Shown: piece by piece, positions 1 through 64,000 of the stretch | Numbering within the stretch: the first letter of the stretch is position 1 | Layout of the letters: every line of letters starts with the position of its first letter | Source: Rhodosporidiobolus odoratus | Lineage: Eukaryota > Basidiomycota > Microbotryomycetes > Sporidiobolales > Sporidiobolaceae | DNA: 64,000 nucleotides | Assembly (NCBI GenBank): GCA_034387635.1 | Contig: JAOANU010000011.1 | Span: forward strand, 714,501 to 778,500 | Direction: 5' to 3' | Translations under genes and position numbers: made by a program | Notes under the pieces: model-generated | What the model saw: only the letters and a program-made list of their open reading frames with translations | Told to the model about the DNA's origin: nothing | The model's database searches: none

Positions 1-1900
1 GTACTTGCGAGCCTCCGCTTCGTGATCTACGGGGACCGAACTGCCGCAACCCATATTCCGTTGTCTTTTGGCAGGGAGGGGACGATAGGGAAGAGATAGC
101 TAGCGGAGAAGCTCGGCAGGCAGCAAGCAAGTTGGCAGAAGCGTAAAGAAGCGGGGGAAAGAACGAGGCAGTCGAATTGAGGTCAGGCCGGATTGACGGG
201 AAGGGATGAGCCTGCCCCCGATGGGATTGAGAAGCGGTGTGGCGCTGAGCGTCGAGGCGGAGCCGACTCCTCAGCAACGACCGTTATTGAGACCGTATTC
301 CGGACGCACAGTCCTCGTCCGGAGGGGTCAGCGAAGGGATTGAATTTTCAGGGGCGAACAGGGGTGCTGACACGGGTCCGACGGCGGTGGGAGCTGATCA
401 CGAGTGTAGAGCTCTGGCGGGTCTCGAATCGTGGCTCGTGCTTGACTGGCTGGCTGGGTGAACGGGTTTGAATGGTTCAACTGATGAGAACTGGAAGCGA
501 CTAAAGGCGGTGGTCGAATGGCGCAAGCCTACACAGGAGCGGCTGAGTATGCTGACGAAGGATCAGATGGAGTCTGTAGAGCGTTTAGCATCGCACGGAA
601 GGGTTGAGGGCATCAGGCGGAGAGCCAGCATGGGAAACAACACCGGCCTCCGAGTGAGGCTTCCGTTTCCTACTTACCCTTCACACGTCTCGCTTGGCTC
701 GACTGACAGACAAGCAGGACAATTCAGCATCACTGCTCAACGTGCTACACTCCATCGCTCGCGCTTCCAGTGCGCCCATCTCAACCTCGTCCGGCAGCGA
801 CCTCACCCAGAAAACAGCGGCGGCACCTCGTTCAGCTCAGTCTAGACTCCGCCAGACTCAGCGTCGATTCTTCCAACTCGTCATTCCTCGTCGAACGACA
901 AAAGGCGCTGGTCTGAAGCCCGCATCCCGGATCCCTCGTTTCGCCCTGCTCGACAGACCCTCAAGCCGGCGCTACCAAGCTGCGTCACGAAGCAGCCGAC
1001 TTCTCGCTGCGTATCTAAGCATGCTTCGCAGCTGTACCGTGGCCACGCAGCAGATCACGGCCATCACGGCCGTGCGGGCAACACGTCTTCAGTCGCACCG
1101 TGCTAATTTCCTCTGCACTCGCTCTCCGCGCGACAGGCTTTACGCGTCCCGTACGATGCCACGACACAACACTACTTACCTCAAACGGCACAAGCGCTTT
1201 GGGCCAGTATCGATGGTGGCTCTGCGATGCTGGCTCTTCGATACTGGCTCTCGGACCAAGCGATGCAACCTGTAACCATCCCTGGATCTTTGCCCGTTCC
1301 TTCGGGTACTTACCGGCCGACGCACGGCTGAGGTGAGCTCCTCGGTTGGACGAAGGGCTTGTATATAGCACACTTCGCGGTCCTGAGCGGGGCGAGGAGG
1401 ACACGCGCACCTCGAGGCATGTACATCTGCGTGCGTTCTCCTTCGTTCCTTATGCTTGCACCTTCCGGCCGGCTGGCGGTGGCGTCGTACATCTGAGCAG
1501 GTCTGAAGGAGCTCTGGAAACCTGCACGTCCTCCTGGCAGTCCTGTGAAGTGGCCCTGAGGTGGATCGATGATCTTGCTAAGCCCTGTTTTTTTTTCTTC
1601 TGCAGACTCTGCAGACTGATCTCTTCGCCTATACCCTTCCGCAGCACCACCGTAACTTTCTACCTTACTCGTACTCTCGCTTGTCGACCATATTACACCG
1701 TTGCTTCCTCAGCAATGTAGCCTTTCCATTTCTTCTCCCTTTTCGTTTTCAGTTTCTCATATGGGAAAGCCAGACTCGCAACCCGCAAAGCTTGAACGAG
1801 GCGAAAGACACAACCTCGTTGACAACAGACACCGAAAACTAAGCGACTTCAACCCTTCCTCCCTCTCTGTCCGCCTTCCTTCAACCCTCTTCAACAGAAG
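1..1900. other. No supported gene
   Basis: Several open frames occur here on both strands, but none shows a recognisable domain, consistent codon pattern or good splice sites. The composition is mixed and there is no long low-complexity block. The left part could carry the end of a gene lying outside the window. I see nothing I can name. Confidence 0.4.
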
Positions 1901-1920
1901 ATCGCCCGATGCCGGCGAGC

Positions 1921-2425
1921 TCAGGTGGTCTTCTTGTCCCCAAGGCCGACGGCGTCCTGCACCGATGCGTGAGACTCGCCTTGTCAGCACCAGCCTCGCA
2001 ATATAAGACGGAAGGAAAGCAATTTACCTTGGCCTTGTCAATCATACTCTTGCCTACACCCGAGCCAGTCCCAGACGAGGAGGAATCGCCCTTGACCGTG
2101 TCGGTAACCTTCTGACCGGTCCCCTTTTCGCCTTCGGGCTGAAGGGTCGAAGCGGCCGAGTCGTAAGTGGATTTGAGCTAAAGGTGGCGAAACAAAGCAG
2201 TGAGGATGGAAGAGGGAAGGAGCAAGGGAGGGCTCGGTCAGTCTTGCGCGGGCTGACAGAGCTCTTGGGAGAGCGCCTCCGACTGTGGAAGAGAGGAAAG
2301 AAAGATGCACCGAGTCACCAGCCTGCTCGGCAGTCGACTTCTGACTGTCGGGTTTGACGGTGCGCTCGGCTTGAGAGGTGAGAGATTCGCGGCCTGTGTC
2401 GGTCCTGTTGGCCCGTGCAGTGTTG
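1921..2425 (-). CDS. HSP12: Hsp12/Hsp9-family small heat-shock protein, start unresolved
   Basis: Small hydrophilic stress protein of the fungal Hsp12/Hsp9 family, which in yeast associates with membranes and accumulates in stress and stationary phase. Proposed coding exons on the minus strand are 2311 to about 2404 (TDTGRESL, then VKPDSQKS), 2028-2177 (DSAASTLQPEGEKGTGQKV) and 1921-1956 (DAVGLGDKK, stop TGA at 1921-1923). The repeated PDSQKS / QPEGEKGTGQKV blocks and the closing VGLG are typical of the family. Introns use GTGCAT and GTAAAT donors with TAG and CAG acceptors and keep phase. The start codon is not clear: an acceptor at 2405 would need a Met codon split by an intron, and I could not find the partner exon. 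AGGGG-type (STRE-like) words occur upstream, but their role is a guess. The nearest gene upstream, 2846-4468, is on the same strand. Confidence 0.8.
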
Positions 2426-2845
2426 CTGAGAAAGTGGCAGAGGAAAGGGGAAAGAAAAATGGCTTGAAGAGAAGGAAAGAGAGGAAAAGGAGACGCACCG
2501 AGAGAAGCCGAGCTGATGTGCAGCTGAGCCTCTCGACAATCCAGATCGAGGAAAGGTCAGCATCAGCTTTGGAGACGAGTATGTGTGCGCACCGAGCAGT
2601 CAGAAGCAGCGAGAAACAAAGGGGAAAGACCGCCTCAGAGCCGGACTGAGAAGGTCGACCGGGAGAAAAAGGTGTGAAAGGGTTAGGCGTTGCATAGGTA
2701 TGGGCATAACAATAAAGCTAGATACAATGTGAGAGAGCGAGGGGCAGAAGAAGCGAACAACGATACACGATCAACCAGCAGCACCGGCTGTGGGCCCCCA
2801 AAATAAGTAACCCCCCTTCTCCCCCGATCCAAAGAGCCTACGTGC

Positions 2846-4468
2846 TCAACCCCTCTTCCAACCCACGACCGACTCGTCAGTGTATTCGGTCGTAGGAGTG
2901 GCCGGGAAGCTCTCGGCACCGCCGACGGTGCTCATAGCGCGACTCCTAGCCGCAGCGGCAGCGAGACCTTCGAGGCGAACCGGGAGGAGAGGGAGTGGTG
3001 GGCGTTGAGCAGCCGCGAGGGGAGGCGGGGCCGGGAGCATCATCGACGGTCGGGAGTAGATGGACGCGTCGTCGTCCTCGTATTGCAGCGGCGAGGGGGT
3101 GCGCTCCCGTACTTGATGTTGTTGTTGGTGGTGGTAGTCGTGGTGGAGGTGACGAGGAGAGGGGTAGGAAGGAGAGCCGACGGCCGAAGGCGGGGAGAGG
3201 ATGGGAGGAGAGTGCAGGATGCGCTGCCACTGACCTTCGGTGTACAGGCTGCCGAGAGGAGGAGTCGAAGGAGCGTACTGCCCCGTTGGCATTGGAGGAA
3301 GAGGCTGGGCGGTCCGACTGACGCCGGAAGCGAGGGAGTGAGCCGACGGCGTCGAAGGGAAACCTTGAGGGGTGAGGATGCGACGAGGAGGAGAGAAAGT
3401 GGGGAGCGGCGGCGCCGGCTCATTGGGAGGAGGACTGTAGATGATGGTCGGTGTTCGGGGGTAGGTGACAAACTCAGCTTGGGGAGGCTCGTAGTCTTGA
3501 GAAGCCTTGCGGAGACTCTTGAGGGTGTTGCGACGACCGATGCCGGCGAGGTTCTCCTTGGATAGTTCGCGACCATTCGAATACTCGACCACGGTGCATG
3601 ACGACGACGACCCGTACTTCTCGTCCTTCTCGTTGAGACCTCCATCAGCCGTCGAGCCACTGAACCAACTGACCTCGTCGTCGTCCTTCTCGGTCCGCTT
3701 CTTGAACGTTGCCGCCGTGCCGCCGGGTGTCCACATTTGGTCGGGCGTCTTGTCCTTCCGTCTCCGCCCGCAGCACATGCTCTTGATCTTGGGGGCGGAG
3801 ACGAGGAGGACGAGGATGAGCACGAGGGCTGCAAGGGAAATACCGGTGAACATGCCCGTCGCGTTGGCTCGTGCGGCGGCTTCGCTGACTGACTTGTGGG
3901 GGTGGGCGGCGTCGCTGGTGGGGGTGCTGCGAGTGCCGGTAGGCGCAGGCAGAGGGAAAGGTCGGCGGATGGAGGTGCTGAAGCCTTGAGGGGCGGCAGG
4001 GAGAGTCGATGTGCTGGCATCGAGTGGGAGGGCGGAGGTGAGGGACAGGCCGAGGGGTAAGGTGGAGGCGAGGGCGGAAGGAAGGGTGAGGGGAAGGTTA
4101 ATGACGGACGAGGTAGAAGCGTCGGCGTTGGAGGTGACGAGGTCGGCGAGAGTAGGCGTCGCCCGTTGCGGCCGTGTGGTGATGCGAACAGAGGAAGACG
4201 ATGTGGACGGGATTGAATGGACCGAGGTCGCGTCTTCCTCGTCGTCGACTGTTGAACTTGTCGCGGTCACATCGGGTGCAGACGGAGAGGTGAAGGAGAC
4301 GGCTGCTGAAGAGAGAGTCGGGCCGGAGTCGTCGCCGTCGTCCGAAGAAGTGTCAGCCGGGGCGGCTTGTTGGCGGGGGAGGGCAACGCTGGAAACGTCG
4401 CCCGTGTCGGAAGCACGGGGCATGGTAGCCGGAGCGGTTGAGTCCCCAGAGACGCGCGACATTACCAA
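2846..4468 (-). CDS. Single-pass Ser/Thr-rich membrane protein of unknown function
   Basis: One open frame of 540 codons. Residues 1 to about 200 are rich in Ser, Thr, Ala and Pro, as in heavily O-glycosylated fungal surface proteins. A hydrophobic segment follows at about 205-228 (GISLAALVLILVLLV), then a basic cysteine-containing stop-transfer stretch (MCCGRRRKDK). The long C-terminal half is Pro/Ser-rich and contains acidic patches and tyrosines. This layout resembles fungal cell-wall stress sensors or mucin-like proteins with a cytoplasmic tail, but I see neither a WSC cysteine domain nor an N-terminal signal peptide. A short upstream exon carrying a signal peptide could have been missed. 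No catalytic motif is visible, so the function is unknown. Confidence 0.6.
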   Translation of the reverse strand: MVMSRVSGDSTAPATMPRASDTGDVSSVALPRQQAAPADTSSDDGDDSGPTLSSAAVSFTSPSAPDVTATSSTVDDEEDATSVHSIPSTSSSSVRITTRPQRATPTLADLVTSNADASTSSVINLPLTLPSALASTLPLGLSLTSALPLDASTSTLPAAPQGFSTSIRRPFPLPAPTGTRSTPTSDAAHPHKSVSEAAARANATGMFTGISLAALVLILVLLVSAPKIKSMCCGRRRKDKTPDQMWTPGGTAATFKKRTEKDDDEVSWFSGSTADGGLNEKDEKYGSSSSCTVVEYSNGRELSKENLAGIGRRNTLKSLRKASQDYEPPQAEFVTYPRTPTIIYSPPPNEPAPPLPTFSPPRRILTPQGFPSTPSAHSLASGVSRTAQPLPPMPTGQYAPSTPPLGSLYTEGQWQRILHSPPILSPPSAVGSPSYPSPRHLHHDYHHQQQHQVRERTPSPLQYEDDDASIYSRPSMMLPAPPPLAAAQRPPLPLLPVRLEGLAAAAARSRAMSTVGGAESFPATPTTEYTDESVVGWKRG

Positions 4469-5047
4469 GGCTGTAACGTCGTGTGGTGATGAGAGGGGTG
4501 AAGTGGTAAGAGAGGGAAAGAGAGAGAGAGAGCAAGCAAACAGCGGGTAGTAGGGTCGGGCTAGCGATGCCGAAGATGGTTACATTCCTGACGACGAGCT
4601 AGTCGCATACCAAGTTCAGGATGGACCGGAGTCGACGCGCAAACAAATCCTGCGCGCACTCATCCCTGGCCAGGGGTAGCTTCGGTCCATTCCCCCTCGC
4701 AACAAGACGCGTGTATGATCCAGCCAAACATTCCGGATGACCCTGTGACTCGTTTGCGCAGTTTGAATGAGCCACCAGAGTGCTTGTTGACCGCTGCTTC
4801 GCTGACGGCAAGGTGAGGAGAGGATGCCACGGACGGCATGGGCGCGGCTGATTCGAGCGGGAGGACCTGGATAGTAGACTGTGCAGCACTGTGACCAGAG
4901 CTATAACAGCGCAAGCGGTGTAGCGAGCGAGCCATCGTCGACTGATGAAGTCAAGCCATTCTCAGACTCGCTCGTTGACCTCGTTCGCTCTTCGAACACC
5001 TTGCTGACACTGCTATACACGCGTAAGACCCTTCAAACACGGCAAGA

Positions 5048-5974
5048 ATGGCTACCACCGTCGTACAGAGCTTGTCATCCTACTCCTCTTACCGCGACTC
5101 GAGGTCCCCTCTTCCAATTCAAGTTCAACATGCAAACCTCGCTCAATCTTCAACCGTATACGTAGGGAACCTCAGGTAAGCCAACCCTCTGCGCTACTTG
5201 CCTTGCCGGTCGACGACCATTGACAGCTAACCCTTTCCTCCTCCATTCCTCGCTGGCATTCACAGTTTCTTCACTACCGAAGAACAGATCTACGAGCTCT
5301 TCAGCCGAGTAGGAGAAGTCAAGCGTATCATCATGGGCCTCGACCGAAACATCAAGACTCCCTGCGGTTTCTGCTTCGTCGAGTCCGTCCTTTCCTCCCG
5401 TCTCTCTTTCCTTCGTTCCTTGCTCAACACTCCCCTTCCACAGATACTTCCAGCACGAGCATGCCGTGGCCTCTCTTCGTTACGTCTCGGGGACCAAGCT
5501 CGACGAGCGAATCATTCGAGCTGATCTCGACCCGGGGTACCTCGAGAACCGGCAGTATGGACGTGGAAAGTCGGGAGGACAGGTGCGAGACGAGTACCGA
5601 GAGGACTGGGACTGTACGTACAAGCCCTTGCGCTCGCTTATGCTATCTTGAGTGAGCACGCTGACCGTTTTGTGCTCGCAGCCGGACGAGGTGGATGGGG
5701 CCACTTGAAGAACCGGCAGGAAATGGAAGCCGAGAGGCAGCGCGAACAGGACGAGATCTACCAGGCGGATCACGATGCCTCAGGGGCAGGCCGCGAGGTC
5801 CCGACAGGTGCGGGTATGCCTGACGAGGTACGCTCAGGTTCACCGTCTCCTGCCCATTCTATCTTCTCTTTTCGTCATCACCTCTTTTACCCGTCAACGA
5901 GGACGGGCTCGCTGATACAACCTGCCTGTACACCGCTGCAGAATCCACGATTCCGCGACGAGCGGGACGACTAG
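5048..5974 (+). CDS. CBC2: Nuclear cap-binding protein subunit 2 (CBP20)
   Basis: Small RRM subunit of the nuclear cap-binding complex, which binds the m7G cap of Pol II transcripts with the large subunit CBP80 and supports splicing and export. Exons 5048-5175, 5266-5382, 5444-5613, 5682-5827 and 5942-5974 join in frame (197 codons with stop). The RRM is clear: RNP2 is VYVGNLSF, split by intron 1, and RNP1 is CGFCFVEYF, split by intron 2. The conserved segment after the RRM ([17 protein letters not shown], then [17 protein letters not shown]) is the cap-stacking C-terminal part. The aromatic and acidic residues of this family are in place. Intron 2 begins with GTCCGT, a weak donor, but only that site restores the RNP1 motif. 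The start is the first ATG giving MATTVVQ. Confidence 0.93.
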
Positions 5975-6098
5975 CCTTGCGGCCTTTCCCTGTAGTGCTC
6001 TTTTTGGGTGTCATCCCTCTGTGTTGTAACAGTACTTTCCACTCCCCCCCAGCTCACGCGCCCCGGAAGATTTGCTGTAAGTAAGAGGCTCACATTTT

Positions 6099-8707
6099 CT
6101 ACCCTTCATCCTCAGTATCCGATGAAGGCGCTATTCGCCTCTTCTTGTAGACCTTTTTCTGCTCCTTCGCCTCGATACGAGTCTCCTCTTCCGTCGCTTC
6201 CACGTCGACCTGCTTCTCCTCCATGATAACAAGATCATCGTCGCTTCCCTCCACCTTTTCCTGATGCTTCTTCACCTTGACGACTTCATCTACCTTCTCA
6301 CCTTCCCGCTTCGCAAAAAACCCGAGCAAACTCCCCTGACCCCGTTCGACCTTACCCTTCCCTTCCTTCTCACCACCCAACTTCTTCCCGGCCCCCTTTC
6401 CCTTTCCCTTTCCCTTTCCCTTCACCTTCATCGGCCCCGAGAGCCCCTTAACCGCCCTCTGCCTCTCCTCCCAAACCTTCCCTACCGCCCCACCGATATT
6501 GGCCCCTTCAACACTTTGGGCATCGACCCATTTGCCTCTTCCAGGAAGGGATTGCACCACCGACCCTTTAGCGTCCTCGTCCTCTGCCTCAGCTCTGGTT
6601 TGCTTCTTCTTCTGCACTTTCGCTTTTGCGGAGTCGGTGGAACAAGAAGTGGCGGAAGCAGGCGCAGAGTGTAGAGCGGGAGGAGTGGTGGAAGTGAGAA
6701 CGACTCGGATGGGGTGGTATGTTCGAATCATGTGGCTGTAGACGTGTGTGACGGTGGGGAGTTGGGTACGCGAGAGGATGGAAACGCTCGACGTTGAAAT
6801 AGAGGAAGAAGGGAATGTCGAAGAGGAGGAAGAGAGGGAGTCGGTGAGGTCAGGGATGTCGAGCAGGGTGGGTAGGAGAGCGTCGAGGTATTTGTTGCGA
6901 GTTTTGGCAGTTGAGGCTCCGGAAGATGGAGGCAAATCGACTGCAGGGAACTCGTGAAGGCCGGCGAGGAGACCTGCATGAGGACGATCCGCACTAGTCA
7001 GTCATCTGTGTGAAGGTGAGAGGAAAAGCAGCTAGGCTAGCTCACCCTTCTCCGGCCTTTTCATCAATAACACCTTCCGACCCTCATCCCCTTCCTCCGC
7101 TCCCTGCGGCATCCATTCAAGCACGCAAACAGCAGTTTCCTCCTCCCTCTTCTTGGCACGCTCTTTTGCCATCGGGTAGACCTCGACGTTGTGCTTCTTC
7201 GCCTGTAGGTCGTCGTCGTAGGGAAGAGGCGCGCAGAGCGTGCAGAGGTCTTCGATGTCGACCTCGTCTGCTTCGTTGGTCGAAGCATTCAACGAGGAGT
7301 GCGCACTGTAGCGAGCCTGTTAAGGCAGACGAATCAGCGCCGCCACTGAAGACAAGCGAGACGAGAAGCAACGCACCTCAGCATAAGCTAAGCACTCCTC
7401 GCTAACAGGGCACTCATCACACCTGGGGTTCTTCGGCGTACACACCGTCGCGCCAAGCTCCATCAACGCCTGGTTCCACGCTCCAGGCTTGTTCGGCCCT
7501 CCGACGCCTAGCAGCGCTTCTTCGCTTGCCGCCGTAGAAGAGCGCTTCTTTTTACCCTTGAAATGCGGCGAGCTGGTGACGTCGGGTTCCTCGGACAGGG
7601 GAGAGCGAGCTGACGTGGTGGAGGACGAGGAAGGTTGCGCAGGAACGAGGACGTCGGCCAAAGCCCAGATGAAATTGATCGTGGGTTTTGCGGCTGGCGG
7701 CGCATGAAAGGCCGTGAAGCGAGAGAAGACCCGCTGCACATTGCCGTCGACGAGGGGACTGCGTTTGGCGAAGGCGATGGAGGAGACCGCGCCAGCGGTG
7801 TAGGGTCCGCTGAAGGCAGGACGAAAAATCAGCACGACGGAAGAGGCGGAGGAAGGACGCTAGCCTACATGCCGTCGATCTGTAGCAGCTCTTCGACAGT
7901 CTCTGGTAATAAGCCATCGTATTTGTCCATGACGGTCTTTGCGCCTTCTAGCCTGCAGCGATGATGTCAGAAACCGCCAGTCAGAACAACATACTAAAGC
8001 AAGAGAAGAAACAGGGTGGGAGGACTGAGTCGGAGGGTACGGGAGGGTGCGTGGCAAGAGGAATCATACGCACAGCCGCTTGGCCCTTGAGTAGTACCCT
8101 AACCCGGTCCAGACGGCGTTAACATCTTCCACATCTGCCTCTGCCAAATCCTTCACTGTCGGGAACTCCTGCATCCATTTCTTCCAATAGCTAATGCACG
8201 TGACGACCTGCGTCTGTTGGAGCATGATCTCAGACACCCACACCTGCCATCAAGAGGACTATCAGTACTGTACGCCAGTGCGAGGAAAGAAAAGAAGGAA
8301 GAAAAACGCACCTCGTAGCCTCGTTGTGCCCTTTCCTCCCTACTCAGCTCAGCCGGGTCCACGTCCTTCCTCCAAGGCATCCCTCTCGCCCCTTTGGTGG
8401 TGTCGAACCATTCGAGCAACTTCTTCTGGACGACGGCTGCTTCGATCGTACAGTCAAGGAGAGGAGGAAGAGGGGGTTCATCGGTCTTCTTGCGCTTCTT
8501 GGGTGGTGGGGCGTCTATGGCTGGGGCACTTGTGGCGCCTGTATAAAACGGCGACGACAGGAAGGTGTGGTACGAGGCCGGGTGAGGTCGCTCAGGGAGA
8601 CAGGAAGGGGCAACGATAGAGGGCAGAAGCGCAGCGCAGGGGTGTGTAGCGCTGGGCGGCGGCAGTGATCTGATTGGTGCAGGTGCAGACTTCTTCTTTG
8701 GCGGCAT
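6099..8707 (-). CDS. MYH1: Adenine DNA glycosylase (MutY/MUTYH)
   Basis: Removes adenine mispaired with 8-oxoguanine in base-excision repair. Six minus-strand exons: 8312-8707, 8074-8243, 7869-7952, 7377-7809, 7046-7316 and 6099-6973 (742 residues, divisible by three). The HhH-GPD core has [12 protein letters not shown] with the catalytic Glu, the helix-hairpin-helix LLQIDGIGPYTAG, and [11 protein letters not shown] with the catalytic Asp. The iron-sulfur cluster reads C-x6-C-x2-C-x5-C ([17 protein letters not shown]). A C-terminal NUDIX-like 8-oxoG recognition domain follows, with [16 protein letters not shown] across the exon 5/6 junction. The protein is longer than bacterial MutY because of a basic N-terminus (PKKKS and KKRKK, possible nuclear signals), an insert of roughly 50 residues before the cluster, and a lysine-rich tail with a GK repeat. 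The C-terminal tail ([14 protein letters not shown]) could hold a PCNA-type or nuclear signal; that is inference. Confidence 0.95.
6390..6423 (-). repeat. Hexanucleotide CCCTTT tandem repeat inside the MutY tail
   Basis: About five copies of a CCCTTT-type unit on the plus strand, read on the minus strand as alternating Gly-Lys codons ([10 protein letters not shown]) in the C-terminal region of the adenine glycosylase gene. It is a simple in-frame repeat, probably length-variable between strains. Confidence 0.7.
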
Positions 8708-9120
8708 GAGCGAGCCGCAGCGGCGAAGTTGTAGCAGTGAAAAGAAGGCATCGCGACGGATCGACAGCCTGTCAGCAGCGATACGAAATCGTTGGGGACC
8801 AGAAGTGCTACACCCGGTTACAACAATAACGAGATTCGCCTGCTAAAAACCTAGGTAGACGAAGTAAATGCGAAGTCATGCAAAGAATGATTGTCCGTGT
8901 AGTCTGCTCTCCTCCCCGGCCCCGAGCCCTTTGCGCGACACCGTGACTGTCCGCCACCCCACGGGGACGCCCCTTCTACACGTAACCATGGAAGCGCGAG
9001 CGGGATTCGGTAGAAAGCAACGAGGGCAAAGTAGATCTGGAAAGAAAAGGAAGTATGGTCAGGTGTCAGCCAAGACCACGGACCAGTTGGGGAGAAGGGG
9101 CGACCTACGTTGAGTCGGTG

Positions 9121-9859
9121 TCAGTCGAATCCCAGTACGTCGTCCAGAATGCGCTGCACTTTGTCCTGCTGCAGCGGAGGATAACTTGGCGCTGGCAGGT
9201 CATGTTCTACCCTTGCCTCGGTTGCGAGCTGTTCAAGTGCCCCAGCGAGGTTTCTGCAGCTTCCAGCGAGTCAGGAGCGCCTTTATGGTAAGACGGGACG
9301 CTGAACGCACTCTGGCTGTTCACAGACAACTGCCCAACCCTTTTTCCGCATCTCGTCCGCCAGATCCGACTGGTGCGAGTCCATCAAGGTCGAGTTGGGC
9401 ACCAGGACGAGTTGACGTCGCGGTTGTACTGGGGGTGAGCCGGAGCGAGAAGGGGAGAGTGGGGTAGAGAGAGGGAGAGGTCGGAGGAAAGAAAGGATGG
9501 AACCGGCGCCTGTCGGGGGGAGAACAAGTCAGTCGGCGAGTTGATGCTGAGCTAGATTGGGCAGTATCGGCCACCTAGTAGGACATTGTGAGCGTACCTG
9601 CATGGCTCACGACGAGATCTGCCCAGCCGACCCTGTCCTCAATGTCCGGTGCGAATTGGACGATTTCGACATGCAGGCCCTGCTCACTCATCTGGTCGCC
9701 TAGTCGCCATCCTGAGGGTAGGGTACCGTTGCCTACTTGTACCAGAACTGTTGAAACGCCGAGTGAGGGAAGGTCGGCTAAGACGTCGGGCGAGAGAATG
9801 GCGTCGACGAGGGGTTGAAAACTTGTCGAGCCTACGGTGCAGACTGCAGTGCGAGTCAT
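9121..9859 (-). CDS. ALG13: UDP-GlcNAc transferase subunit ALG13
   Basis: Catalytic subunit of the ER enzyme that adds the second GlcNAc to dolichol-PP-GlcNAc in N-glycan synthesis; it needs the membrane partner ALG14. Three exons on the minus strand (9598-9859, 9311-9509, 9121-9253) give 197 residues, the usual length. N-terminal VGSTSFQPLVDAIL is the GT28-type glycine/serine loop. ADLVVSHAGAGSIL spans intron 1 and is the UDP-GlcNAc-binding motif. VPNSTLMDSHQSDLA is the family's NxxLMDNHQ-like motif. The tail PSYPPLQQDKVQRILDDVLGF is also typical. Donors are GTACGC and GTGCGT. The second intron was fixed by phase: only the donor after CCAGA keeps the Asn-Leu-Ala frame. An insert of about 20 residues follows SILSFLRPL. 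Confidence 0.93.
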
Positions 9860-10058
9860 GCTGTCTACACTGAGCTTACTCTACTATAAGCAGGCGAGCG
9901 CGAAAAGAGAGCGAGGCGAACGGTGACGGGATCAGCGGGAAGTTGAAGAAGCCTTTCAATCGGGACTGACGGCGAAGTCACGCATAGAATTGGCGGGGAT
10001 GCAAAGAGAAACAACAAGGTAGCTACAACGCGAAAGAGACTTCCGCCGAACAACGGCA

Positions 10059-11337
10059 TCAAGCTCCGTCCGCCCCCGCTGCCGCCGCCGCCGCCTTTTT
10101 CTCCTCTTCCCGCTTTTTCCTCCTTTCCTCCGCCGCTTTCTTCAACGCCGCCACCTTGTCATCGTCGTTCCTCCGCGCTACCTTTTGCACCTTCTGGTCC
10201 AGCTGCTCCTGCGCCTCCCGCTTGCGCTTCGTCTCGAGAGCAACCATCTGCCGCTCAATCTCCCTAGACTGCCGTTCACGGGCTTGCCTGGCTCGTTCCG
10301 CTGGCGAGACGCCTGGGTGAAGTAGTGATGCCGACTTGTCTTGCTCCTCTTTGCCGGATGGTGGTCGAGCGGCAATGGGCAGGGAGAACCCGCCGTTCTT
10401 CAACGTTCCCGCTGCTCGAGGTTTCGCAACGATGTTCAACCCACCCGTCATGAGCTGCCGCCGGTCTATAATCTCGCCGTCCTGATTCAGCTCAATCTTG
10501 CGACCGAGTTTCTCTTCCGCTTCTGCAGCAAGCTGAGCGTCCGTCTTCTCTTTTGGCGGAGGTTCGACGTTGAAGGTCGGGCCAAAGACCGGTTTCGCCG
10601 ACTGCGCGGCAGCCACAGCAGCGTCGTGCGTGGCGGCCGAAGTGTCGAGCATGTTCTTGAGAAAAGATGCCATGCCGCCGTTCTTCTTGCTGCCTTCCGC
10701 TTCTGCGAGACGCATCAAGTCAGCTCACAAACAAAGACAGGAAGAAAAGTGGAAACGGACCTTCGCGCTTCTTCTCCCCTTCTTCCGCCTTCCGCAGCTC
10801 TTCTTGCTGCTTGAGATACGCAGGGGTAACGAAAGCATCCTTGTCGACGAACTCGTCGCCCTCCCGTTCTCGTTCGCGCTGGATCATCTTGTCTTCCGCT
10901 CGAAGACGGTCCTGCTTCCTCAGCTCGGCGGTCTCGAGAAGACGGTTGATGTATTTGGGCTGGGGGAACAAAGTTGTCAGCGTCGTCAATACAGCAGAAT
11001 GTTCAAAACGCACTTTGCGGTCGGACGACTCCTTCTTGCGTTCCTCGACTGCCACTTTCTCCGCCGCCTTCATGTTGTCGTATACCTCATCATACTGGTA
11101 TGTAGAGCTGTCGAGCTCTAGTTCTGCCTTCTGTTTAGCCTTCTGAGCTTTTGTCAAGCTGGCAGTTGACACTCGAGGGCGTGAGCTGGCGAGAGCAGAG
11201 TTGGGTGGAGCCGGGGAGGATGAGTCGTCATCGTCGTCTCCTGCGCCAAAGAGGGACTTGGCAGGGGGTTTCTTTTGCGGCTGACGAGGTAGGGCGGCTT
11301 TGTTTAATCCGAATGAGAGTCTAGCGGGAGCCGACAT
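10059..11337 (-). CDS. NSRP1: Nuclear speckle splicing regulatory protein 1-like (DUF2040)
   Basis: Coiled-coil nuclear protein related to NSRP1/CCDC55, a speckle factor affecting alternative splice choice in animals. Exons 11014-11337, 10761-10959 and 10059-10702 give 388 residues. The N-terminus (LSFGLNKAALPRQ, then an acidic stretch, then YQYDEVYDNMK) is the conserved DUF2040 start. It is followed by PKYINRLLETAELRKQDRL and a strongly charged helix (EDKMIQREREREGDEF, FVTPAYLKQQEE). The C-terminal part is a long Arg/Lys/Glu coiled coil. It has no RNA-recognition motif, as in the family. Both introns carry GTGCGT/GTCCGT donors and a CTGAC branch point. The start codon lies 63 bp from that of the divergent PCD1 gene, so the two probably share a promoter. 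Confidence 0.88.
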
Positions 11338-11400
11338 CGGGTCAAGAAATGAAGAAGCCTCTCTCCCGTTCTCCGCTCACTATACCCGCTGTGCTCAATC
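11338..11400. promoter_or_regulatory. Compact divergent promoter between NSRP1-like and PCD1
   Basis: Only 63 bp separate the two start codons, which point away from each other. Any core promoter elements for one gene must lie within this gap or in the other gene's transcribed region. No clear TATA box is visible. Co-regulation is inference from spacing alone. Confidence 0.5.
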
Positions 11401-12738
11401 ATGAAACGTTCCGCGCTCCCTGACCAGCTCGATATACCGCGGGAGCTGTCCACCTATTCATCCGACGAGCTGAACGACGACGTCTCCCTCATTGAACCCC
11501 TCTCGATACATTCCTTGTCCGCCTTGAGACGTCTGGCCCAGTACAAGCCGCCAGAGGACCCCTGTAGGCTCTCTGCTGTGCTCACTAAGACGACGGCGGT
11601 TCACCATTCTGTGCGCAGACGAACTTCCCGCCGGCCGCTCCGCTGTTCTCGTCGCCCTCTTCGGGTCCAGGTCAGGCCAGAACTTGAACGTGCTGCTCTC
11701 CACGCGCAGTGCTCACTTGCGGACATACGTGAGCTCGATCGCCTAACATGGGACCCGACACCGCCGAACCGCTGACTGGTTGCCAATCATAGCCGGGTCA
11801 AGGTGCTCTTTCCCTTCGGTACTGCCGCGCGTTCGTGCCTAACTCGCCCTGCTACCAGTCGCATTGCCCGGCGGGAAGATGGACGCTGAAGGTATGGTCC
11901 GCCTGTAAAGAGCTGATGCGTCTAGAGCTCAGCCCCTTATTGAACAGACATCAACCTCGAAGCCACGGCTCGAAGAGAAGGTCCGCCCATGAGCGTACTC
12001 TGCCGGCCTTGCTACCACTCTTGACGCCCTTCGATTTGTGCAGCCTTCGAAGAGATCGGCCTGCCCATCGACACGACTCAACAACGCTACCTCACAGCTC
12101 TTCCACCTTTTCTAGCAAGATCGACCATGCTCGTCACGCCCATTGTGTGCTTCGTGCTTGACTACTCCCTCAAGGCGAGCTCCTCCTTCGTGCTTGAGAC
12201 GCTTAGCCGCTCATGAGCGCTTGACCGTGCAGCCGGAGCTCAACCAGAACGAAGTTGCCGACCTCTTCTCGTTTCCCCTCGAAGGCTTTCTCACCTCGGA
12301 CGCCCGACATCCGGTGCTTCGATCTCGTTATCCCGCTGGATTCGAGGGTGACACACCCTATCACAGCTACGAAGATTACGCTTGGTACGATGGCCTACCC
12401 CATCGCTTCCATTCTTTCCGGGCCGGCTCTCAGCCTGTCACTGGCTTAACCGCCGAGATACTCATTCACGTCGCTTCCATCGCCTAGTAAGTGTCTTCAC
12501 TATCCTAGCCTTGCCCTTCGGCCTCAAGCCTCCAGCGAACTAGGTAAATCGGTTCGCTAACTGTACCTCTCCTTCACGCAGTGGTCAGCCTGCAGATTTT
12601 GCACTCTGCGCGCCTAACCAGCGGGCGCAAGTCGAGCTCGTTCGTCGGGCTCAACGAGATCCAGCATGGCATGCGTTACGAAAGCGATGGACTGAGAAAA
12701 AGGTTAAACAAGAGGAGATGCAGAAGGCAAAGCTGTGA
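11401..12738 (+). CDS. PCD1: Nudix hydrolase, peroxisomal CoA diphosphatase type
   Basis: Predicted to cleave CoA and acyl-CoA to phosphopantetheine and 3',5'-ADP, like yeast Pcd1 and mammalian NUDT7. Eight exons join in frame: 11401-11563, 11619-11728, 11793-11802, 11859-11891, 11948-11980, 12044-12174, 12233-12486 and 12582-12738 (296 residues). The Nudix box is assembled from four exons: PGQVALPGGKMD, then EATARREAFEEIGLP, matching GX5EX7REUXEEXGU. Upstream LNVLLSTRSAHLRTYPGQVALPGG fits the CoA-Nudix subgroup. Exon 3 is only 10 nt. The intron after 12174 appears to start with GC (GCGAGC); a GT donor 21 bp downstream would give an in-frame alternative. The C-terminus does not end in SKL; it ends in KAKL-stop, which might act as a weak peroxisomal PTS1-like signal, but that is speculative. 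Confidence 0.88.
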
Positions 12739-12893
12739 GGACGGCGGGGCCGTACTGTCTTTGATGGTCGATATTCAGTGTTGTCATATTTTGCTCTTGC
12801 GCTTCTGAATGCCAACGAGAGCCTGTGTTGTTCGTTGTTCTGGCGACATCCACCGCTATTTCCCCTCGATCTTCTCAGACACCCGTGGAAGGA

Positions 12894-15800
12894 ATGGCAA
12901 AGCTCGGAGAAGCATCTGGTACACCTACTCGTACCACTCTCGCCTCTTTGCGCTTGCTGATGCTCGCTCGCTCCATCCGGCGACTGTAGACCTTGATATC
13001 CCGCAACACCTCTCGAATGCCGCCGAGGAGCTTACAGATAAGGCCGGAAGTACAACGATCAGTTCGGTAGACTGGACTGCTATCGCTCGAGCGGGCAAGA
13101 AGCTGGCAGATGGACTGAGAAGCGGTACGTGGTGCCCATCTGCGTTCTTCCCGCTCCCACGGCTCGCAAGCTGACCAAGTCTGCGCACTACAGAGGAGCT
13201 GAGAACGTCGCTGGGCAGCGTGGACCTACTATCCGCCGTGGGCGGGTTGTTGCACGCGGCGGTGCGTGCAGAAGAGGGCACGGAGGAACTGCTGAATGGG
13301 CAGACGGAGCTAGCGAGGGTTGTAGGGAATATGTGCTTCGAACATGGTGCGCGCTCTCGCATCCTTTGTCCTTGGACGAGCAACTCATGCAGACTCGCAG
13401 ATGCCAATCGTCGGCGCTGCCTCGATGCGGACATCCCTCTTGCCCTGGCTGCACTGCTCTCTCGGATGCTGGAGTTGGCGGAGGAAGGAGGAAAGGTTGA
13501 GCAGCAGAGAGTGCTGGGGGTGGAAGAGCTCAAGTTCGTACGAGCAACGGTCGGGGCACTGCTAAACATGTCGCTGAAGTTCGGTTCGTACCCGTTTTTC
13601 GTTCTCTCCTTCAGCTCGTGCTCAGTTCCTCTGTCCGCAGATCCCGTACGTCGAGAGCTCACGAAGGCAGAGATCCTCACCCCCTTACTCGCCATACTCG
13701 ACGCCCGCACCTCGGCTGGCAAGCTCACTGCGCCGATCTACACTTGCGGGTGTTGGGCTAGCGAGCCCGCGGGCGGCGTTCAGGAGTGGGAGGCACGTCT
13801 GCAGATCAGCTCGACGATCATCTCATGGACGGTCAATGTTTTGGAAGACGTGCTGAGCGAGAGTACGCCTTCTCATTGGCCTTCTCAGCTCCCGCGTGGT
13901 GAACGTTTGTCGTCTGCAGGCAAAGCCAGTTTCCCATCCTCCGGTATACTCTCTCTGTCCTCTGCCGTCCTTGCCGTCTATGCTTCCCCCGCTGCACCCG
14001 CCCAGAACATCCACTTCACTGGCGAAGACGCCTCCGATTTCCTCGATACCGATATCGAGCTTCTCTCCGTCTCCGCTGCACTGCTAGAAGGCGTGACTAT
14101 CGACCTCGACTCTTCCAAGTCGATACTCGCCTTCTCCACCTACAATTCAACCCTTTCCTACCCGTCCTCTTCCCTCCTAGAGCATCTTCTCACCTTCATC
14201 CATTCCGCCTCCCCGCCCTCATATTGGTCCACTGCCTCAGATGATCCTGAACGTACGACGAAAGCCTTCTCGACGATCAAAGCTGCCGTTGTCCGCGCCG
14301 TGGTGGAGGCGCCGAACTCGGACGAGGTCATGGAGAGACTGTGGAAGGAGACGAGAACGGAGGAAGGGGAGAAGAGCTGGTTGGTGCAGAAGATGGTGCT
14401 GTGGCTGGAAGAAGCACAGGGTGCGGGTAGGGAGGATATGCTGATATGTGCGGCGCATCTACTGGCGGGCTTGGGGCGAAAAGGTAGGTCCTGCTGTCTC
14501 CCGAATGTGCCTCTCCCCATTCGAGGCGATAGCTCAGTTCTTCCTGCCCGGAACCGCAGATGAACATACCGAATCACTTGTACAGGACTACGGCCTTGCC
14601 GCTCCCTTGGCCCGCATCGTGAACGAGCGGGTACAGCAACAGCTATCGGCCCCGGGCGAGCGAGGACGACCGGGAGAAACGACGCAGATACTGTTCGGCG
14701 TAGTAAGCCTGTTGCGGCATCTTGCCATTCCCGGTGCGTTTCTCTGCCTCTCCTATGACCTCAACTGTATTCTGCCTGCAGGCGAGTCCGACCCATTTCT
14801 CTCTTTCTACTACAGTCAAGAACCGACAAGTGGTCGGCGAGACCGGGGTCATCGCATCTGTCGCATTGCTACTACGAAAAGAGCTCGACATCGTGGGTCC
14901 GTTGCAGCTTTCGTCAATCGGGCTGCTCAAGCATTTGACCGCGAATCACAGTACGTCGTTTTTCGTCTTCACCATCCCTTGCGTCTCCTGACCGGGACTT
15001 CCCTGTAGTCCCCAACTCGCTCGAAGTCCTCGGCATCCCTCCACCGGCCGACGAGATCGAAAGCCCCGCGTCTACTCTCCCCCTTGATCATGTCCTTGCT
15101 CTCATCTCCCGCACCGACGATACGCGGCTTCGGTCCGAAGCAACTCGTGTCGTTGTCAATCTCGTTCGATCCGTGTACTCCAGCAAACCCGCCATCGCCC
15201 ACCGCTCCTCGGGAACGTCGACGCCGGCCCATCAGCTTGACGACGAAGAGCTGTTGCGGGCTCATGGGCGCGAGAAGCTCATACGGCAAGACGTGGGCGA
15301 CGCGCTGAGCGAGTTGGTTCGGTTGAGCGAGAAATACCCGATGCTGATCAACGAGGGTATAGTAGCACTGGCACTGTTGGCAGGTAGCGGAGAGACTGCC
15401 GGTATGCTCCTTGTATCCCCTGTGCGCTGAGTGCTGCGCTGACGACTATCGTGTTGCATTCAGCTGCGCTCGTTCTCTCTTCCCTCGTCGCGTCGCATAC
15501 GTCTCCTCCGCCTCCTTCCGAGACGCCAACCGACGAACAGACCATCTCCTCCGGATCTGCAGTCAAGCGAGCTACATCTCTAGCTGTCTCTCCGGCGGGC
15601 GATCCACCAACCCCAGTCGACATGCTAGCCACCTGGCTCGGTCTGGTCGCCTCAAATTCCGTCTTGACTTCTACCTCACCACCCTCCAACGTCCGGCCCG
15701 AGATGATCGCCAACGCCAATGCGCTCGTCATCGCTGTCTTGCAGCGCACTCCTTCACACGTCGAGGGCGAAAAAAAGCGACAGCTGGACGAGCTGCGGGC

Positions 15801-15918
15801 GAAACTGCTCGGTCCGCTGCAAGGTGCGAAGGAAGCGCTCGGGAAACAGGAGGGACAGCAGAAAGGGGCGCTGAAGCAGTTGGTGGACAAGGCGCATGAG
15901 CTTGTTACGGCGGCTTGA
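12894..15918 (+). CDS. RAP1GDS1: SmgGDS-type armadillo-repeat protein (RAP1GDS1-like)
   Basis: Alpha-helical armadillo-repeat protein most like the SmgGDS family, which bind small GTPases with C-terminal polybasic tails and help their exchange or prenylation traffic. Ten exons: 12894-12918, 12990-13124, 13194-13346, 13401-13583, 13641-13862, 13920-14483, 14560-14733, 14816-14950, 15009-15401 and 15464-15918 (812 residues, divisible by three). Armadillo-like helices include LARVVGNMCFEH, ATVGALLNMSLKF, VVSLLRHLAIPVKN and EATRVVVNLVRSVY. Nearly all introns are phase 1, unusually uniform. The start is a short first exon (MAKLGEAS) chosen because it alone joins in phase to LDIPQHLSN. Family assignment rests on repeat pattern and length, so another armadillo family is possible. 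The gene starts 155 bp after PCD1 on the same strand. Confidence 0.7.
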
Positions 15919-17059
15919 AAGAGAAGACTCGGAGGAGGGACTAGGGGAGTTGTCGAGATGAGGCAGCGAGCTTGGTGGATCGGTCGGAAGCCGCAGACTC
16001 CTCTATAGCTGCTTCGAAAGTAGGGGCGCAATGAAAGACGTGAGGGAACAGCTTTCCCAGCTAATACTGATTATGGGACGTGAGAACAGGAGGGAAAGGC
16101 CAGCGTCTGGCCGCCATGCGTTCTCTCTACAGCAAGTCAGCCAGCTGGGACAGTTTCCCTGTCTAGTGACGAGTCGACCATCGCGAGATAGTGGGTAGCT
16201 TGAAACGAGTCGAAAGGAATGCCGCAGTGGGTAAAAAAAAGCGAAGAAACCTTGTTCTTCCGAACTCGCCTCTTGACAACTGCTATAGACTATTCTTCTT
16301 GACTATAGTGGACGCACAACACGTCTACGGATCACTACATCGAGCTCCATACCCCGTCGCATTGTGCCATCTCGGTCGTCCGCCTCATCCGCATCACTCG
16401 CCAACTTACATCACTCTTACCGAATTCACGCCCAGAAGCTACGGGAACACACCGACATATATCACGTCGACAGCGTTAATCCCATAGTACTTGATCGACT
16501 GCATTTCCGGCCGCACTCGCCTTGCTACAACCTGCAGACGTCGGCGAAAGGCGAACTATCAAAGATTCCTGTACATAGCAACCTCGGACCCGACCGGAGC
16601 AAAATCCACCAAACCGTACGACGGCCAGTACTCGGACAAGCACACGTACGTGCCAGCAGACCCGGATCACAGCCGCTGGACAGCTCTTTGAGGAGACCCC
16701 CCTGCCTCGCACAGCGCCTCTCTCCCTCTCTAAGCCAAGCAAGACTCGGCCACTCTCTCACATTCAGCATCCTCTACCCTACTCGCTTGCACTAGTCCGA
16801 GCTCCCCTTCGCCCTTCGCCTCCGCACCTTCGCATATTTCCGCATCGCCTCCTTTCCGTCATCTTTCGCCGGTCCCTCGAACCGCATCTTGCTGCCATTG
16901 CATTCCACTCCACCCAGTCGGACTCAGCTCACAAGTCACACCGTGCGTCCCCTGCTTTGCTCTCGCTGTTGACCGCATAGCGCCGCCAAGTTGTCGATCC
17001 TTGACACGAAGTCCACTCACTGACCCTCTTGCCCTTTCCAGCTAAAAATCTAATACGCC
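15919..17059. other. Intergenic and probable 5' leader of the Pumilio gene
   Basis: No supported coding region. The last 300 bp before the Pumilio start are pyrimidine-rich, with repeated CTC and TTC tracts and several CAG sites, consistent with a fungal promoter and a spliced 5' leader. No uORF was established. Confidence 0.4.
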
Positions 17060-20000
17060 ATGGAGCACGCACCTGCACCTTCGGCTCTCAACCCACGCCA
17101 TATGGGTCTCCCTCGGCGCCAATCCTTCGACCCTCTTTCCTCGACTAAAAAGGCTCTTACCCTTGGTCAACTCCCCCCGCCGTCTTTCGGCGTCATGCCT
17201 TCAGGGCTGCGCAGCGTACCTGCGCTCGAAAGTGCTCGTCCGTTCGGTTCGAACGCATTCCGTCATGTCGCAGCGCCGCTGGGAGACGGACAGCGCACCC
17301 CGGGAGGAAGTCTCGTTATTGGAGCCGAGGTCTTCGGGTTCGGCAAGTACGCGCCCAAGGAGAGGCGAGGGAATGGCTCTGCAGATGGAGATGACGGGCG
17401 GACGAGCAAGATCGGCTCAGACTGGCCCAGCGAGTTTAGCAGTCGGGCAACGGCGTCGACGGACGATCTGCAGCGTGATCCGGGTACCAAACACGCCTTT
17501 GACAGGCTCAGCGGGGTGCGTTTTGCTTGTCCCAGCTTTTCCCGTCCGGCTCCAACTCTATTCTCCTCCGCCCTTACTTGCGGTGGGTCATCTGTCGCTC
17601 GAAGCAGCGAAAGTCACTGCCGCCCCCGGACTCGGAACTGCGGAAGGAGCTTGTTATGCATTTTTTTCGACATTCTTAGCATCCTTCTGATAGGGGACAT
17701 GGCACTGACCGCTTGTTTTCCCTTCCTGATGTTATCGTTCACTCGCCCTCTTTCCTTCCGCCCGTCCGGCTCTCGTACCAACAGGACTTCTCCTCAGCAG
17801 GTCTTCCTCGTCCCCGACACCAGACGACGGGGTCTTCTATCGACTTGCGCCCCTCTTCCCCCGCTTCCGGGATGCCCGACTCGCTCCGCGCTCCGTCCCA
17901 GTCGAGCCTTCTACCTTCTTCCAACCTTGCCTCGCACTCGTCCGGTGAGAGCTCACACGACCACTCGCCCCTCGCTTCGAGCGGTGTGCTTTCCGACCCC
18001 AACACCGCGACTACCGGCGGGCCAAGTTCAGGAGGACCTTCTCCTTACGGGGACCTTGGGGACGCAACTCCCTCTCCCAGCGCGGGACCCTACCTCTACC
18101 CGTTCCAGCCTCCCGATCCTTCTCCTCCTCCCCTCGGCAACCCTTACTTTGCTCAGGGGTTCGCTCTTCCCATGTCCCCTCCTCTCCTTCCGCGGACCGG
18201 TCGTCCTGGCGAGCAGCTTTACGGGAACGGCTTCGGGCAGCATGACGGTGTAACTTCGCCTGACGACCTTGCGCTGGGCATGGGGAACATGAGTCTGGGA
18301 ACAAACGGGAGTATCGGTGGAAATGGCGGTGCAAATCAAGGTCGAGGCGGGCAGGTGCCGCATCGTGCGATGTTCTCCCCCGAGCCGTACGCTGGTGGAG
18401 GGATTTCGCGCAACCAACCCTCGAGGCAGAGTGCGGGCGGTTTTCAGCCGTACTTTATGGCCAGCCCGGGCTCGCCCTACATGGCCGGACAAGACGCGTA
18501 CTCTCCGATGAACTTCGGCACGTCAAACGCTTTCTATTCCCCTGGTGCCGTACCCGACGGGGTGAATGCTCGCCGTGATTCAGTGTTAGTCCCTTTTTTC
18601 TGCGGCACCTGCGCCCGAGAGAGCCTGACTACCTTTTCTTCTTGTCCTATCCGTGAACAGCCAGCCACCAGGATGGGGTCTTTCGATGCCTCCTTTCGCA
18701 CTTCCAGCCGAGTTGCAGCAAACGCCGTCGTCCGTACCATCTCGCCAAGGCTCCTTCTCCTACACGCCAACGGGACTGCCCCAAACGAACGGCTTCTCCC
18801 ACTTTGCGCCCGGTACGCCCTCTGGCTATGCCCCTGCTTCGCACTCGGACCAGGTAGCTCCGATGTATGCCAATGGGCCGCAACTCGGTCAACAACATCA
18901 GATCATCCTAGGCCGGGCGGTTCGCGGCGTCGAGTATATCGCACCGGGTCCCGTCCCCGCTCACGGGTATGGCGCAGGCTACGGTCCCGACATGCGGAGC
19001 TTGAGGAGCCCGCTACTCGAGGAGTTCAGGAGTAATCGCAACCGCAGCTGGGAACTTCCGGTGCGTCTCTTCTCCTTTGTTTACCGTGAGAGTCGTCGAC
19101 TGACCTGTTCATCCATTTGCAGGACCTCATCGGTCACATCGTCGAGTTTGCGGGTGATCAACTTGGTTCTCGTCATATCCAGACCAAGCTCGACACGGCG
19201 ACGACGGACGAGAAGAACATGGTCTTCCAGGAGATCTTGCCCAACATGCTCCAACTTTCCACCGACGTCTTCGCGAACTGTACGCACCATTTCATCTTCC
19301 TTGATACGACTGTAACTGATTTTCTGCATACCCTTCTGCAGACGTCATCCAAAAGTTCTTCGAGCAAGGCTCGCAAGTGCAGAAGACGGCGATGGCGAAG
19401 GTCCTCGAAGGACACGTTCTCCAACTCTCCCTTCAGATGTACGGCTGCCGTGTCGTGCAGAAGGTGGCGTTTCTCCCTCTCCGCTGCATAAAGCGACCGT
19501 CGTTAACTGTTGTCAATCTCGAAGGCTCTCGAATACGTCCTCGTTGACCAGCAAGTTCGCCTCGTGAATGAGCTCGACGGTCATGTGCTCAAGTGCGCTC
19601 GTGATGCGCAGAGCAACCACGTCGTTCAGGTTCGCTGACTTTTCCGCGCTCCTTGCGAGCTGGTTTAAGTTTCGGTTTTCCCGCCCGCAGCGAGCCCTCG
19701 AGCGCGTGCCGCCCGAGCACCTACACTTCGTCACTGATGCTTGCCTCGGTCAAGTTCACGCCCTGGCTACTCATCCCTACGGTTGCCGCGTCCTTCAACG
19801 GATTTTCGAGAACTGCCCTCCGTCGCAATCGCGCGCTCTTCTCGACGAGCTTCACCGCTACACTCAGAACCTCATCCAGGATCAATACGGAAACGTGCGT
19901 CTTTCCCTGGATCTTTTTTGCGGTTTTTGTTCTGATCCCACCTTGTCGCAGTACGTTGTGCAATGGGTCATCGAGAAGGGCGAGCAGTCCGACCGCTCTC

Positions 20001-20507
20001 TCGTCATCGCCAAGATCTACGGTCAGATCCTCCCGCTCGCGCAGCAGAAGTTCGCTTCGAACGTCGTCGAGAAGTGCGTCATTCATGGCACCGAGGAGGA
20101 GCGCCAACGTATCGTCGACGAGATTCTCCAGCCAGGGCACGACGGTTCAAGCATTGTCAAGGCCATGGTCGTTCATCCCTTCGCCAACTATGTTGTGCAA
20201 AGTGAGCTTCTGGCGCCTCCCTCCGTCGCTGACAACAGAATCCCCTGCTCACCTTTTCGCTTCTTCCGCAGAATGTCTCCAATGTACTGCCGGCCCTCAA
20301 CGCGAAGCTCTTTTCGCCGAAGCCACCACCCAGCTCATCAACCTTCGCAAGTACTCCACGACGTACAGCAAGCATCTGATCACTATCCAAAAGGCTATCG
20401 TGGCCGAGCGGGAGCGCCTCAACCTACCTCCTCTCGACTTTGGCGACCGTCCCGGCTTCGGCATTGACGGCCACCACCCTCAGCCGCCACCCATGAGTTA
20501 CTACTAG
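17060..20507 (+). CDS. Pumilio/PUF RNA-binding protein with eight repeats
   Basis: Post-transcriptional regulator that binds 3' UTR Pumilio elements in cytoplasmic mRNAs. Proposed exons: 17060-17515, 17785-18582, 18665-19060, 19123-19279, 19342-19463, 19525-19629, 19691-19894, 19952-20201 and 20272-20507 (907 residues). The first 550 residues are disordered, rich in Pro, Ser, Gly and Gln. The PUM-HD follows. Its base-contacting pentads read SRHIQ, NYVIQ, CRVVQ, NHVVQ, CRVLQ, NYVVQ, SNVVE and NYVVQ, the same order as in human PUM1, so a UGUANAUA-type site is expected. Introns tend to fall just after the pentads. The 269-bp gap between exons 1 and 2 is long for this genome and may hide another small exon. 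The C-terminal extension ends PPPMSYY. Confidence 0.92.
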
Positions 20508-21176
20508 TCCGGCCGCCTTAAATGTGTTGGTACCCTCGTCAACATTGCTTCAAGGATTCAGCATGGCTCCTCCTTCTCTCCCCTTCCTCCGCAACAATCC
20601 CGCGATTGTACATGTCAACTCCTTCCGCTTTCCTCATTCTTTCCTCGTCCATCTCACTCCCGTTCTCATTTCTTTTTCCTGTAAATCCTTCTCCTCGTCC
20701 GTCTTTATCTCCCCCCCTCTCTCCTCCTTCTTCGCCGTTATCAGCGTCCTTTCTCCGTTTTCCCCAACCGTCGTTCGAAAAGCACAAATATCAAACATCG
20801 TCTTCGCCGTGCGTCGTTCCTACTCCGGCGGAGCGACTTGCACGTAATCCAGCACAAAGGATCTCTCGAGGATGTTCGGATCTTGCCCAAGTTCTTTCTC
20901 CCGTTTCCCTCGTACCTCAATATTGCACCCTTCTCTTCCCTCCTTCCACCGGTCGTCTGCTCTTTCTGCCTTGTTGAGCGTCATTTAGCGTTCTTCAGTC
21001 ACCTATCCTTCGATGCTCTCCTTTCTTTCTTTCTTTCTTTCGCAACGCAATCGCAAAACCTGTCTTTCTCCTTCCTCTCTTCTGACAACAGATGCGGATG
21101 ATCGGTTGTGAACACTGCGCTCAAGCAGCTCGCTGATATAAAGGAAGAAAAGGTTGAACCAGCTCATTTTCAAAGC
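20508..21176. other. Pyrimidine-rich 3' region of the Pumilio gene
   Basis: Strongly CT-rich on the plus strand over about 500 bp, including a CTTT tetranucleotide run near 21024-21045. I see no coding potential; probably 3' UTR and terminator region for the Pumilio gene and, from the other side, the end of the convergent membrane-protein gene. Confidence 0.45.
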
Positions 21177-22366
21177 TCATGAAGGCCACTGCTTCCAGCC
21201 AGCGCTTGGTCTCTCTCTCGCACACAGTGCTCGACAAATGAATGCTTTGCAGCGGTATACACAAGGGTTAGGACACGGTGGAAGGGTATGGACAAGAGCG
21301 GAAGAGAGGTGCCCCAGGCGCATCAAGCTTCTGGTCTCGAGGTGAGATGGCAGTTGACGCAGGCTGTAGAGAATCTTCTTCTCCGCCTTCTTCTCTTCGG
21401 CTGGGGCATATCTGCAAGGGAAGGACGAAGCTTTGGCGGAAGCGCGGTTGACGCGTCCTTCGTGGGCGAAGAGCAGCTGCAAAAGAGCAATGGTGGCCCC
21501 GCGGTCAGGTCAGGTTTGAACGTATGGGAGGGAGCTACGCACAATCCAGAGACCCCAAGTACCAAGAGCGCCAGACGGAACCGCAATACTAAGCATACCC
21601 AGCTCGTACTGTGCGGTGAGGGAAAGAAAGGATTAGGGACCAGCCTACATCCTACGTCGTGGCTCTATAGTGGTCGGAGCGCAGAACACATACACTAGAG
21701 TAGCCAAGACCGGCGAAGAAGAAGACGACGATCCACAGGGTAAAAGCACGGAGCGGCGCAGCAACGGAGGAAGCTGCAATGTCGCGGGAGGCGGTGATGG
21801 ACGAGTTGAGGGGAATGACCCCGGTCTGCCAACGACAGACGGACAGTGGACAGCTAAGCGAGCTTGTAGTAGGTTCTCGCGGCTTGAAGGACGCTGAGGA
21901 AAACGAGACCCACCTGAACGATCAGAGCCGCGGCAAGAGCAAGCAGACTGAGGCCGGCGAGATCGGCGAGAGAGCGCTCGAGGATGTTCAGCGTACGAAT
22001 AACGTCGCCGTCAGGCTTATCGTGCGCGTCTGGGTCGCCCATTTGGGCTAGAAGAGAGCCGAATACGAGGGAAAGGATCCTGGGGAAGAACAAAAGAGGG
22101 ATGGCGAGAAGGGCGAGGCTGACAAACGCCAGTCGAGTATATGGAACAGCCGCATGCTCTCGACTACGCCCGCGCTGCGTACCGTTCGTTCGCCAGTACT
22201 GCTGATTCCGAATATGGCGGTTCCACCAAGTCTTGCATACAGGCCCATCCCTGTCGAGTCGCCTGTTCCGCGGAGTCGCTGAGGTTCAGCAGAGTGACTC
22301 ACTATCCTCCACTGGCCAAGCTCCAAGCCGTGTGTGCGCCCGCCCTCACTTTGTCGGAACGGTCAT
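21177..22366 (-). CDS. Multi-pass membrane protein of unknown function
   Basis: Five minus-strand exons join in phase: 22350-22366, 21914-22262, 21694-21825, 21543-21608 and 21177-21476 (287 residues from the Met codon at 22366). Hydrophobic segments include TRLAFVSLALLAIPLLFF, LAGLSLLALAAALIVQ and FTLWIVVFFFAGLGYSS, followed by GMLSIAVPSGALGTWGLWI. This gives about four membrane helices, an acidic loop (QMGDPDAHDKPDGD) and a Lys-rich tail (AEEKKAEKK). I do not recognise the family. The start is tentative: the first exon frame is open upstream of the chosen ATG (SVFNPANRIGPLL), so an upstream start or exon is possible. The tail after residue 187 may also be mis-spliced. Convergent with the Pumilio gene. 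Confidence 0.55.
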
Positions 22367-23989
22367 CGTCAATAAAGGACCAATGCGGTTGGCGGGGTTG
22401 AAGACTGACGAGTCTTGCGGGTTGGGCGACGGGGAGGACACGTCGTGCACAGTGAGAGTGGCTTGTATCAGTTTGAAGGGGGGGCTGAAGAGCGGGAGAG
22501 AGCGAATTGGGTATCGGAGGCAGTTGCGATGACACTAGTCGGTCAACCTTTTCTTCAACCTTCTCAAGTGGGCTTTTCTTTCTCTTCTTTGCCTTCCCTG
22601 CTGTGCAACCAGCAAAACGCATTTCAGCTCTAACAGCAAGCCTTCTATCTCGAAAGCAATAGCCGCTCCATTGTCAGGCGCAAGTAATGGTTTCTGCGTC
22701 CCACATCACTTCTTTCTCATCTATACCTCAGCTCGATGACTGCTCCTAACTACTCCTTTGTCAACCTATTCAATTATACGCCCAGATATCTACACCAGCT
22801 GTACGGGTCGCCACAGCAGGCCAGGCTAAGTAGGGCTATCCCGACAGCTGCTGGCATTTTACAATGATTTTTCTACGCTTCCCCCACCGAGCAAATGTGT
22901 ATTTGCGGCGCATCAGCATATACGGGTTGCCCGAATGGCCCAACATCGAAGCACGACGCGACAAAGCGGCAGAAGCAGGCGGAAGAAAGTGCAACCCTAG
23001 TGAGGTACATTTACCTGGGACGGATTCGAAGAGTACGGCGCTCACTGAGTCTTTCACGTTATGCTCTCAGACAAGCACGGACAACATGTACAGCTTTGAG
23101 CCATCACACTGCCGAAACCTGAGCGTTCCCGCGGCGCTCCGGCTGCCGTGCAGCCTCTCCCCCGTCTCCTGCGCCGCCTTCCAGCTCTTTTCCAGCTCTA
23201 CTCTTCCTCCCCCGTCTCTGATCGTGCCCTCACACAAGTCGGACTCGAGAATCGAAGGCGGATCACAGCCAGCGCTGGCGGAGACTAGTTTCTCCCGGTG
23301 AAATCTTCCAAAACTGGAATCCGGGCCCTGCGGAAGATAAAAATGGGAGGAAATAATTGGGAGTAAACCCATACGGCTGATATACCCACGGCAAGCGGTC
23401 AACAAAGCGATTGAAGAGGAGCTGGACCAGGAGGCGCTTAATTGTAGTTTTCTGCAGAGTGCGTCCGAGGGACGGAGGAAACGCTCCAGTAGTACTGCTC
23501 CAGACAACCTTTCTCCTGCTTTCCCGCACCTCGTACTGCTTCAACAAGCCACCTATGCCTTCTAGGGGCCTGAGAAGGCGCTGCCTCAAGGAGTTGGGCG
23601 AGCACTGCATCAATATATCTTTGGGTGAAAGGAACTAACCATTTCTCCCGCCCAAGTTGAGAAGGCTGGGAGAATCAATCGACTTTCTCCTCCAGTCCTG
23701 AGCACAGCGTGCCTCGAAGCGGTGACGGACATGCCACAAAGGTCTAGACGCACATGTGATCGCCCTGCGTGCCATTGTCAACCACGGAGGTCGACGAGCG
23801 CCTCGCTGTTCCTTTCATTTTCCGCATCGAGACCCCCGCGGACAACCCGACAGCTTCTCTGCCTCGTGGGAACACTCTCCTACGGCTTGATCTTCCTTGC
23901 ATCTTCCTTTGCTCTGACCTTTCACGAGGCGACCCCACGGCACCCTCTTGACTTGCTCGCCACTCCACCTCAGCCAGCTACGGCCCAGC
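22367..23989. other. No supported gene
   Basis: Open frames on both strands are short and lack domain signals or consistent splice sites. The stretch from about 23740 to 23989 on the plus strand is CT-rich and probably holds the promoter of the small gene starting at 23990. Confidence 0.35.
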
Positions 23990-24775
23990 ATGAGTTCCTT
24001 CACCAACAAATTTCGACGCACAAAGACCGAACCGCCCGTACCTGTACGTCTCTCGCGCCGTTTCTGACCACCTATCCTTTCGAAACGATGGGAACCTGCA
24101 GCTGACACATCCTGCTTCCTCAGTCCAGCTCACATGCACACCATGATGATCCGTTCCATCCGGAACCGCGTCAGGACTTCAAGCCACTCCCGACGCTGAT
24201 ACCCGACACGACTGACTTTGGGTCGGAATTTTGGCGGGAGGTAGGGAGGAAGCCATTGGATTGCAAGAAGGCAAAATCAGGCGAGGTTTGTCTATTCTTC
24301 ACTCCTGTCTTGCTTCTCGCCATCTGCTTGCTGGACAGGGTCAGCTGACAGTTACTCTATTGTCGTGAGCGGCGCACAGGAGCTCCCACAAGGCTACCGC
24401 AGGCATGATGCGCAGGTGCAAGCCACGCCGAAAGGTCATTCCCGGCAGTTGCGAACGTCAAAAACCTTTGCTGGACTGAGAAGCGCATCTGTGCGTTCTG
24501 TTCCCTATCAACTCTAGCTCCATCAACCTTTGCATACACTGATGTCACTACCTCAGCTGCGGGACGACAGCAAAGACCAACATCATTCGTTGCCAACACA
24601 CATTCCGTCCGGCTGCCGATATGTGCATGCAACCCTCGGTGTGGGCGAACCTGGCCATATCCAAGCAACCACCTTTCACAATGACCCTGGTCGTCAGAAG
24701 ATTAAAATGGTACAAATAGGCGGCACCGAAGGACGCCCCGGCAGGACCAAGCAAGATCGAGAGCCTCGGAAGTGA
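23990..24775 (+). CDS. Short four-exon gene of unknown function
   Basis: Exons 23990-24043, 24124-24285, 24380-24490 and 24557-24775 join with every intron in phase 0, giving 181 residues. It starts MSSFTNKFRRTKTEPPVP, a short basic exon, then has an acidic, aromatic patch (DTTDFGSEFWREVGRKP), and ends Lys/Arg-rich. No signal peptide, membrane helix or known domain is visible. Donors GTACGT and GTGCGT and a CTGAC branch point support a real spliced gene. It resembles the next gene (25384) in exon plan: a tiny basic first exon, then Pro/His-rich exon 2, all phase 0. I do not recognise it and would treat it as lineage-specific. Confidence 0.5.
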
Positions 24776-25383
24776 AGGATGCAGATGTAGCTGCTGAGTT
24801 TGTTATTGCTGTTATCAATTGACATATACCGCTGCACAGGCCAGAGGCTCTAATAGATCCAGTAAGCTGGGTCTAGTCGAGACCAAGCAGCTGAAGCCGG
24901 GCTGCCACGGCGACAGACTAATCATGTACCGGAGAAGGGACGCAGCACTCGGGTTACGCTGTTGAGCGCTCCAGACCAGCTGTTACTGCACATGCCCTGC
25001 AATGTCTTGTAAGCATTGCGCATGCCTCCGGCTGAAAAGCAGTTTGACCTTCTCAATCGCCCGTATACGAGCGAAAAGTCCGTCGTCCACTGCCTTTCGG
25101 CAACAGTCTCCCACGAGCAACCCGCGAGTACATAAGCCTCCTGCGGGTACAACCCTTTTCTGCTGTGCGGCGCCTCCTGTCTCGCGGCGCGCCAAGTCCT
25201 CAGCCTCACCTCAGCCTCGTTCGTGCACGGAGCGCCTTCGCCGGCTTGTCCGCGGCTCTCATCGCCCTCGTGGCCTGCTTCCTTGTCTCCCTCTCGGTGT
25301 TCGACTGTTCGCTGCTGTACAGTACACTCTTTGCCTCCAGCGTCTGCGTTGCTGCGCCTCGACAACCTCTCTACCACCATAAC

Positions 25384-26213
25384 ATGCCTTACTTCCATAT
25401 CCCCCGACGCAAGCGTACTGCACCCGCCAGTCTTGTGAGTTCGTTATGCCGAGACGCTCTTTCACATCGGGGACGCAGGCATCAAGCTGAATTTACGGAG
25501 TGTGCAGCGTGCTCCGGCATCACAAGTACCGGAACAATTTCATCCCGTTTCCCGTGCGAACACAGACAAATCCCTTCCACCTCCACCCAGGATCGACCCC
25601 CAAGACAGCGATGTACAGGGGGAGATGCAAAAGTTCAAAGATAGATTCGTAGAGAAATATGGCCGGGACATCGACGGTCACGAAGTGAGCCTTACCTCAC
25701 CATGGTCTGCACAACTCCAGTTTACTGCGTCATTTGCTGACAGGAGCCCTCTTCATACACAGCTCTGGACGCGATTCCTTGAGTATCAAGGTGAAAAACA
25801 GCGTCAGCACGAGGAGCACAACCGCAGGAGACTGGACGAACTGAAGCGTCGCGAAAACTCAAGCCTAAATGTATGTGCTGTTCTGACGGTTGCAGCCAAC
25901 CCTTCTGTTTGGCCATTTGACGACTGTTTCACGTATAGCAACGACGACGCGAGGGAGCACTCAATCCCCTGCCTATCCCTCCCTCCTTCAAGCACTTGAG
26001 AGGGAAGCTAGAACAGTCAGAACCACCCGCCCAGTACCGGCAGGGGTTGGCCCCCGGGTCCTATCGCGAGGTGGTCCCCGGGTCCGATCGCGAGGTCGAA
26101 GGTGGCGCTGGTACGCTACGAGTCAAGAAGGTGTACGTAGTTGGCAGAGGGGCTTCCCGAAGTCCTTAGAGGCAGGTGAACGTAAGCCCTCGCAGCTTGA
26201 TGGAGGACGATAG
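25384..26213 (+). CDS. Short four-exon gene of unknown function, coiled-coil centre
   Basis: Exons 25384-25434, 25508-25684, 25763-25870 and 25896-26213, all joined in phase 0, give 217 residues. The first exon encodes MPYFHIPRRKRTAPASL. Exon 2 is Pro-rich then charged (QKFKDRFVEKYGRDIDGHE). Exon 3 is a probable coiled coil (EKQRQHEEHNRRRLDELKRR). Exon 4 is Arg-rich and holds a duplicated 8-residue unit. The final intron is only 25 nt as drawn, which is too short for a normal intron, so exon 4 may be read differently or the true acceptor may lie further on. An alternative that skips that intron terminates by 25999. Function unknown. Its exon plan matches the gene at 23990. Confidence 0.42.
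26052..26098 (+). repeat. Tandem 24-nt duplication in the last exon of the 25384 gene
   Basis: Two adjacent copies of a 24-nt unit (CCCCGGGTCC..TCGCGAGGT..) differ at two or three positions. They translate as GPRVLSRG and GPRVRSRG in the proposed reading frame. The 24-nt length keeps the frame, which mildly supports coding. Confidence 0.75.
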
Positions 26214-26420
26214 ACAGAGCCCGTAGAACGCCACAGACACTGCAGTGCACCAGGCTGGACGGGCACTTGAAGCACTATGAGATGATGACACTGGTCCTTA
26301 TGGACGACAGTGTCTGACGAGAAAAGATGTCGGAAGAATGCTAATTGCACGTTCGATCCCGGAAAATGATGCAGTGTCTACGCACTCTACAGTCTATCTC
26401 TCAGCATCGCTACCATATCT

Positions 26421-29400
26421 CTAGCCTGTGGTAGGCCTCGACCGCTCAACGACGCCCCTATCTTCGCCTGACCGCCTCCCCCGCGACAAGCTCGACGTCT
26501 GCCCCTTTGCCCAAGACTTGACCGCATGCCGCCGACTATGTCGTCTATGGCGGCCTTCATCAGACTCCTCGTACTCCGGACTCGGTCTTTCCGAATGCGG
26601 TGCCGAGAAAGCGCTTCTGTCATCGTCCTCGTCGTGGTCGTCTTCCGAAGCTTCTTCTTCTTCGACAGCATGGGCCGTTCGGCGAGAAGCTGACGACCGC
26701 CGTGGTAGATTTTCATCAAGAGTCCTTGTTTCCGCAAGGGCAGCACGATCGTCATGCGCCACGTTGGACGGGCCGAGTAAGCCCCGGCGGTGTTGCTCCC
26801 TCTGTTCCCTTTCCTTCCTGGCGGCTTCCTTCCGCTCGCGTCGCCTGCGTTTGTAAGACTTGAATACTGCTTTGCTGCGGGTGCAGAAAGGGCGAAGAGC
26901 GCGTCAGAAGCCGTGGCAAGGCAGAGTGGGCAAGGACGCTTGGCCTTACATCAAGTCGCAGACCGGTTTGATGGTCAAAGCGATCGAGAGGACGGTAGGG
27001 AACGTTGCGGATTGTTCCTGCGAGAGGAGAAAAAGAAGGATACGTTAAGCACGAGCACGGGTGCGAAGGAATGCTATTTTAGACGCACCGTTGCGGCGAG
27101 AAGAGAAGACGAAGGCTGAGCGGCGAGTTCGTACGACGTCCAGAGGAGGGTGAGCCTGCGCTGCACGAAAGTCAGGCGCTGTATCCCACGGCCAACTCGG
27201 GTAGAACGCACCACAGCGTGAAGACACTTCCCCCGAAGACGGCAGGAACAGCGAGGCGAGTCCAGCGGTTCGAATGTCGAGAGTAGTCGAAGATGGCACG
27301 GAGTCTGTCATACGAGGAGTACATCAGCAATGACGCAGAGATGCTCGGAGAGTGAGTAGAACGAAGCATACCGGCGATGCAACCATTGCGAGTAAAAGCT
27401 GAGAAAGCCAAGGGTCAAGTCTCAGTAGGAAATATCACGGCGGGACGAACGCACTTGAAGATGAAGACAACAAAGATGATCACGCTAATGCACAAGAAGA
27501 CGATCGTTGACTCGATTAAGAGCTTCAAGCCTGTAGGATCCTCACAATTGGCCTGGATGACCTTGAAGGATCCGAAAACTTGATGTACAAGGACTGCAAG
27601 CAGGGGTTCAAATCAGTTGCGCTCGAGGTGGTTATCAAGGGCGAAGAATGAACGTACGAAAGGTGAAGAGCCACAAGATCCAGAGCGCCACATTCGCTCC
27701 CAACATTCCGTATCGCCTCCAAGCCCCACCTTGAGTCGCACGCTCGATCCTCCTCTTCTGCTCGTGATCGTACACCGTCGAATGACTCGAGCTCGACGAG
27801 GACGAGGCGTCGGACGCTATTTGCGAAGGACGGCGATACGGCGGCGGACTCTGTGTTCTGCCCACGAGCTGTTTCAAGGCGCGCTTGTTGAGTTTGGTCG
27901 GGCCACGACGTACGGCAGACGCATGAGAGACTGAGAGCGGTGCAGCTGGAAGGGCTGGACCGGGGAGAGCAGGAAGGCCGTTGGCAGATTCTTCCGTGTG
28001 TGGGAGGATGAACCGAGGTCGAGGTGGCCGGATCGGAGGACTTGCGACAAGGTCACCGGGAGGAGGTAGATTGAGAAGGGCCGAAGGGGTTGCTGGAGCG
28101 ATGCGAGGGGAACGATGAGCTGGAGGGAGAGGAGGGGAGTAGCTGAGTGCGTCGGGATTAGGGGTGTCGGATGGGGTTGCTCGAAGTGGAGGCGACTCGA
28201 GAACGGCCTCCTCGTCTTGCGGATGGCCCTGCTTCGGTCCGCTTCAGCTCAGTCCACATAATCCCCGCATGAGAGAGCCGGGCGTACCTGTTTAACTCGA
28301 TTCGATCTACGGGAATAACCCTGCGGTCCCTCCCTGATCGGTGCCGAAGCGTCAATCGGCATCAGCACAGGTGACTGTTCCTCGCTAGTACCTTCGTAGT
28401 GCTTGAAGGGATCCGTCGACGTCAGCGGGCGTCGAGCGTTCCTACCAGACCGGTGAACGCTGGCGAAGAAGGGAGAGGCGCCGAGAGACCGCATAGTGAA
28501 GGAAGTGAGCCCGCCGTGTGCGCGAGGGACCTCTTCGAGCTGATGATAGCCGCGCGAACGCTTGCCGAAAGAGTGAGCATGCGGGACGGCCGGTCTCATA
28601 CGAGGAGTGGCTATGTCACGTCTGCAGAAGCAAGTCAGTTTCGGCTCCGCGATGAGAATCCGGCAACGCACTTGATGTCCGTCCGCATGGCGAGCAGGCC
28701 TTGGCCAGTCTTCGGGTGATTACCACCATATAGGTAGTGCGGTGCGGTGACAGAGGCAGCGGCTAGCGGGCTGAGGAACCCTAAGGAGGAGAAAAGGGAA
28801 TAGTAGGCGTGAACTGCAGGTGGAGGCTGACTTAGTCTCGTCGCATGATGAGTAAGTAGGCGGCAGACGTACATCGAGAGATACCGTCTCCAGCCAGGCC
28901 CAGGTAAAGTACGGAAGAGATATAGGCCAGGGCTTGAAAGCAGGTGGTCAACTGGAGGAGGGAGGGATCAGCTGGGCGGGGGAAAGGGGCTGGAAGCAGC
29001 GCACGAAGATAAAGGGCGCCTCAGCTCCGTCTACTACCACCACGATGGTCGCAAAGAAAGCCGTGACTGTACAAAGCAGGAAAGTCAGCTTGAAAGACGG
29101 AAATGGGCGGGAAAAGAAGCCTGCAGGTCAAGCCAATGCGCGTTCCGAGTGATGCGAGTCTGTCGCGCAAAAGTCAGTACTTTCCCCTGCACGACGAGGG
29201 GCAGCATGCGTACGTATTCGGGCAGACGGCGCAGCAAGTTCCCCTGCGAGTGGGGGAAAAGTCAACAACGGCATCGGCGGTAGCTCGAGGGAGGGATGGC
29301 GCACTCCTTCATGACACACCAGATCTGCGCGGACACAAGAATCAGTACTAGTCCGTTAGAGCGGGGAGACAAGGACGTACGCTTGCCGCGTCCATCGTCG

Positions 29401-29720
29401 CCGGCGCATTGCAAGTGTCCGCGAAATACTCCAAGCCCATGGCGGAGGGCGCAACAGGCTCGTAGGGAGCGCGGGTAGCTGATCACGGCAGGACCAAGGT
29501 GTTCGTGTAGCCAGAATAGCGAGCGTAGCAGCAAACGGTGCCCGTGGACAGAGTCCGTGAACCCATTCTGGCACACCGAGGGATGAGGGAACCACGAGGA
29601 GGAAGGGCGACTTGGGATTGGTCGATCGGCTGTATGTGGGGGTCGGAAGCAGAGGAGATGGGGAAGAACGGAGAAGCCGAGGAGAAAAAGCGTCGACGAG
29701 CCATCGGACTTGACTTGTCC
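26421..29720 (-). CDS. Large multi-pass membrane protein of unknown function, N-terminus unresolved
   Basis: Minus-strand gene with many small exons. Supported 3' exons include 26421-26874, 26950-27017, 27089-27155 and 27212-27304, which chain in phase. Further upstream come exons with membrane helices: TAFFATIVVVVDG near 29050, TTCFQALAYISSVLYLGLAG near 28910, YYSLFSSLGFLSPLAAASV near 28770, MLGANVALWILWLF near 27670, ESTIVFLCISVIIFVVFIF near 27490, LAVPAVFGGSVFTLWLTLLW across 27200, and FPTVLSIALTIKPVCDL near 26980. A central Pro/Ser-rich cytoplasmic segment (about 27700-28650) and a charged tail (RRRRERKEAARKERE, then acidic and SR-like) complete it. I do not recognise the family. Exons upstream of about 29080 are ambiguous because two frames splice equally well, one of them cysteine-rich. 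Confidence 0.55.
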
Positions 29721-30466
29721 TCGTTCGTCTCGCTCGTTGATCCTGACCCGAGTTACAGCAGTTGGTCATGAGCTATCCGGGCCTGCCTTCAAGCGCTCGT
29801 GGGTGGCTGTCAAAGGCTGAGCAGCGGAGCGGCGGTTAACTGGCGTCCGCGGCGAGATTCGGAGGGGGGGGGGCGCTTCGGAGTTCGGACACGCAGCAGT
29901 GTGGAACTGGGTTGAGGGCTTGAAGCAGCGTCCGGGAGGCTGCAGGAGGGAGTCAGACGAGGGAAGAGATGGAGGCAAGAGACAGGACGAGGTGAGCTCC
30001 CGCTTCCAATGGTCCCGCTCGTCCCCGCTCGTCCCCCTCTTCTCTCTCTTTCTTTCCCTTTTCTCTTGCCTACCAGTAATCTACACCTCAGTCAGCACCT
30101 ACTCGACTACGTCATCTATCCTATCTTACCCTCGGATCACTACACCACCCCTTCCTGCTTGGCTCGGACCCTCGAGCTTGAAACCTTCAGCTTTTTCCCT
30201 CTTCTCTCTCGCTCCCATCTTCCCCTTGACCTCGAGCCCCCTCATACACCCCCTTCTAGCCCACTCAAGGTAAGGACTGCACCGTGTCTCGCCTCTTCAG
30301 CCTTTCCCCGTTACTCTCAACGCCCTGGCTGACACTTCTGCCCCTCCCCTTCATCTTAGCCGGACTCGCTCTCACGACTCTGCTTCGCACACGCCCTTCT
30401 TCCGGAGCCACTCTTCGCAACCTCTCTTACCCTCAGTGACCGTCTCTTCCGTACGACGCTTGCGCC

Positions 30467-33087
30467 ATGACCCCCTCGGCTCCCGAAGTCGGCCACGATG
30501 AGATCCAGCAACGTGCTGGCACGGACAAGCTGCATCAGCCAGGATTGACTGTCGAGGTCGAGCTTCGCCAATTGAGGGAGCGGTCAGCATCTGGCCCTGA
30601 CGAAGGCAATCACTCTTTCTCTTCGGGAGGCGCCGAGTCTTGCGGACTCGAGGGCGGAGGTTCCGTCATCTATCACGCCGGCGACTCGAGCGGCACCTTT
30701 GATTCGGCTTTCGAGGAGGTCACCATCGACCACAGCATCGACAAGAAGGACAACGAGTCCTCGTTCGAGATCATTCTCCCTCCGGCGGGTCGTCGCGTCG
30801 AGGGTCGCTCTTCTCGCTCGACGTCGCCACAAGGCTCTCGTCCGGACACACAGGAGGTGTCTCAAGACGTCGAGGCGCCTGAATGGCTCCTCAATCACCT
30901 CAAGCTCGACGACAAGAAGGACGACGATGAGGATCCTGGTTCTCACGGCCTTCTCAACCCGGAGGCGCCCACCTTCGACTTCGGCACCGCGGCGCCGCAC
31001 ACGCTCCTTTTCCCTCCTGGCACGACCTTCAACGACATCGTGACCAACGGCAAGGACGAGAACGGCGATCTCACCGCCGACGCGAGGGCGGCCCTTACCG
31101 ACCTCGGCCTCAAGATCATTCCCGCCATGCATGGACCGCTGAGTCTTCCTTATGCTCGTTGCCCATCGTGAGCACTCCTCGTTACTCCTTCTCTGGGGGC
31201 GTGCGCTAACGCTGGCAATCGTACGCAGCGGCATCGACGCTTTTCTGCTTCCCGCCGCGCACGAGGAGGACGATCCCTACCCTGTAAGGAAACCTTGGCT
31301 GTCGTGCTCACACAGCAGGAACTGACTATAGGATTCTTTGCTAGTTCATAGTCGACCCGGATGCCCCGCCTCCTCGCCCTCGTGGCGCCGCCCCGCCTCT
31401 TCCAGGCAACGCTCGTTTCGCTGTCGGCAGCCGTAGCGCCCAGCGTTTCTTCTCCGCTCCAGCGGCCCTCGAGAAGGATCGTACTCGCTCTCGTAATACT
31501 TTCGGTGCTTTGGCTGCGGTACCAAACGCGTCGATGGCGCCGGGGACAAGGAGGAAAGCCGGTCCTACCTTTTCCAGCGCGCCTAGGGTGACGAGTCAGC
31601 CGCCTCTGGGAGCGACCGGTCGCCAGCAGAAAGCTATCCGCCAAGTCAAAGTCGCGCAACAAGCCCAGCTGGCCCATCAAGCCCGCGTGGCTCAGGTTCA
31701 ACTCGGACACGGTCTCCCGCAACCTTTCCACCCAGCCGGTACCTACCATCCTTCGCTCGCCAGCTACCCTGGAGGGATCGTCTCCCCTACTTCGGGTGTC
31801 ACTGCCTACCCTTCCATTGTCGCCGCCGCTCAGCACTCCTACCCCTACACGCCCGTTCAGCCCTACGGTCTCGTCTCGATTCCTCCTAGAACTACTGCCG
31901 CTCTCGGCGCCCAGATCACCCAGCAAGGGCAGGCTGTTCAAAGTAGGCGCAATTCGCTCATCGGAGGAGGAGGCTACCTCCCGACCAACCCGGCCCTCAA
32001 CCCGGGCGAGATCGACTCGCTCGCTTTGCTGCAAATCGCCGCCGCCCGTCAACAGCTGAACGCCGCGGTCAGCCAGGGTCAGGGCGAGACGCGTCACTCG
32101 AGCTACGAGACTCCTCCGGACCTTGCCGTCTCGTCGGACGACGAGGGCGAGACGCTCGACCCTCAGCTCAACTACGACCCTGGCGAAGGCGCGGAGGAGC
32201 AGCCGGGTTTCTTCTACCCTTCCCTTGGTCAAGGTCAGAGCGGCAAGGACGCTCGTACTCGCACGACCTCTCACCCAGGCCAGGACTACCTCCAGCGCCG
32301 CCGTCAGTCCGCCGCTCCGGCCTTTCCCCCTCCCGGTGGTCGCAAGCCTTCAGTCGCCCCGACCGTCGATGTTTGGCCCCGCAGGGCTTCCATCACGCCC
32401 CAGGCTCGTGTCGTCAAGGAGTCGACGTCTGTCCCCCTCGCCGCAGCCGCCGGGAATCGCCCGCTTGCGCAGTCCCGCAAAGGCTCCCTCTCTACCGGTA
32501 GCCATGCTGGTTCAGCGAATGCTCCTACCGCCGCCTCCATCGCTTACCGTGGACAGGGCCGTTCGTCTCGTCGTCCCTCTCAGACCGCTGCGATGCCCCC
32601 CGCCTCGAGCAAGGGCAAAGGTCGCGTCTTTGGCGGCGAAGTAGGCAACACCCTGTCCGGCTCGACTCGCGGCGGTAAGCTCAAGACCCAGCCTCGTCAC
32701 ACTTCGGACGCTACGACGACGGGCAGCTGGCGTCGCCGCAACAACAAGGACGACTCGACCCACATCGTATCTAAGAAGGTCAACTCCGACACTACCGTGC
32801 TGGCGGTCGCGCCGACCATGCAGGAGGGTTGGCACGTCGTCAAGAGTGTTGCCTCGGCGCTTCTTTCTCCTTCGGGAGGAGGATTGGGGGCGTCGGGTGA
32901 GCCTACTCCCGTCGTTTCGCCTCAGGGAGGCATTCAGGCGAACGACGAGAACGCGTCGATCGAGGCCGGAGGGACGACGGGCGGCATCAGCCAGGGCAAG
33001 AAGACGGGCACCGGCCAGAAGTACAAGAAGCCGCGTGCTCACAAGCCCAAGGGTAAGACCGGAGTCGCTGGTCCCGTCGTTGCTTGA
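30467..33087 (+). CDS. Large intrinsically disordered protein of unknown function
   Basis: Three exons (30467-31167, 31229-31283, 31345-33087) give 832 residues. The first 235 residues are acidic and Ser-rich with one more ordered-looking block (APEWLLNHLKLDDKK, FPPGTTFNDIVTNGK, LTDLGLKIIPAMHGPLSLPYA). The rest is Gln/Ala/Pro/Tyr-rich then Ser/Arg/Gly-rich, ending in a basic tail (KYKKPRAHKPKGKTG). RRNSL, RRQSA, RRASI and RKGSL are basophilic kinase-like sites, suggesting PKA-type phosphorylation; this is inference from motif only. There is no signal peptide and no membrane segment. Possibly an RNA- or chromatin-associated regulator, but no domain is recognisable. A CT-rich promoter precedes it. 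Confidence 0.65.
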
Positions 33088-33675
33088 GTTTGCTTTTCTT
33101 CTGCTCTCCGTTCCGTTCCCTTTTCCCCTTCCGCCTCTCTCGCTTTCCCTTCAGTTTCTCTTTCCACTCGTCAGGTATGTATCCGTATCCGTATCTCGGA
33201 TCTGTGCCTTCTCGACCATCTCCGTGTTCACACCTCTGTGCAGTCAACCATCGCTTTCCCGCTTGCTTTCTCCCACGTCATGGCTCTCTTGTAGATATAC
33301 TCTCTCTCTCTTCGTCTCTCTCTCGCCATCCTCGCTTGTTTCCCTCGCCTGAACCTCCATCCAATCGCAGACTGTCCTTGCCATTGTCTGTACTTTCCCC
33401 TCTCACCCTTCGCTTCAGGCAGTAACGAACGCTTGCACTTCCCGTTGCTTCTACACGGGCGTCTCGCGCTTAAGCCTCGCTTGAAGAGGGACCCCATCTC
33501 TGGCCCCCCCGCGTGTTCAAGTAGCCAGCCGACTCTCCTCTGCGTCCTGCCTTTCCTTTCTCGAGGTCGCCCCTAGTCTCTGTGCGGACACTTCCTTCGT
33601 GTAACTGTCAAGAGTCTTTGTTACGCGCACTTCTGCGCAAGCGAGTGTCTATCCACCATTGCCCGATACTACGCC
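33088..33675. other. 3' regions of two convergent genes
   Basis: CT-rich sequence between the convergent stop codons of the disordered protein (33087) and STE24 (33676). There are several TCTC and TTCC runs but no supported coding region. Confidence 0.4.
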
Positions 33676-35755
33676 TCACTCGTTCTTCTTCGAATCAATC
33701 TTGGCATCCAGCGCCTGTAGCCGTTCAAGCAAGGTCGGATGCGAGTTGTTGTACGCCGAGTAGACAGGATCGATACCGTAGACAGCCTGGAGAAGAAGAT
33801 CGGGAAACCCGAGAGCGGAAGGTCAGGACGAGCCCGCAGGAACGGCATGGAGAGCGTGCGAGCGAGAGAGAGAGATGACGCACCAAATTCTTTTCATGAA
33901 TCCCTACCAAAGCCCCCTTGAGGTTCTTGGCATATTCCTCTCCGAGTTTGACCGCGAACGCGTCGGCGTCGTACTCGAGGTGACGGGTAATGGCGTTTGT
34001 ACCGAAGCGCATCAGAGCCGACAAAGGGGAGAAGAGGGTCGAGGCGAGGAGGAGGGCTATGATGGTGGGTCCGGTCGAAGACGCGGAGGAGGAGGAGGAA
34101 GCGAGGGAGTGGTACAACTTTTTAGAGAGGGACGAGCTGGAGAAGCCGAAGGAGGAGAGGAAGGACGAGTTGGAGAGGAAGATGGTGTAGGTTGTTAGGG
34201 AGAAGGCGACTTGGGTCAGGGCGGTGACGAGGAGGACGGGGGTGTGTAGACCGGCCCAGTGACCGAGTTCGTGTGCTGCAATAGACAATCACGGTGAGCG
34301 AAATGACCACGATGGATCAAGGTGATTCAAGCGGAGAACGCACCAAGAATGGCTTCGACCTCCTCCGGCGTACTCTTCTCGAGGAGCGTGTCGTAGATCA
34401 CGATGTTCTTGTTGAATCCGGGGAGACCGTAGAAGTAAGCGTCTGCGGAAACCCACCATAATATCTGAGGTGAGTGATCATTGACGGAGCCGCGGAAGTG
34501 GGGGGTAACCACACGCACTGCTGTGACTGCTTCTCAAGCTACCGTTGATGACCCAAACCTTGCCGAGCGGGAACTTGAGCTTCTCAGCCAGTGCCTTGAC
34601 GCGCGGGAAGACTGGCGAATCCTCCGGGAGCAGCGTGAAGGTGTTGAACATGGGCTGGATGACGGCCGGGAAGATGAAGACCATGAGGACTTGTACGCAG
34701 GCTCTGCGCAAGGTGAGTGTGAGATTCAGATATGGTAAGGGCTGAGAGGCACGGAAGACGGACATGAATACGATAGTCCAGGTCACAATCTGAAGAATGG
34801 CGTCTTGTCCGGCGTAGTGGATGATTTTGACGAGGCCGGCGAGCAGAGGAAGTTCCAAGGCGAGGGAGATACCGAGGTCTGTACAGCGTAGGCCAAATGG
34901 AATGGGCGGTCTGTCTTTTCTGACGCCGTATGCCGAGACGGAAGAACCTACTCTTGATCCAATCCTTGACGTACAGTCCGTACGTCATCTTGTTGAACCC
35001 ATGCTTCTCCTCCAAGACAAAGTTCTTGTAAAGCGCGACCGGCACGCCCAGAACGGCGCCGATCGCGGTCAACAACCCGGCGAAGGCGACGCTCTGCCTG
35101 ATCTCGCCACCTTGTCCGCCTGGGAGCTTGGCAGCGAGATCCCAGAAACCTTTGAGGAGAGTCCACTCGCTTGCACTGGCTTCTGACGCCAGAGAGGGGA
35201 AGAGAGCCTTGAAGAGGGGGGCGGAAATGGAGGTCAAGAGGACATAGGTTTCGACAACCTCGATGAGGGTGGTGACAGAGGAGAAGGTGAGTTTGTGTCG
35301 GGCATAGGCTTGAGACTTGGTGTAGGTTTCGTGCGTGTTTTCCGAGGTGAGGTACGGTCTGAGGGCGGCGGGAAGCTGAGGGTGGAGGATTGGGTTGAGG
35401 TAGGGCTTCTGGCGAGAACTGCAGAGTGCAATACAGAGTTAGTCAAAAGCCTCTGTGGGCGCTGTCGTCTGTTTTCAAGCGAGTCGCGGGAGGGTCGCCA
35501 ACTTGGACACGCTCAGGCGGCTGTCGTCCGACCAAGGAGGGCCTGACGCCAACACCGGGTGCAACGTATCACCATATGCGATGCTCCAACCTGCTCACCA
35601 TGGTTTCTCATGGGCGCCGACGGGAGATGGAACTGGACTTACTCGACGAACTGCTCGAAGAAAGCCACAGCTACCACCGCTCCCAGAAGAACCTTCTGCC
35701 ACGGAATGGCTGGGTCTTGTAGCTTGTCTTGCAGTGTGAGCAATATCGAACTCAT
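33676..35755 (-). CDS. STE24: CAAX prenyl protease 1 (Ste24), zinc metalloprotease
   Basis: ER/inner-nuclear-membrane M48 zinc protease that removes the C-terminal three residues of farnesylated proteins and trims a-factor-type pheromone precursors. Seven exons: 35643-35755, 34952-35418, 34753-34878, 34519-34701, 34344-34442, 33884-34275 and 33676-33786 (496 residues, divisible by three). The zinc motif HELGH is at residues 331-335, built across an intron, and the downstream ligand motif reads LEYDADAFAVKLG. SQAYARHKLTF, KHGFNKMTYGLYVKDW, SSHSNAYFYGLP and STPEEVEAILAHELGHW are diagnostic. Hydrophobic helices fit the seven-span barrel. Intron 3 acceptor was chosen by phase (AGAG before CC), and the alternative reading without this intron is also open, so that junction is less certain. 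Confidence 0.94.
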
Positions 35756-36138
35756 TCTAGTGGGGTGAGCGCGGGAGGTGGAAATGGAGGATGGGCCCAA
35801 GATGCAAGATGATTTGGCTTTGTACCAGATCCGCTAGTCTGGCCCAAGCCGGCCGGTATGAGAGCCCGCCGAAAGACAAGAGTCAGGGGCAGAGCAAGGC
35901 GGCGACTCGCTAGGGTTCTCCCCAGCTGCTATCCCATCATGAGTTCACCACTTTTCTTGAGGTTTCCCCTTTCTTCCCCGGCCCTCTTTCAAGCAACTGC
36001 AGACTGCGCAAATGCCCTACAGACGACGCAGGGCCCTTTGAAGGAAATCTCCTGCAAGGGCGCCGCCGGGCATGACTAAAGACTCCGACTGCAGAACAAA
36101 CCACTCCGAGATATGTACAAACACCACACCAAGCCCGC

Positions 36139-38749
36139 TCAAGTCTCCCTCTTGGCCAGCCTGACCTTCAGCGGCATGCGACAGCCTAGTTCCTCCTCTC
36201 CCACAATGAGAGGTCGAGTGACGATCTGAGACCGGCGACGGATCTTGAGGTCGTCGTTGCGAGGTGCGAATTCGAAATCGTCGAGGAGGACGGAGAGGAT
36301 CCTGGGCGAGTTTTTGCATGGTCAGCCAAGGTTCTTACAGTGAGAACAGAAAGAGGGGCCGGGTTGCTCATGGTTGACGACCAGAGACAGACGGAGAAGG
36401 ATAGGGAAGGAAGGATCAAATAAAGGCAGGCAACGCACGACTTCAACTCGAGCTGTGGTAGCAAAGAAGTCGAGTCAGCTCGGTCTTGACACAGATAGAT
36501 CGACGGCGGAAAGCTTGCGCGGCGTAGGGATTCGGAGGAGGGTGCAGTGGGAATGTGCTATGGAAAGAGGGAAAGAGTGGAAACGCACCAGCGCAAACCG
36601 GTAACCAATGCAAGACCGGGGTCCAGCGAGGAAAGTGAGCATGTTGCTATACACGCCCACGTTCCCCTCAATCTTTTTCCCCCCATCCGTTTCACTCTCC
36701 AACCACCGTTCCGGCCTGAACTCGTGCGCGTCCTCCCCAAAGATCTTCGGGTTTTCATTGACTGCGCGAACAGCGATAAAGACAGTCTGACCCGCTTTGA
36801 CGGTGATGTGCGAGATGGTCTTTGTTGGGTCGAGTGCCGAAGGAATGGGAGAGGACAGGGGGATGAGGTCGTCATGAGCAGCGCGGCGGATAGTGGCGGA
36901 GACGGGGGAATCAAGGCGGAGAACCTCGCGCTGTAGGAGCGACGAGCCAATGTTGAGCACTTATGTCGCGGTCGAAGCCAAAGAAAGGCCGTACCGTCAC
37001 CGCATCAAGGTAAGGCAATGACTCTAACTCGTGCTGTTCCAGCTCTTCGCGCCCTTCACTCAGCGCCTTGACCCTGGCCGCGCGTATTTCCTCTCGCAGC
37101 CTCTCTTGTTTCTCCGGAAAGCGCGAGAGGGCATGGAGAGTCCAGCCGAGGGAGGTGGAGGTCGTCTCGTGGCCCGCAAGACTGATGCGCCAAGACAGAT
37201 CAGCTCATCGGCCCGATTGAGGGCAAGCAGGATGAGAGAGCGTACAGGAAGGTCTGCCAAGGACAGAAGTCGTCAGTACTCCTGCCCTAAACGGTGGAAC
37301 CGAGGAAGGAATCGCAGGCAGCAAGGAAAGAAACGCACAGTGAGCTGACCGCGAAGCTCTGTCGTGGTCATCGAGGACTTGCCTTCGCTCTCCATAGACT
37401 TCACTGCTTCCGCGAACGCAGTCAGCAACCTAAGCCGTGCGGAGGTTGGAAATAGAAAGGTACGTACGGAGCAATGCAATCAAGTCCTTGCTGCCCCTGA
37501 GACTCTCCAACCCATCCTTTTCCACCTCCCCCTGCTTACTCTCGATGATCTTCAAGCTCTCCTCCTGTAATATCCGAAAGCCGTCCCTGATAGCCTTGAA
37601 CCTAGGATGCGGAATCCAAGAAGCGATCTTCAGAATGGGCAGAGCTTGAGCGATGGTGCCAATAACGCGTCCAACTAGCACCTTTCCGACCGTCATAGGC
37701 TTACTCGCCATACGAGGGGAAAACATGGTTGTGAAGGCGGTTCCGAGGGCCGTCGTCTCCTGGTCAAGGGCGTGGAAGGGATAGCCGAACCCGGCCAGGC
37801 CGATGATATCGAGTGTGAGGCGACTGAGCCATTTGCTGACTTCGAGGACGATTTCGCCTTCGGGATGTTTGGCTTGGTAAGCTTCGGCAGCGGCTGCGTT
37901 TTTCCACGCAGTCTCGTCGAGGGCGTGCGACGTAACGAGGTCCTTCCAGATATCCCGAAGCTGCGTGGGAGACGCAATAATCGGCAAGGCTGGAGCAGTA
38001 TGCTACAGGAGGGAGAGGAAGCCGCACCTTGTACGAGTACTCAAAGAACAGCGGAAGAAGTTCCCGCAAGTGCCCAGCTCCGAAAGCAGGCTGGAGGATA
38101 CGGCGCTGACGGCGGTGGTCGTCTCCTTCGGCGAACAGAATGCCTTTTCCGAGGATCATGGCGAGCTCGCCGCGCACCTCCTCTGGCTTTGGGTAGTCAT
38201 ACGCGTTTGAAAGGAGGACTGCAAGTAAAGGAAGACGACATCAGGGTGTACAGCCCGTTCATCAGGTGGAAAGGAGGCGCGCTTACTGTAGTTCAAGGCG
38301 GTAGGATCGTTTATGACTAGACGTTGGTCCTGCTCAGCCCGACAAGTCAGCCCGCGCCACGAGGAAGAGAAGAAAAAAAAAAAGAGAGGACGAACCCCTG
38401 CAATGGCGCTGTACCTAAACGCTCCGCCGTATTGCTTCATCCACCTGACATGACTCTCTCCCGGTTCCTCGGCAAAGATCCTTGCCATGCTGCCGAAGAA
38501 GAAAGAATCGGGAGGTGGTCCGGGGAGGTCGCGTAAAGAAGAGCGGCGGGGGCGGATGACAGTCTGTACGACGATGTAGAGTCCGAAGAGGGGAACAGAG
38601 GCTAGGAAGGCATATCTAGAAGTGGCGATAGTGCGAGGTCAGCTCCTCTAGATGATGCCGACGAGGCGGATAGTGGAGGACCATGCGTACCCTGCGAGCT
38701 TGAGAGGATGCTCCCAGCCGTACGCTATCACCTCTGTGAATGTGTCCAT
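36139..38749 (-). CDS. Cytochrome P450, copy A of a tandem pair
   Basis: Membrane-anchored haem-thiolate monooxygenase. Eleven exons: 38691-38749, 38396-38615, 38287-38329, 38028-38218, 37468-37960, 37339-37403, 37246-37253, 36995-37181, 36589-36930, 36439-36452 and 36139-36301 (594 residues). N-terminal anchor AFLASVPLFGLYIVVQTV is followed by the proline hinge LPGPPP. I-helix AGHETT is at about 362-367, with its first residues encoded by an 8-nt exon. ExxR is at 424-427 (EVLR), PERF-type FRPERW follows, and the haem loop FLAGPRSCIGYRFAL has the axial Cys at about 529. The substrate is not predictable. Exon lengths match the neighbouring copy one for one. Copy A keeps a GTGCGT donor at the end of exon 9. 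Confidence 0.94.
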
Positions 38750-39103
38750 GGTGCTCAAGCGGTTCCAAGAGAGAATCGAAGACGAGGAAAGTGAGAAAGT
38801 GAGAAAGGTGCGCAGTCGCAAGCGGGCGGAAGTTCGGAACCACCGACGATAGTTCCGAAGGCAGTGCAGCGGCCTTTGGAGGCTGCAAACGTGGACTCGG
38901 CAACACGCTGACACGCCATGGAGAGAAAGCCCGGAGAAAGCGAAGACCATGCCGCGCGAAATTCGGGACAAGGGTGACAAGGTACGGTCAAGAGCCGTTT
39001 CCTCGCAAGCCCCACACACGTTCCAAGCTGCCGCGAGGTGTTGCACTGATTCGCGGTACTGCATAAGAAACCCCACAAGAAATCCCTGCAAAGCCAAACT
39101 CTC

Positions 39104-41722
39104 TCAATCCTCCCTCTTCGCCAGCCTGACCCTCAACGGCAGACGACTCCCCAGCGTCTCCTCTCCAGCGACAACCGGACGGGTCATGAGTCGAGCTTGG
39201 CGACGAATTTTGATGTCGTCGTCGCGAGGAGAAAATTCGAAATCGTCGAAGAGGACGGAAAGAATGCTGTTTGTCAGGGTGAATGGGTCAGCGGACACTC
39301 GGTGATTGGGACTACCGACGACATCGAAGAGCGCTCGCTTCAAAGTCAGGCAGACCAGCTGTAGACATAAGAGGAGGAAAGGGAAGATCATGAGGGTAAA
39401 CCACGCACGCCTTGAGTTCCAGCTGCGGGACGAGCGAATGAGCGTCAGTCATGTGTACTCTACAGGCCAAACTCGAGGGTCTAGCCACGAGGATGACCGG
39501 TCGACTCGGGTCGGGAAATAACAGGAACAGGCGGGCGTGACGAGAGAGAAAAGGACGTGCCAACGCAAAGCGGTACCCAATACACGACCGAGGCCCAGCA
39601 AGGAACGTAAGGATATTGCTGTACGTTCCCACATTGCCCTCAATCTTCTTCCCCGTCCCGTCCTCACTGTCCAACCAACGCTCCGGTCTGAATATGTCTG
39701 CATCTTCGCCAAAAATGTCGGGATTCTTGTTTACCGCGCACAGGGGAATCATGATGACTTGTCCGGCTTTCACGGTGATGTGCGAGCTGGTCTTAGATGG
39801 GTCAAGGGCCGAGGGCATGGGAGAAGACAGGGGGATCAGGTCGTCGTGCGCGGCGCGACGGATCGTGGCGGGAAGAGGGGAGTCGATCCGGAGCGTCTCA
39901 CGCTGCGCAGAGACAGGGCGACGTCAAGTGTGGTTCTCATGACGAAGTTGACGGAAAAGAACGCACAATCACGGCGTCGAGGTAAGGCAGCGAATCTAGC
40001 TCGTGCAAATCGAGCTCTTCGCGCCCTTCGCTGAAAGCCTTGGCCCTCGCGGCATGAAGCTCTTCACGAAGCCTCTTCTGCTTCTCTGGTAGTCGTGACA
40101 GCGCGAGCATAGCCCACCCGAGGGAGGTGCTGCTCGTCTCGTGGCCGGCAAGGCTGAAGTGTAAAAATCAGTTGAGCTGCCTTGTTGCTGATGGGGAAGG
40201 GAGAGCGTACAGGAAAGTCTGTGGAAGGATCAGACTCGTCAGCACAACGGACCTTGCATCAGAGAGGTTAGGGGAAAAGGCCGAAAGGCACGCATCGAGG
40301 AAAGACACGCACAGTGAGCTGTCCTCGAAGCTCGGCTGTGGTCATTGTAGACTTTGCACCGCTGCCCATCGATTTGACTGTACGGGCGATGGTGATTAGA
40401 ACGACACCACGTATGAACAAACGGAAGAGGGGGGATTACGCACGAAGCAACGCAATCAAGTCCTTACTCCCCCTCAAGCTCTCCAACCCATGCTTCTCCA
40501 CCTCACCCTGCTTGCTCTCAATGATCTTCAAGCTTTCTTCCTGCAGGATCCGGAAACCCTCCCTGATTCCCTTGAACCTCGGGTGCGGAATCCACGAAGC
40601 AACGCTCAAAAGCGGCACAGCCTGACTCGTAACGTTGATCGCTCGTATCGTAAGATCCTTACTAACAGTCATGACCTTGCCAGCTCGACGAGGGGAGAAC
40701 ATGGTGGTGAATGCCGTTCCGAGTGGTGTCTTTTCTTGATCGAGTTCGCGGAAAGCGTAACCGAATCCGGCCAACCCGATGATGTCGAGCGTGAGACGGT
40801 TGAGCCAGTTGCAGACCTCGAGAACGATTTCGCCTTCGGGTCGTTCAGCCTTGTAGGCCTGGGCAGCGTCTGCATTCTTCCACGCAGTCTCGTCGACGGC
40901 GTCGGCGGTGACGAGGTCCTTCCGGACATCGCGAAGCTGCAGCAACAAAAAGTCAGTGCCGACTTTCAAAGTACCGCGCGGGGAAGATCGCACCTTGTAG
41001 GAATGCTCGAAGAATAGCGGGAGGGTTTCTCGCAAGTGACCGGCACCGAAAGCGGGCTGGAGAATGCGACGCTGACGACGGTGGTCCTCCCCTTCCGCGA
41101 ACAGCACACCTTCGCCAAGGATCGTAGCGAGCTGTCCCCGCACATCGTCGGGCTTGGGGTAGTCGTAGGCATTTGACAGTAGGACTGCAGATGAAGAAAA
41201 GGTGTCAGCTAACATGAATAGGAAGACTGGCTCTGGCGGACATAGCTGACTGTGGTTCAAAGCAGTCGGATCGCTGACGAGCAATCGTTGGTCCTGCATC
41301 GGCAAGCAGTTAGACCCGATCTTGCCCCGGAAAGGGAAAAAGTAAGAGGAGAAAAGGATGAGAAAGTACCCCTGCGTAATCGCTATACTTGAGCGCTCCG
41401 CCGTATTGCTTCATCCACCTGATATGGCAATCTCCCGGTTCTTCAGCGAGTATTCTGGCCATATTGCCGAAGAAGGAGGAATCGGGAGGTGGACCGGGAA
41501 GGTCGCGAAGAGAAGAGCGGCGAGGGCGGATGAGCGTCTGCAGGGTGAAGTAGAGCCCAAGCAGGGGCAAGGGAGCGAGGAGAGCATAGCTGTCGATGGC
41601 GATGAAGCAACGTTAGTCTATCGGAGAGCTGCCGGCGTGATTGATAGTGGGTGAAGTGCGCACACTGCGACCTTGAGAGGATGCTGCCAGCCGTAAGCCA
41701 GCACTACGCTCAGCACGCCCAT
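39104..41722 (-). CDS. Cytochrome P450, copy B of a tandem pair
   Basis: Paralogue of the P450 immediately downstream, same strand. Exons 41664-41722, 41370-41589, 41251-41293, 40994-41184, 40444-40936, 40313-40377, 40211-40218, 39967-40153, 39561-39902, 39409-39422 and 39104-39266 give 594 residues with every exon length equal to copy A (59, 220, 43, 191, 493, 65, 8, 187, 342, 14, 163). Signature sites are present: LPGPPP, AGHETSS in the I helix, ETLR as ExxR, FRPERW, and FLAGPRSCIGYRFAL with the haem Cys. The intron after exon 9 would start GCACGT rather than GT; it is 138 nt, a multiple of three, and open in frame, so it could also be retained. The redox partner is not encoded nearby. Confidence 0.93.
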
Positions 41723-42061
41723 TGCGCCCGTGCAGTCACTCAGAAGGATCGAAGGTGCGAGAGAGCAGACGAAACAAAGTTACAAAGTCCAAGGCAAGTC
41801 CAAGGACTCCGGACTCCGATGCAGAGGCACGGCGCCTTCAGCGCCGCTTCCGGAGAGCGGCGATCAGGTCGACGCGATAGGTAAGCGTGCAGCTGGTGCG
41901 CAGGTACAAACGACAGCGGAAGGAGCTGACGACATCCCGAGACTGCCTGAAGAACAACTTTCAGCTCAACCACCATCTCTGCAGACACCGCGATCAGACA
42001 TTGGCGAGTCTCTTGCACTCTTGGTTTTGACCGCTCGATACAACCATCCGAATACGCGCGT

Positions 42062-42923
42062 CTAGTTGATCTTGAGGAGCTCAACCTGGGTTGTGTCAAG
42101 TTGGTTAGCACAGGTATCGACGGCAGGAGAAGCCAGAAGGAGCGCACCTCGAAGACGAGGGTGGAGTTGGCGGGGATGACTGGGGGGAAACCGCGCTCGC
42201 CGTAAGCGTAGTCCGGAGTGCAGATGAGCTTAGCCTGTGCAGCGGAAGGCAAAAGTCAGCGTTGTTTGGTGGCTCGCGGCGGAAGGTAGGCTGAGAAGGC
42301 TTACCTTCTGGCCGAGGGAAAGCTGGGGAACACCCTCGTCCCAGCCCTTGATGACGCGGCCGACACCGATGGCAGTCTGGAACGGCTGTCCACGGTCGCG
42401 GGACGAGTCGAACTTGGCACCAGTGGAGTGGAGGGTTCCTAGAGGAAAGAGCGAGAAAAGCAAGAACGGCCGGAGTTTAGTCTCGCATTCATGTCTAGGT
42501 AGGCGTAGCGTAGCTCCAGCTGCCATCGAGGGAAAAGAGAGGGGAAGTACTAACCGTGGTAGTGCATGGTGACTGGCGGGCGGTAGCAGGGAGAGGAACA
42601 GGTCAGCAATGCATGGTGAATAAGCGGACGCCCCTTTGATGGCGGCAAGTCGGCAGCGTACCGTTGTCGCCCTTCTTGGGGAACTGTGCATGGGAGAATG
42701 CAGGTCAGCCTCCATTGTCAAAGGCTTGCAGGCGACTAGAGGCAGGAGAGGGAGGACGTACAGTGGTGCCGTCACCGGGGGAGATAGTCTCGACAGTAAC
42801 ACTGCGGCGGTGATCCTGTCAGTCCAAGTTGCAGACTAGGCTGCCATGCGTGTCCTCAAGAGGAGTGCATGATGGGGGGATGCAGGTTGAGGCTGACGAG
42901 ATGAAATGAGCGAGTTACCCCAT
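42062..42923 (-). CDS. FPR1: FKBP12-type peptidyl-prolyl isomerase
   Basis: Cytosolic FK506/rapamycin-binding prolyl isomerase. Seven exons: 42919-42923, 42762-42801, 42662-42683, 42555-42572, 42305-42438, 42148-42234 and 42062-42085, giving 109 residues, the normal length. The sequence runs [86 protein letters not shown], which keeps the drug-pocket residues Tyr, Asp, Phe, Val-Ile and Trp of the family. The coding part of exon 1 is only 5 nt (Met plus two bases of Gly), and exons 3 and 4 are 22 and 18 nt. If expressed it predicts sensitivity to rapamycin and FK506 through this protein; that is family knowledge. Confidence 0.96.
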
Positions 42924-43347
42924 GTTGCGTGCTGTGGAGGAGAAGGCGCGGCGGGAGAGGGCAGCAGAGTTGTTGGTGAGCACACGGGAGAACATTCTGA
43001 TTGACCAGGAAGCGACCAGTGCTCACTAAAGAAGTTGGTGAGAGGGAAGACGTTGGAAAGATGAGAACCAACACCTCGTCCCACTCCTCCATTGACCTAA
43101 CAGGGGCGGCTCTTTACAGAATTCAGGCCTCACAAGCCGTCTACCCAACCCAGAGTGCGTCCGTCTTTGTCTCCGTGGACCGGTTGTCTTCGCCGTTCCC
43201 ATTACTCTGTCGAGTTTCCCCTTAGTCACCGCGGGCCAGGCTGTGTAGCCTACAGTCGCGTTGCTTCTACATGTAAGCCGCTGAGCTCACGCTGCCTCTC
43301 CCTCGCAGTCACCCTCCCCCACCTGCTCTTCCGTTTCACTGTTTCAG
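42924..43347. promoter_or_regulatory. Divergent promoter between FKBP12 and the 43348 gene
   Basis: 424 bp separate the two divergent start codons. The right half is CT-rich towards the plus-strand gene (CCCTCGC, CTCCCCCACC). No specific operator was identified. Confidence 0.4.
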
Positions 43348-44208
43348 ATGTCCGCCTCTCCCGCTCCCCCGCAACCCGAAGCTTCCACCTCGAGCGCCGG
43401 TTCGGCACTGGTAGCAGCAGCAGCCAAGAAAGCACCCCCTCCCCCCAAAGCCGTCAACATCTTCACAAGGTGAGCCTCCTGTTCTCCTTGTTCTCTGCCG
43501 TCTTTTTGCTCCATATCTTCTTGACTGACAGCCTCTCACGTTCCACGGTGCGTAGTGACGGCTCTTTCCTCGAGCGCATGAAGGCGACCAAGACGATCTC
43601 GACTGCGGATAAAGAGAAGGAAGAGAGGGAGAAGGCGCTCGTCCGGTGAGGTTTCTTTTCTCTCCCTCCAGTCTTCCCATCATTCCTCCCGACTTCGCCT
43701 TTCAACCCCGCCTTCAAGACTTGCACTCGCTTCTTGCCAAGACCGGACAGCGTACGGTCGCTACCATCTCGTCAGGGCTGCTTTCTTGTCTCCCCACAGC
43801 CAGAAACAGCACTGCCAGCTTTCCTCTTGTTTGACTGTAGGCTGACAGCCAGCTCGCTCTTTTCCCCCTCTCTCTCCCGTGCTCTGTCTCGCTGCCGGGA
43901 ACGTTCGCTTTCGCCCTCGTCGTGCTGACACCCGCCCTCTACCTTCTCCAGGAAAAAAGCTATGGAGGACCGATTGTATGTTCCCCCTCTCCTGTTTCTG
44001 ACCTGCCCTCGCATCGCTGATTGTTGGGTCGCCTGACTGGAACAGCAAGAAGCGCGGCAAACGCGCAGCAGAATCAGCTGACGGCTCTGCAGCGAAGAAG
44101 AAGAAGGACGACGACAGTGGCTTGACAGAATATGAGAAGGAGGTCAAGAGGCTCGAGTCGCGGACGCTCAAAGACTCGGGGTACGATATGCGCCCCATGC
44201 TCAAGTAG
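43348..44208 (+). CDS. Small basic protein, TRIR/C19orf43-like (tentative)
   Basis: Exons 43348-43469, 43556-43645, 43952-43975 and 44046-44208 join in frame to 132 residues. The N-terminus is Ala/Pro-rich (SASPAPPQPEAS), followed by KAVNIFTSDGSFLERMKATK, a Lys/Arg-rich central segment (KKRGKRAAESADGSAAKKKK) that could be a nuclear signal, and the ending EYEKEVKRLESRTLKDSGYDMRPMLK. The pattern 'SDGSFLE-F/M-K ... YMxEVKKxK ... RPLVK' recalls the animal TRIR/C19orf43 protein, a reported telomerase-RNA-associated nuclease, but this is from memory of the general layout and the match is weak. Exon 3 is 24 nt. Convergent with the complex I gene. Confidence 0.6.
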
Positions 44209-44418
44209 CCTACGCCGGGGCGGTCCCGCTTGTTCCACTCTTTGTACTTTTCGCTTTGCATGACAATAGCTTCGCCCTCCGTTGACGACGAGTTGCTGAA
44301 AGCGAGAACGAGAGGCTGGAACATGCCGCTTGCGCGCCGGATTTTGCACAACAACCCGGACAATCTACTCTACCATCGTCGTACCTCAAACTCGCTCGCT
44401 TCGCCCACCTTTTCTCGT

Positions 44419-45104
44419 TCAGACCGCAAAATCGTCCCTCTCCGACTTGATCTTGAGGCCCGAAAGGTCGGCCTGCGACCCAACCTCGATGGCGTTCGGC
44501 GATGCTTGGTCGAACGTGCTGTTGCAGCAGAGATGCCAAAAGGAAAAAAGGGGAAGAAAAGAGGAAATCAGGTCAACTTCGTCAATCCCTCACAGTTTGA
44601 TGGGAAAGAGTACGCACCCAAGGTACCTCAGCCTCCTAATCCTACTCTTCTCAGCCTCCTGGAACAAGAGCTTATCATCCGCCGCCTGCTTGGCCAATTC
44701 AAGGTGCTTCTCATTGCGACCTTTCCACTTGTCAGCCGAGGGGGCGAGGTTATGAGCGATGTAGCGGGTCAACCAGGGTTGCTGTTCGAGGTCGACGCCT
44801 TCTTTGGGGGCGAGGTGGACGGGCGCGGCGCGGAGGTAGACGGCGACAGCAACACCTCCGACGGCGAGTTTCCACCAGAAACTGGCGTTGAAGCCTGTGT
44901 GAGGTAAAGCATGTCAGCACAGCGTGTCATGAAGTCGAGATAGAAGCTCGGCGCACCTTCTTGCGGGTAGACTTCAGTGTCGGCGGGGTGAGCGGCAGTG
45001 GAAGCGTTGCGGGAGGAGGAGGAAGGAGTAAAACGGCGAGCAGCAGCGCGAGGAAGAGCGCTAGGTCGTGCTGTCCGGAGCAAGGGAGCGAATGAGCGCG
45101 ACAT
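44419..45104 (-). CDS. Mitochondrial complex I accessory subunit, fungal 17.8-kDa-like
   Basis: Three exons (44957-45104, 44618-44894, 44419-44518) give 174 residues. The N-terminus is a classic mitochondrial presequence (SRSFAPLLRTARPSALPRAAARRF, no acidic residues). A single hydrophobic stretch follows GFNASFWWKLAVGGVAVAVYL, then WLTRYIAHNLAPSADKW, ADDKLLFQEAEKSRIRRLRYLG and FDQASPNAIEVGS. This order fits the fungal NADH:ubiquinone oxidoreductase 17.8-kDa accessory subunit, a small inner-membrane protein without redox centre. The assignment is by resemblance of the C-terminal half and architecture, so another small inner-membrane protein is possible. The start at 45104 gives the presequence directly; an upstream in-frame ATG exists at 45146 but would put extra charged residues in front. 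Confidence 0.65.
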
Positions 45105-45354
45105 GGTGTGCTGTAGTGTCAATAGTTGACGTTTTGGCGAGGTCACCTCTCTCCCTCACCTCTGCGAGGACGGCCGCCTTATGATTGGTTGCTTTTCTGC
45201 ATTCCCTTCCTTCTGCTGCTAATTTTCGATTCTATCATCCCGCATGGAACGGAATCGAGCGCGAGTCCCTCTCTTTGACAGTTTGTCGAGCCGAAGGAAA
45301 GAAGATGCGAAGCGATCATCTCTTTTTCCTCCCTTCCCTTGGAAAGCCCGACTA

Positions 45355-48310
45355 CTAGCTACACATCTCCTGCGCAATCGATCCGAACCTCGACTCGAGC
45401 AACTCGAGCAACTGAGCCAACGACGAGGGCGCGCCAACTCCTGGCGCACCTGGCGATGAGGGGTCAGGTTGAGGGAGGGTGATTTCTGGGTGGTCGAGGA
45501 GGAGGACGAGCGAGGCGGCAGATTTGGCTGCATGTAAGATAGACGACGTCAGCTCCGAGCGCGGTCCCTCGGCACGCAGGAGTAACGGAAGAGAGCGGAG
45601 AAGAAAACGTACGGCCCAAGGGCGTCCGACTGTGCTGCATAGTCTCAATGATAGCCTGCACGCTGCCTCTGAGCTTGACGACCTCCTCCAGGTCCTGCGG
45701 AGTCCCGCTTGCCTTCCTGAGTGCAATTTCGCGCAACAAGGCCCGACCACAGACGACGCTCGTAAAGGCGAGGAAAGGAGGGATATGGCGAGGGTGGAAG
45801 GAGGCGTCTGATGGACACGAGCAGGGAATTCGTCAGTGGCAATCGACAAGGTAGAGCATAGATCGAAGCCTACTATTCAGCACCTGCGTATTGCGCAGCA
45901 TGAGGTTCGCCGCCTCGAGGCATTTCGCCCTGCTGGGGCAGTCTGCTTCGCCCGTTGTAAAACGCTCATGTAGGAGGATGACGCAGGCACCCGCAAGAGC
46001 GGGCAGTAAAAACGCTTGCGGTTCCAGGAGGGTGACGAGCTGATTTGGCGCGCCTCGACGGAAGGCTTCGAGGGCGGCATCGAGTTTTTGGAAGACGGGC
46101 CTGTGAAGGAGGGTCGACGCTTAGACAAGATGGCAGCGTCAGGACAGAGGCGATGTCACTTACGATGCGCGTATCTTTGGAAAGTCTGAGTGCCGGAGTG
46201 AACCCTTGTCAGGCGTGGCACTAGCGAGGGCGGTCGTCCCTGCGCAGTACGGTAGATTCATGAGCATCTATGGGTTCGGAATTGAGGGAGAGCGAGCGCA
46301 CGATGGACAAACGTGACTACCCGACCCAGCAAAACCACGGCCTTCAGATTGATCTGCACCAATCGCACAAGGTCGGGTGGGTTCGAGGTGAAGAAGGTGG
46401 CCGAGTGGAGGTAGAGGCTCTCATGTGCGATTGGGTTTGCCTGTGCAGAGATAGCGTCAGAACGGGTAGCTTGATGCGGGCATCAGATGGGCACATACGG
46501 TATAAGGCGCGGCTGAAGGGAGCAGGGTAGTCACATCTCGCTCGTCCATGCAGCAAGGCCATCCCGTCGCTGCTCCAGCGATGATCTCGACAGTATAGGC
46601 GAACCACCACGTCGTAGCTCGCTCATGCAGTTCCTCGTGATCTGTCGTCGGAGGGAGGTGTGTTCGTATGGACATGAGCGACGAAAGGGGCAGATCGGGT
46701 GTAGATGGGCTCATATGGTTGATGCCTAGGGCGACGCAGATCCGGACGGCAGAGCAGGTTTCCAAGTAGGAGCGGGCGAAGCTGAAGACAGAAGCAGATT
46801 ACTACTCGAAGGACGATGAGAGGTGGGCCTGAAAGGGTGCTTACCGAGCGTGAGCGAGGTTGTTGGCGGCGAATAAGACCGCAGCCTGAGCGACTTGCAG
46901 CAAGTTCTTCTCCCGCCTAAAGCCTAAAGGGATGAGGTACTGTACTCAATGAATGCGCACGACGGATCAGTCACCATGAGCACTGAGAACATGGGGGGGA
47001 AGAAACGAACGTCGCCTTGATCCGCATGGTACAGCGTCGGGCTCGTTCCCTCCGGCCAGTACCTCTCCTCTCCCTCGAAAGCCGCCTCCTCGCCTATGAG
47101 GTCTGCAGCAGTGGTAATCATGGCATGCAGCAAGCATTGCGCAGGGAAGTCTGGATCGCCAGGCGGCAAGTCGAACCGCTGCATGAACCGCTTGCGGTTG
47201 ATCAGGTCCACAGCTTCGTGAGGATAGTCGAAGAAGACGTTGACGAGTCGGCTCAGAGTGGGCCAGGAGGGAAGGCGAGCGGCACCGACGAGGGTCGGGG
47301 TTGAGAAGGACGGCTGGGGGGGAGGGGGAGGATAGAGCGGCGCGGCGGGAATCGGTGGAGGCATCTGAAAGGTGGGAGCCGGTGAAGGTGAAGGAAAGCT
47401 GTTTCTCTGTTGAGCTTGGGGGTAAGGGAAGGGAGCGGAGGAGGACGCGAATGGCGGAGGAAAAGCAGAAGCTGCGTATTGATGTTGAGCGGCTGCGGCC
47501 AGCGTGTTGAAGCTACTGGTACCGGGAAGCCCGGGAGGCTGGTACACATGCTCTGCTGTGTATGCGAAGGGTTGTGCAGGTTGGTGGTGCGTAGGCGGCC
47601 CCGGCGTGGGAGAGGCAGGTGAAAAGGCCATGACAGACGAAGACGATGAACCCGGCCGGTCTACGTTGGTGAGTTCGACAATTCGCCGCTCGAGGGATGC
47701 TGCAGATACTAGAGTAAGGGAATGCGCGGGAGGATGCGAAAAGGCCAAGGGGAACACACCAATCTTTGCCTCGAGTGAAGCGACTTTTCCTCCCCCGACC
47801 GGCTTCCGCCTCTCTTTGTCTGTGTCGAAGTCGCACCGGGCGATGGCCGACTCCCTGAAGGCGCAATGAGCGTCAGCTTGGTATTGGAGAATGGCCGAGG
47901 AAGGGAAGGGCAGCGCACTGTCCTGCTCTGGAAGCTGCGGCCTCGCAGGGCGTACACACCGGCTGCCGCCCGTCGCCTGCATTTTGTGATCAGCCATGCG
48001 GACCGGCTGAGAAGTGGGGACGTGGCTTACACCTGTCGAGTGATCGAGGATCAGCGCTACCTCACGGTGTTTGAAAGTGGGGAGAAGGAGGAACGTACTT
48101 GACTTTACGCCTCCGACACTGCCTACATGCCTGTACGGAGAGGGGACATCAGGCTGTGGCCGGGTTCTGATAATCTGAGGAACGCACTCGTCCACGGCCT
48201 AGAGAGGGCGGTTGTGGTTGTTTCGAAGATTGAACAGCTTGAGATTCAGGAAATGGTAGAGAGGCAGGGAGCTGGTGTTGAGGGTCGTGAGGCGTGCGAT
48301 CGGATGGCAT
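45355..48310 (-). CDS. Zn2Cys6 fungal-specific transcription factor
   Basis: Binuclear zinc-cluster regulator. Thirteen proposed exons: 48188-48310, 48099-48130, 48031-48032, 47919-47976, 47760-47854, 47011-47699, 46845-46939, 46499-46781, 46302-46440, 46164-46239, 45874-46100, 45613-45807 and 45355-45527 (728 residues, divisible by three). The zinc cluster has Cys 43, 46, 53, 60, 63 and 79 in ACRQCRRRKVKC, PVCTPC and ARCDFD; the last spacing is long, as in several basidiomycete factors. A short heptad helix (KVASLEAKIASLERRIVEL) follows, then a Pro/Gln-rich linker and the fungal_trans middle-homology region (LPSWPTLSRLVNVFFDYPHE, FARSYLETCSAVRICVALGI, WWFAYTVEIIAG). It is divergent from a short-chain dehydrogenase, a likely target, which is inference. 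Confidence 0.87.
48031..48032 (-). other. Candidate 2-nt micro-exon in the zinc-cluster motif
   Basis: The bases GT on the minus strand lie between two normal-looking introns: 48033-48098 (66 nt, donor GTACGT, acceptor GACAG, branch-like CTGAT) and 47977-48030 (54 nt, donor GTAAGC, acceptor TGCAG, branch-like CTGAT). The two bases complete a Lys codon from exon 2 and open the third zinc-ligand Cys codon with exon 4. No other use of visible canonical sites keeps both the cysteine pattern and the downstream frame. Confidence 0.65.
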
Positions 48311-48625
48311 TCTGGAGGGTCCAGCTCAGTCTGGGCGGCAGTAGCGAGTTGAGAAGTAAGTGCAGCCTGAGGAAGCGAAAAAGTCCGACGAGCAGCCCGC
48401 CTCCAGCAAGCCCGGCCGGGAACCCATCACTCCAGATATTACTGCAGTCTCAGACCCTATCAGGCTGTACTAAGAGGACTCAGAAACTGCTAACAAACAA
48501 CTGGTAGCTTGTCTTTGAAATTCCTGCACAATTCCTTCTCGCCTCCACTTTCATCATTCCTACTTTCTCTTCCTTCTTCACTAGACCTGCACCTTCTCCC
48601 GCTTCCTTCATTCAACATAGACATA
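48311..48625. promoter_or_regulatory. Divergent promoter between the Zn2Cys6 factor and the dehydrogenase
   Basis: 315 bp between divergent starts. The part next to the dehydrogenase is CT-rich (TTCTCTTCC). The left part contains CCGG and CGG words (GCCCGGCCGGG near 48411) of the sort zinc-cluster factors can bind; whether this factor binds there is unknown. Confidence 0.45.
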
Positions 48626-49867
48626 ATGGCCAACCCACACGCCGCTCTCAAGCCTGGAAACACTGCCGTGGTCACTGGCGCCGCCGCCGGTGGAATTGGC
48701 TTCGCCGTCGCACAACTCCTCCTGCAACGCTTCTCGATGCACGTCGTTCTAGCCGACATCTCCAGAACAGGTCTTGAAGCCGCTTCAGACGCCCTCGTCA
48801 AAGCCGGAGTGAAAGAGGAGGATTTCGCGGTCAGGGTCACGGATGTCACCAAGTCGGACGATGTGGAGCAGCTCGCGAACGAGGTGTACGAGGCCAAGGG
48901 GAAGGTTGACTTCGTTTTACTGAACGCTGGGGTGCAGATGCCGTCGAAGAGCTATGGGGGAGAACTGGCCGCTTGGAACAAGACCCTCGAAGTCAACTTG
49001 GGAGGGGTGGTCAATGGCCAGCAAGCGTTCGTCGAGAGAATGGTGGCTCAGGTGCGCGACCCCCCAAGCGTTCGAAATCTTAACTCACCGCTGACTAGCT
49101 TCTGGGGAGGCGTAGGGTTCTCCAGCAGCTGTCGTAGTGACCGGAAGCAAACAAGGCATCACCAACCCTCCCGGAAACCCGGCTTACAATGCCTCGAAAG
49201 CCGCGGTCAAGAGCCTGACTGAGGGCTTGGCGCACGCTCTCCTCGACACGCAAGTCTCCGCTCACTTGCTGGTTCCCGGCTGGACTTGGTGCGTGTTTCC
49301 CCCGATTCTTCTCAACGTTGCTTCTGGGAATTTCCCTTGATGAGTGCTGTGCTGACTCGTTCGGCTGCGCTGGTTTTTGCTCCAGGACCAAGCTTGCTGG
49401 TGGAGGTCCAGACCCGGACAGCAAAGAAAAGCCAAGTGGCCCTTGGACCGCCGCACAGGTTGCCGAGGAGTTGCTGGCGAGACTCGACGAGTTCTACATC
49501 ATCTGCGATGACAGTGCGTACCTCTCCTGTTCTCTCGATGAGTGCCCAGCTGATAAGCGCATGCATACCACTGTGTGAATCTGCCCGGTGTCTACCGCCC
49601 ATCACCCTTGACCGTCTGACCGACTCGTTCCTCCTGGCTCATCCGCCTCGTCCCTCCACAATTTCCCACGCTACGATACGAGCTCGTTCATCGCTCCTCG
49701 CTTTCACCCCTAAAGACGACGTCACCTTCCCGCTCGACTGCGCCCGGATGCGATACAACCTCGACGACATCCTCCTCCAGCGCCCGGCATTGTCTCGTTG
49801 GAACCCAGCTTATGCGGAGCAGTATAAGCAGTATGTCGAGCAGCAACTCGGCGGGGAGAAGAAGTAA
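48626..49867 (+). CDS. Short-chain dehydrogenase/reductase
   Basis: NAD(P)-dependent Rossmann oxidoreductase. Exons 48626-49051, 49116-49288, 49386-49513 and 49716-49867 give 292 residues. The cofactor loop is TGAAAGGIG near residue 18-26, NAG appears as LLNAGVQ, the catalytic Ser lies in VVVTGSKQG, and YNASK is the Tyr-Lys active site. The segment HLLVPGWTWTKLAGG and the tail RPALSRWNPAY are common to a fungal subgroup of SDRs of unassigned substrate. The Asp in VLADIS after beta-2 suggests NAD rather than NADP preference. The last intron (202 nt) is long and its AAG acceptor is weak, so residues around 243 are less certain. The gene points away from the zinc-cluster factor and towards the alpha/beta hydrolase. 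Confidence 0.9.
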
Positions 49868-50003
49868 GAACTTCAGGAGAAGAAGTGGGCCCGGGGGAGC
49901 GCAACTGAGGAAAGCGGTACATAGTAGGATGGCAGGTTGTTGCAACACTATCGGTTTCAGGTGCGCAGCTTGGTCATCGCGTCGCTATTGCACCAGGGCA
50001 AGG

Positions 50004-51097
50004 CTACGGAAGGAAGTCGGATAGAAGTGAGAGAACTACCTCCGGGATCTCAACGGCGGGTTGATGCCCTGCATCTACGGCAACAAGCTTGACGCTGTCG
50101 GCACTAGTGAGGCAAGCTGCGAGTCACAGCCTCCTTCAGTAAGGCTCTGTCTTCGGGGGTGAAGCTGTGCCGGGAGAAGGACTGGATGGCCTTCTCAACC
50201 CAGCCGCAGGGAGCGGAAGATGAACGAACCGGCGACCCTTTCCGCCGCCTCGACACTACTGATCTTGTCCTCATTCCCCGCAATTACAAGGACCCTTGCT
50301 TCGATCCTGTCCCACTCGGGCGAGGGCGTTCGAGCGAGCATTTCGCACGTTTTGGCATAGCCTGAAGGGGAGGATTCTTGCATGACTGTGCGGATTAGGG
50401 TGCGAGCGAGCAGAGAGGCATTCGGCCCGGTGTTCTTACTAGCTGTATCAGCACCAATGAGGAAGGGGCATACTGGTGGCGTCAGCTCTGAGCTGCAGAT
50501 GAAAAAGTGGACGTTTCTTCTGCTCTGCGTTTGAGCTTTGAGGCAAAGCGTACCGGTAAAGTCCGCCATATTCATCGCTGTCTTCTCCCTCGACATACGT
50601 GCCAGATCCAGCGTCGCGTGAACGGCTGCAGGATCTCCTGCTCTCGCAGGACTTGGGCAAGAAAGGATGAGGTTTGATCCCAACTCCGGGTACTTGGCTG
50701 CAAAGTGTAGGGCGACCTGCCGGCGATCGCTGCTGCGTCAGCCGAGGACGTAACTGTCGGAAGGGGCAGGAGTGCGGACCAGTGACCCCATCGAGTGTCC
50801 AAACACAATCGCCTTTTCTCCCCCCTTCCCAGCCCACTCCAATACTCCCTTTACATCCTCCACAAACCCCTCCATTCCCAGCTTTCCTTCCCCCTCCTCC
50901 GTCTCAACGGCTAAAGGACTCTTCCCCGACCCTTCAAAGTCGAACCTTATCACGGTATACTTTTCTCCCAAGGCGTCGGCGAGGGGGAAGAGGTTGGTGG
51001 AGCCGCCTAAGCCATGTAAAGCTAGGAAAGGGGGCCCGTTACCGGTCGTCTCGACGAAGAGGGGTCGACCGTTGATGGGGACGAGGGCGGAAGGCAT
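50004..51097 (-). CDS. Alpha/beta hydrolase
   Basis: Four exons (50780-51097, 50554-50716, 50230-50442, 50004-50116) give 268 residues, a normal length. The oxyanion loop is HGLGGS, the nucleophile elbow GHSMGS, the acid is probably Asp in VIAGNEDKI, and the catalytic His is in VDAGHQPAVEIPE. This fits the family containing enol-lactone hydrolases, haloperoxidase-like enzymes and carboxylesterases; substrate is unknown. Intron 3 was placed by phase, because only donor GTTCGT with acceptor CGCAG before CTTGCC joins the GHQ exon in frame. Convergent with the dehydrogenase, with 136 bp between stops. An in-frame ATG at 51112 would add five residues. Confidence 0.88.
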
Positions 51098-51709
51098 GTC
51101 TGCAGGTTGCAAGGCCGGAGATGAGGAAGAGCGGGTGAAGCGGAAAAAGATCAGGGTCGAGGGACGTGGTGGAGGACGTTGTCAGGGTACAGAAGGACCT
51201 GCGTGCGACGCGAACCTGCTCGTCGATTCAAGAAGAGACTGGCAGGCGGGAAGCGGAACGAAAGTCGCGCCGATAGGAAACTCGTCCGTTCTTCGGATCG
51301 GAAAAAAGCCGCGATCGACCCAACGACGACGACGGGAAGCAGAAGGCTGCGAAAATGTCCATGCGTTACTAAAACGATCAAGACGACGAGCTGCCGTACG
51401 GACGGAAGGAATATGAGAGAAGAAGGGTAAAGGGAGAGGAGGGAGGTGAAAAGCAAGCCAAGCAAGCGACTACTGCTAGACGACGAACGAGGATAGGGTC
51501 AAGGAAAGGCGGATATGCTAGCTGTAACGAGGAGAAGTAAAGAAGCAAGAAGACGAAGAGGCAAGGAAGAAAGAAAGGGCAGCGAGAGGAAGAAAGTGTC
51601 TATACAGAAGAAGAAGAATGAACGATGCCGCACGAAAATAGACTAGGCCGGAGCCGGAAACCGATACGATACCCAACCCAACCCAACCATCCCATTCCTC
51701 CCGCCTCTC
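51098..51709. other. No supported gene; AG-rich interval
   Basis: Purine-rich on the plus strand (GAAGAAG, AGGAAG runs), the mirror of a CT-rich 3' UTR of the minus-strand SMI1 gene. It also contains the promoter of the alpha/beta hydrolase. A short CCCAA repeat (CCCAACCCAACCCAACC) occurs near 51671-51687. Confidence 0.4.
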
Positions 51710-54447
51710 TCAAGACCGATAAGGCTCATCTGCAGGACTAGCCCTCCCATCTCTCCCGATCTCGATCGCCATCCCCAACCTCATAGCCCCCAATTCGCCC
51801 TCGCCGCCTTCCACGATAACCTGCACACTATCCTGAGGACTCTCCGGCGGGCTAGATGAGACGAGCGCGGTCGTACTCTGACTTCCTCCTCCTCCGCTAC
51901 CGATGCGGGGGGAGGTCGAGAGCGAGAGAGGGTGTTCTTCGGTTGCCTCTTCGGTCGGTTCGCGCGAATGGACCGGGATGGACGAGTGCGCAGGCGATTC
52001 CATCGGGATAGGGATGGTCGAGTTCGAAGGTGAGGGGAAGCCGTGACCCTCGGTGAAGGAGGACGACCTCGAAGTGGGCAGTAGTTCTTCCCTCGTCGGA
52101 GTCGGGGACGATCCGAAACTGAGGCGGCTCATCAACCCACTTGGGGAAGTGGACGATCGGTCCGCTGCGGCGCCATCATTGAGGAGCCACGTCGCAGTCG
52201 GGATCGGTACCGCTGGTCTGCCGCCATACCCTGCCGTTTGCGCTCCGCTTCCTCCCTGGATCGCATCAGAGAAGTCGAGTTCCGAGAAGGTAGGCAGCGC
52301 GAGCGGAGCAGGCGGAGGCGGCGCTCGGCGAGGTTGCCTCGAGCCCTTTCCCCGAGGTGGCTGCTGAAGGAATCCTTGCGGGTCGGAAGAGGTAGACGTC
52401 CGACTGCGCGCAGATTCATGTGACGAGCGCGGGTTCGAGGCTGCGGATCTCGGGCGAGGGAGAGGTGGGTTGTGGAACGCAGCAGTAGGGGAGGGAGGAG
52501 AGAGGACGAGTTCGACGTTGGAGGCATTGGCGGCGGCTTCGTCCGCTTCAGTAGGGGCTAAAGGGTGGGACGGCGGTGACGTCGGAGGAGTCGAGGGAGA
52601 CACGAGCGTAGAAGAGGATGGGACACCGTTCGGAGTCTGGTTCCCGTCCTGCTGCTCGCGAACATGGGAGACCGATGACGCCCTAGCAGTCGACTGTGAC
52701 ATTGGCTCGTCCTGTTCCGCAATTGGCGATACACGTCCATTCGGGACACTGACACTGAGGGGGTTGCGACCATTCGAGCTCGAGCCGTTCGAGGCGGACC
52801 GAGTGCCGACACCAAGAGAACGCCATTTCCGTCGCGACCGCTCGCAGAGCAGGCCGATGATGCCGACCGAATCTTCGATAGAAAGCTGAGCAGCGAGGCG
52901 ACGATAAGATGATCGGAGGACCCTGCGTGGAACAAGCGACAGGAAGTACGAGCATCAGCTCGTATGATCAGGGCCGGAAAGTCGAGAAAGAAAAGGCCCT
53001 ACCAAGTCTGGGCCTCTCTCGCACTCCCTCCCAAACTCGTCGGATCCACCACTTCTTCCCCATAGACCCCCTCCTCAAAGTATCCTCTCTCTCCTAACCC
53101 ATCCCCATCCGTCCACGCGGCCCCTCTCCCCACTCCCTCTTCGTGACCACTCTCACTCGCCTCCCTCCCCCTCAAACCTCCATTCTCTTCGTCGCTCAGG
53201 GCATCCGCCGCTCCCGTTCTTGAGCTCCACCCGTCAGATCCCGGTCGCTCTCCCAGTCGGGCAAATTCACCACGCTCAACGTCCTCCACGAACGCGGCGA
53301 GGAACCTGGCCCATCCCCCAGGCCCATCCCCGGGGAACAAGACCACCTTTTCATCAATCTCCCTACCGAACGCAATGACCTGACCCGGTTGACCGTACGC
53401 TCCTGCGGGTCCAATCGCACCCGGCGTGGAAGGAGAAGAAGAAGGAGAAGAAGAGGGCGGAGGGGGGTCGAGGTCGACTCCGATATAGTTACCGCACCGA
53501 TCGCTGAGGAGAGGTAACCATCCAGGGTGGGAGTACCTAGCCCTGACCCAACCCCTCGGGAAGGCGCTCATCCCCTCCAAATCCTTGTCCTCGTCTCTGC
53601 CCCCCAGTTCGCCATCTCGACTATTCCCTCCCTCCGGTGCATACGGATGCGCCCTGCCTGCAACTTTCCGACTCCCGCCTACCCCGGCCGAAGACACTGA
53701 AGCGGAAAACGCGTCGCCACCCACTCCAGACCCGACCAACCCACCGGCCTGTTCCAATTTTCTCCAAAACTTCCATTCTTCCTCGACCCGCTCAAGGGGG
53801 AGCCACCACAGTCCGTAGAAGAGTCCTGTACTGCCCTTGCCGCCTCCTCCGCCGCCGCCGCTTGCGAGCGAGAGGGAATCTTGACCGTCGTGCACGAGGT
53901 AAGATTCGATGACGGCGGGAGGGAGACGGTAAGGCGCGATGGCAACTTGAAGGGAGAGGAGGGCTTCGTCCCTCGTTCCGTAAGGGGGAGGCGGGGAGAG
54001 CGAGTCGAGCAAGAGGGGGCTTTGTTGATCGAGGAGGGTGTGGAGGCGGGAGAATGTTTGAGAGATGGGCGGGTAGCGACCGGCCGCTGAGCCTGCTCCT
54101 CCCGAAGCTGAGGCCTGGGCGTAGGAGGAAGTAGGGCGAGAAAACGAGGGAAGAGGGGGGTAGGAGGATTCGGGGTCGTAGCCCCGCGAGGCCGAGGGGA
54201 ACGAGGCGGACGAGCCGACAAAGGAGCCATCTGTCGCAGTCGGGGCGGAGAAGCTGGGGCGGGAAGGGGCGAGGTTGGCCGACGAGGTTGAGGGACCTCC
54301 GAGGGCTACGTCATCGTACTCTCCGTCAACGGTCGAGCGGAAGTGAGAGGATGAGGTGGAGTTTGGAGGGTAGGAAGGGGAAGTTGACGATGGGAGGGAT
54401 CTGTTCGAAGATGTCGAGTTTCCAAAGAGGAAAGAGAAGACGGCCAT
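51710..54447 (-). CDS. SMI1: SMI1/KNR4-family cell-wall assembly regulator
   Basis: Fungal SMI1/KNR4 protein, in yeast a hub protein linking the cell-wall integrity MAP kinase pathway to glucan and chitin synthesis. Two exons (53003-54447, 51710-52922) give 885 residues. The N-terminus is MAVFSFLFGNST and Ser-rich; the SMI1 domain runs from about residue 155 (PPPPYGTRDEALLSLQVAI, LPPAVIESYLVHDGQD, LFYGLWWLPLERVEEEWKFW) to GWLPLLSDRCGNYIGVDLDPPP and IAFGREIDEKVVLF. The 400-residue C-terminal part is disordered and Ser/Pro-rich, as in basidiomycete homologues. The single intron (80 bp) sits just after the Trp of REAQTW and keeps phase. Confidence 0.93.
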
Positions 54448-55104
54448 GGTGTGCTGTCAGGCTCTGGTGCAGCAGCTCGCCGTGGTGGACGTGAAAGGAG
54501 AGAAGTTTTAGAACGACGACACGAGTGTTTGCTGCGGAGGGCGAGAACGACGAGGGTCAGCTCACGAGACGACTACTGAGGCCCAGGCTGAGGCTGATCA
54601 GAGGACGTCTAGTTGTCGTATGGCGCGTACGCTGTTGTACCAGAGTGGACGCCGTGTGAGATACACACTGGCTCGAACCCCTCGAGTTGCGCCCCGTCAC
54701 GCGCGTCTAATCTCGTCTGTCAAGACGCCTACCAGAGGGCATGCCATGGGCCAGCACGGTGAGATACAGTCCGCAAGGAATGCATGTCAGCTTACCTGTC
54801 TTGCGGCGATTGGAGATGGGCGAGTCGAGGTTGGTGCGTTGCAATTGAAGAGAGCGACAGTCCGAGATGCTGACTACAATCACGATGAGCCTCCCAGAGT
54901 GTGTTGGACAGGCTGGCGTGTAACCGTGCGAGGCTAGTAGTGAGCTGCTAGCGGGATTGGACTAGCGACGTGAGCCAATCGAGAGGAGAATCCGAAGCCG
55001 AGTTCCGACGAGAACAAGACGTGAACGCGTGAACAGGAACCTTGTTCTCTTCCTATCTCTTTCCCCCTTTCCTTGTGACTCAACGGCACGCTACTCGGCT
55101 CGTC
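54448..55104. other. Promoter and spacer, no supported gene
   Basis: Upstream of SMI1 and downstream of the POP7-like gene, both on the minus strand. One plus-strand frame at 54620-54937 is open but has no domain signal. I see nothing else. Confidence 0.4.
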
Positions 55105-56200
55105 CTACCGCTTCACACCCCTCCTCTTCCTCCCTCTCCCGCTCGTCCCTCCTCTCTCCCTCGCACCTTTATTCCCATTCCCTAAACTACTCGCCAACTG
55201 CCCATTCAACCTCAACTCGATCTCGACCGTCGATTTGGTTCGACTCTGGTACACCATGTCTTCGTCCTGCCGCACAACCCATTCGTTAGAGCCCATCCGT
55301 ACACGCTCTCGCAAGAAAAAAAAAAGGCGAGAAACAGAAAGAGGAAACGAGAGAAACTGGTCAACGCACATCGTCATCCGGCGTAACTTCGTCCTTGACC
55401 ACCTTGCTGCCCGTCCGTACCTCCATTCGAACAATCTCGTCCTGCTGCGCGGGGTTGGTGCCATCTGCTGTTGGCGGGGAGGGTTGTCCGCCTGGGATGG
55501 CATCCCGAATGGCGAGCGCGAGCGACAGGGCCAGGGGAATAGCTGCACCCATGCCGTTGACCGAGAGAGAGGTACATCTGTGCCCAAAGAAGCGGGGCGT
55601 CAGCTTATAAAGAGGAATGGGACTCAGCAGGGTAGCCGTTTTCGTTTCGAAGAACTCGGCGCAACTGCCTCAAAGTCGGCCTCGATTCCTTGTGCGAGGG
55701 GACAGCATGACTGACCCTCTGTCGACAAAGGCCCCTACTCCTTTTTTGAGGTAGCCCGCGAACCCGAGCCCCTGCCTCGTACCACCTTTGGGTCTCTTTA
55801 CCCAGATCTCTTCTCGGTCGGCGGTATCCTTGAGATCCTTTGCCTTTCCTCCAATCTTTTGCCCTGACAGGGTATGACTGGCTCGAGTTCCTCCTGGGTT
55901 GTTTGGACCAGAGGCAGGGCGGGACAGGTTGGGATGACCGGAGGAGAGACGGCGGAGGGTACCGGGGGTGAGGGTGCGTTTCTTAGCTGGCGGTAGAGGA
56001 GGAAGGGCGGGCGCGGCTGTTGACTTTGTGGAGGAGGAGTGAGGTTGAGATTGTGAGTTTGGGAGTTGAGAGAGGAGAGTTGAGGGTTCAGGAAGTGAGG
56101 AAGAGGGAGGAGGGGATAGTTTGGTGCGCTTGGAAGGGCGGGCTGGTTTAGCAGCAGATGTGGAAGACTGTGAGGATGACAGGTGTCGTTTCGAGGCCAT
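55105..56200 (-). CDS. POP7: RNase P/MRP subunit POP7/Rpp20-like, Alba fold
   Basis: Predicted RNA-binding subunit of nuclear RNase P and MRP, partner of Pop6/Rpp25. Three exons (55716-56200, 55370-55577, 55105-55266) give 284 residues, about twice yeast Pop7 because of a Ser/Pro-rich N-terminal extension with KRTK and KKR basic motifs. The Alba core starts at EIWVKRPKGGTRQGLGFAGYLKK, continues CTSLSVNGMGAAIPLALSLALAIRD, EIVRMEVRTGSKVVKDEV and QSRTKSTVEIELRL. A Gly/Arg-rich basic tail ends it (GGTSGRGRKRRGVKR). The Gly-x-Gly-Ala-Ala turn and the final beta hairpin are the family's signature. POP7 versus another Alba protein is decided by layout only. Confidence 0.75.
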
Positions 56201-59041
56201 GATAGTAGCCTAGTTGGGGTGATCAATCAGAGAATGGAGAGCGACGGGTTAATTACCTATACCTTCTTAGACTACTATGTTCGTCTAATTTGACTATACG
56301 CTTTGTCTAATTCGACTCACCCCAGAGTCGAATTCGACTTTCGCTCTCGCCCTCTCTGGTTGGCTCCCGCCTTCGTCGTCGTCGTCGTCTCCCCCTCCTT
56401 TGCTTGTCCTCGACAACGTGTCGCGCGGCCAATTGACTCTCGCTCGCGGCAACAGAGTACGCCAGCAACCCTTCCTACACCGTCGACCGCGCCTCAATCG
56501 CCGTTCGTCAAAGTACAGCAATCTCCTCTCGTCCGTTCGCCCTTCCATGCCGCTGCTCGTCTCTAGGTAGCGATTTATACACGCACCCACTATGTATTGT
56601 GGTACTGTGCCGCTTGCGGTCAACTCGCTACTCGCCCATGCCGGCTACTCGTCCTTGCCGACTTCTCGCCCTTGCCGACTAGCTTTCAGGCGCCTCGCCG
56701 CTGGACCTCGCAGCGCACTTGACGCTCCACAGTAATGTCGCCGCAGATTGGTGTACGAGCGCAGGCCTGGGAGGAAGGGAGATGAAGGACATGGAGTACT
56801 TACGTTCAACCTAAATATAGTGTTGCCGTTCCAGCTGGTCAAGTGATAGCTGCTGGCACCATGTAGAGTGTAGCAGCTAGCAGAGTGACAAGCAGACTGT
56901 CTGGGTTGAAGAGCTGATATGCCTCGAATCCTTCCTTGTTCCCGTCTTTCTTCCGTTTCGCTTCGATCGGCGCTTGCTCTAGCATTCAGCGTAGCACACC
57001 GGCCTGTCCTGCAAAGGAGGTGTCTTTGGCCTATCAAGCTTATAGAACAGGGTGTAGACCGAATGCCTCACACTCAACTCACAATCTCTCGCATGCTTGC
57101 CCTTCAACCTCCACTAGCTGCTCGCTCAGACTCCAGCCTCACGGATGTATCACGTCGTGACTATGTCAACGTGCTGACGTGTGCACGTGAAAGAGGGGGC
57201 CATCTCAGAGGTATACACCAGCAGGTCAAGGTGGATGACGGAAAGAGCGGGAAAAAAGAGTACTTGACGATATCAGCCCTACAAGACTTGCATCCCTCAT
57301 GAACGGGGTGTTATACGCTGATTCAGAGGGCGGATAGCGTCAAGGGTCAATGTTGGGGTTATGAAGAGCTGCAAGCCCCCCACTTCTCGACAACCAGGAG
57401 GGTGCAGCTCTCGTTAAAACCACCTTTGAGTCTGCAGTGTGGCTGTTTCACATGAGAGCCCTGCAGGGAGTCACCGAGCGACTTTGCCTCGAGACTCTGT
57501 CTGGGGTGCAACATGAAAGATTGCCCCAGAAAGCACCCGGGCATTTACTGCTGTCAACAAGCCGTTTCAGCGACACGCAGGCCAAATTCACCTGCGAGTT
57601 GCCTTGTCCAGCGGCCTAGCACCACCCTCGGGTGGCCGATGAGCTTGATCCTGCCGTGAAGGCACTCAACCTTGCGCAACAGAGAGTTAACATAGATAAA
57701 AGAGAGGAAAGCGCAAAACAACTCGATCTGCAGATCTCGGAGCTTGGTGCCAGACGCACTACAGGTCCTCACATGTGTATTGAAGGCAGGACAGGTATAC
57801 ATTGGAGGCTGCCGCATGCCCTCGATTGGCTACACCTCTCTACAGCAGATTGAGAAGGTCATGGATAGGCGGTAGTAGTAGAAGGGGGTAGTTCACTGTA
57901 ATCACACAAACCAGATCAGCATCTGTCTTCACCAGAGTGAGGAGCAGAAGATGAAGGCGCACCGATTGACTTTCTTCGTTCCAACTCGCTGCTCGACCTG
58001 GCCGCGCAGTCGATGAAGGCGATAGCGGGCGGGGGTCGATGGCGCTCAGAGAGTGTGGAAGAGGAGATGGACCCAGGCCTGGGAGGGAAGTCGAGGTTGG
58101 AAAGGGAGAGGTGGGGAAGGAGAAGTTGAAACTCGAGTGAGGAGAAGGGAAGCAAGAAGCGAAACGCTCTCCAGCTGCCGTTTTGTTCGCTCGGGTGACG
58201 TCATAGTCAGCAGCTGACTCGAGCTCGCTGTTTCGCGAGTTGTGCATCTCACTCGCCTCTCTTTCCCCCCACTTACCCGACTCGGCCTTGATTCCCCCAC
58301 TTGCTCTTCGCTGATTCCCCCCGCCTTCACCAGCGCGCTATCATCCTTGAGCAGGCTACCATCTTTACCACAGCCGTTCTCCTGCAATGAAGTAGCGTCC
58401 GCCTTCGTCATGCCCGTTCTCCCCCGCCTTTCTCCCTCTTCTCACTTCTTGCAGACTCCGCTTCTCTTCACACGCAAAGTTCGTCAGGCTTGCACGCGCT
58501 TACGCCTACAACTCGGCGAACGTGATTGACAGCTGCTTTCAACCGCAGCAGCCCGTCTCTCTGTCTTTGGACAAGGTGTCGAGGTGCGTCGATCTTTTTT
58601 GGCTGCTTTATTCTCCTGGTCTGCCGGTCCTTGGAAGTCACCTTGCATGAGTCGGAGCGATCCCTGTGATGTACCGCGGTCCCAAACACGCCGACTCAGA
58701 GTTGTTGCTGGTGTGGTACGGCTGTTTTTTCGCAACTTGAGACCCGGCCCATGTTTGCATTTCTTTTCCACTCCCCCTTCTCAGATCTGCGCTCACGCCT
58801 CGCTTTTCAGCTCTCGCCTATTTACACTGACTACCGTGCACAGGTCAGCCGGTTTTTATCGCTGTCCTGAGCCCGCCAGCTCCACCGCGTCACCCCCATC
58901 TTTCTTCTCTCTCGCTGTCTCCAACCTGTCCCTCTTCCTCTCTTCGTCGATACGTCGGCAACGCTCATCCTTACGCTCTCTTGCATCCTACCTTTGCATT
59001 TCGGCGCTGACATCCCCCTTTCGCCAATTTACCTCCATCAG
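56201..59041. other. Gene-poor interval without confident coding regions
   Basis: Many short frames on both strands, none with recognisable domains. CT-rich tracts lie at 58240-58480 and 58740-59040 on the plus strand and look like promoter or leader of a plus-strand gene whose end is at 59293. Possible exon fragments (for example FVRLARAYAYNSANVID near 58490) could belong to it, but I cannot chain them with confidence. Confidence 0.35.
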
Positions 59042-59293
59042 GTCGACGTTCTCGACGACGTTCAAGCCCGCCTTCTCCAATACTACCAGCAGCTCTCGTC
59101 CAGCGGGGCTTCAAAGGTCAGGAGGGTGTCCCTTCCGATAGAGGTCGAGACACAGGCTCAGCGATTGTGGTCGGCGTCGAGGGCGCTGTCGGGCCTCATG
59201 ACCGAGGCGAATAGGGCCGGGGTTGAGGTGTCCTTCCATTGGAGCCTCAGCATCACCGGGGGTTCTTTCGGGCGCAACTCTTCTGTAGCGTAA
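59042..59293 (+). CDS. Terminal exon of an unresolved plus-strand gene
   Basis: Begins after a CAG acceptor at 59041 and reads VDVLDDVQARLLQYYQQLSS, then LPIEVETQAQRLWSASRALS, GLMTEANRAGVEVSFHW, to TAA at 59291-59293. The helical, Gln/Leu-rich pattern suggests a small coiled-coil subunit of some complex. Upstream exons lie somewhere in 58400-59000 but are not resolved, so neither the start nor the function is given. Confidence 0.4.
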   Translation, partial: VDVLDDVQARLLQYYQQLSSSGASKVRRVSLPIEVETQAQRLWSASRALSGLMTEANRAGVEVSFHWSLSITGGSFGRNSSVA

Positions 59294-60238
59294 CAGGCAT
59301 TGACGGCTTGCGGATGGAAACGAGATGAACAGCCTTCCTACAACTGACGACGTTCAGCGACGCAGAAAAGGGTCAGTTTCGAGAAAGCAAAATACGCCAA
59401 AGCGGACTCACTCGCAAGACTGCTGGTTGCTGCCGTTCTTCGACACGAGGCAGACGGAGACGACTCGCAGTCGAGACGAGACAAGAAGATGTTGGGTCTG
59501 AATAGGAAGACAGAATGGAAAAGGCACACCGAGGGAAATGCCAGCCAGGGTTGAGCCCAATGCAGCGGTGCTAAGACAGACACCTCAGCCGCATCAAGCC
59601 AGTTTGACGGATTCGCGCCATGACGACATTTCGACGGTGAAAGGAGCGGTAGGGGGACGTGTTCAATCAGCTCGAAGCGCAGTGGTGGCGGTCCGGGCCA
59701 TGTCTGTACAGCCGACAAGGGTCGAGGAGGGCGGCACAGCATGAGAGGTGGCGCGAAGGTGTGAAAAGAAAAACTGTAAAAAGGCAAAGGCCCAGCGCCG
59801 GTCGTAGACCCTCGCTCTCGCAGCGGTGACTCGATCCGCCGGCTACAGCGCGAGCGGAAACAGGTCGTGCCGGCTAGGTCGAATCCCGTACGAATGGACA
59901 GGTTAGACAACAGCCCTGAGAAGGTGTGCTGAACGAGCCACATTGCAATCCGTCTTAGTTTGATGTACATACACTATTCCGTTTAGCTTGCGGTCCTTTG
60001 ACTAAGCCGTCGCCAAGGCATTGTATTCGCATCGTGCGAAACCATCGAGACCACGGTAGAAGAGAAGACGAGGTATTCCGCAGCGACAAAGGGGGCTCAG
60101 CGAAGGATCCAGCACATGAGCACTTAGAGTACAATCCACCAACTAAGCTTGAAGACCTTGCTTGCACTGTTGTGGACGTGAAGGCACATCGTCAATCGAG
60201 AGCACGGGGAAAGAGCAAGGCGAGACTCACAGGTTAAC

Positions 60239-61260
60239 CTAAGGGGGATCGCTGCACTCAAGCTCGTCCCCGCCGCGGGACGACCGAGAGAACAACGCGT
60301 ACTCTGGCACTTGCAGATCAGCGGAGAAGACCTCGCAGCTAAGATGAACCCCGCTGCGCCGCCCTGTCTCGCGCTCGAAGGCTGTTTCGGCACGGCGAAG
60401 CCACGTAGTCGAGTTACGGCTCCCGGCATGCGCACAGGCGCGGCTCGCCAGGAAGCAGAGGAGGCTGATACCGTCGTAGACTTGGCACTCTTCGAGATGG
60501 CGCACGGTGTAGCAGACGCGATTGACAAGCTCGTGAGGGGAATGGCGTTGGGGGGGGACCGCTTGAGGTTGGTTGCGAGTTCGTGAGCAGTCTCGCGGGC
60601 TTCTTCTTCATCATCCTGTGGAGCTCGACAAGCTTCGCACAGACAATGTGACCCGAGTACCTCTTTCACGAGGTAGTCGGAACGGGTGTCGAGACCACCG
60701 ACGATTGGTGACTTGTAAGCTATGCTGATCTCTTCATCGACTTTAATCTCTCTCATCGCCAAGAGCGTTATGACCGGCTTGTGAGCGGGTGGAGGCGCAG
60801 GATGGAACCAGACAACGGCGTTGGGAGAGCAGGAGTGATTGAGGCGCGCTGTCAAAAGGAAGAGGGCTTCTTCTTGAGAGGATGGCGTCAAGCTAGGAAT
60901 TGTGAATGAGTTGCTCGTCCATTTGGCGAGGTCAGAGGCGCCCTGAAGGGTCTCATACAGGTCTCCAATGTGAGTCGGCGGCTGAGGAGGAAAGCGAGCC
61001 TTGATGCTTCTCACAGCGCGTTTCTGATCGCGGTTGGTGGGAGCAGACGAGGCCAGCGCTTCTTCACAGTAGATAACTGACCCAGCTGCAATGTCGTCAA
61101 CCGCAAACACCCCCTGACCTTGAACTTTACTCGAGCGAATATTGACGCGGTGTGGGAACGCTTCAGATGCTACAGAGCATGTAATCAGCCCCGCTTTTCA
61201 TTTGTAATGTTTCGCAGGAACGTACCGGGGGTAACGCTGTACCGCCCCGTGAGGTCCGCA
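60239..61260 (-). pseudogene. SET-domain protein with a homopolymer frameshift
   Basis: SET-domain methyltransferase-like gene. An exon from 61169 downwards reads AFPHRVNIRSSKVQGQGVFAVDDIAAG, then ARLNHSCSPNAVVWF (the NHSC cofactor motif), REIKVDEEISIAY, and post-SET-like LGSHCLCEAC. An upstream exon ends at 61226 (IADLTGRYSVTP). The frame is lost after NLKRS at a run of eight G on the plus strand (60550-60557); the next frame continues sensibly as HELVNRVCYTVRHLEECQ and DGISLLCFLASRACAH to a stop at 60239. No intron with GT and AG fits. One base more in the run would restore a single frame, so this is either a sequencing error, a recent null allele or slippage. The N-terminus upstream of 61260 is unresolved. 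Confidence 0.6.
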
Positions 61261-62118
61261 ATGGTGTTGCAATCTTGCGTGGTGGAAGAGGGGGAGGTTG
61301 GGCTGGGAACGGCGGAGAACCGGGCGGGAAGCGTGCGAGAGGCCACAGTTCAGCGCAAAGGTGTTGGCCAAGGTCTCCAGGCCGATACCAGCGTCAGGCA
61401 GTGAGAGGTAGCACGCGCTTAGTCGAGAAGTCGCCTCGGGTTTGAGTTTGGTTGAGCGAGAGACGAGAGAAGGGCGGATCGGTAGAGAAGGGGCTGAGTT
61501 GTAGCTTGGGAGTGGGAGAGCCTGTGTGGGCGTCTCTCGGAGCTGCTCGGCCGGCGTAAGGATCGAAGCGCGCGGCCGGGCAGCGAAGCTGGGGAGGCAA
61601 TCCGGGGAGGCGGGCGGGAAAGAAAGAAAAAACTGCTGATGGATGGAACGCAGCTGACCTGGGTAACGCCTACGGAGTAGCAAGATAGATCGTCTTGATA
61701 GCGAGAGTTCGTCGGTTAAGGGAGCTTGCGTCGCTTGGAAGTATGAGTTGGAAAGAAAAAGCCTCGAGAAATCCGTGTTCTTTCGCTGGGCGGGCGGGTG
61801 GGAAGCGAAAGAATCACCCAAAGAGGGCAGCGAGGAAAGCGAGTAGAAGACACGAGCACGAGAAGGGCTAGGAGGCGAGTGAACCTCCGGCCGTTGTCTG
61901 GGAGAAGCAGTCTCTCTTGGGGAACCGGCTCTCCCTCGAGCTCCTTCCTCCTAAGCGCCCGCGAGCTTCTCGATACCTGCGAGCTCTGGTCGAGGAGGAA
62001 GCAAGCGGAGTCCGGAAGTTATCGATCTCATTCCTCTCGTCTCTATCCCCCTCTACGGTGGAGTACGAGCGTGCTAGCGACCTCGTACAACCACTATCTA
62101 CTAGCACCGCCTGTCTTC

Positions 62119-63359
62119 ATGCCGCGTCTACCTTTCGAGCTTGAGATCGAGATCATCACCCTTGCCGCAACAACAGCATCACCTTTCCCGGTCGCCTTGC
62201 TCTTTGTTTGCCAAGCATGGCTGCACACGCTTCTCCCGATATCGCATTCCCGCCCGGCCATCGTCTCTCCTCGCCGCCTCAACAAAGTAGCCTACCCTTC
62301 AACGCTCACCCACATCCGCTATTTTGGAGGCCATCTACCAACGCAAGAGACACCGGACGACCACGATATGGATTACACAGACCCGAGGGCGGGACGTCGC
62401 GGCGGGGACTTACACTACGAAGGCCTGGAGCAAGGCAGACGAGCCCTTGTCAGTTTTTGCTCTCTATGGCCAGTTGCACGTTCCTGATCCCCCTGCGCTT
62501 CTAGATACGCCTCCTGCACGCCTGCGCACCTACCTTTCGAGCGCTGCTCTTCGCCGGCGACCTCATCATGGTGATCGACGATCAAGGGCGTTCTCGCTTT
62601 CGTGTCCTCCTCTGCCTGCATTCTCTCGCCGTCTTCTCGCCCCTCAGCCCTTGCGAGTTCTGTCCCGACGCCGTCGGGTACCTCCTCGCCTCGGCATCCG
62701 CAACCTTGCGCCGGCTCACCGTCTGTATACCCGAGTCGGCCGAGGAAACGTTCGCCGTCCAGCAGCGCCTGCCGCACATCGAAGATTTGCGTCTCAACCT
62801 CTGAGACGTTGACAGCTACCGGGGTAACAAATACGACTGGAGCGAGTGGGTGTTTGGGCGGCGAATCTTCACCCGGTAGAGTTTACGCAGGGTCGAACTC
62901 AACACGCAGTTGGAATGGTTGGACTACTTCTTTCATCCCCGCGTCGGCGGCCAGTCTGCTCGAGTCGTCGCCTTGCGGATCAACCTTCAAGAGTTGACAA
63001 ACAGACCTGGCGACAAAGGCCTCGCGTGGTTCAACGACTCGCTTGCCCGCACCTTGCGACTCTTCCCGGCGCTTCAACACTTTGAGCTCTACTGGCGAGG
63101 ACAGGTCGGTCATCGGCCCGAACCCAAGGACATTGAGCACTCGGTTGCTGGTGAGGCCTGCACGACAGTGCTGAGCGCCTTGCCGTCGTCGTTGCTCAGC
63201 TTTCGCAGCAACATTCAGTTCCGACTCGACGATCGCCCAGTCCAGTGCTTGCCGCCGGCGGTGCGCGCTACGTCGTCGATGTGGGTCAGCGAGGTGGTAG
63301 GCTATACGGAGTGTGATTTTCTGGGGGCGCGATCGGGTGCGCGACGGATGAGGCTGTAG
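62119..63359 (+). pseudogene. F-box/LRR-like sequence with in-frame stops and frame changes
   Basis: Starts MPRLPFELEIEIITLAATT, an F-box-like opening, and ends in a leucine-rich, repeat-like region (GLAWFNDSLARTLRLFPALQHFELYW). The apparent coding moves from frame 1 (62119 to about 62330) to frame 2 (about 62330-62540) to frame 3 (about 62540-63359) without convincing introns. In the last frame it is interrupted by TGA at 62802-62804 and TAG at 62877-62879 with sensible sequence on both sides (IEDLRLNL, DVDSYRGNKYDWSEWVFG, RRVELNTQLEWLDYFF). This pattern fits a decaying member of an expanded fungal F-box family. A set of very short introns cannot be wholly excluded. Confidence 0.55.
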
Positions 63360-64000
63360 GTGAGGGTTGAACAGCATATAGAAGTCGTGCGAGACAAAAT
63401 TTGAATCGTGCAACGCCGCCATGCGGCAAGGTTATCCATCGCCCTTGCGTCGAAAGAGTCTGTCAACGTTGCGTTGAAAAGGTGCCAAGTTCCTCTCGGT
63501 ACCTGTCAACGTTGAAATGACTGCGGTTAGCAAGTGGCTGCATCAGTTGGACCAGATCAAGCAGTGGAAAGCGCAATTACAGCTATCTCAACCCTCCGAA
63601 AGGCTACAACACACTCGCCCTGACAAGCGCTTCAACTTTCCTCACTTCTCGACGAGCCTGCCCTCCTCCCCGTCAACCCCTCCCCGCAGCTTTGTCCACC
63701 TGCCCCGACCGGTCACTGCCTCACCTCGGTCATCCACTCGTCATTCGGCCATCCAGAAGACCGCTCTGGGGAAGGAGAGTAGGAGCGCTGTACCCCGGAA
63801 AGAGGACGGCGACTGTGCCCCTGCGCGCTCACCCAGTCTCCTGCGTCAGAGCTGCGTAGGCGCCAGGTAGTCAGAGTGCGGAAGACAACTTCGACATGCC
63901 CTTCTTCGCATGCCTCGTTCAAGGGAAGAAAGAGAGGTGTGGTCGACATGCCGTACAGAGCAGAGGGAAGAGTGAGGGTATGAAGCGACGAGCTGGTCAC
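63360..64000. other. Window end, possible partial minus-strand gene
   Basis: A minus-strand frame running off the window end (63713-64000) contains FLPLNEACEEGHVEVV, which resembles the first helix pair of an ankyrin repeat. Only this fragment is visible, so no gene is called. The remainder has no supported feature. Confidence 0.3.

Follow-up and report, generated by a model that had tools for sequence, protein, structure and literature searches.

The kind of ultra-small exon considered here is already known, as 1-nt exons have been published in Arabidopsis and Fusarium. According to the description of Fusarium CYP621A (Nelson and Syed, 2026; PMC12940212), its 1-nt exon lies, like the candidate reported here, within a conserved motif of a fungal nuclear gene; the coding blocks are separated by about twice the usual intron length, orthologues are widely mis-annotated, and the exon was also found by combining frame logic with orthologues. 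It differs in being 1 nt long, belonging to an ascomycete P450 and being confirmed by RNA reads, whereas the present candidate is 2 nt, belongs to a basidiomycete zinc-cluster regulator and is predicted from sequence. As stated in the same paper, exons of 2-5 bp exist in Arabidopsis, Drosophila and human, a size class that includes 2 nt, although these cases are non-fungal. The 1-nt exon of Arabidopsis APC11 (Guo and Liu, 2015; PMC4674806) is also ultra-small and constitutive, and stepwise removal by intron definition has been proposed for it; unlike the present case, it is a plant exon of 1 nt and was tested in protoplasts. The Xlr2 microexon of Trichoderma virens (PMC11121469) completes the Zn(II)2Cys6 DNA-binding domain of a fungal regulator and was missed by gene models, but it is 20 nt long and glucose-regulated. 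Stwintrons (PMC5639578, PMC6616335) are likewise two adjoining fungal introns that are removed consecutively; in those described, however, the outer intron has a splice element interrupted by the inner one, whereas all elements are intact at the present site, which keeps 2 nt. The phrase single-nucleotide exon is also used in a fungal mitogenome paper (PMC12308204). Among the open-licence matches listed, no title concerned the gene described below or a 2-nt exon in Sporidiobolales.

Here, we analyzed a regulator gene on the minus strand (48310-45355) of a 64-kb stretch of Rhodosporidiobolus odoratus DNA (the window). The original prediction had obtained 729 codons from 13 exons when two bases, GT, are kept between two introns, and our recomputation gave the same result (2,187 nt including the stop, that is, 728 aa plus stop). 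The best protein match was P0001 of Rhodosporidiobolus odoratus JCM 11641 (96% identity), a genus placed in the Sporidiobolaceae. The product is a Zn2Cys6/Fungal_trans regulator, with both domains exceeding their cut-offs: PF00172 scored 27.6 bits (cut-off 21), covering only profile positions 1-25 of 39, and PF04082 scored 28.8 bits (cut-off 23). The zinc-cluster motif taken off the spliced model is CX2CX6CX6CX2CX15C. The features of the model are shown in Table 1.

Table 1. Predicted features of the regulator gene, with positions in the window
Feature	Position	Strand	Support or remark
Exon 1, ATG to GRGR, phase 0	48188..48310	-	MPxDR start and LGRGR/IGRGR common to many orthologues
Intron A, 57 nt, GTGCGT...GTACAG	48131..48187	-	Phase-0 position same in paralogues C20 and C25
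Exon 2, 32 nt, ACRQCRRRKV plus AA, zinc-cluster Cys 1 and 2	48099..48130	-	Splice model
Intron 1, 66 nt, GTACGT...CGACAG, phase 2, CTGAT branch-like box	48033..48098	-	Position back-translated in P0019 and P0021
Candidate 2-nt exon GT, base 3 of Lys AAG and base 1 of Cys TGC	48031..48032	-	Sole KCDGRQ path among 3,280; compatible in P0019 and in P0021 with P0011
Intron 2, 54 nt, GTAAGC...ATGCAG, phase 1, CTGAT branch-like box	47977..48030	-	Position shared with paralogue C20
Exon 4, 58 nt, (C)DGRQPVCTPCEAAASRAGQ	47919..47976	-	Splice model
Exons 5-13 with introns, remainder of gene	45355..47854	-	PF04082; coiled-coil-like stretch by eye
GCAT, the 4 nt that remain on joining donor GTAGGC (48126) to acceptor 47977	48127..48130	-	Reproduces GRGRACDGRQPVC of P0001

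Two further observations concern the gene and its neighborhood. The last loop of the zinc cluster usually has a length of 6-8; here it is a C-x15-C loop over the exon 4/5 junction (CEAAASRAGQESAIARC, window 47760-47976), which is unusually long, and its length is equal in several orthologues. In addition, a short-chain dehydrogenase-like gene (MANPHAALKPGNTAVVTGAAAGG...) was recognized by eye on the plus strand, from 48626 to beyond 49222. Its start lies 315 nt from the ATG of the regulator in divergent orientation, and a common promoter and a regulatory link between the two genes are possible.

At the site of interest, exon 2 ends in GTCAA and is followed by intron 1, the bases GT, intron 2 and the start of exon 4 (GCGACGG). 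The placement of two introns of 66 and 54 nt split by GT alone proved exact (48098-48033, 48032-48031 and 48030-47977), and the GT donors, CAG acceptors and CTGAT branch-like boxes claimed for both are present in the sequence, the A of the box lying 19 nt (intron 1) and 14 nt (intron 2) from the 3' end of the intron. Thus, at the sequence level, two complete introns surround a retained piece in the range of 1-5 nt. The GT bridges AA and GC to give Lys-Cys and the third zinc-ligand cysteine, and these bases are required by both the frame and the conserved motif. As the original prediction had it, removing the whole interval breaks the frame (termination at codon 165), and using the acceptor at 48033 alone, with intron 2 kept, hits a stop (codon 66). 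Keeping intron 1 leads to a stop at codon 64.

We also enumerated all paths from the start of exon 2 to the end of exon 4 that contain 0, 1 or 2 introns of at least 40 nt with GT-AG or GC-AG ends. There were 3,280 paths in total, 739 of which stayed open as far as the natural stop, and the zinc-cluster spacing CX2CX6CX5-12CX2C was preserved in three. One of these three adds KPR and another swaps out DGRQ; KCDGRQ, as found in orthologues, is produced by the path with the 2-nt exon only (ACRQCRRRKVKCDGRQPVC, in agreement with R. nylandii and R. microsporus). No single GT-AG or GC-AG intron among the enumerated paths gave KCDGRQ, and the 17 open single GT-AG paths were all devoid of the cluster. 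All 12 modelled introns (both disputed ones included) have G at donor position 5, versus A in the overlapping donor GTGTAA, a tally that depends on introns picked by hand with donor appearance partly guiding the choice. The exon base at position -1 is variable across the modelled introns (A 4, C 5, G 2, T 1).

The chance expectation for such an arrangement was low. A scan of the whole window on both strands for intron pairs (GTRNGY donor, CTRAY box, CAG acceptor, 45-90 nt, spacer of 0-6 nt) returned one case, the site at 48098-47977, and the mean in 20 dinucleotide shuffles per spacer length was 0.00-0.05. It should be noted that the short core CAGGTGTRWGY is not rare, with 100 sites in the 24.8-Mb genome versus 67 for a reversed control.

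To describe the site in relatives, we used 17 orthologues (P0001-P0017) out of 25 protein matches. Those set aside were P0018-P0021 (partial read-through ORFs), P0022-P0024 (28-29% identity, another subfamily) and P0025 (another zinc-cluster protein), and the further rows P0026-P0028 and P0029-P0036 (two partial relatives, three C20-like ORFs and three other zinc-cluster proteins) were also set aside. The zinc cluster was intact by pattern in five orthologues (P0002, P0003, P0004, P0006 and P0009), which may have one intron fewer; P0004 meets the pattern yet has no precomputed PF00172. The annotated cluster of P0004 (R. azoricus; CDGRQLPCCTPC) carries one residue more than those of its relatives, a splice or prediction oddity near the site. 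P0009 (854 aa; KVKCDGVQPQC) comes from a species other than that of the window. From the same source, P0018 is identical to it over the exonic stretch (343/343), and P0018, P0020, P0021 and P0029 continue, by our reading, into introns; P0009 is thus probably RNA-derived. No DNA of the relatives was present among 42 genome-contig pattern stretches and 600 viral-contig stretches.

In the remaining 12 of the 17 orthologues the cluster was not intact, and several of the departures fall precisely at the split codon. Two of these proteins, P0010 and P0012, are short at the N-terminus, and two others, P0014 and P0008, seem to include translated intron 1 and are uninformative on the presence of intron 2. 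In place of the Cys ahead of the aligned Asp, P0007, P0010, P0011 and P0016 have R, G, G and S, respectively. Since uninterrupted DNA in that frame would give Cys, an intron boundary lies in or at the Cys codon of these four.

Such proteins raise the possibility that the main mRNA carries no zinc cluster and that the 2-nt exon is seldom, if ever, used. In the window gene, both routes to such an mRNA are in frame, namely joining donor 48126 to acceptor 47977, which yields the stretch annotated in P0001, and skipping GT plus exon 4, whose expected product is matched by KVKDPSLVV of P0015; the annotated R. odoratus and R. dairenensis proteins resemble these products here. However, the annotations vary by species at one spot, as prediction failures would, exon 2 in the window DNA still encodes zinc-cluster residues for which these products would have no use, and the cluster is intact in the five orthologues named above. 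We therefore regard this explanation as very unlikely.

The original prediction had suggested looking for the same two introns in orthologous genes. A compatible layout was found in P0019 and in P0021 with P0011 by degenerate back-translation, which also allows other spacers. P0019 is a JGI-sourced ORF without a start Met, identical at 463 of 476 positions to P0017 of Rhodotorula sp. CCFEE 5036, and it runs unspliced through exon 2, the interval and exon 4. Both exons could be placed uniquely in its back-translation, with donor 1 after AA and exon 4 beginning two bases ahead of the Asp codon. The span measures 126 nt, and with tails of 2 on both exon 2 and exon 4 the middle has to be 2 mod 3. 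With a middle piece of 2 nt, the introns are 61 and 63 nt long around residues TGVSK; degenerate codons also permit middle pieces of 8 and 11 nt, which would add residues. By our reading, the segment NKKDGAPS in P0017 fits this same DNA when it is read from a false acceptor.

P0021 is identical at 378 of 379 positions to the annotated R. taiwanensis protein P0011. Its back-translation allows a 2-nt exon between introns of 68 and 68 nt, but also another 2-nt solution (62 and 74 nt) and middle pieces of 5 and 8 nt. P0011 represents the same stretch in another frame, and one of nine registers fits both proteins. This joint register reads MG followed by GTGTACGC, which equals AG/GT/GTACGC given an AG acceptor; in other words, in MG plus GTGTACGCAGAGCGCCAA the acceptor is formed if M is A and is followed by GT and the donor GTACGC. 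On this evidence, conservation of the arrangement extends to two Rhodotorula lineages, with other spacer lengths also compatible. The pattern is best read as a 2-nt exon present in one Rhodosporidiobolus and two Rhodotorula lineages, and it would then probably be older than their split.

A different account is that a single 120-nt AC-AG intron (48096-47977) is removed and that GT merely lengthens exon 2. The spliced sequence would be the same as with the 2-nt exon, and mature mRNA alone cannot separate the two because GT also directly follows exon 2 in the genome; the cDNA check suggested in the original prediction is therefore less decisive than claimed, as its reads would fit either account. 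However, the interval is occupied by two full GT-AG introns, each of typical length and with a branch-like box, relatives show a layout compatible with two introns, and AC-AG ends fit neither the U2 nor the U12 consensus; we consider this account extremely improbable. The twin-intron (stwintron) alternative of the original prediction, in which intron 1 would interrupt a splice element of an outer intron, being obliged to leave first, accords with the consecutive removal that two adjoining introns need but deserves virtually no credence, as the GTAAGC donor and CAG acceptor are complete and unbroken before any removal, nothing is nested so as to split an outer donor, branch or acceptor (donors and acceptors being contiguous), the only contiguous block yielding KCDG on removal begins with AC and thus gives no outer GT-AG intron, and an outer donor GTGTAA overlapping the other (a zero-nt exon) shifts the frame and ends at codon 165.

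The micro-exon reading of the original prediction is thus well supported at the level of sequence, by path enumeration and by the back-translated relatives. We consider it highly probable that GT is a real, constitutive 2-nt exon flanked on both sides by ordinary short introns of the U2 type, which would be removed in succession by intron definition. Each intron would be recognized across itself by signals within the intron, with the 2-nt exon contributing nothing. Introns 1 and 2 could not be removed simultaneously, and we infer that they would leave in succession, in either order: if intron 2 left first, the acceptor of intron 1 would face GTGCGACGG; if intron 1 left first, the donor CAAGT/GTAAGC would be whole. 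In either case, the kept GT would complete AAG-TGC. The view that a 2-nt exon is near the physical limit was overstated, since 1-nt exons have been published (PMC4674806, PMC12940212).

Two paralogues in the same genome (L020, about 1100-1623, minus strand; L019, about 1300-1773, minus strand) share the MPPDR start and the flanking intron positions with the regulator gene. C20 (ERGK/ACVTCRRRRVKC/DGARP) has a single 100-nt phase-1 intron (AAGT/GTACGT...CTCTAG/GCGATGG) at the position of intron 2, C25 (ACQTCRRRKLKCDG) is intron-free at that place, and intron 1 is absent from both. We infer two possible origins. C20 and C25 would fit a history in which intron 1 arose 2 nt upstream of an older phase-1 intron. 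Alternatively, GT may have been lost at the donor and compensated by a cryptic GT micro-exon, which would fit the loss of exactly GT from CAAGTGTACGT to CAAGTACGT; in the scheme of Nelson and Syed, boundary bases are lost and then restored by a cryptic micro-exon (PMC12940212). Either gain or loss may be involved, given that P0033, a C20-like sequence, has KCDG without interruption and that the intron sequences show no significant similarity.

Two candidate relationships among the introns were rejected. Introns 1 and 2 share TCCCCACTT and form the best local pair among the 66 intron pairs of the gene (score reached by 9 of 1,000 shuffles), yet they rank only 29th of 66 globally, which is too weak for intron duplication. 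Homology of the 122-nt interval to the 100-nt intron of C20 was unsupported, as the score was reached by 140 of 500 shuffles locally and 85 of 500 globally (130 and 326 of 500, respectively, with splice sites removed).

It is conceivable, but in our view rather unlikely, that the 2-nt exon acts as a built-in DNA-binding switch, in which failed splicing would give an in-frame, cluster-less regulator with its effector domain kept, and that the arrangement has for this reason been kept across Rhodotorula and Rhodosporidiobolus. GT and exon 4 together make 60 nt (2 + 58; 47919-48032) between two phase-2 introns, and their joint skip is in frame and removes three zinc-ligand cysteines. The products of such a switch would arise from this 60-nt skip or from the 48126 to 47977 junction.

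If true, the 2-nt exon would account for the absent or garbled DNA-binding domain in most public models of this regulator that we examined. A GT exon that follows a GT donor may also constitute a blind spot, since aligners can give both bases to the preceding exon and call an AC-AG intron; re-examination of apparent AC-AG introns of about twice the normal length could yield more such exons. The locus would then add one more near-minimal exon to those of fungal nuclear genes, now in basidiomycete yeasts used in biotechnology and apparently in two genera.
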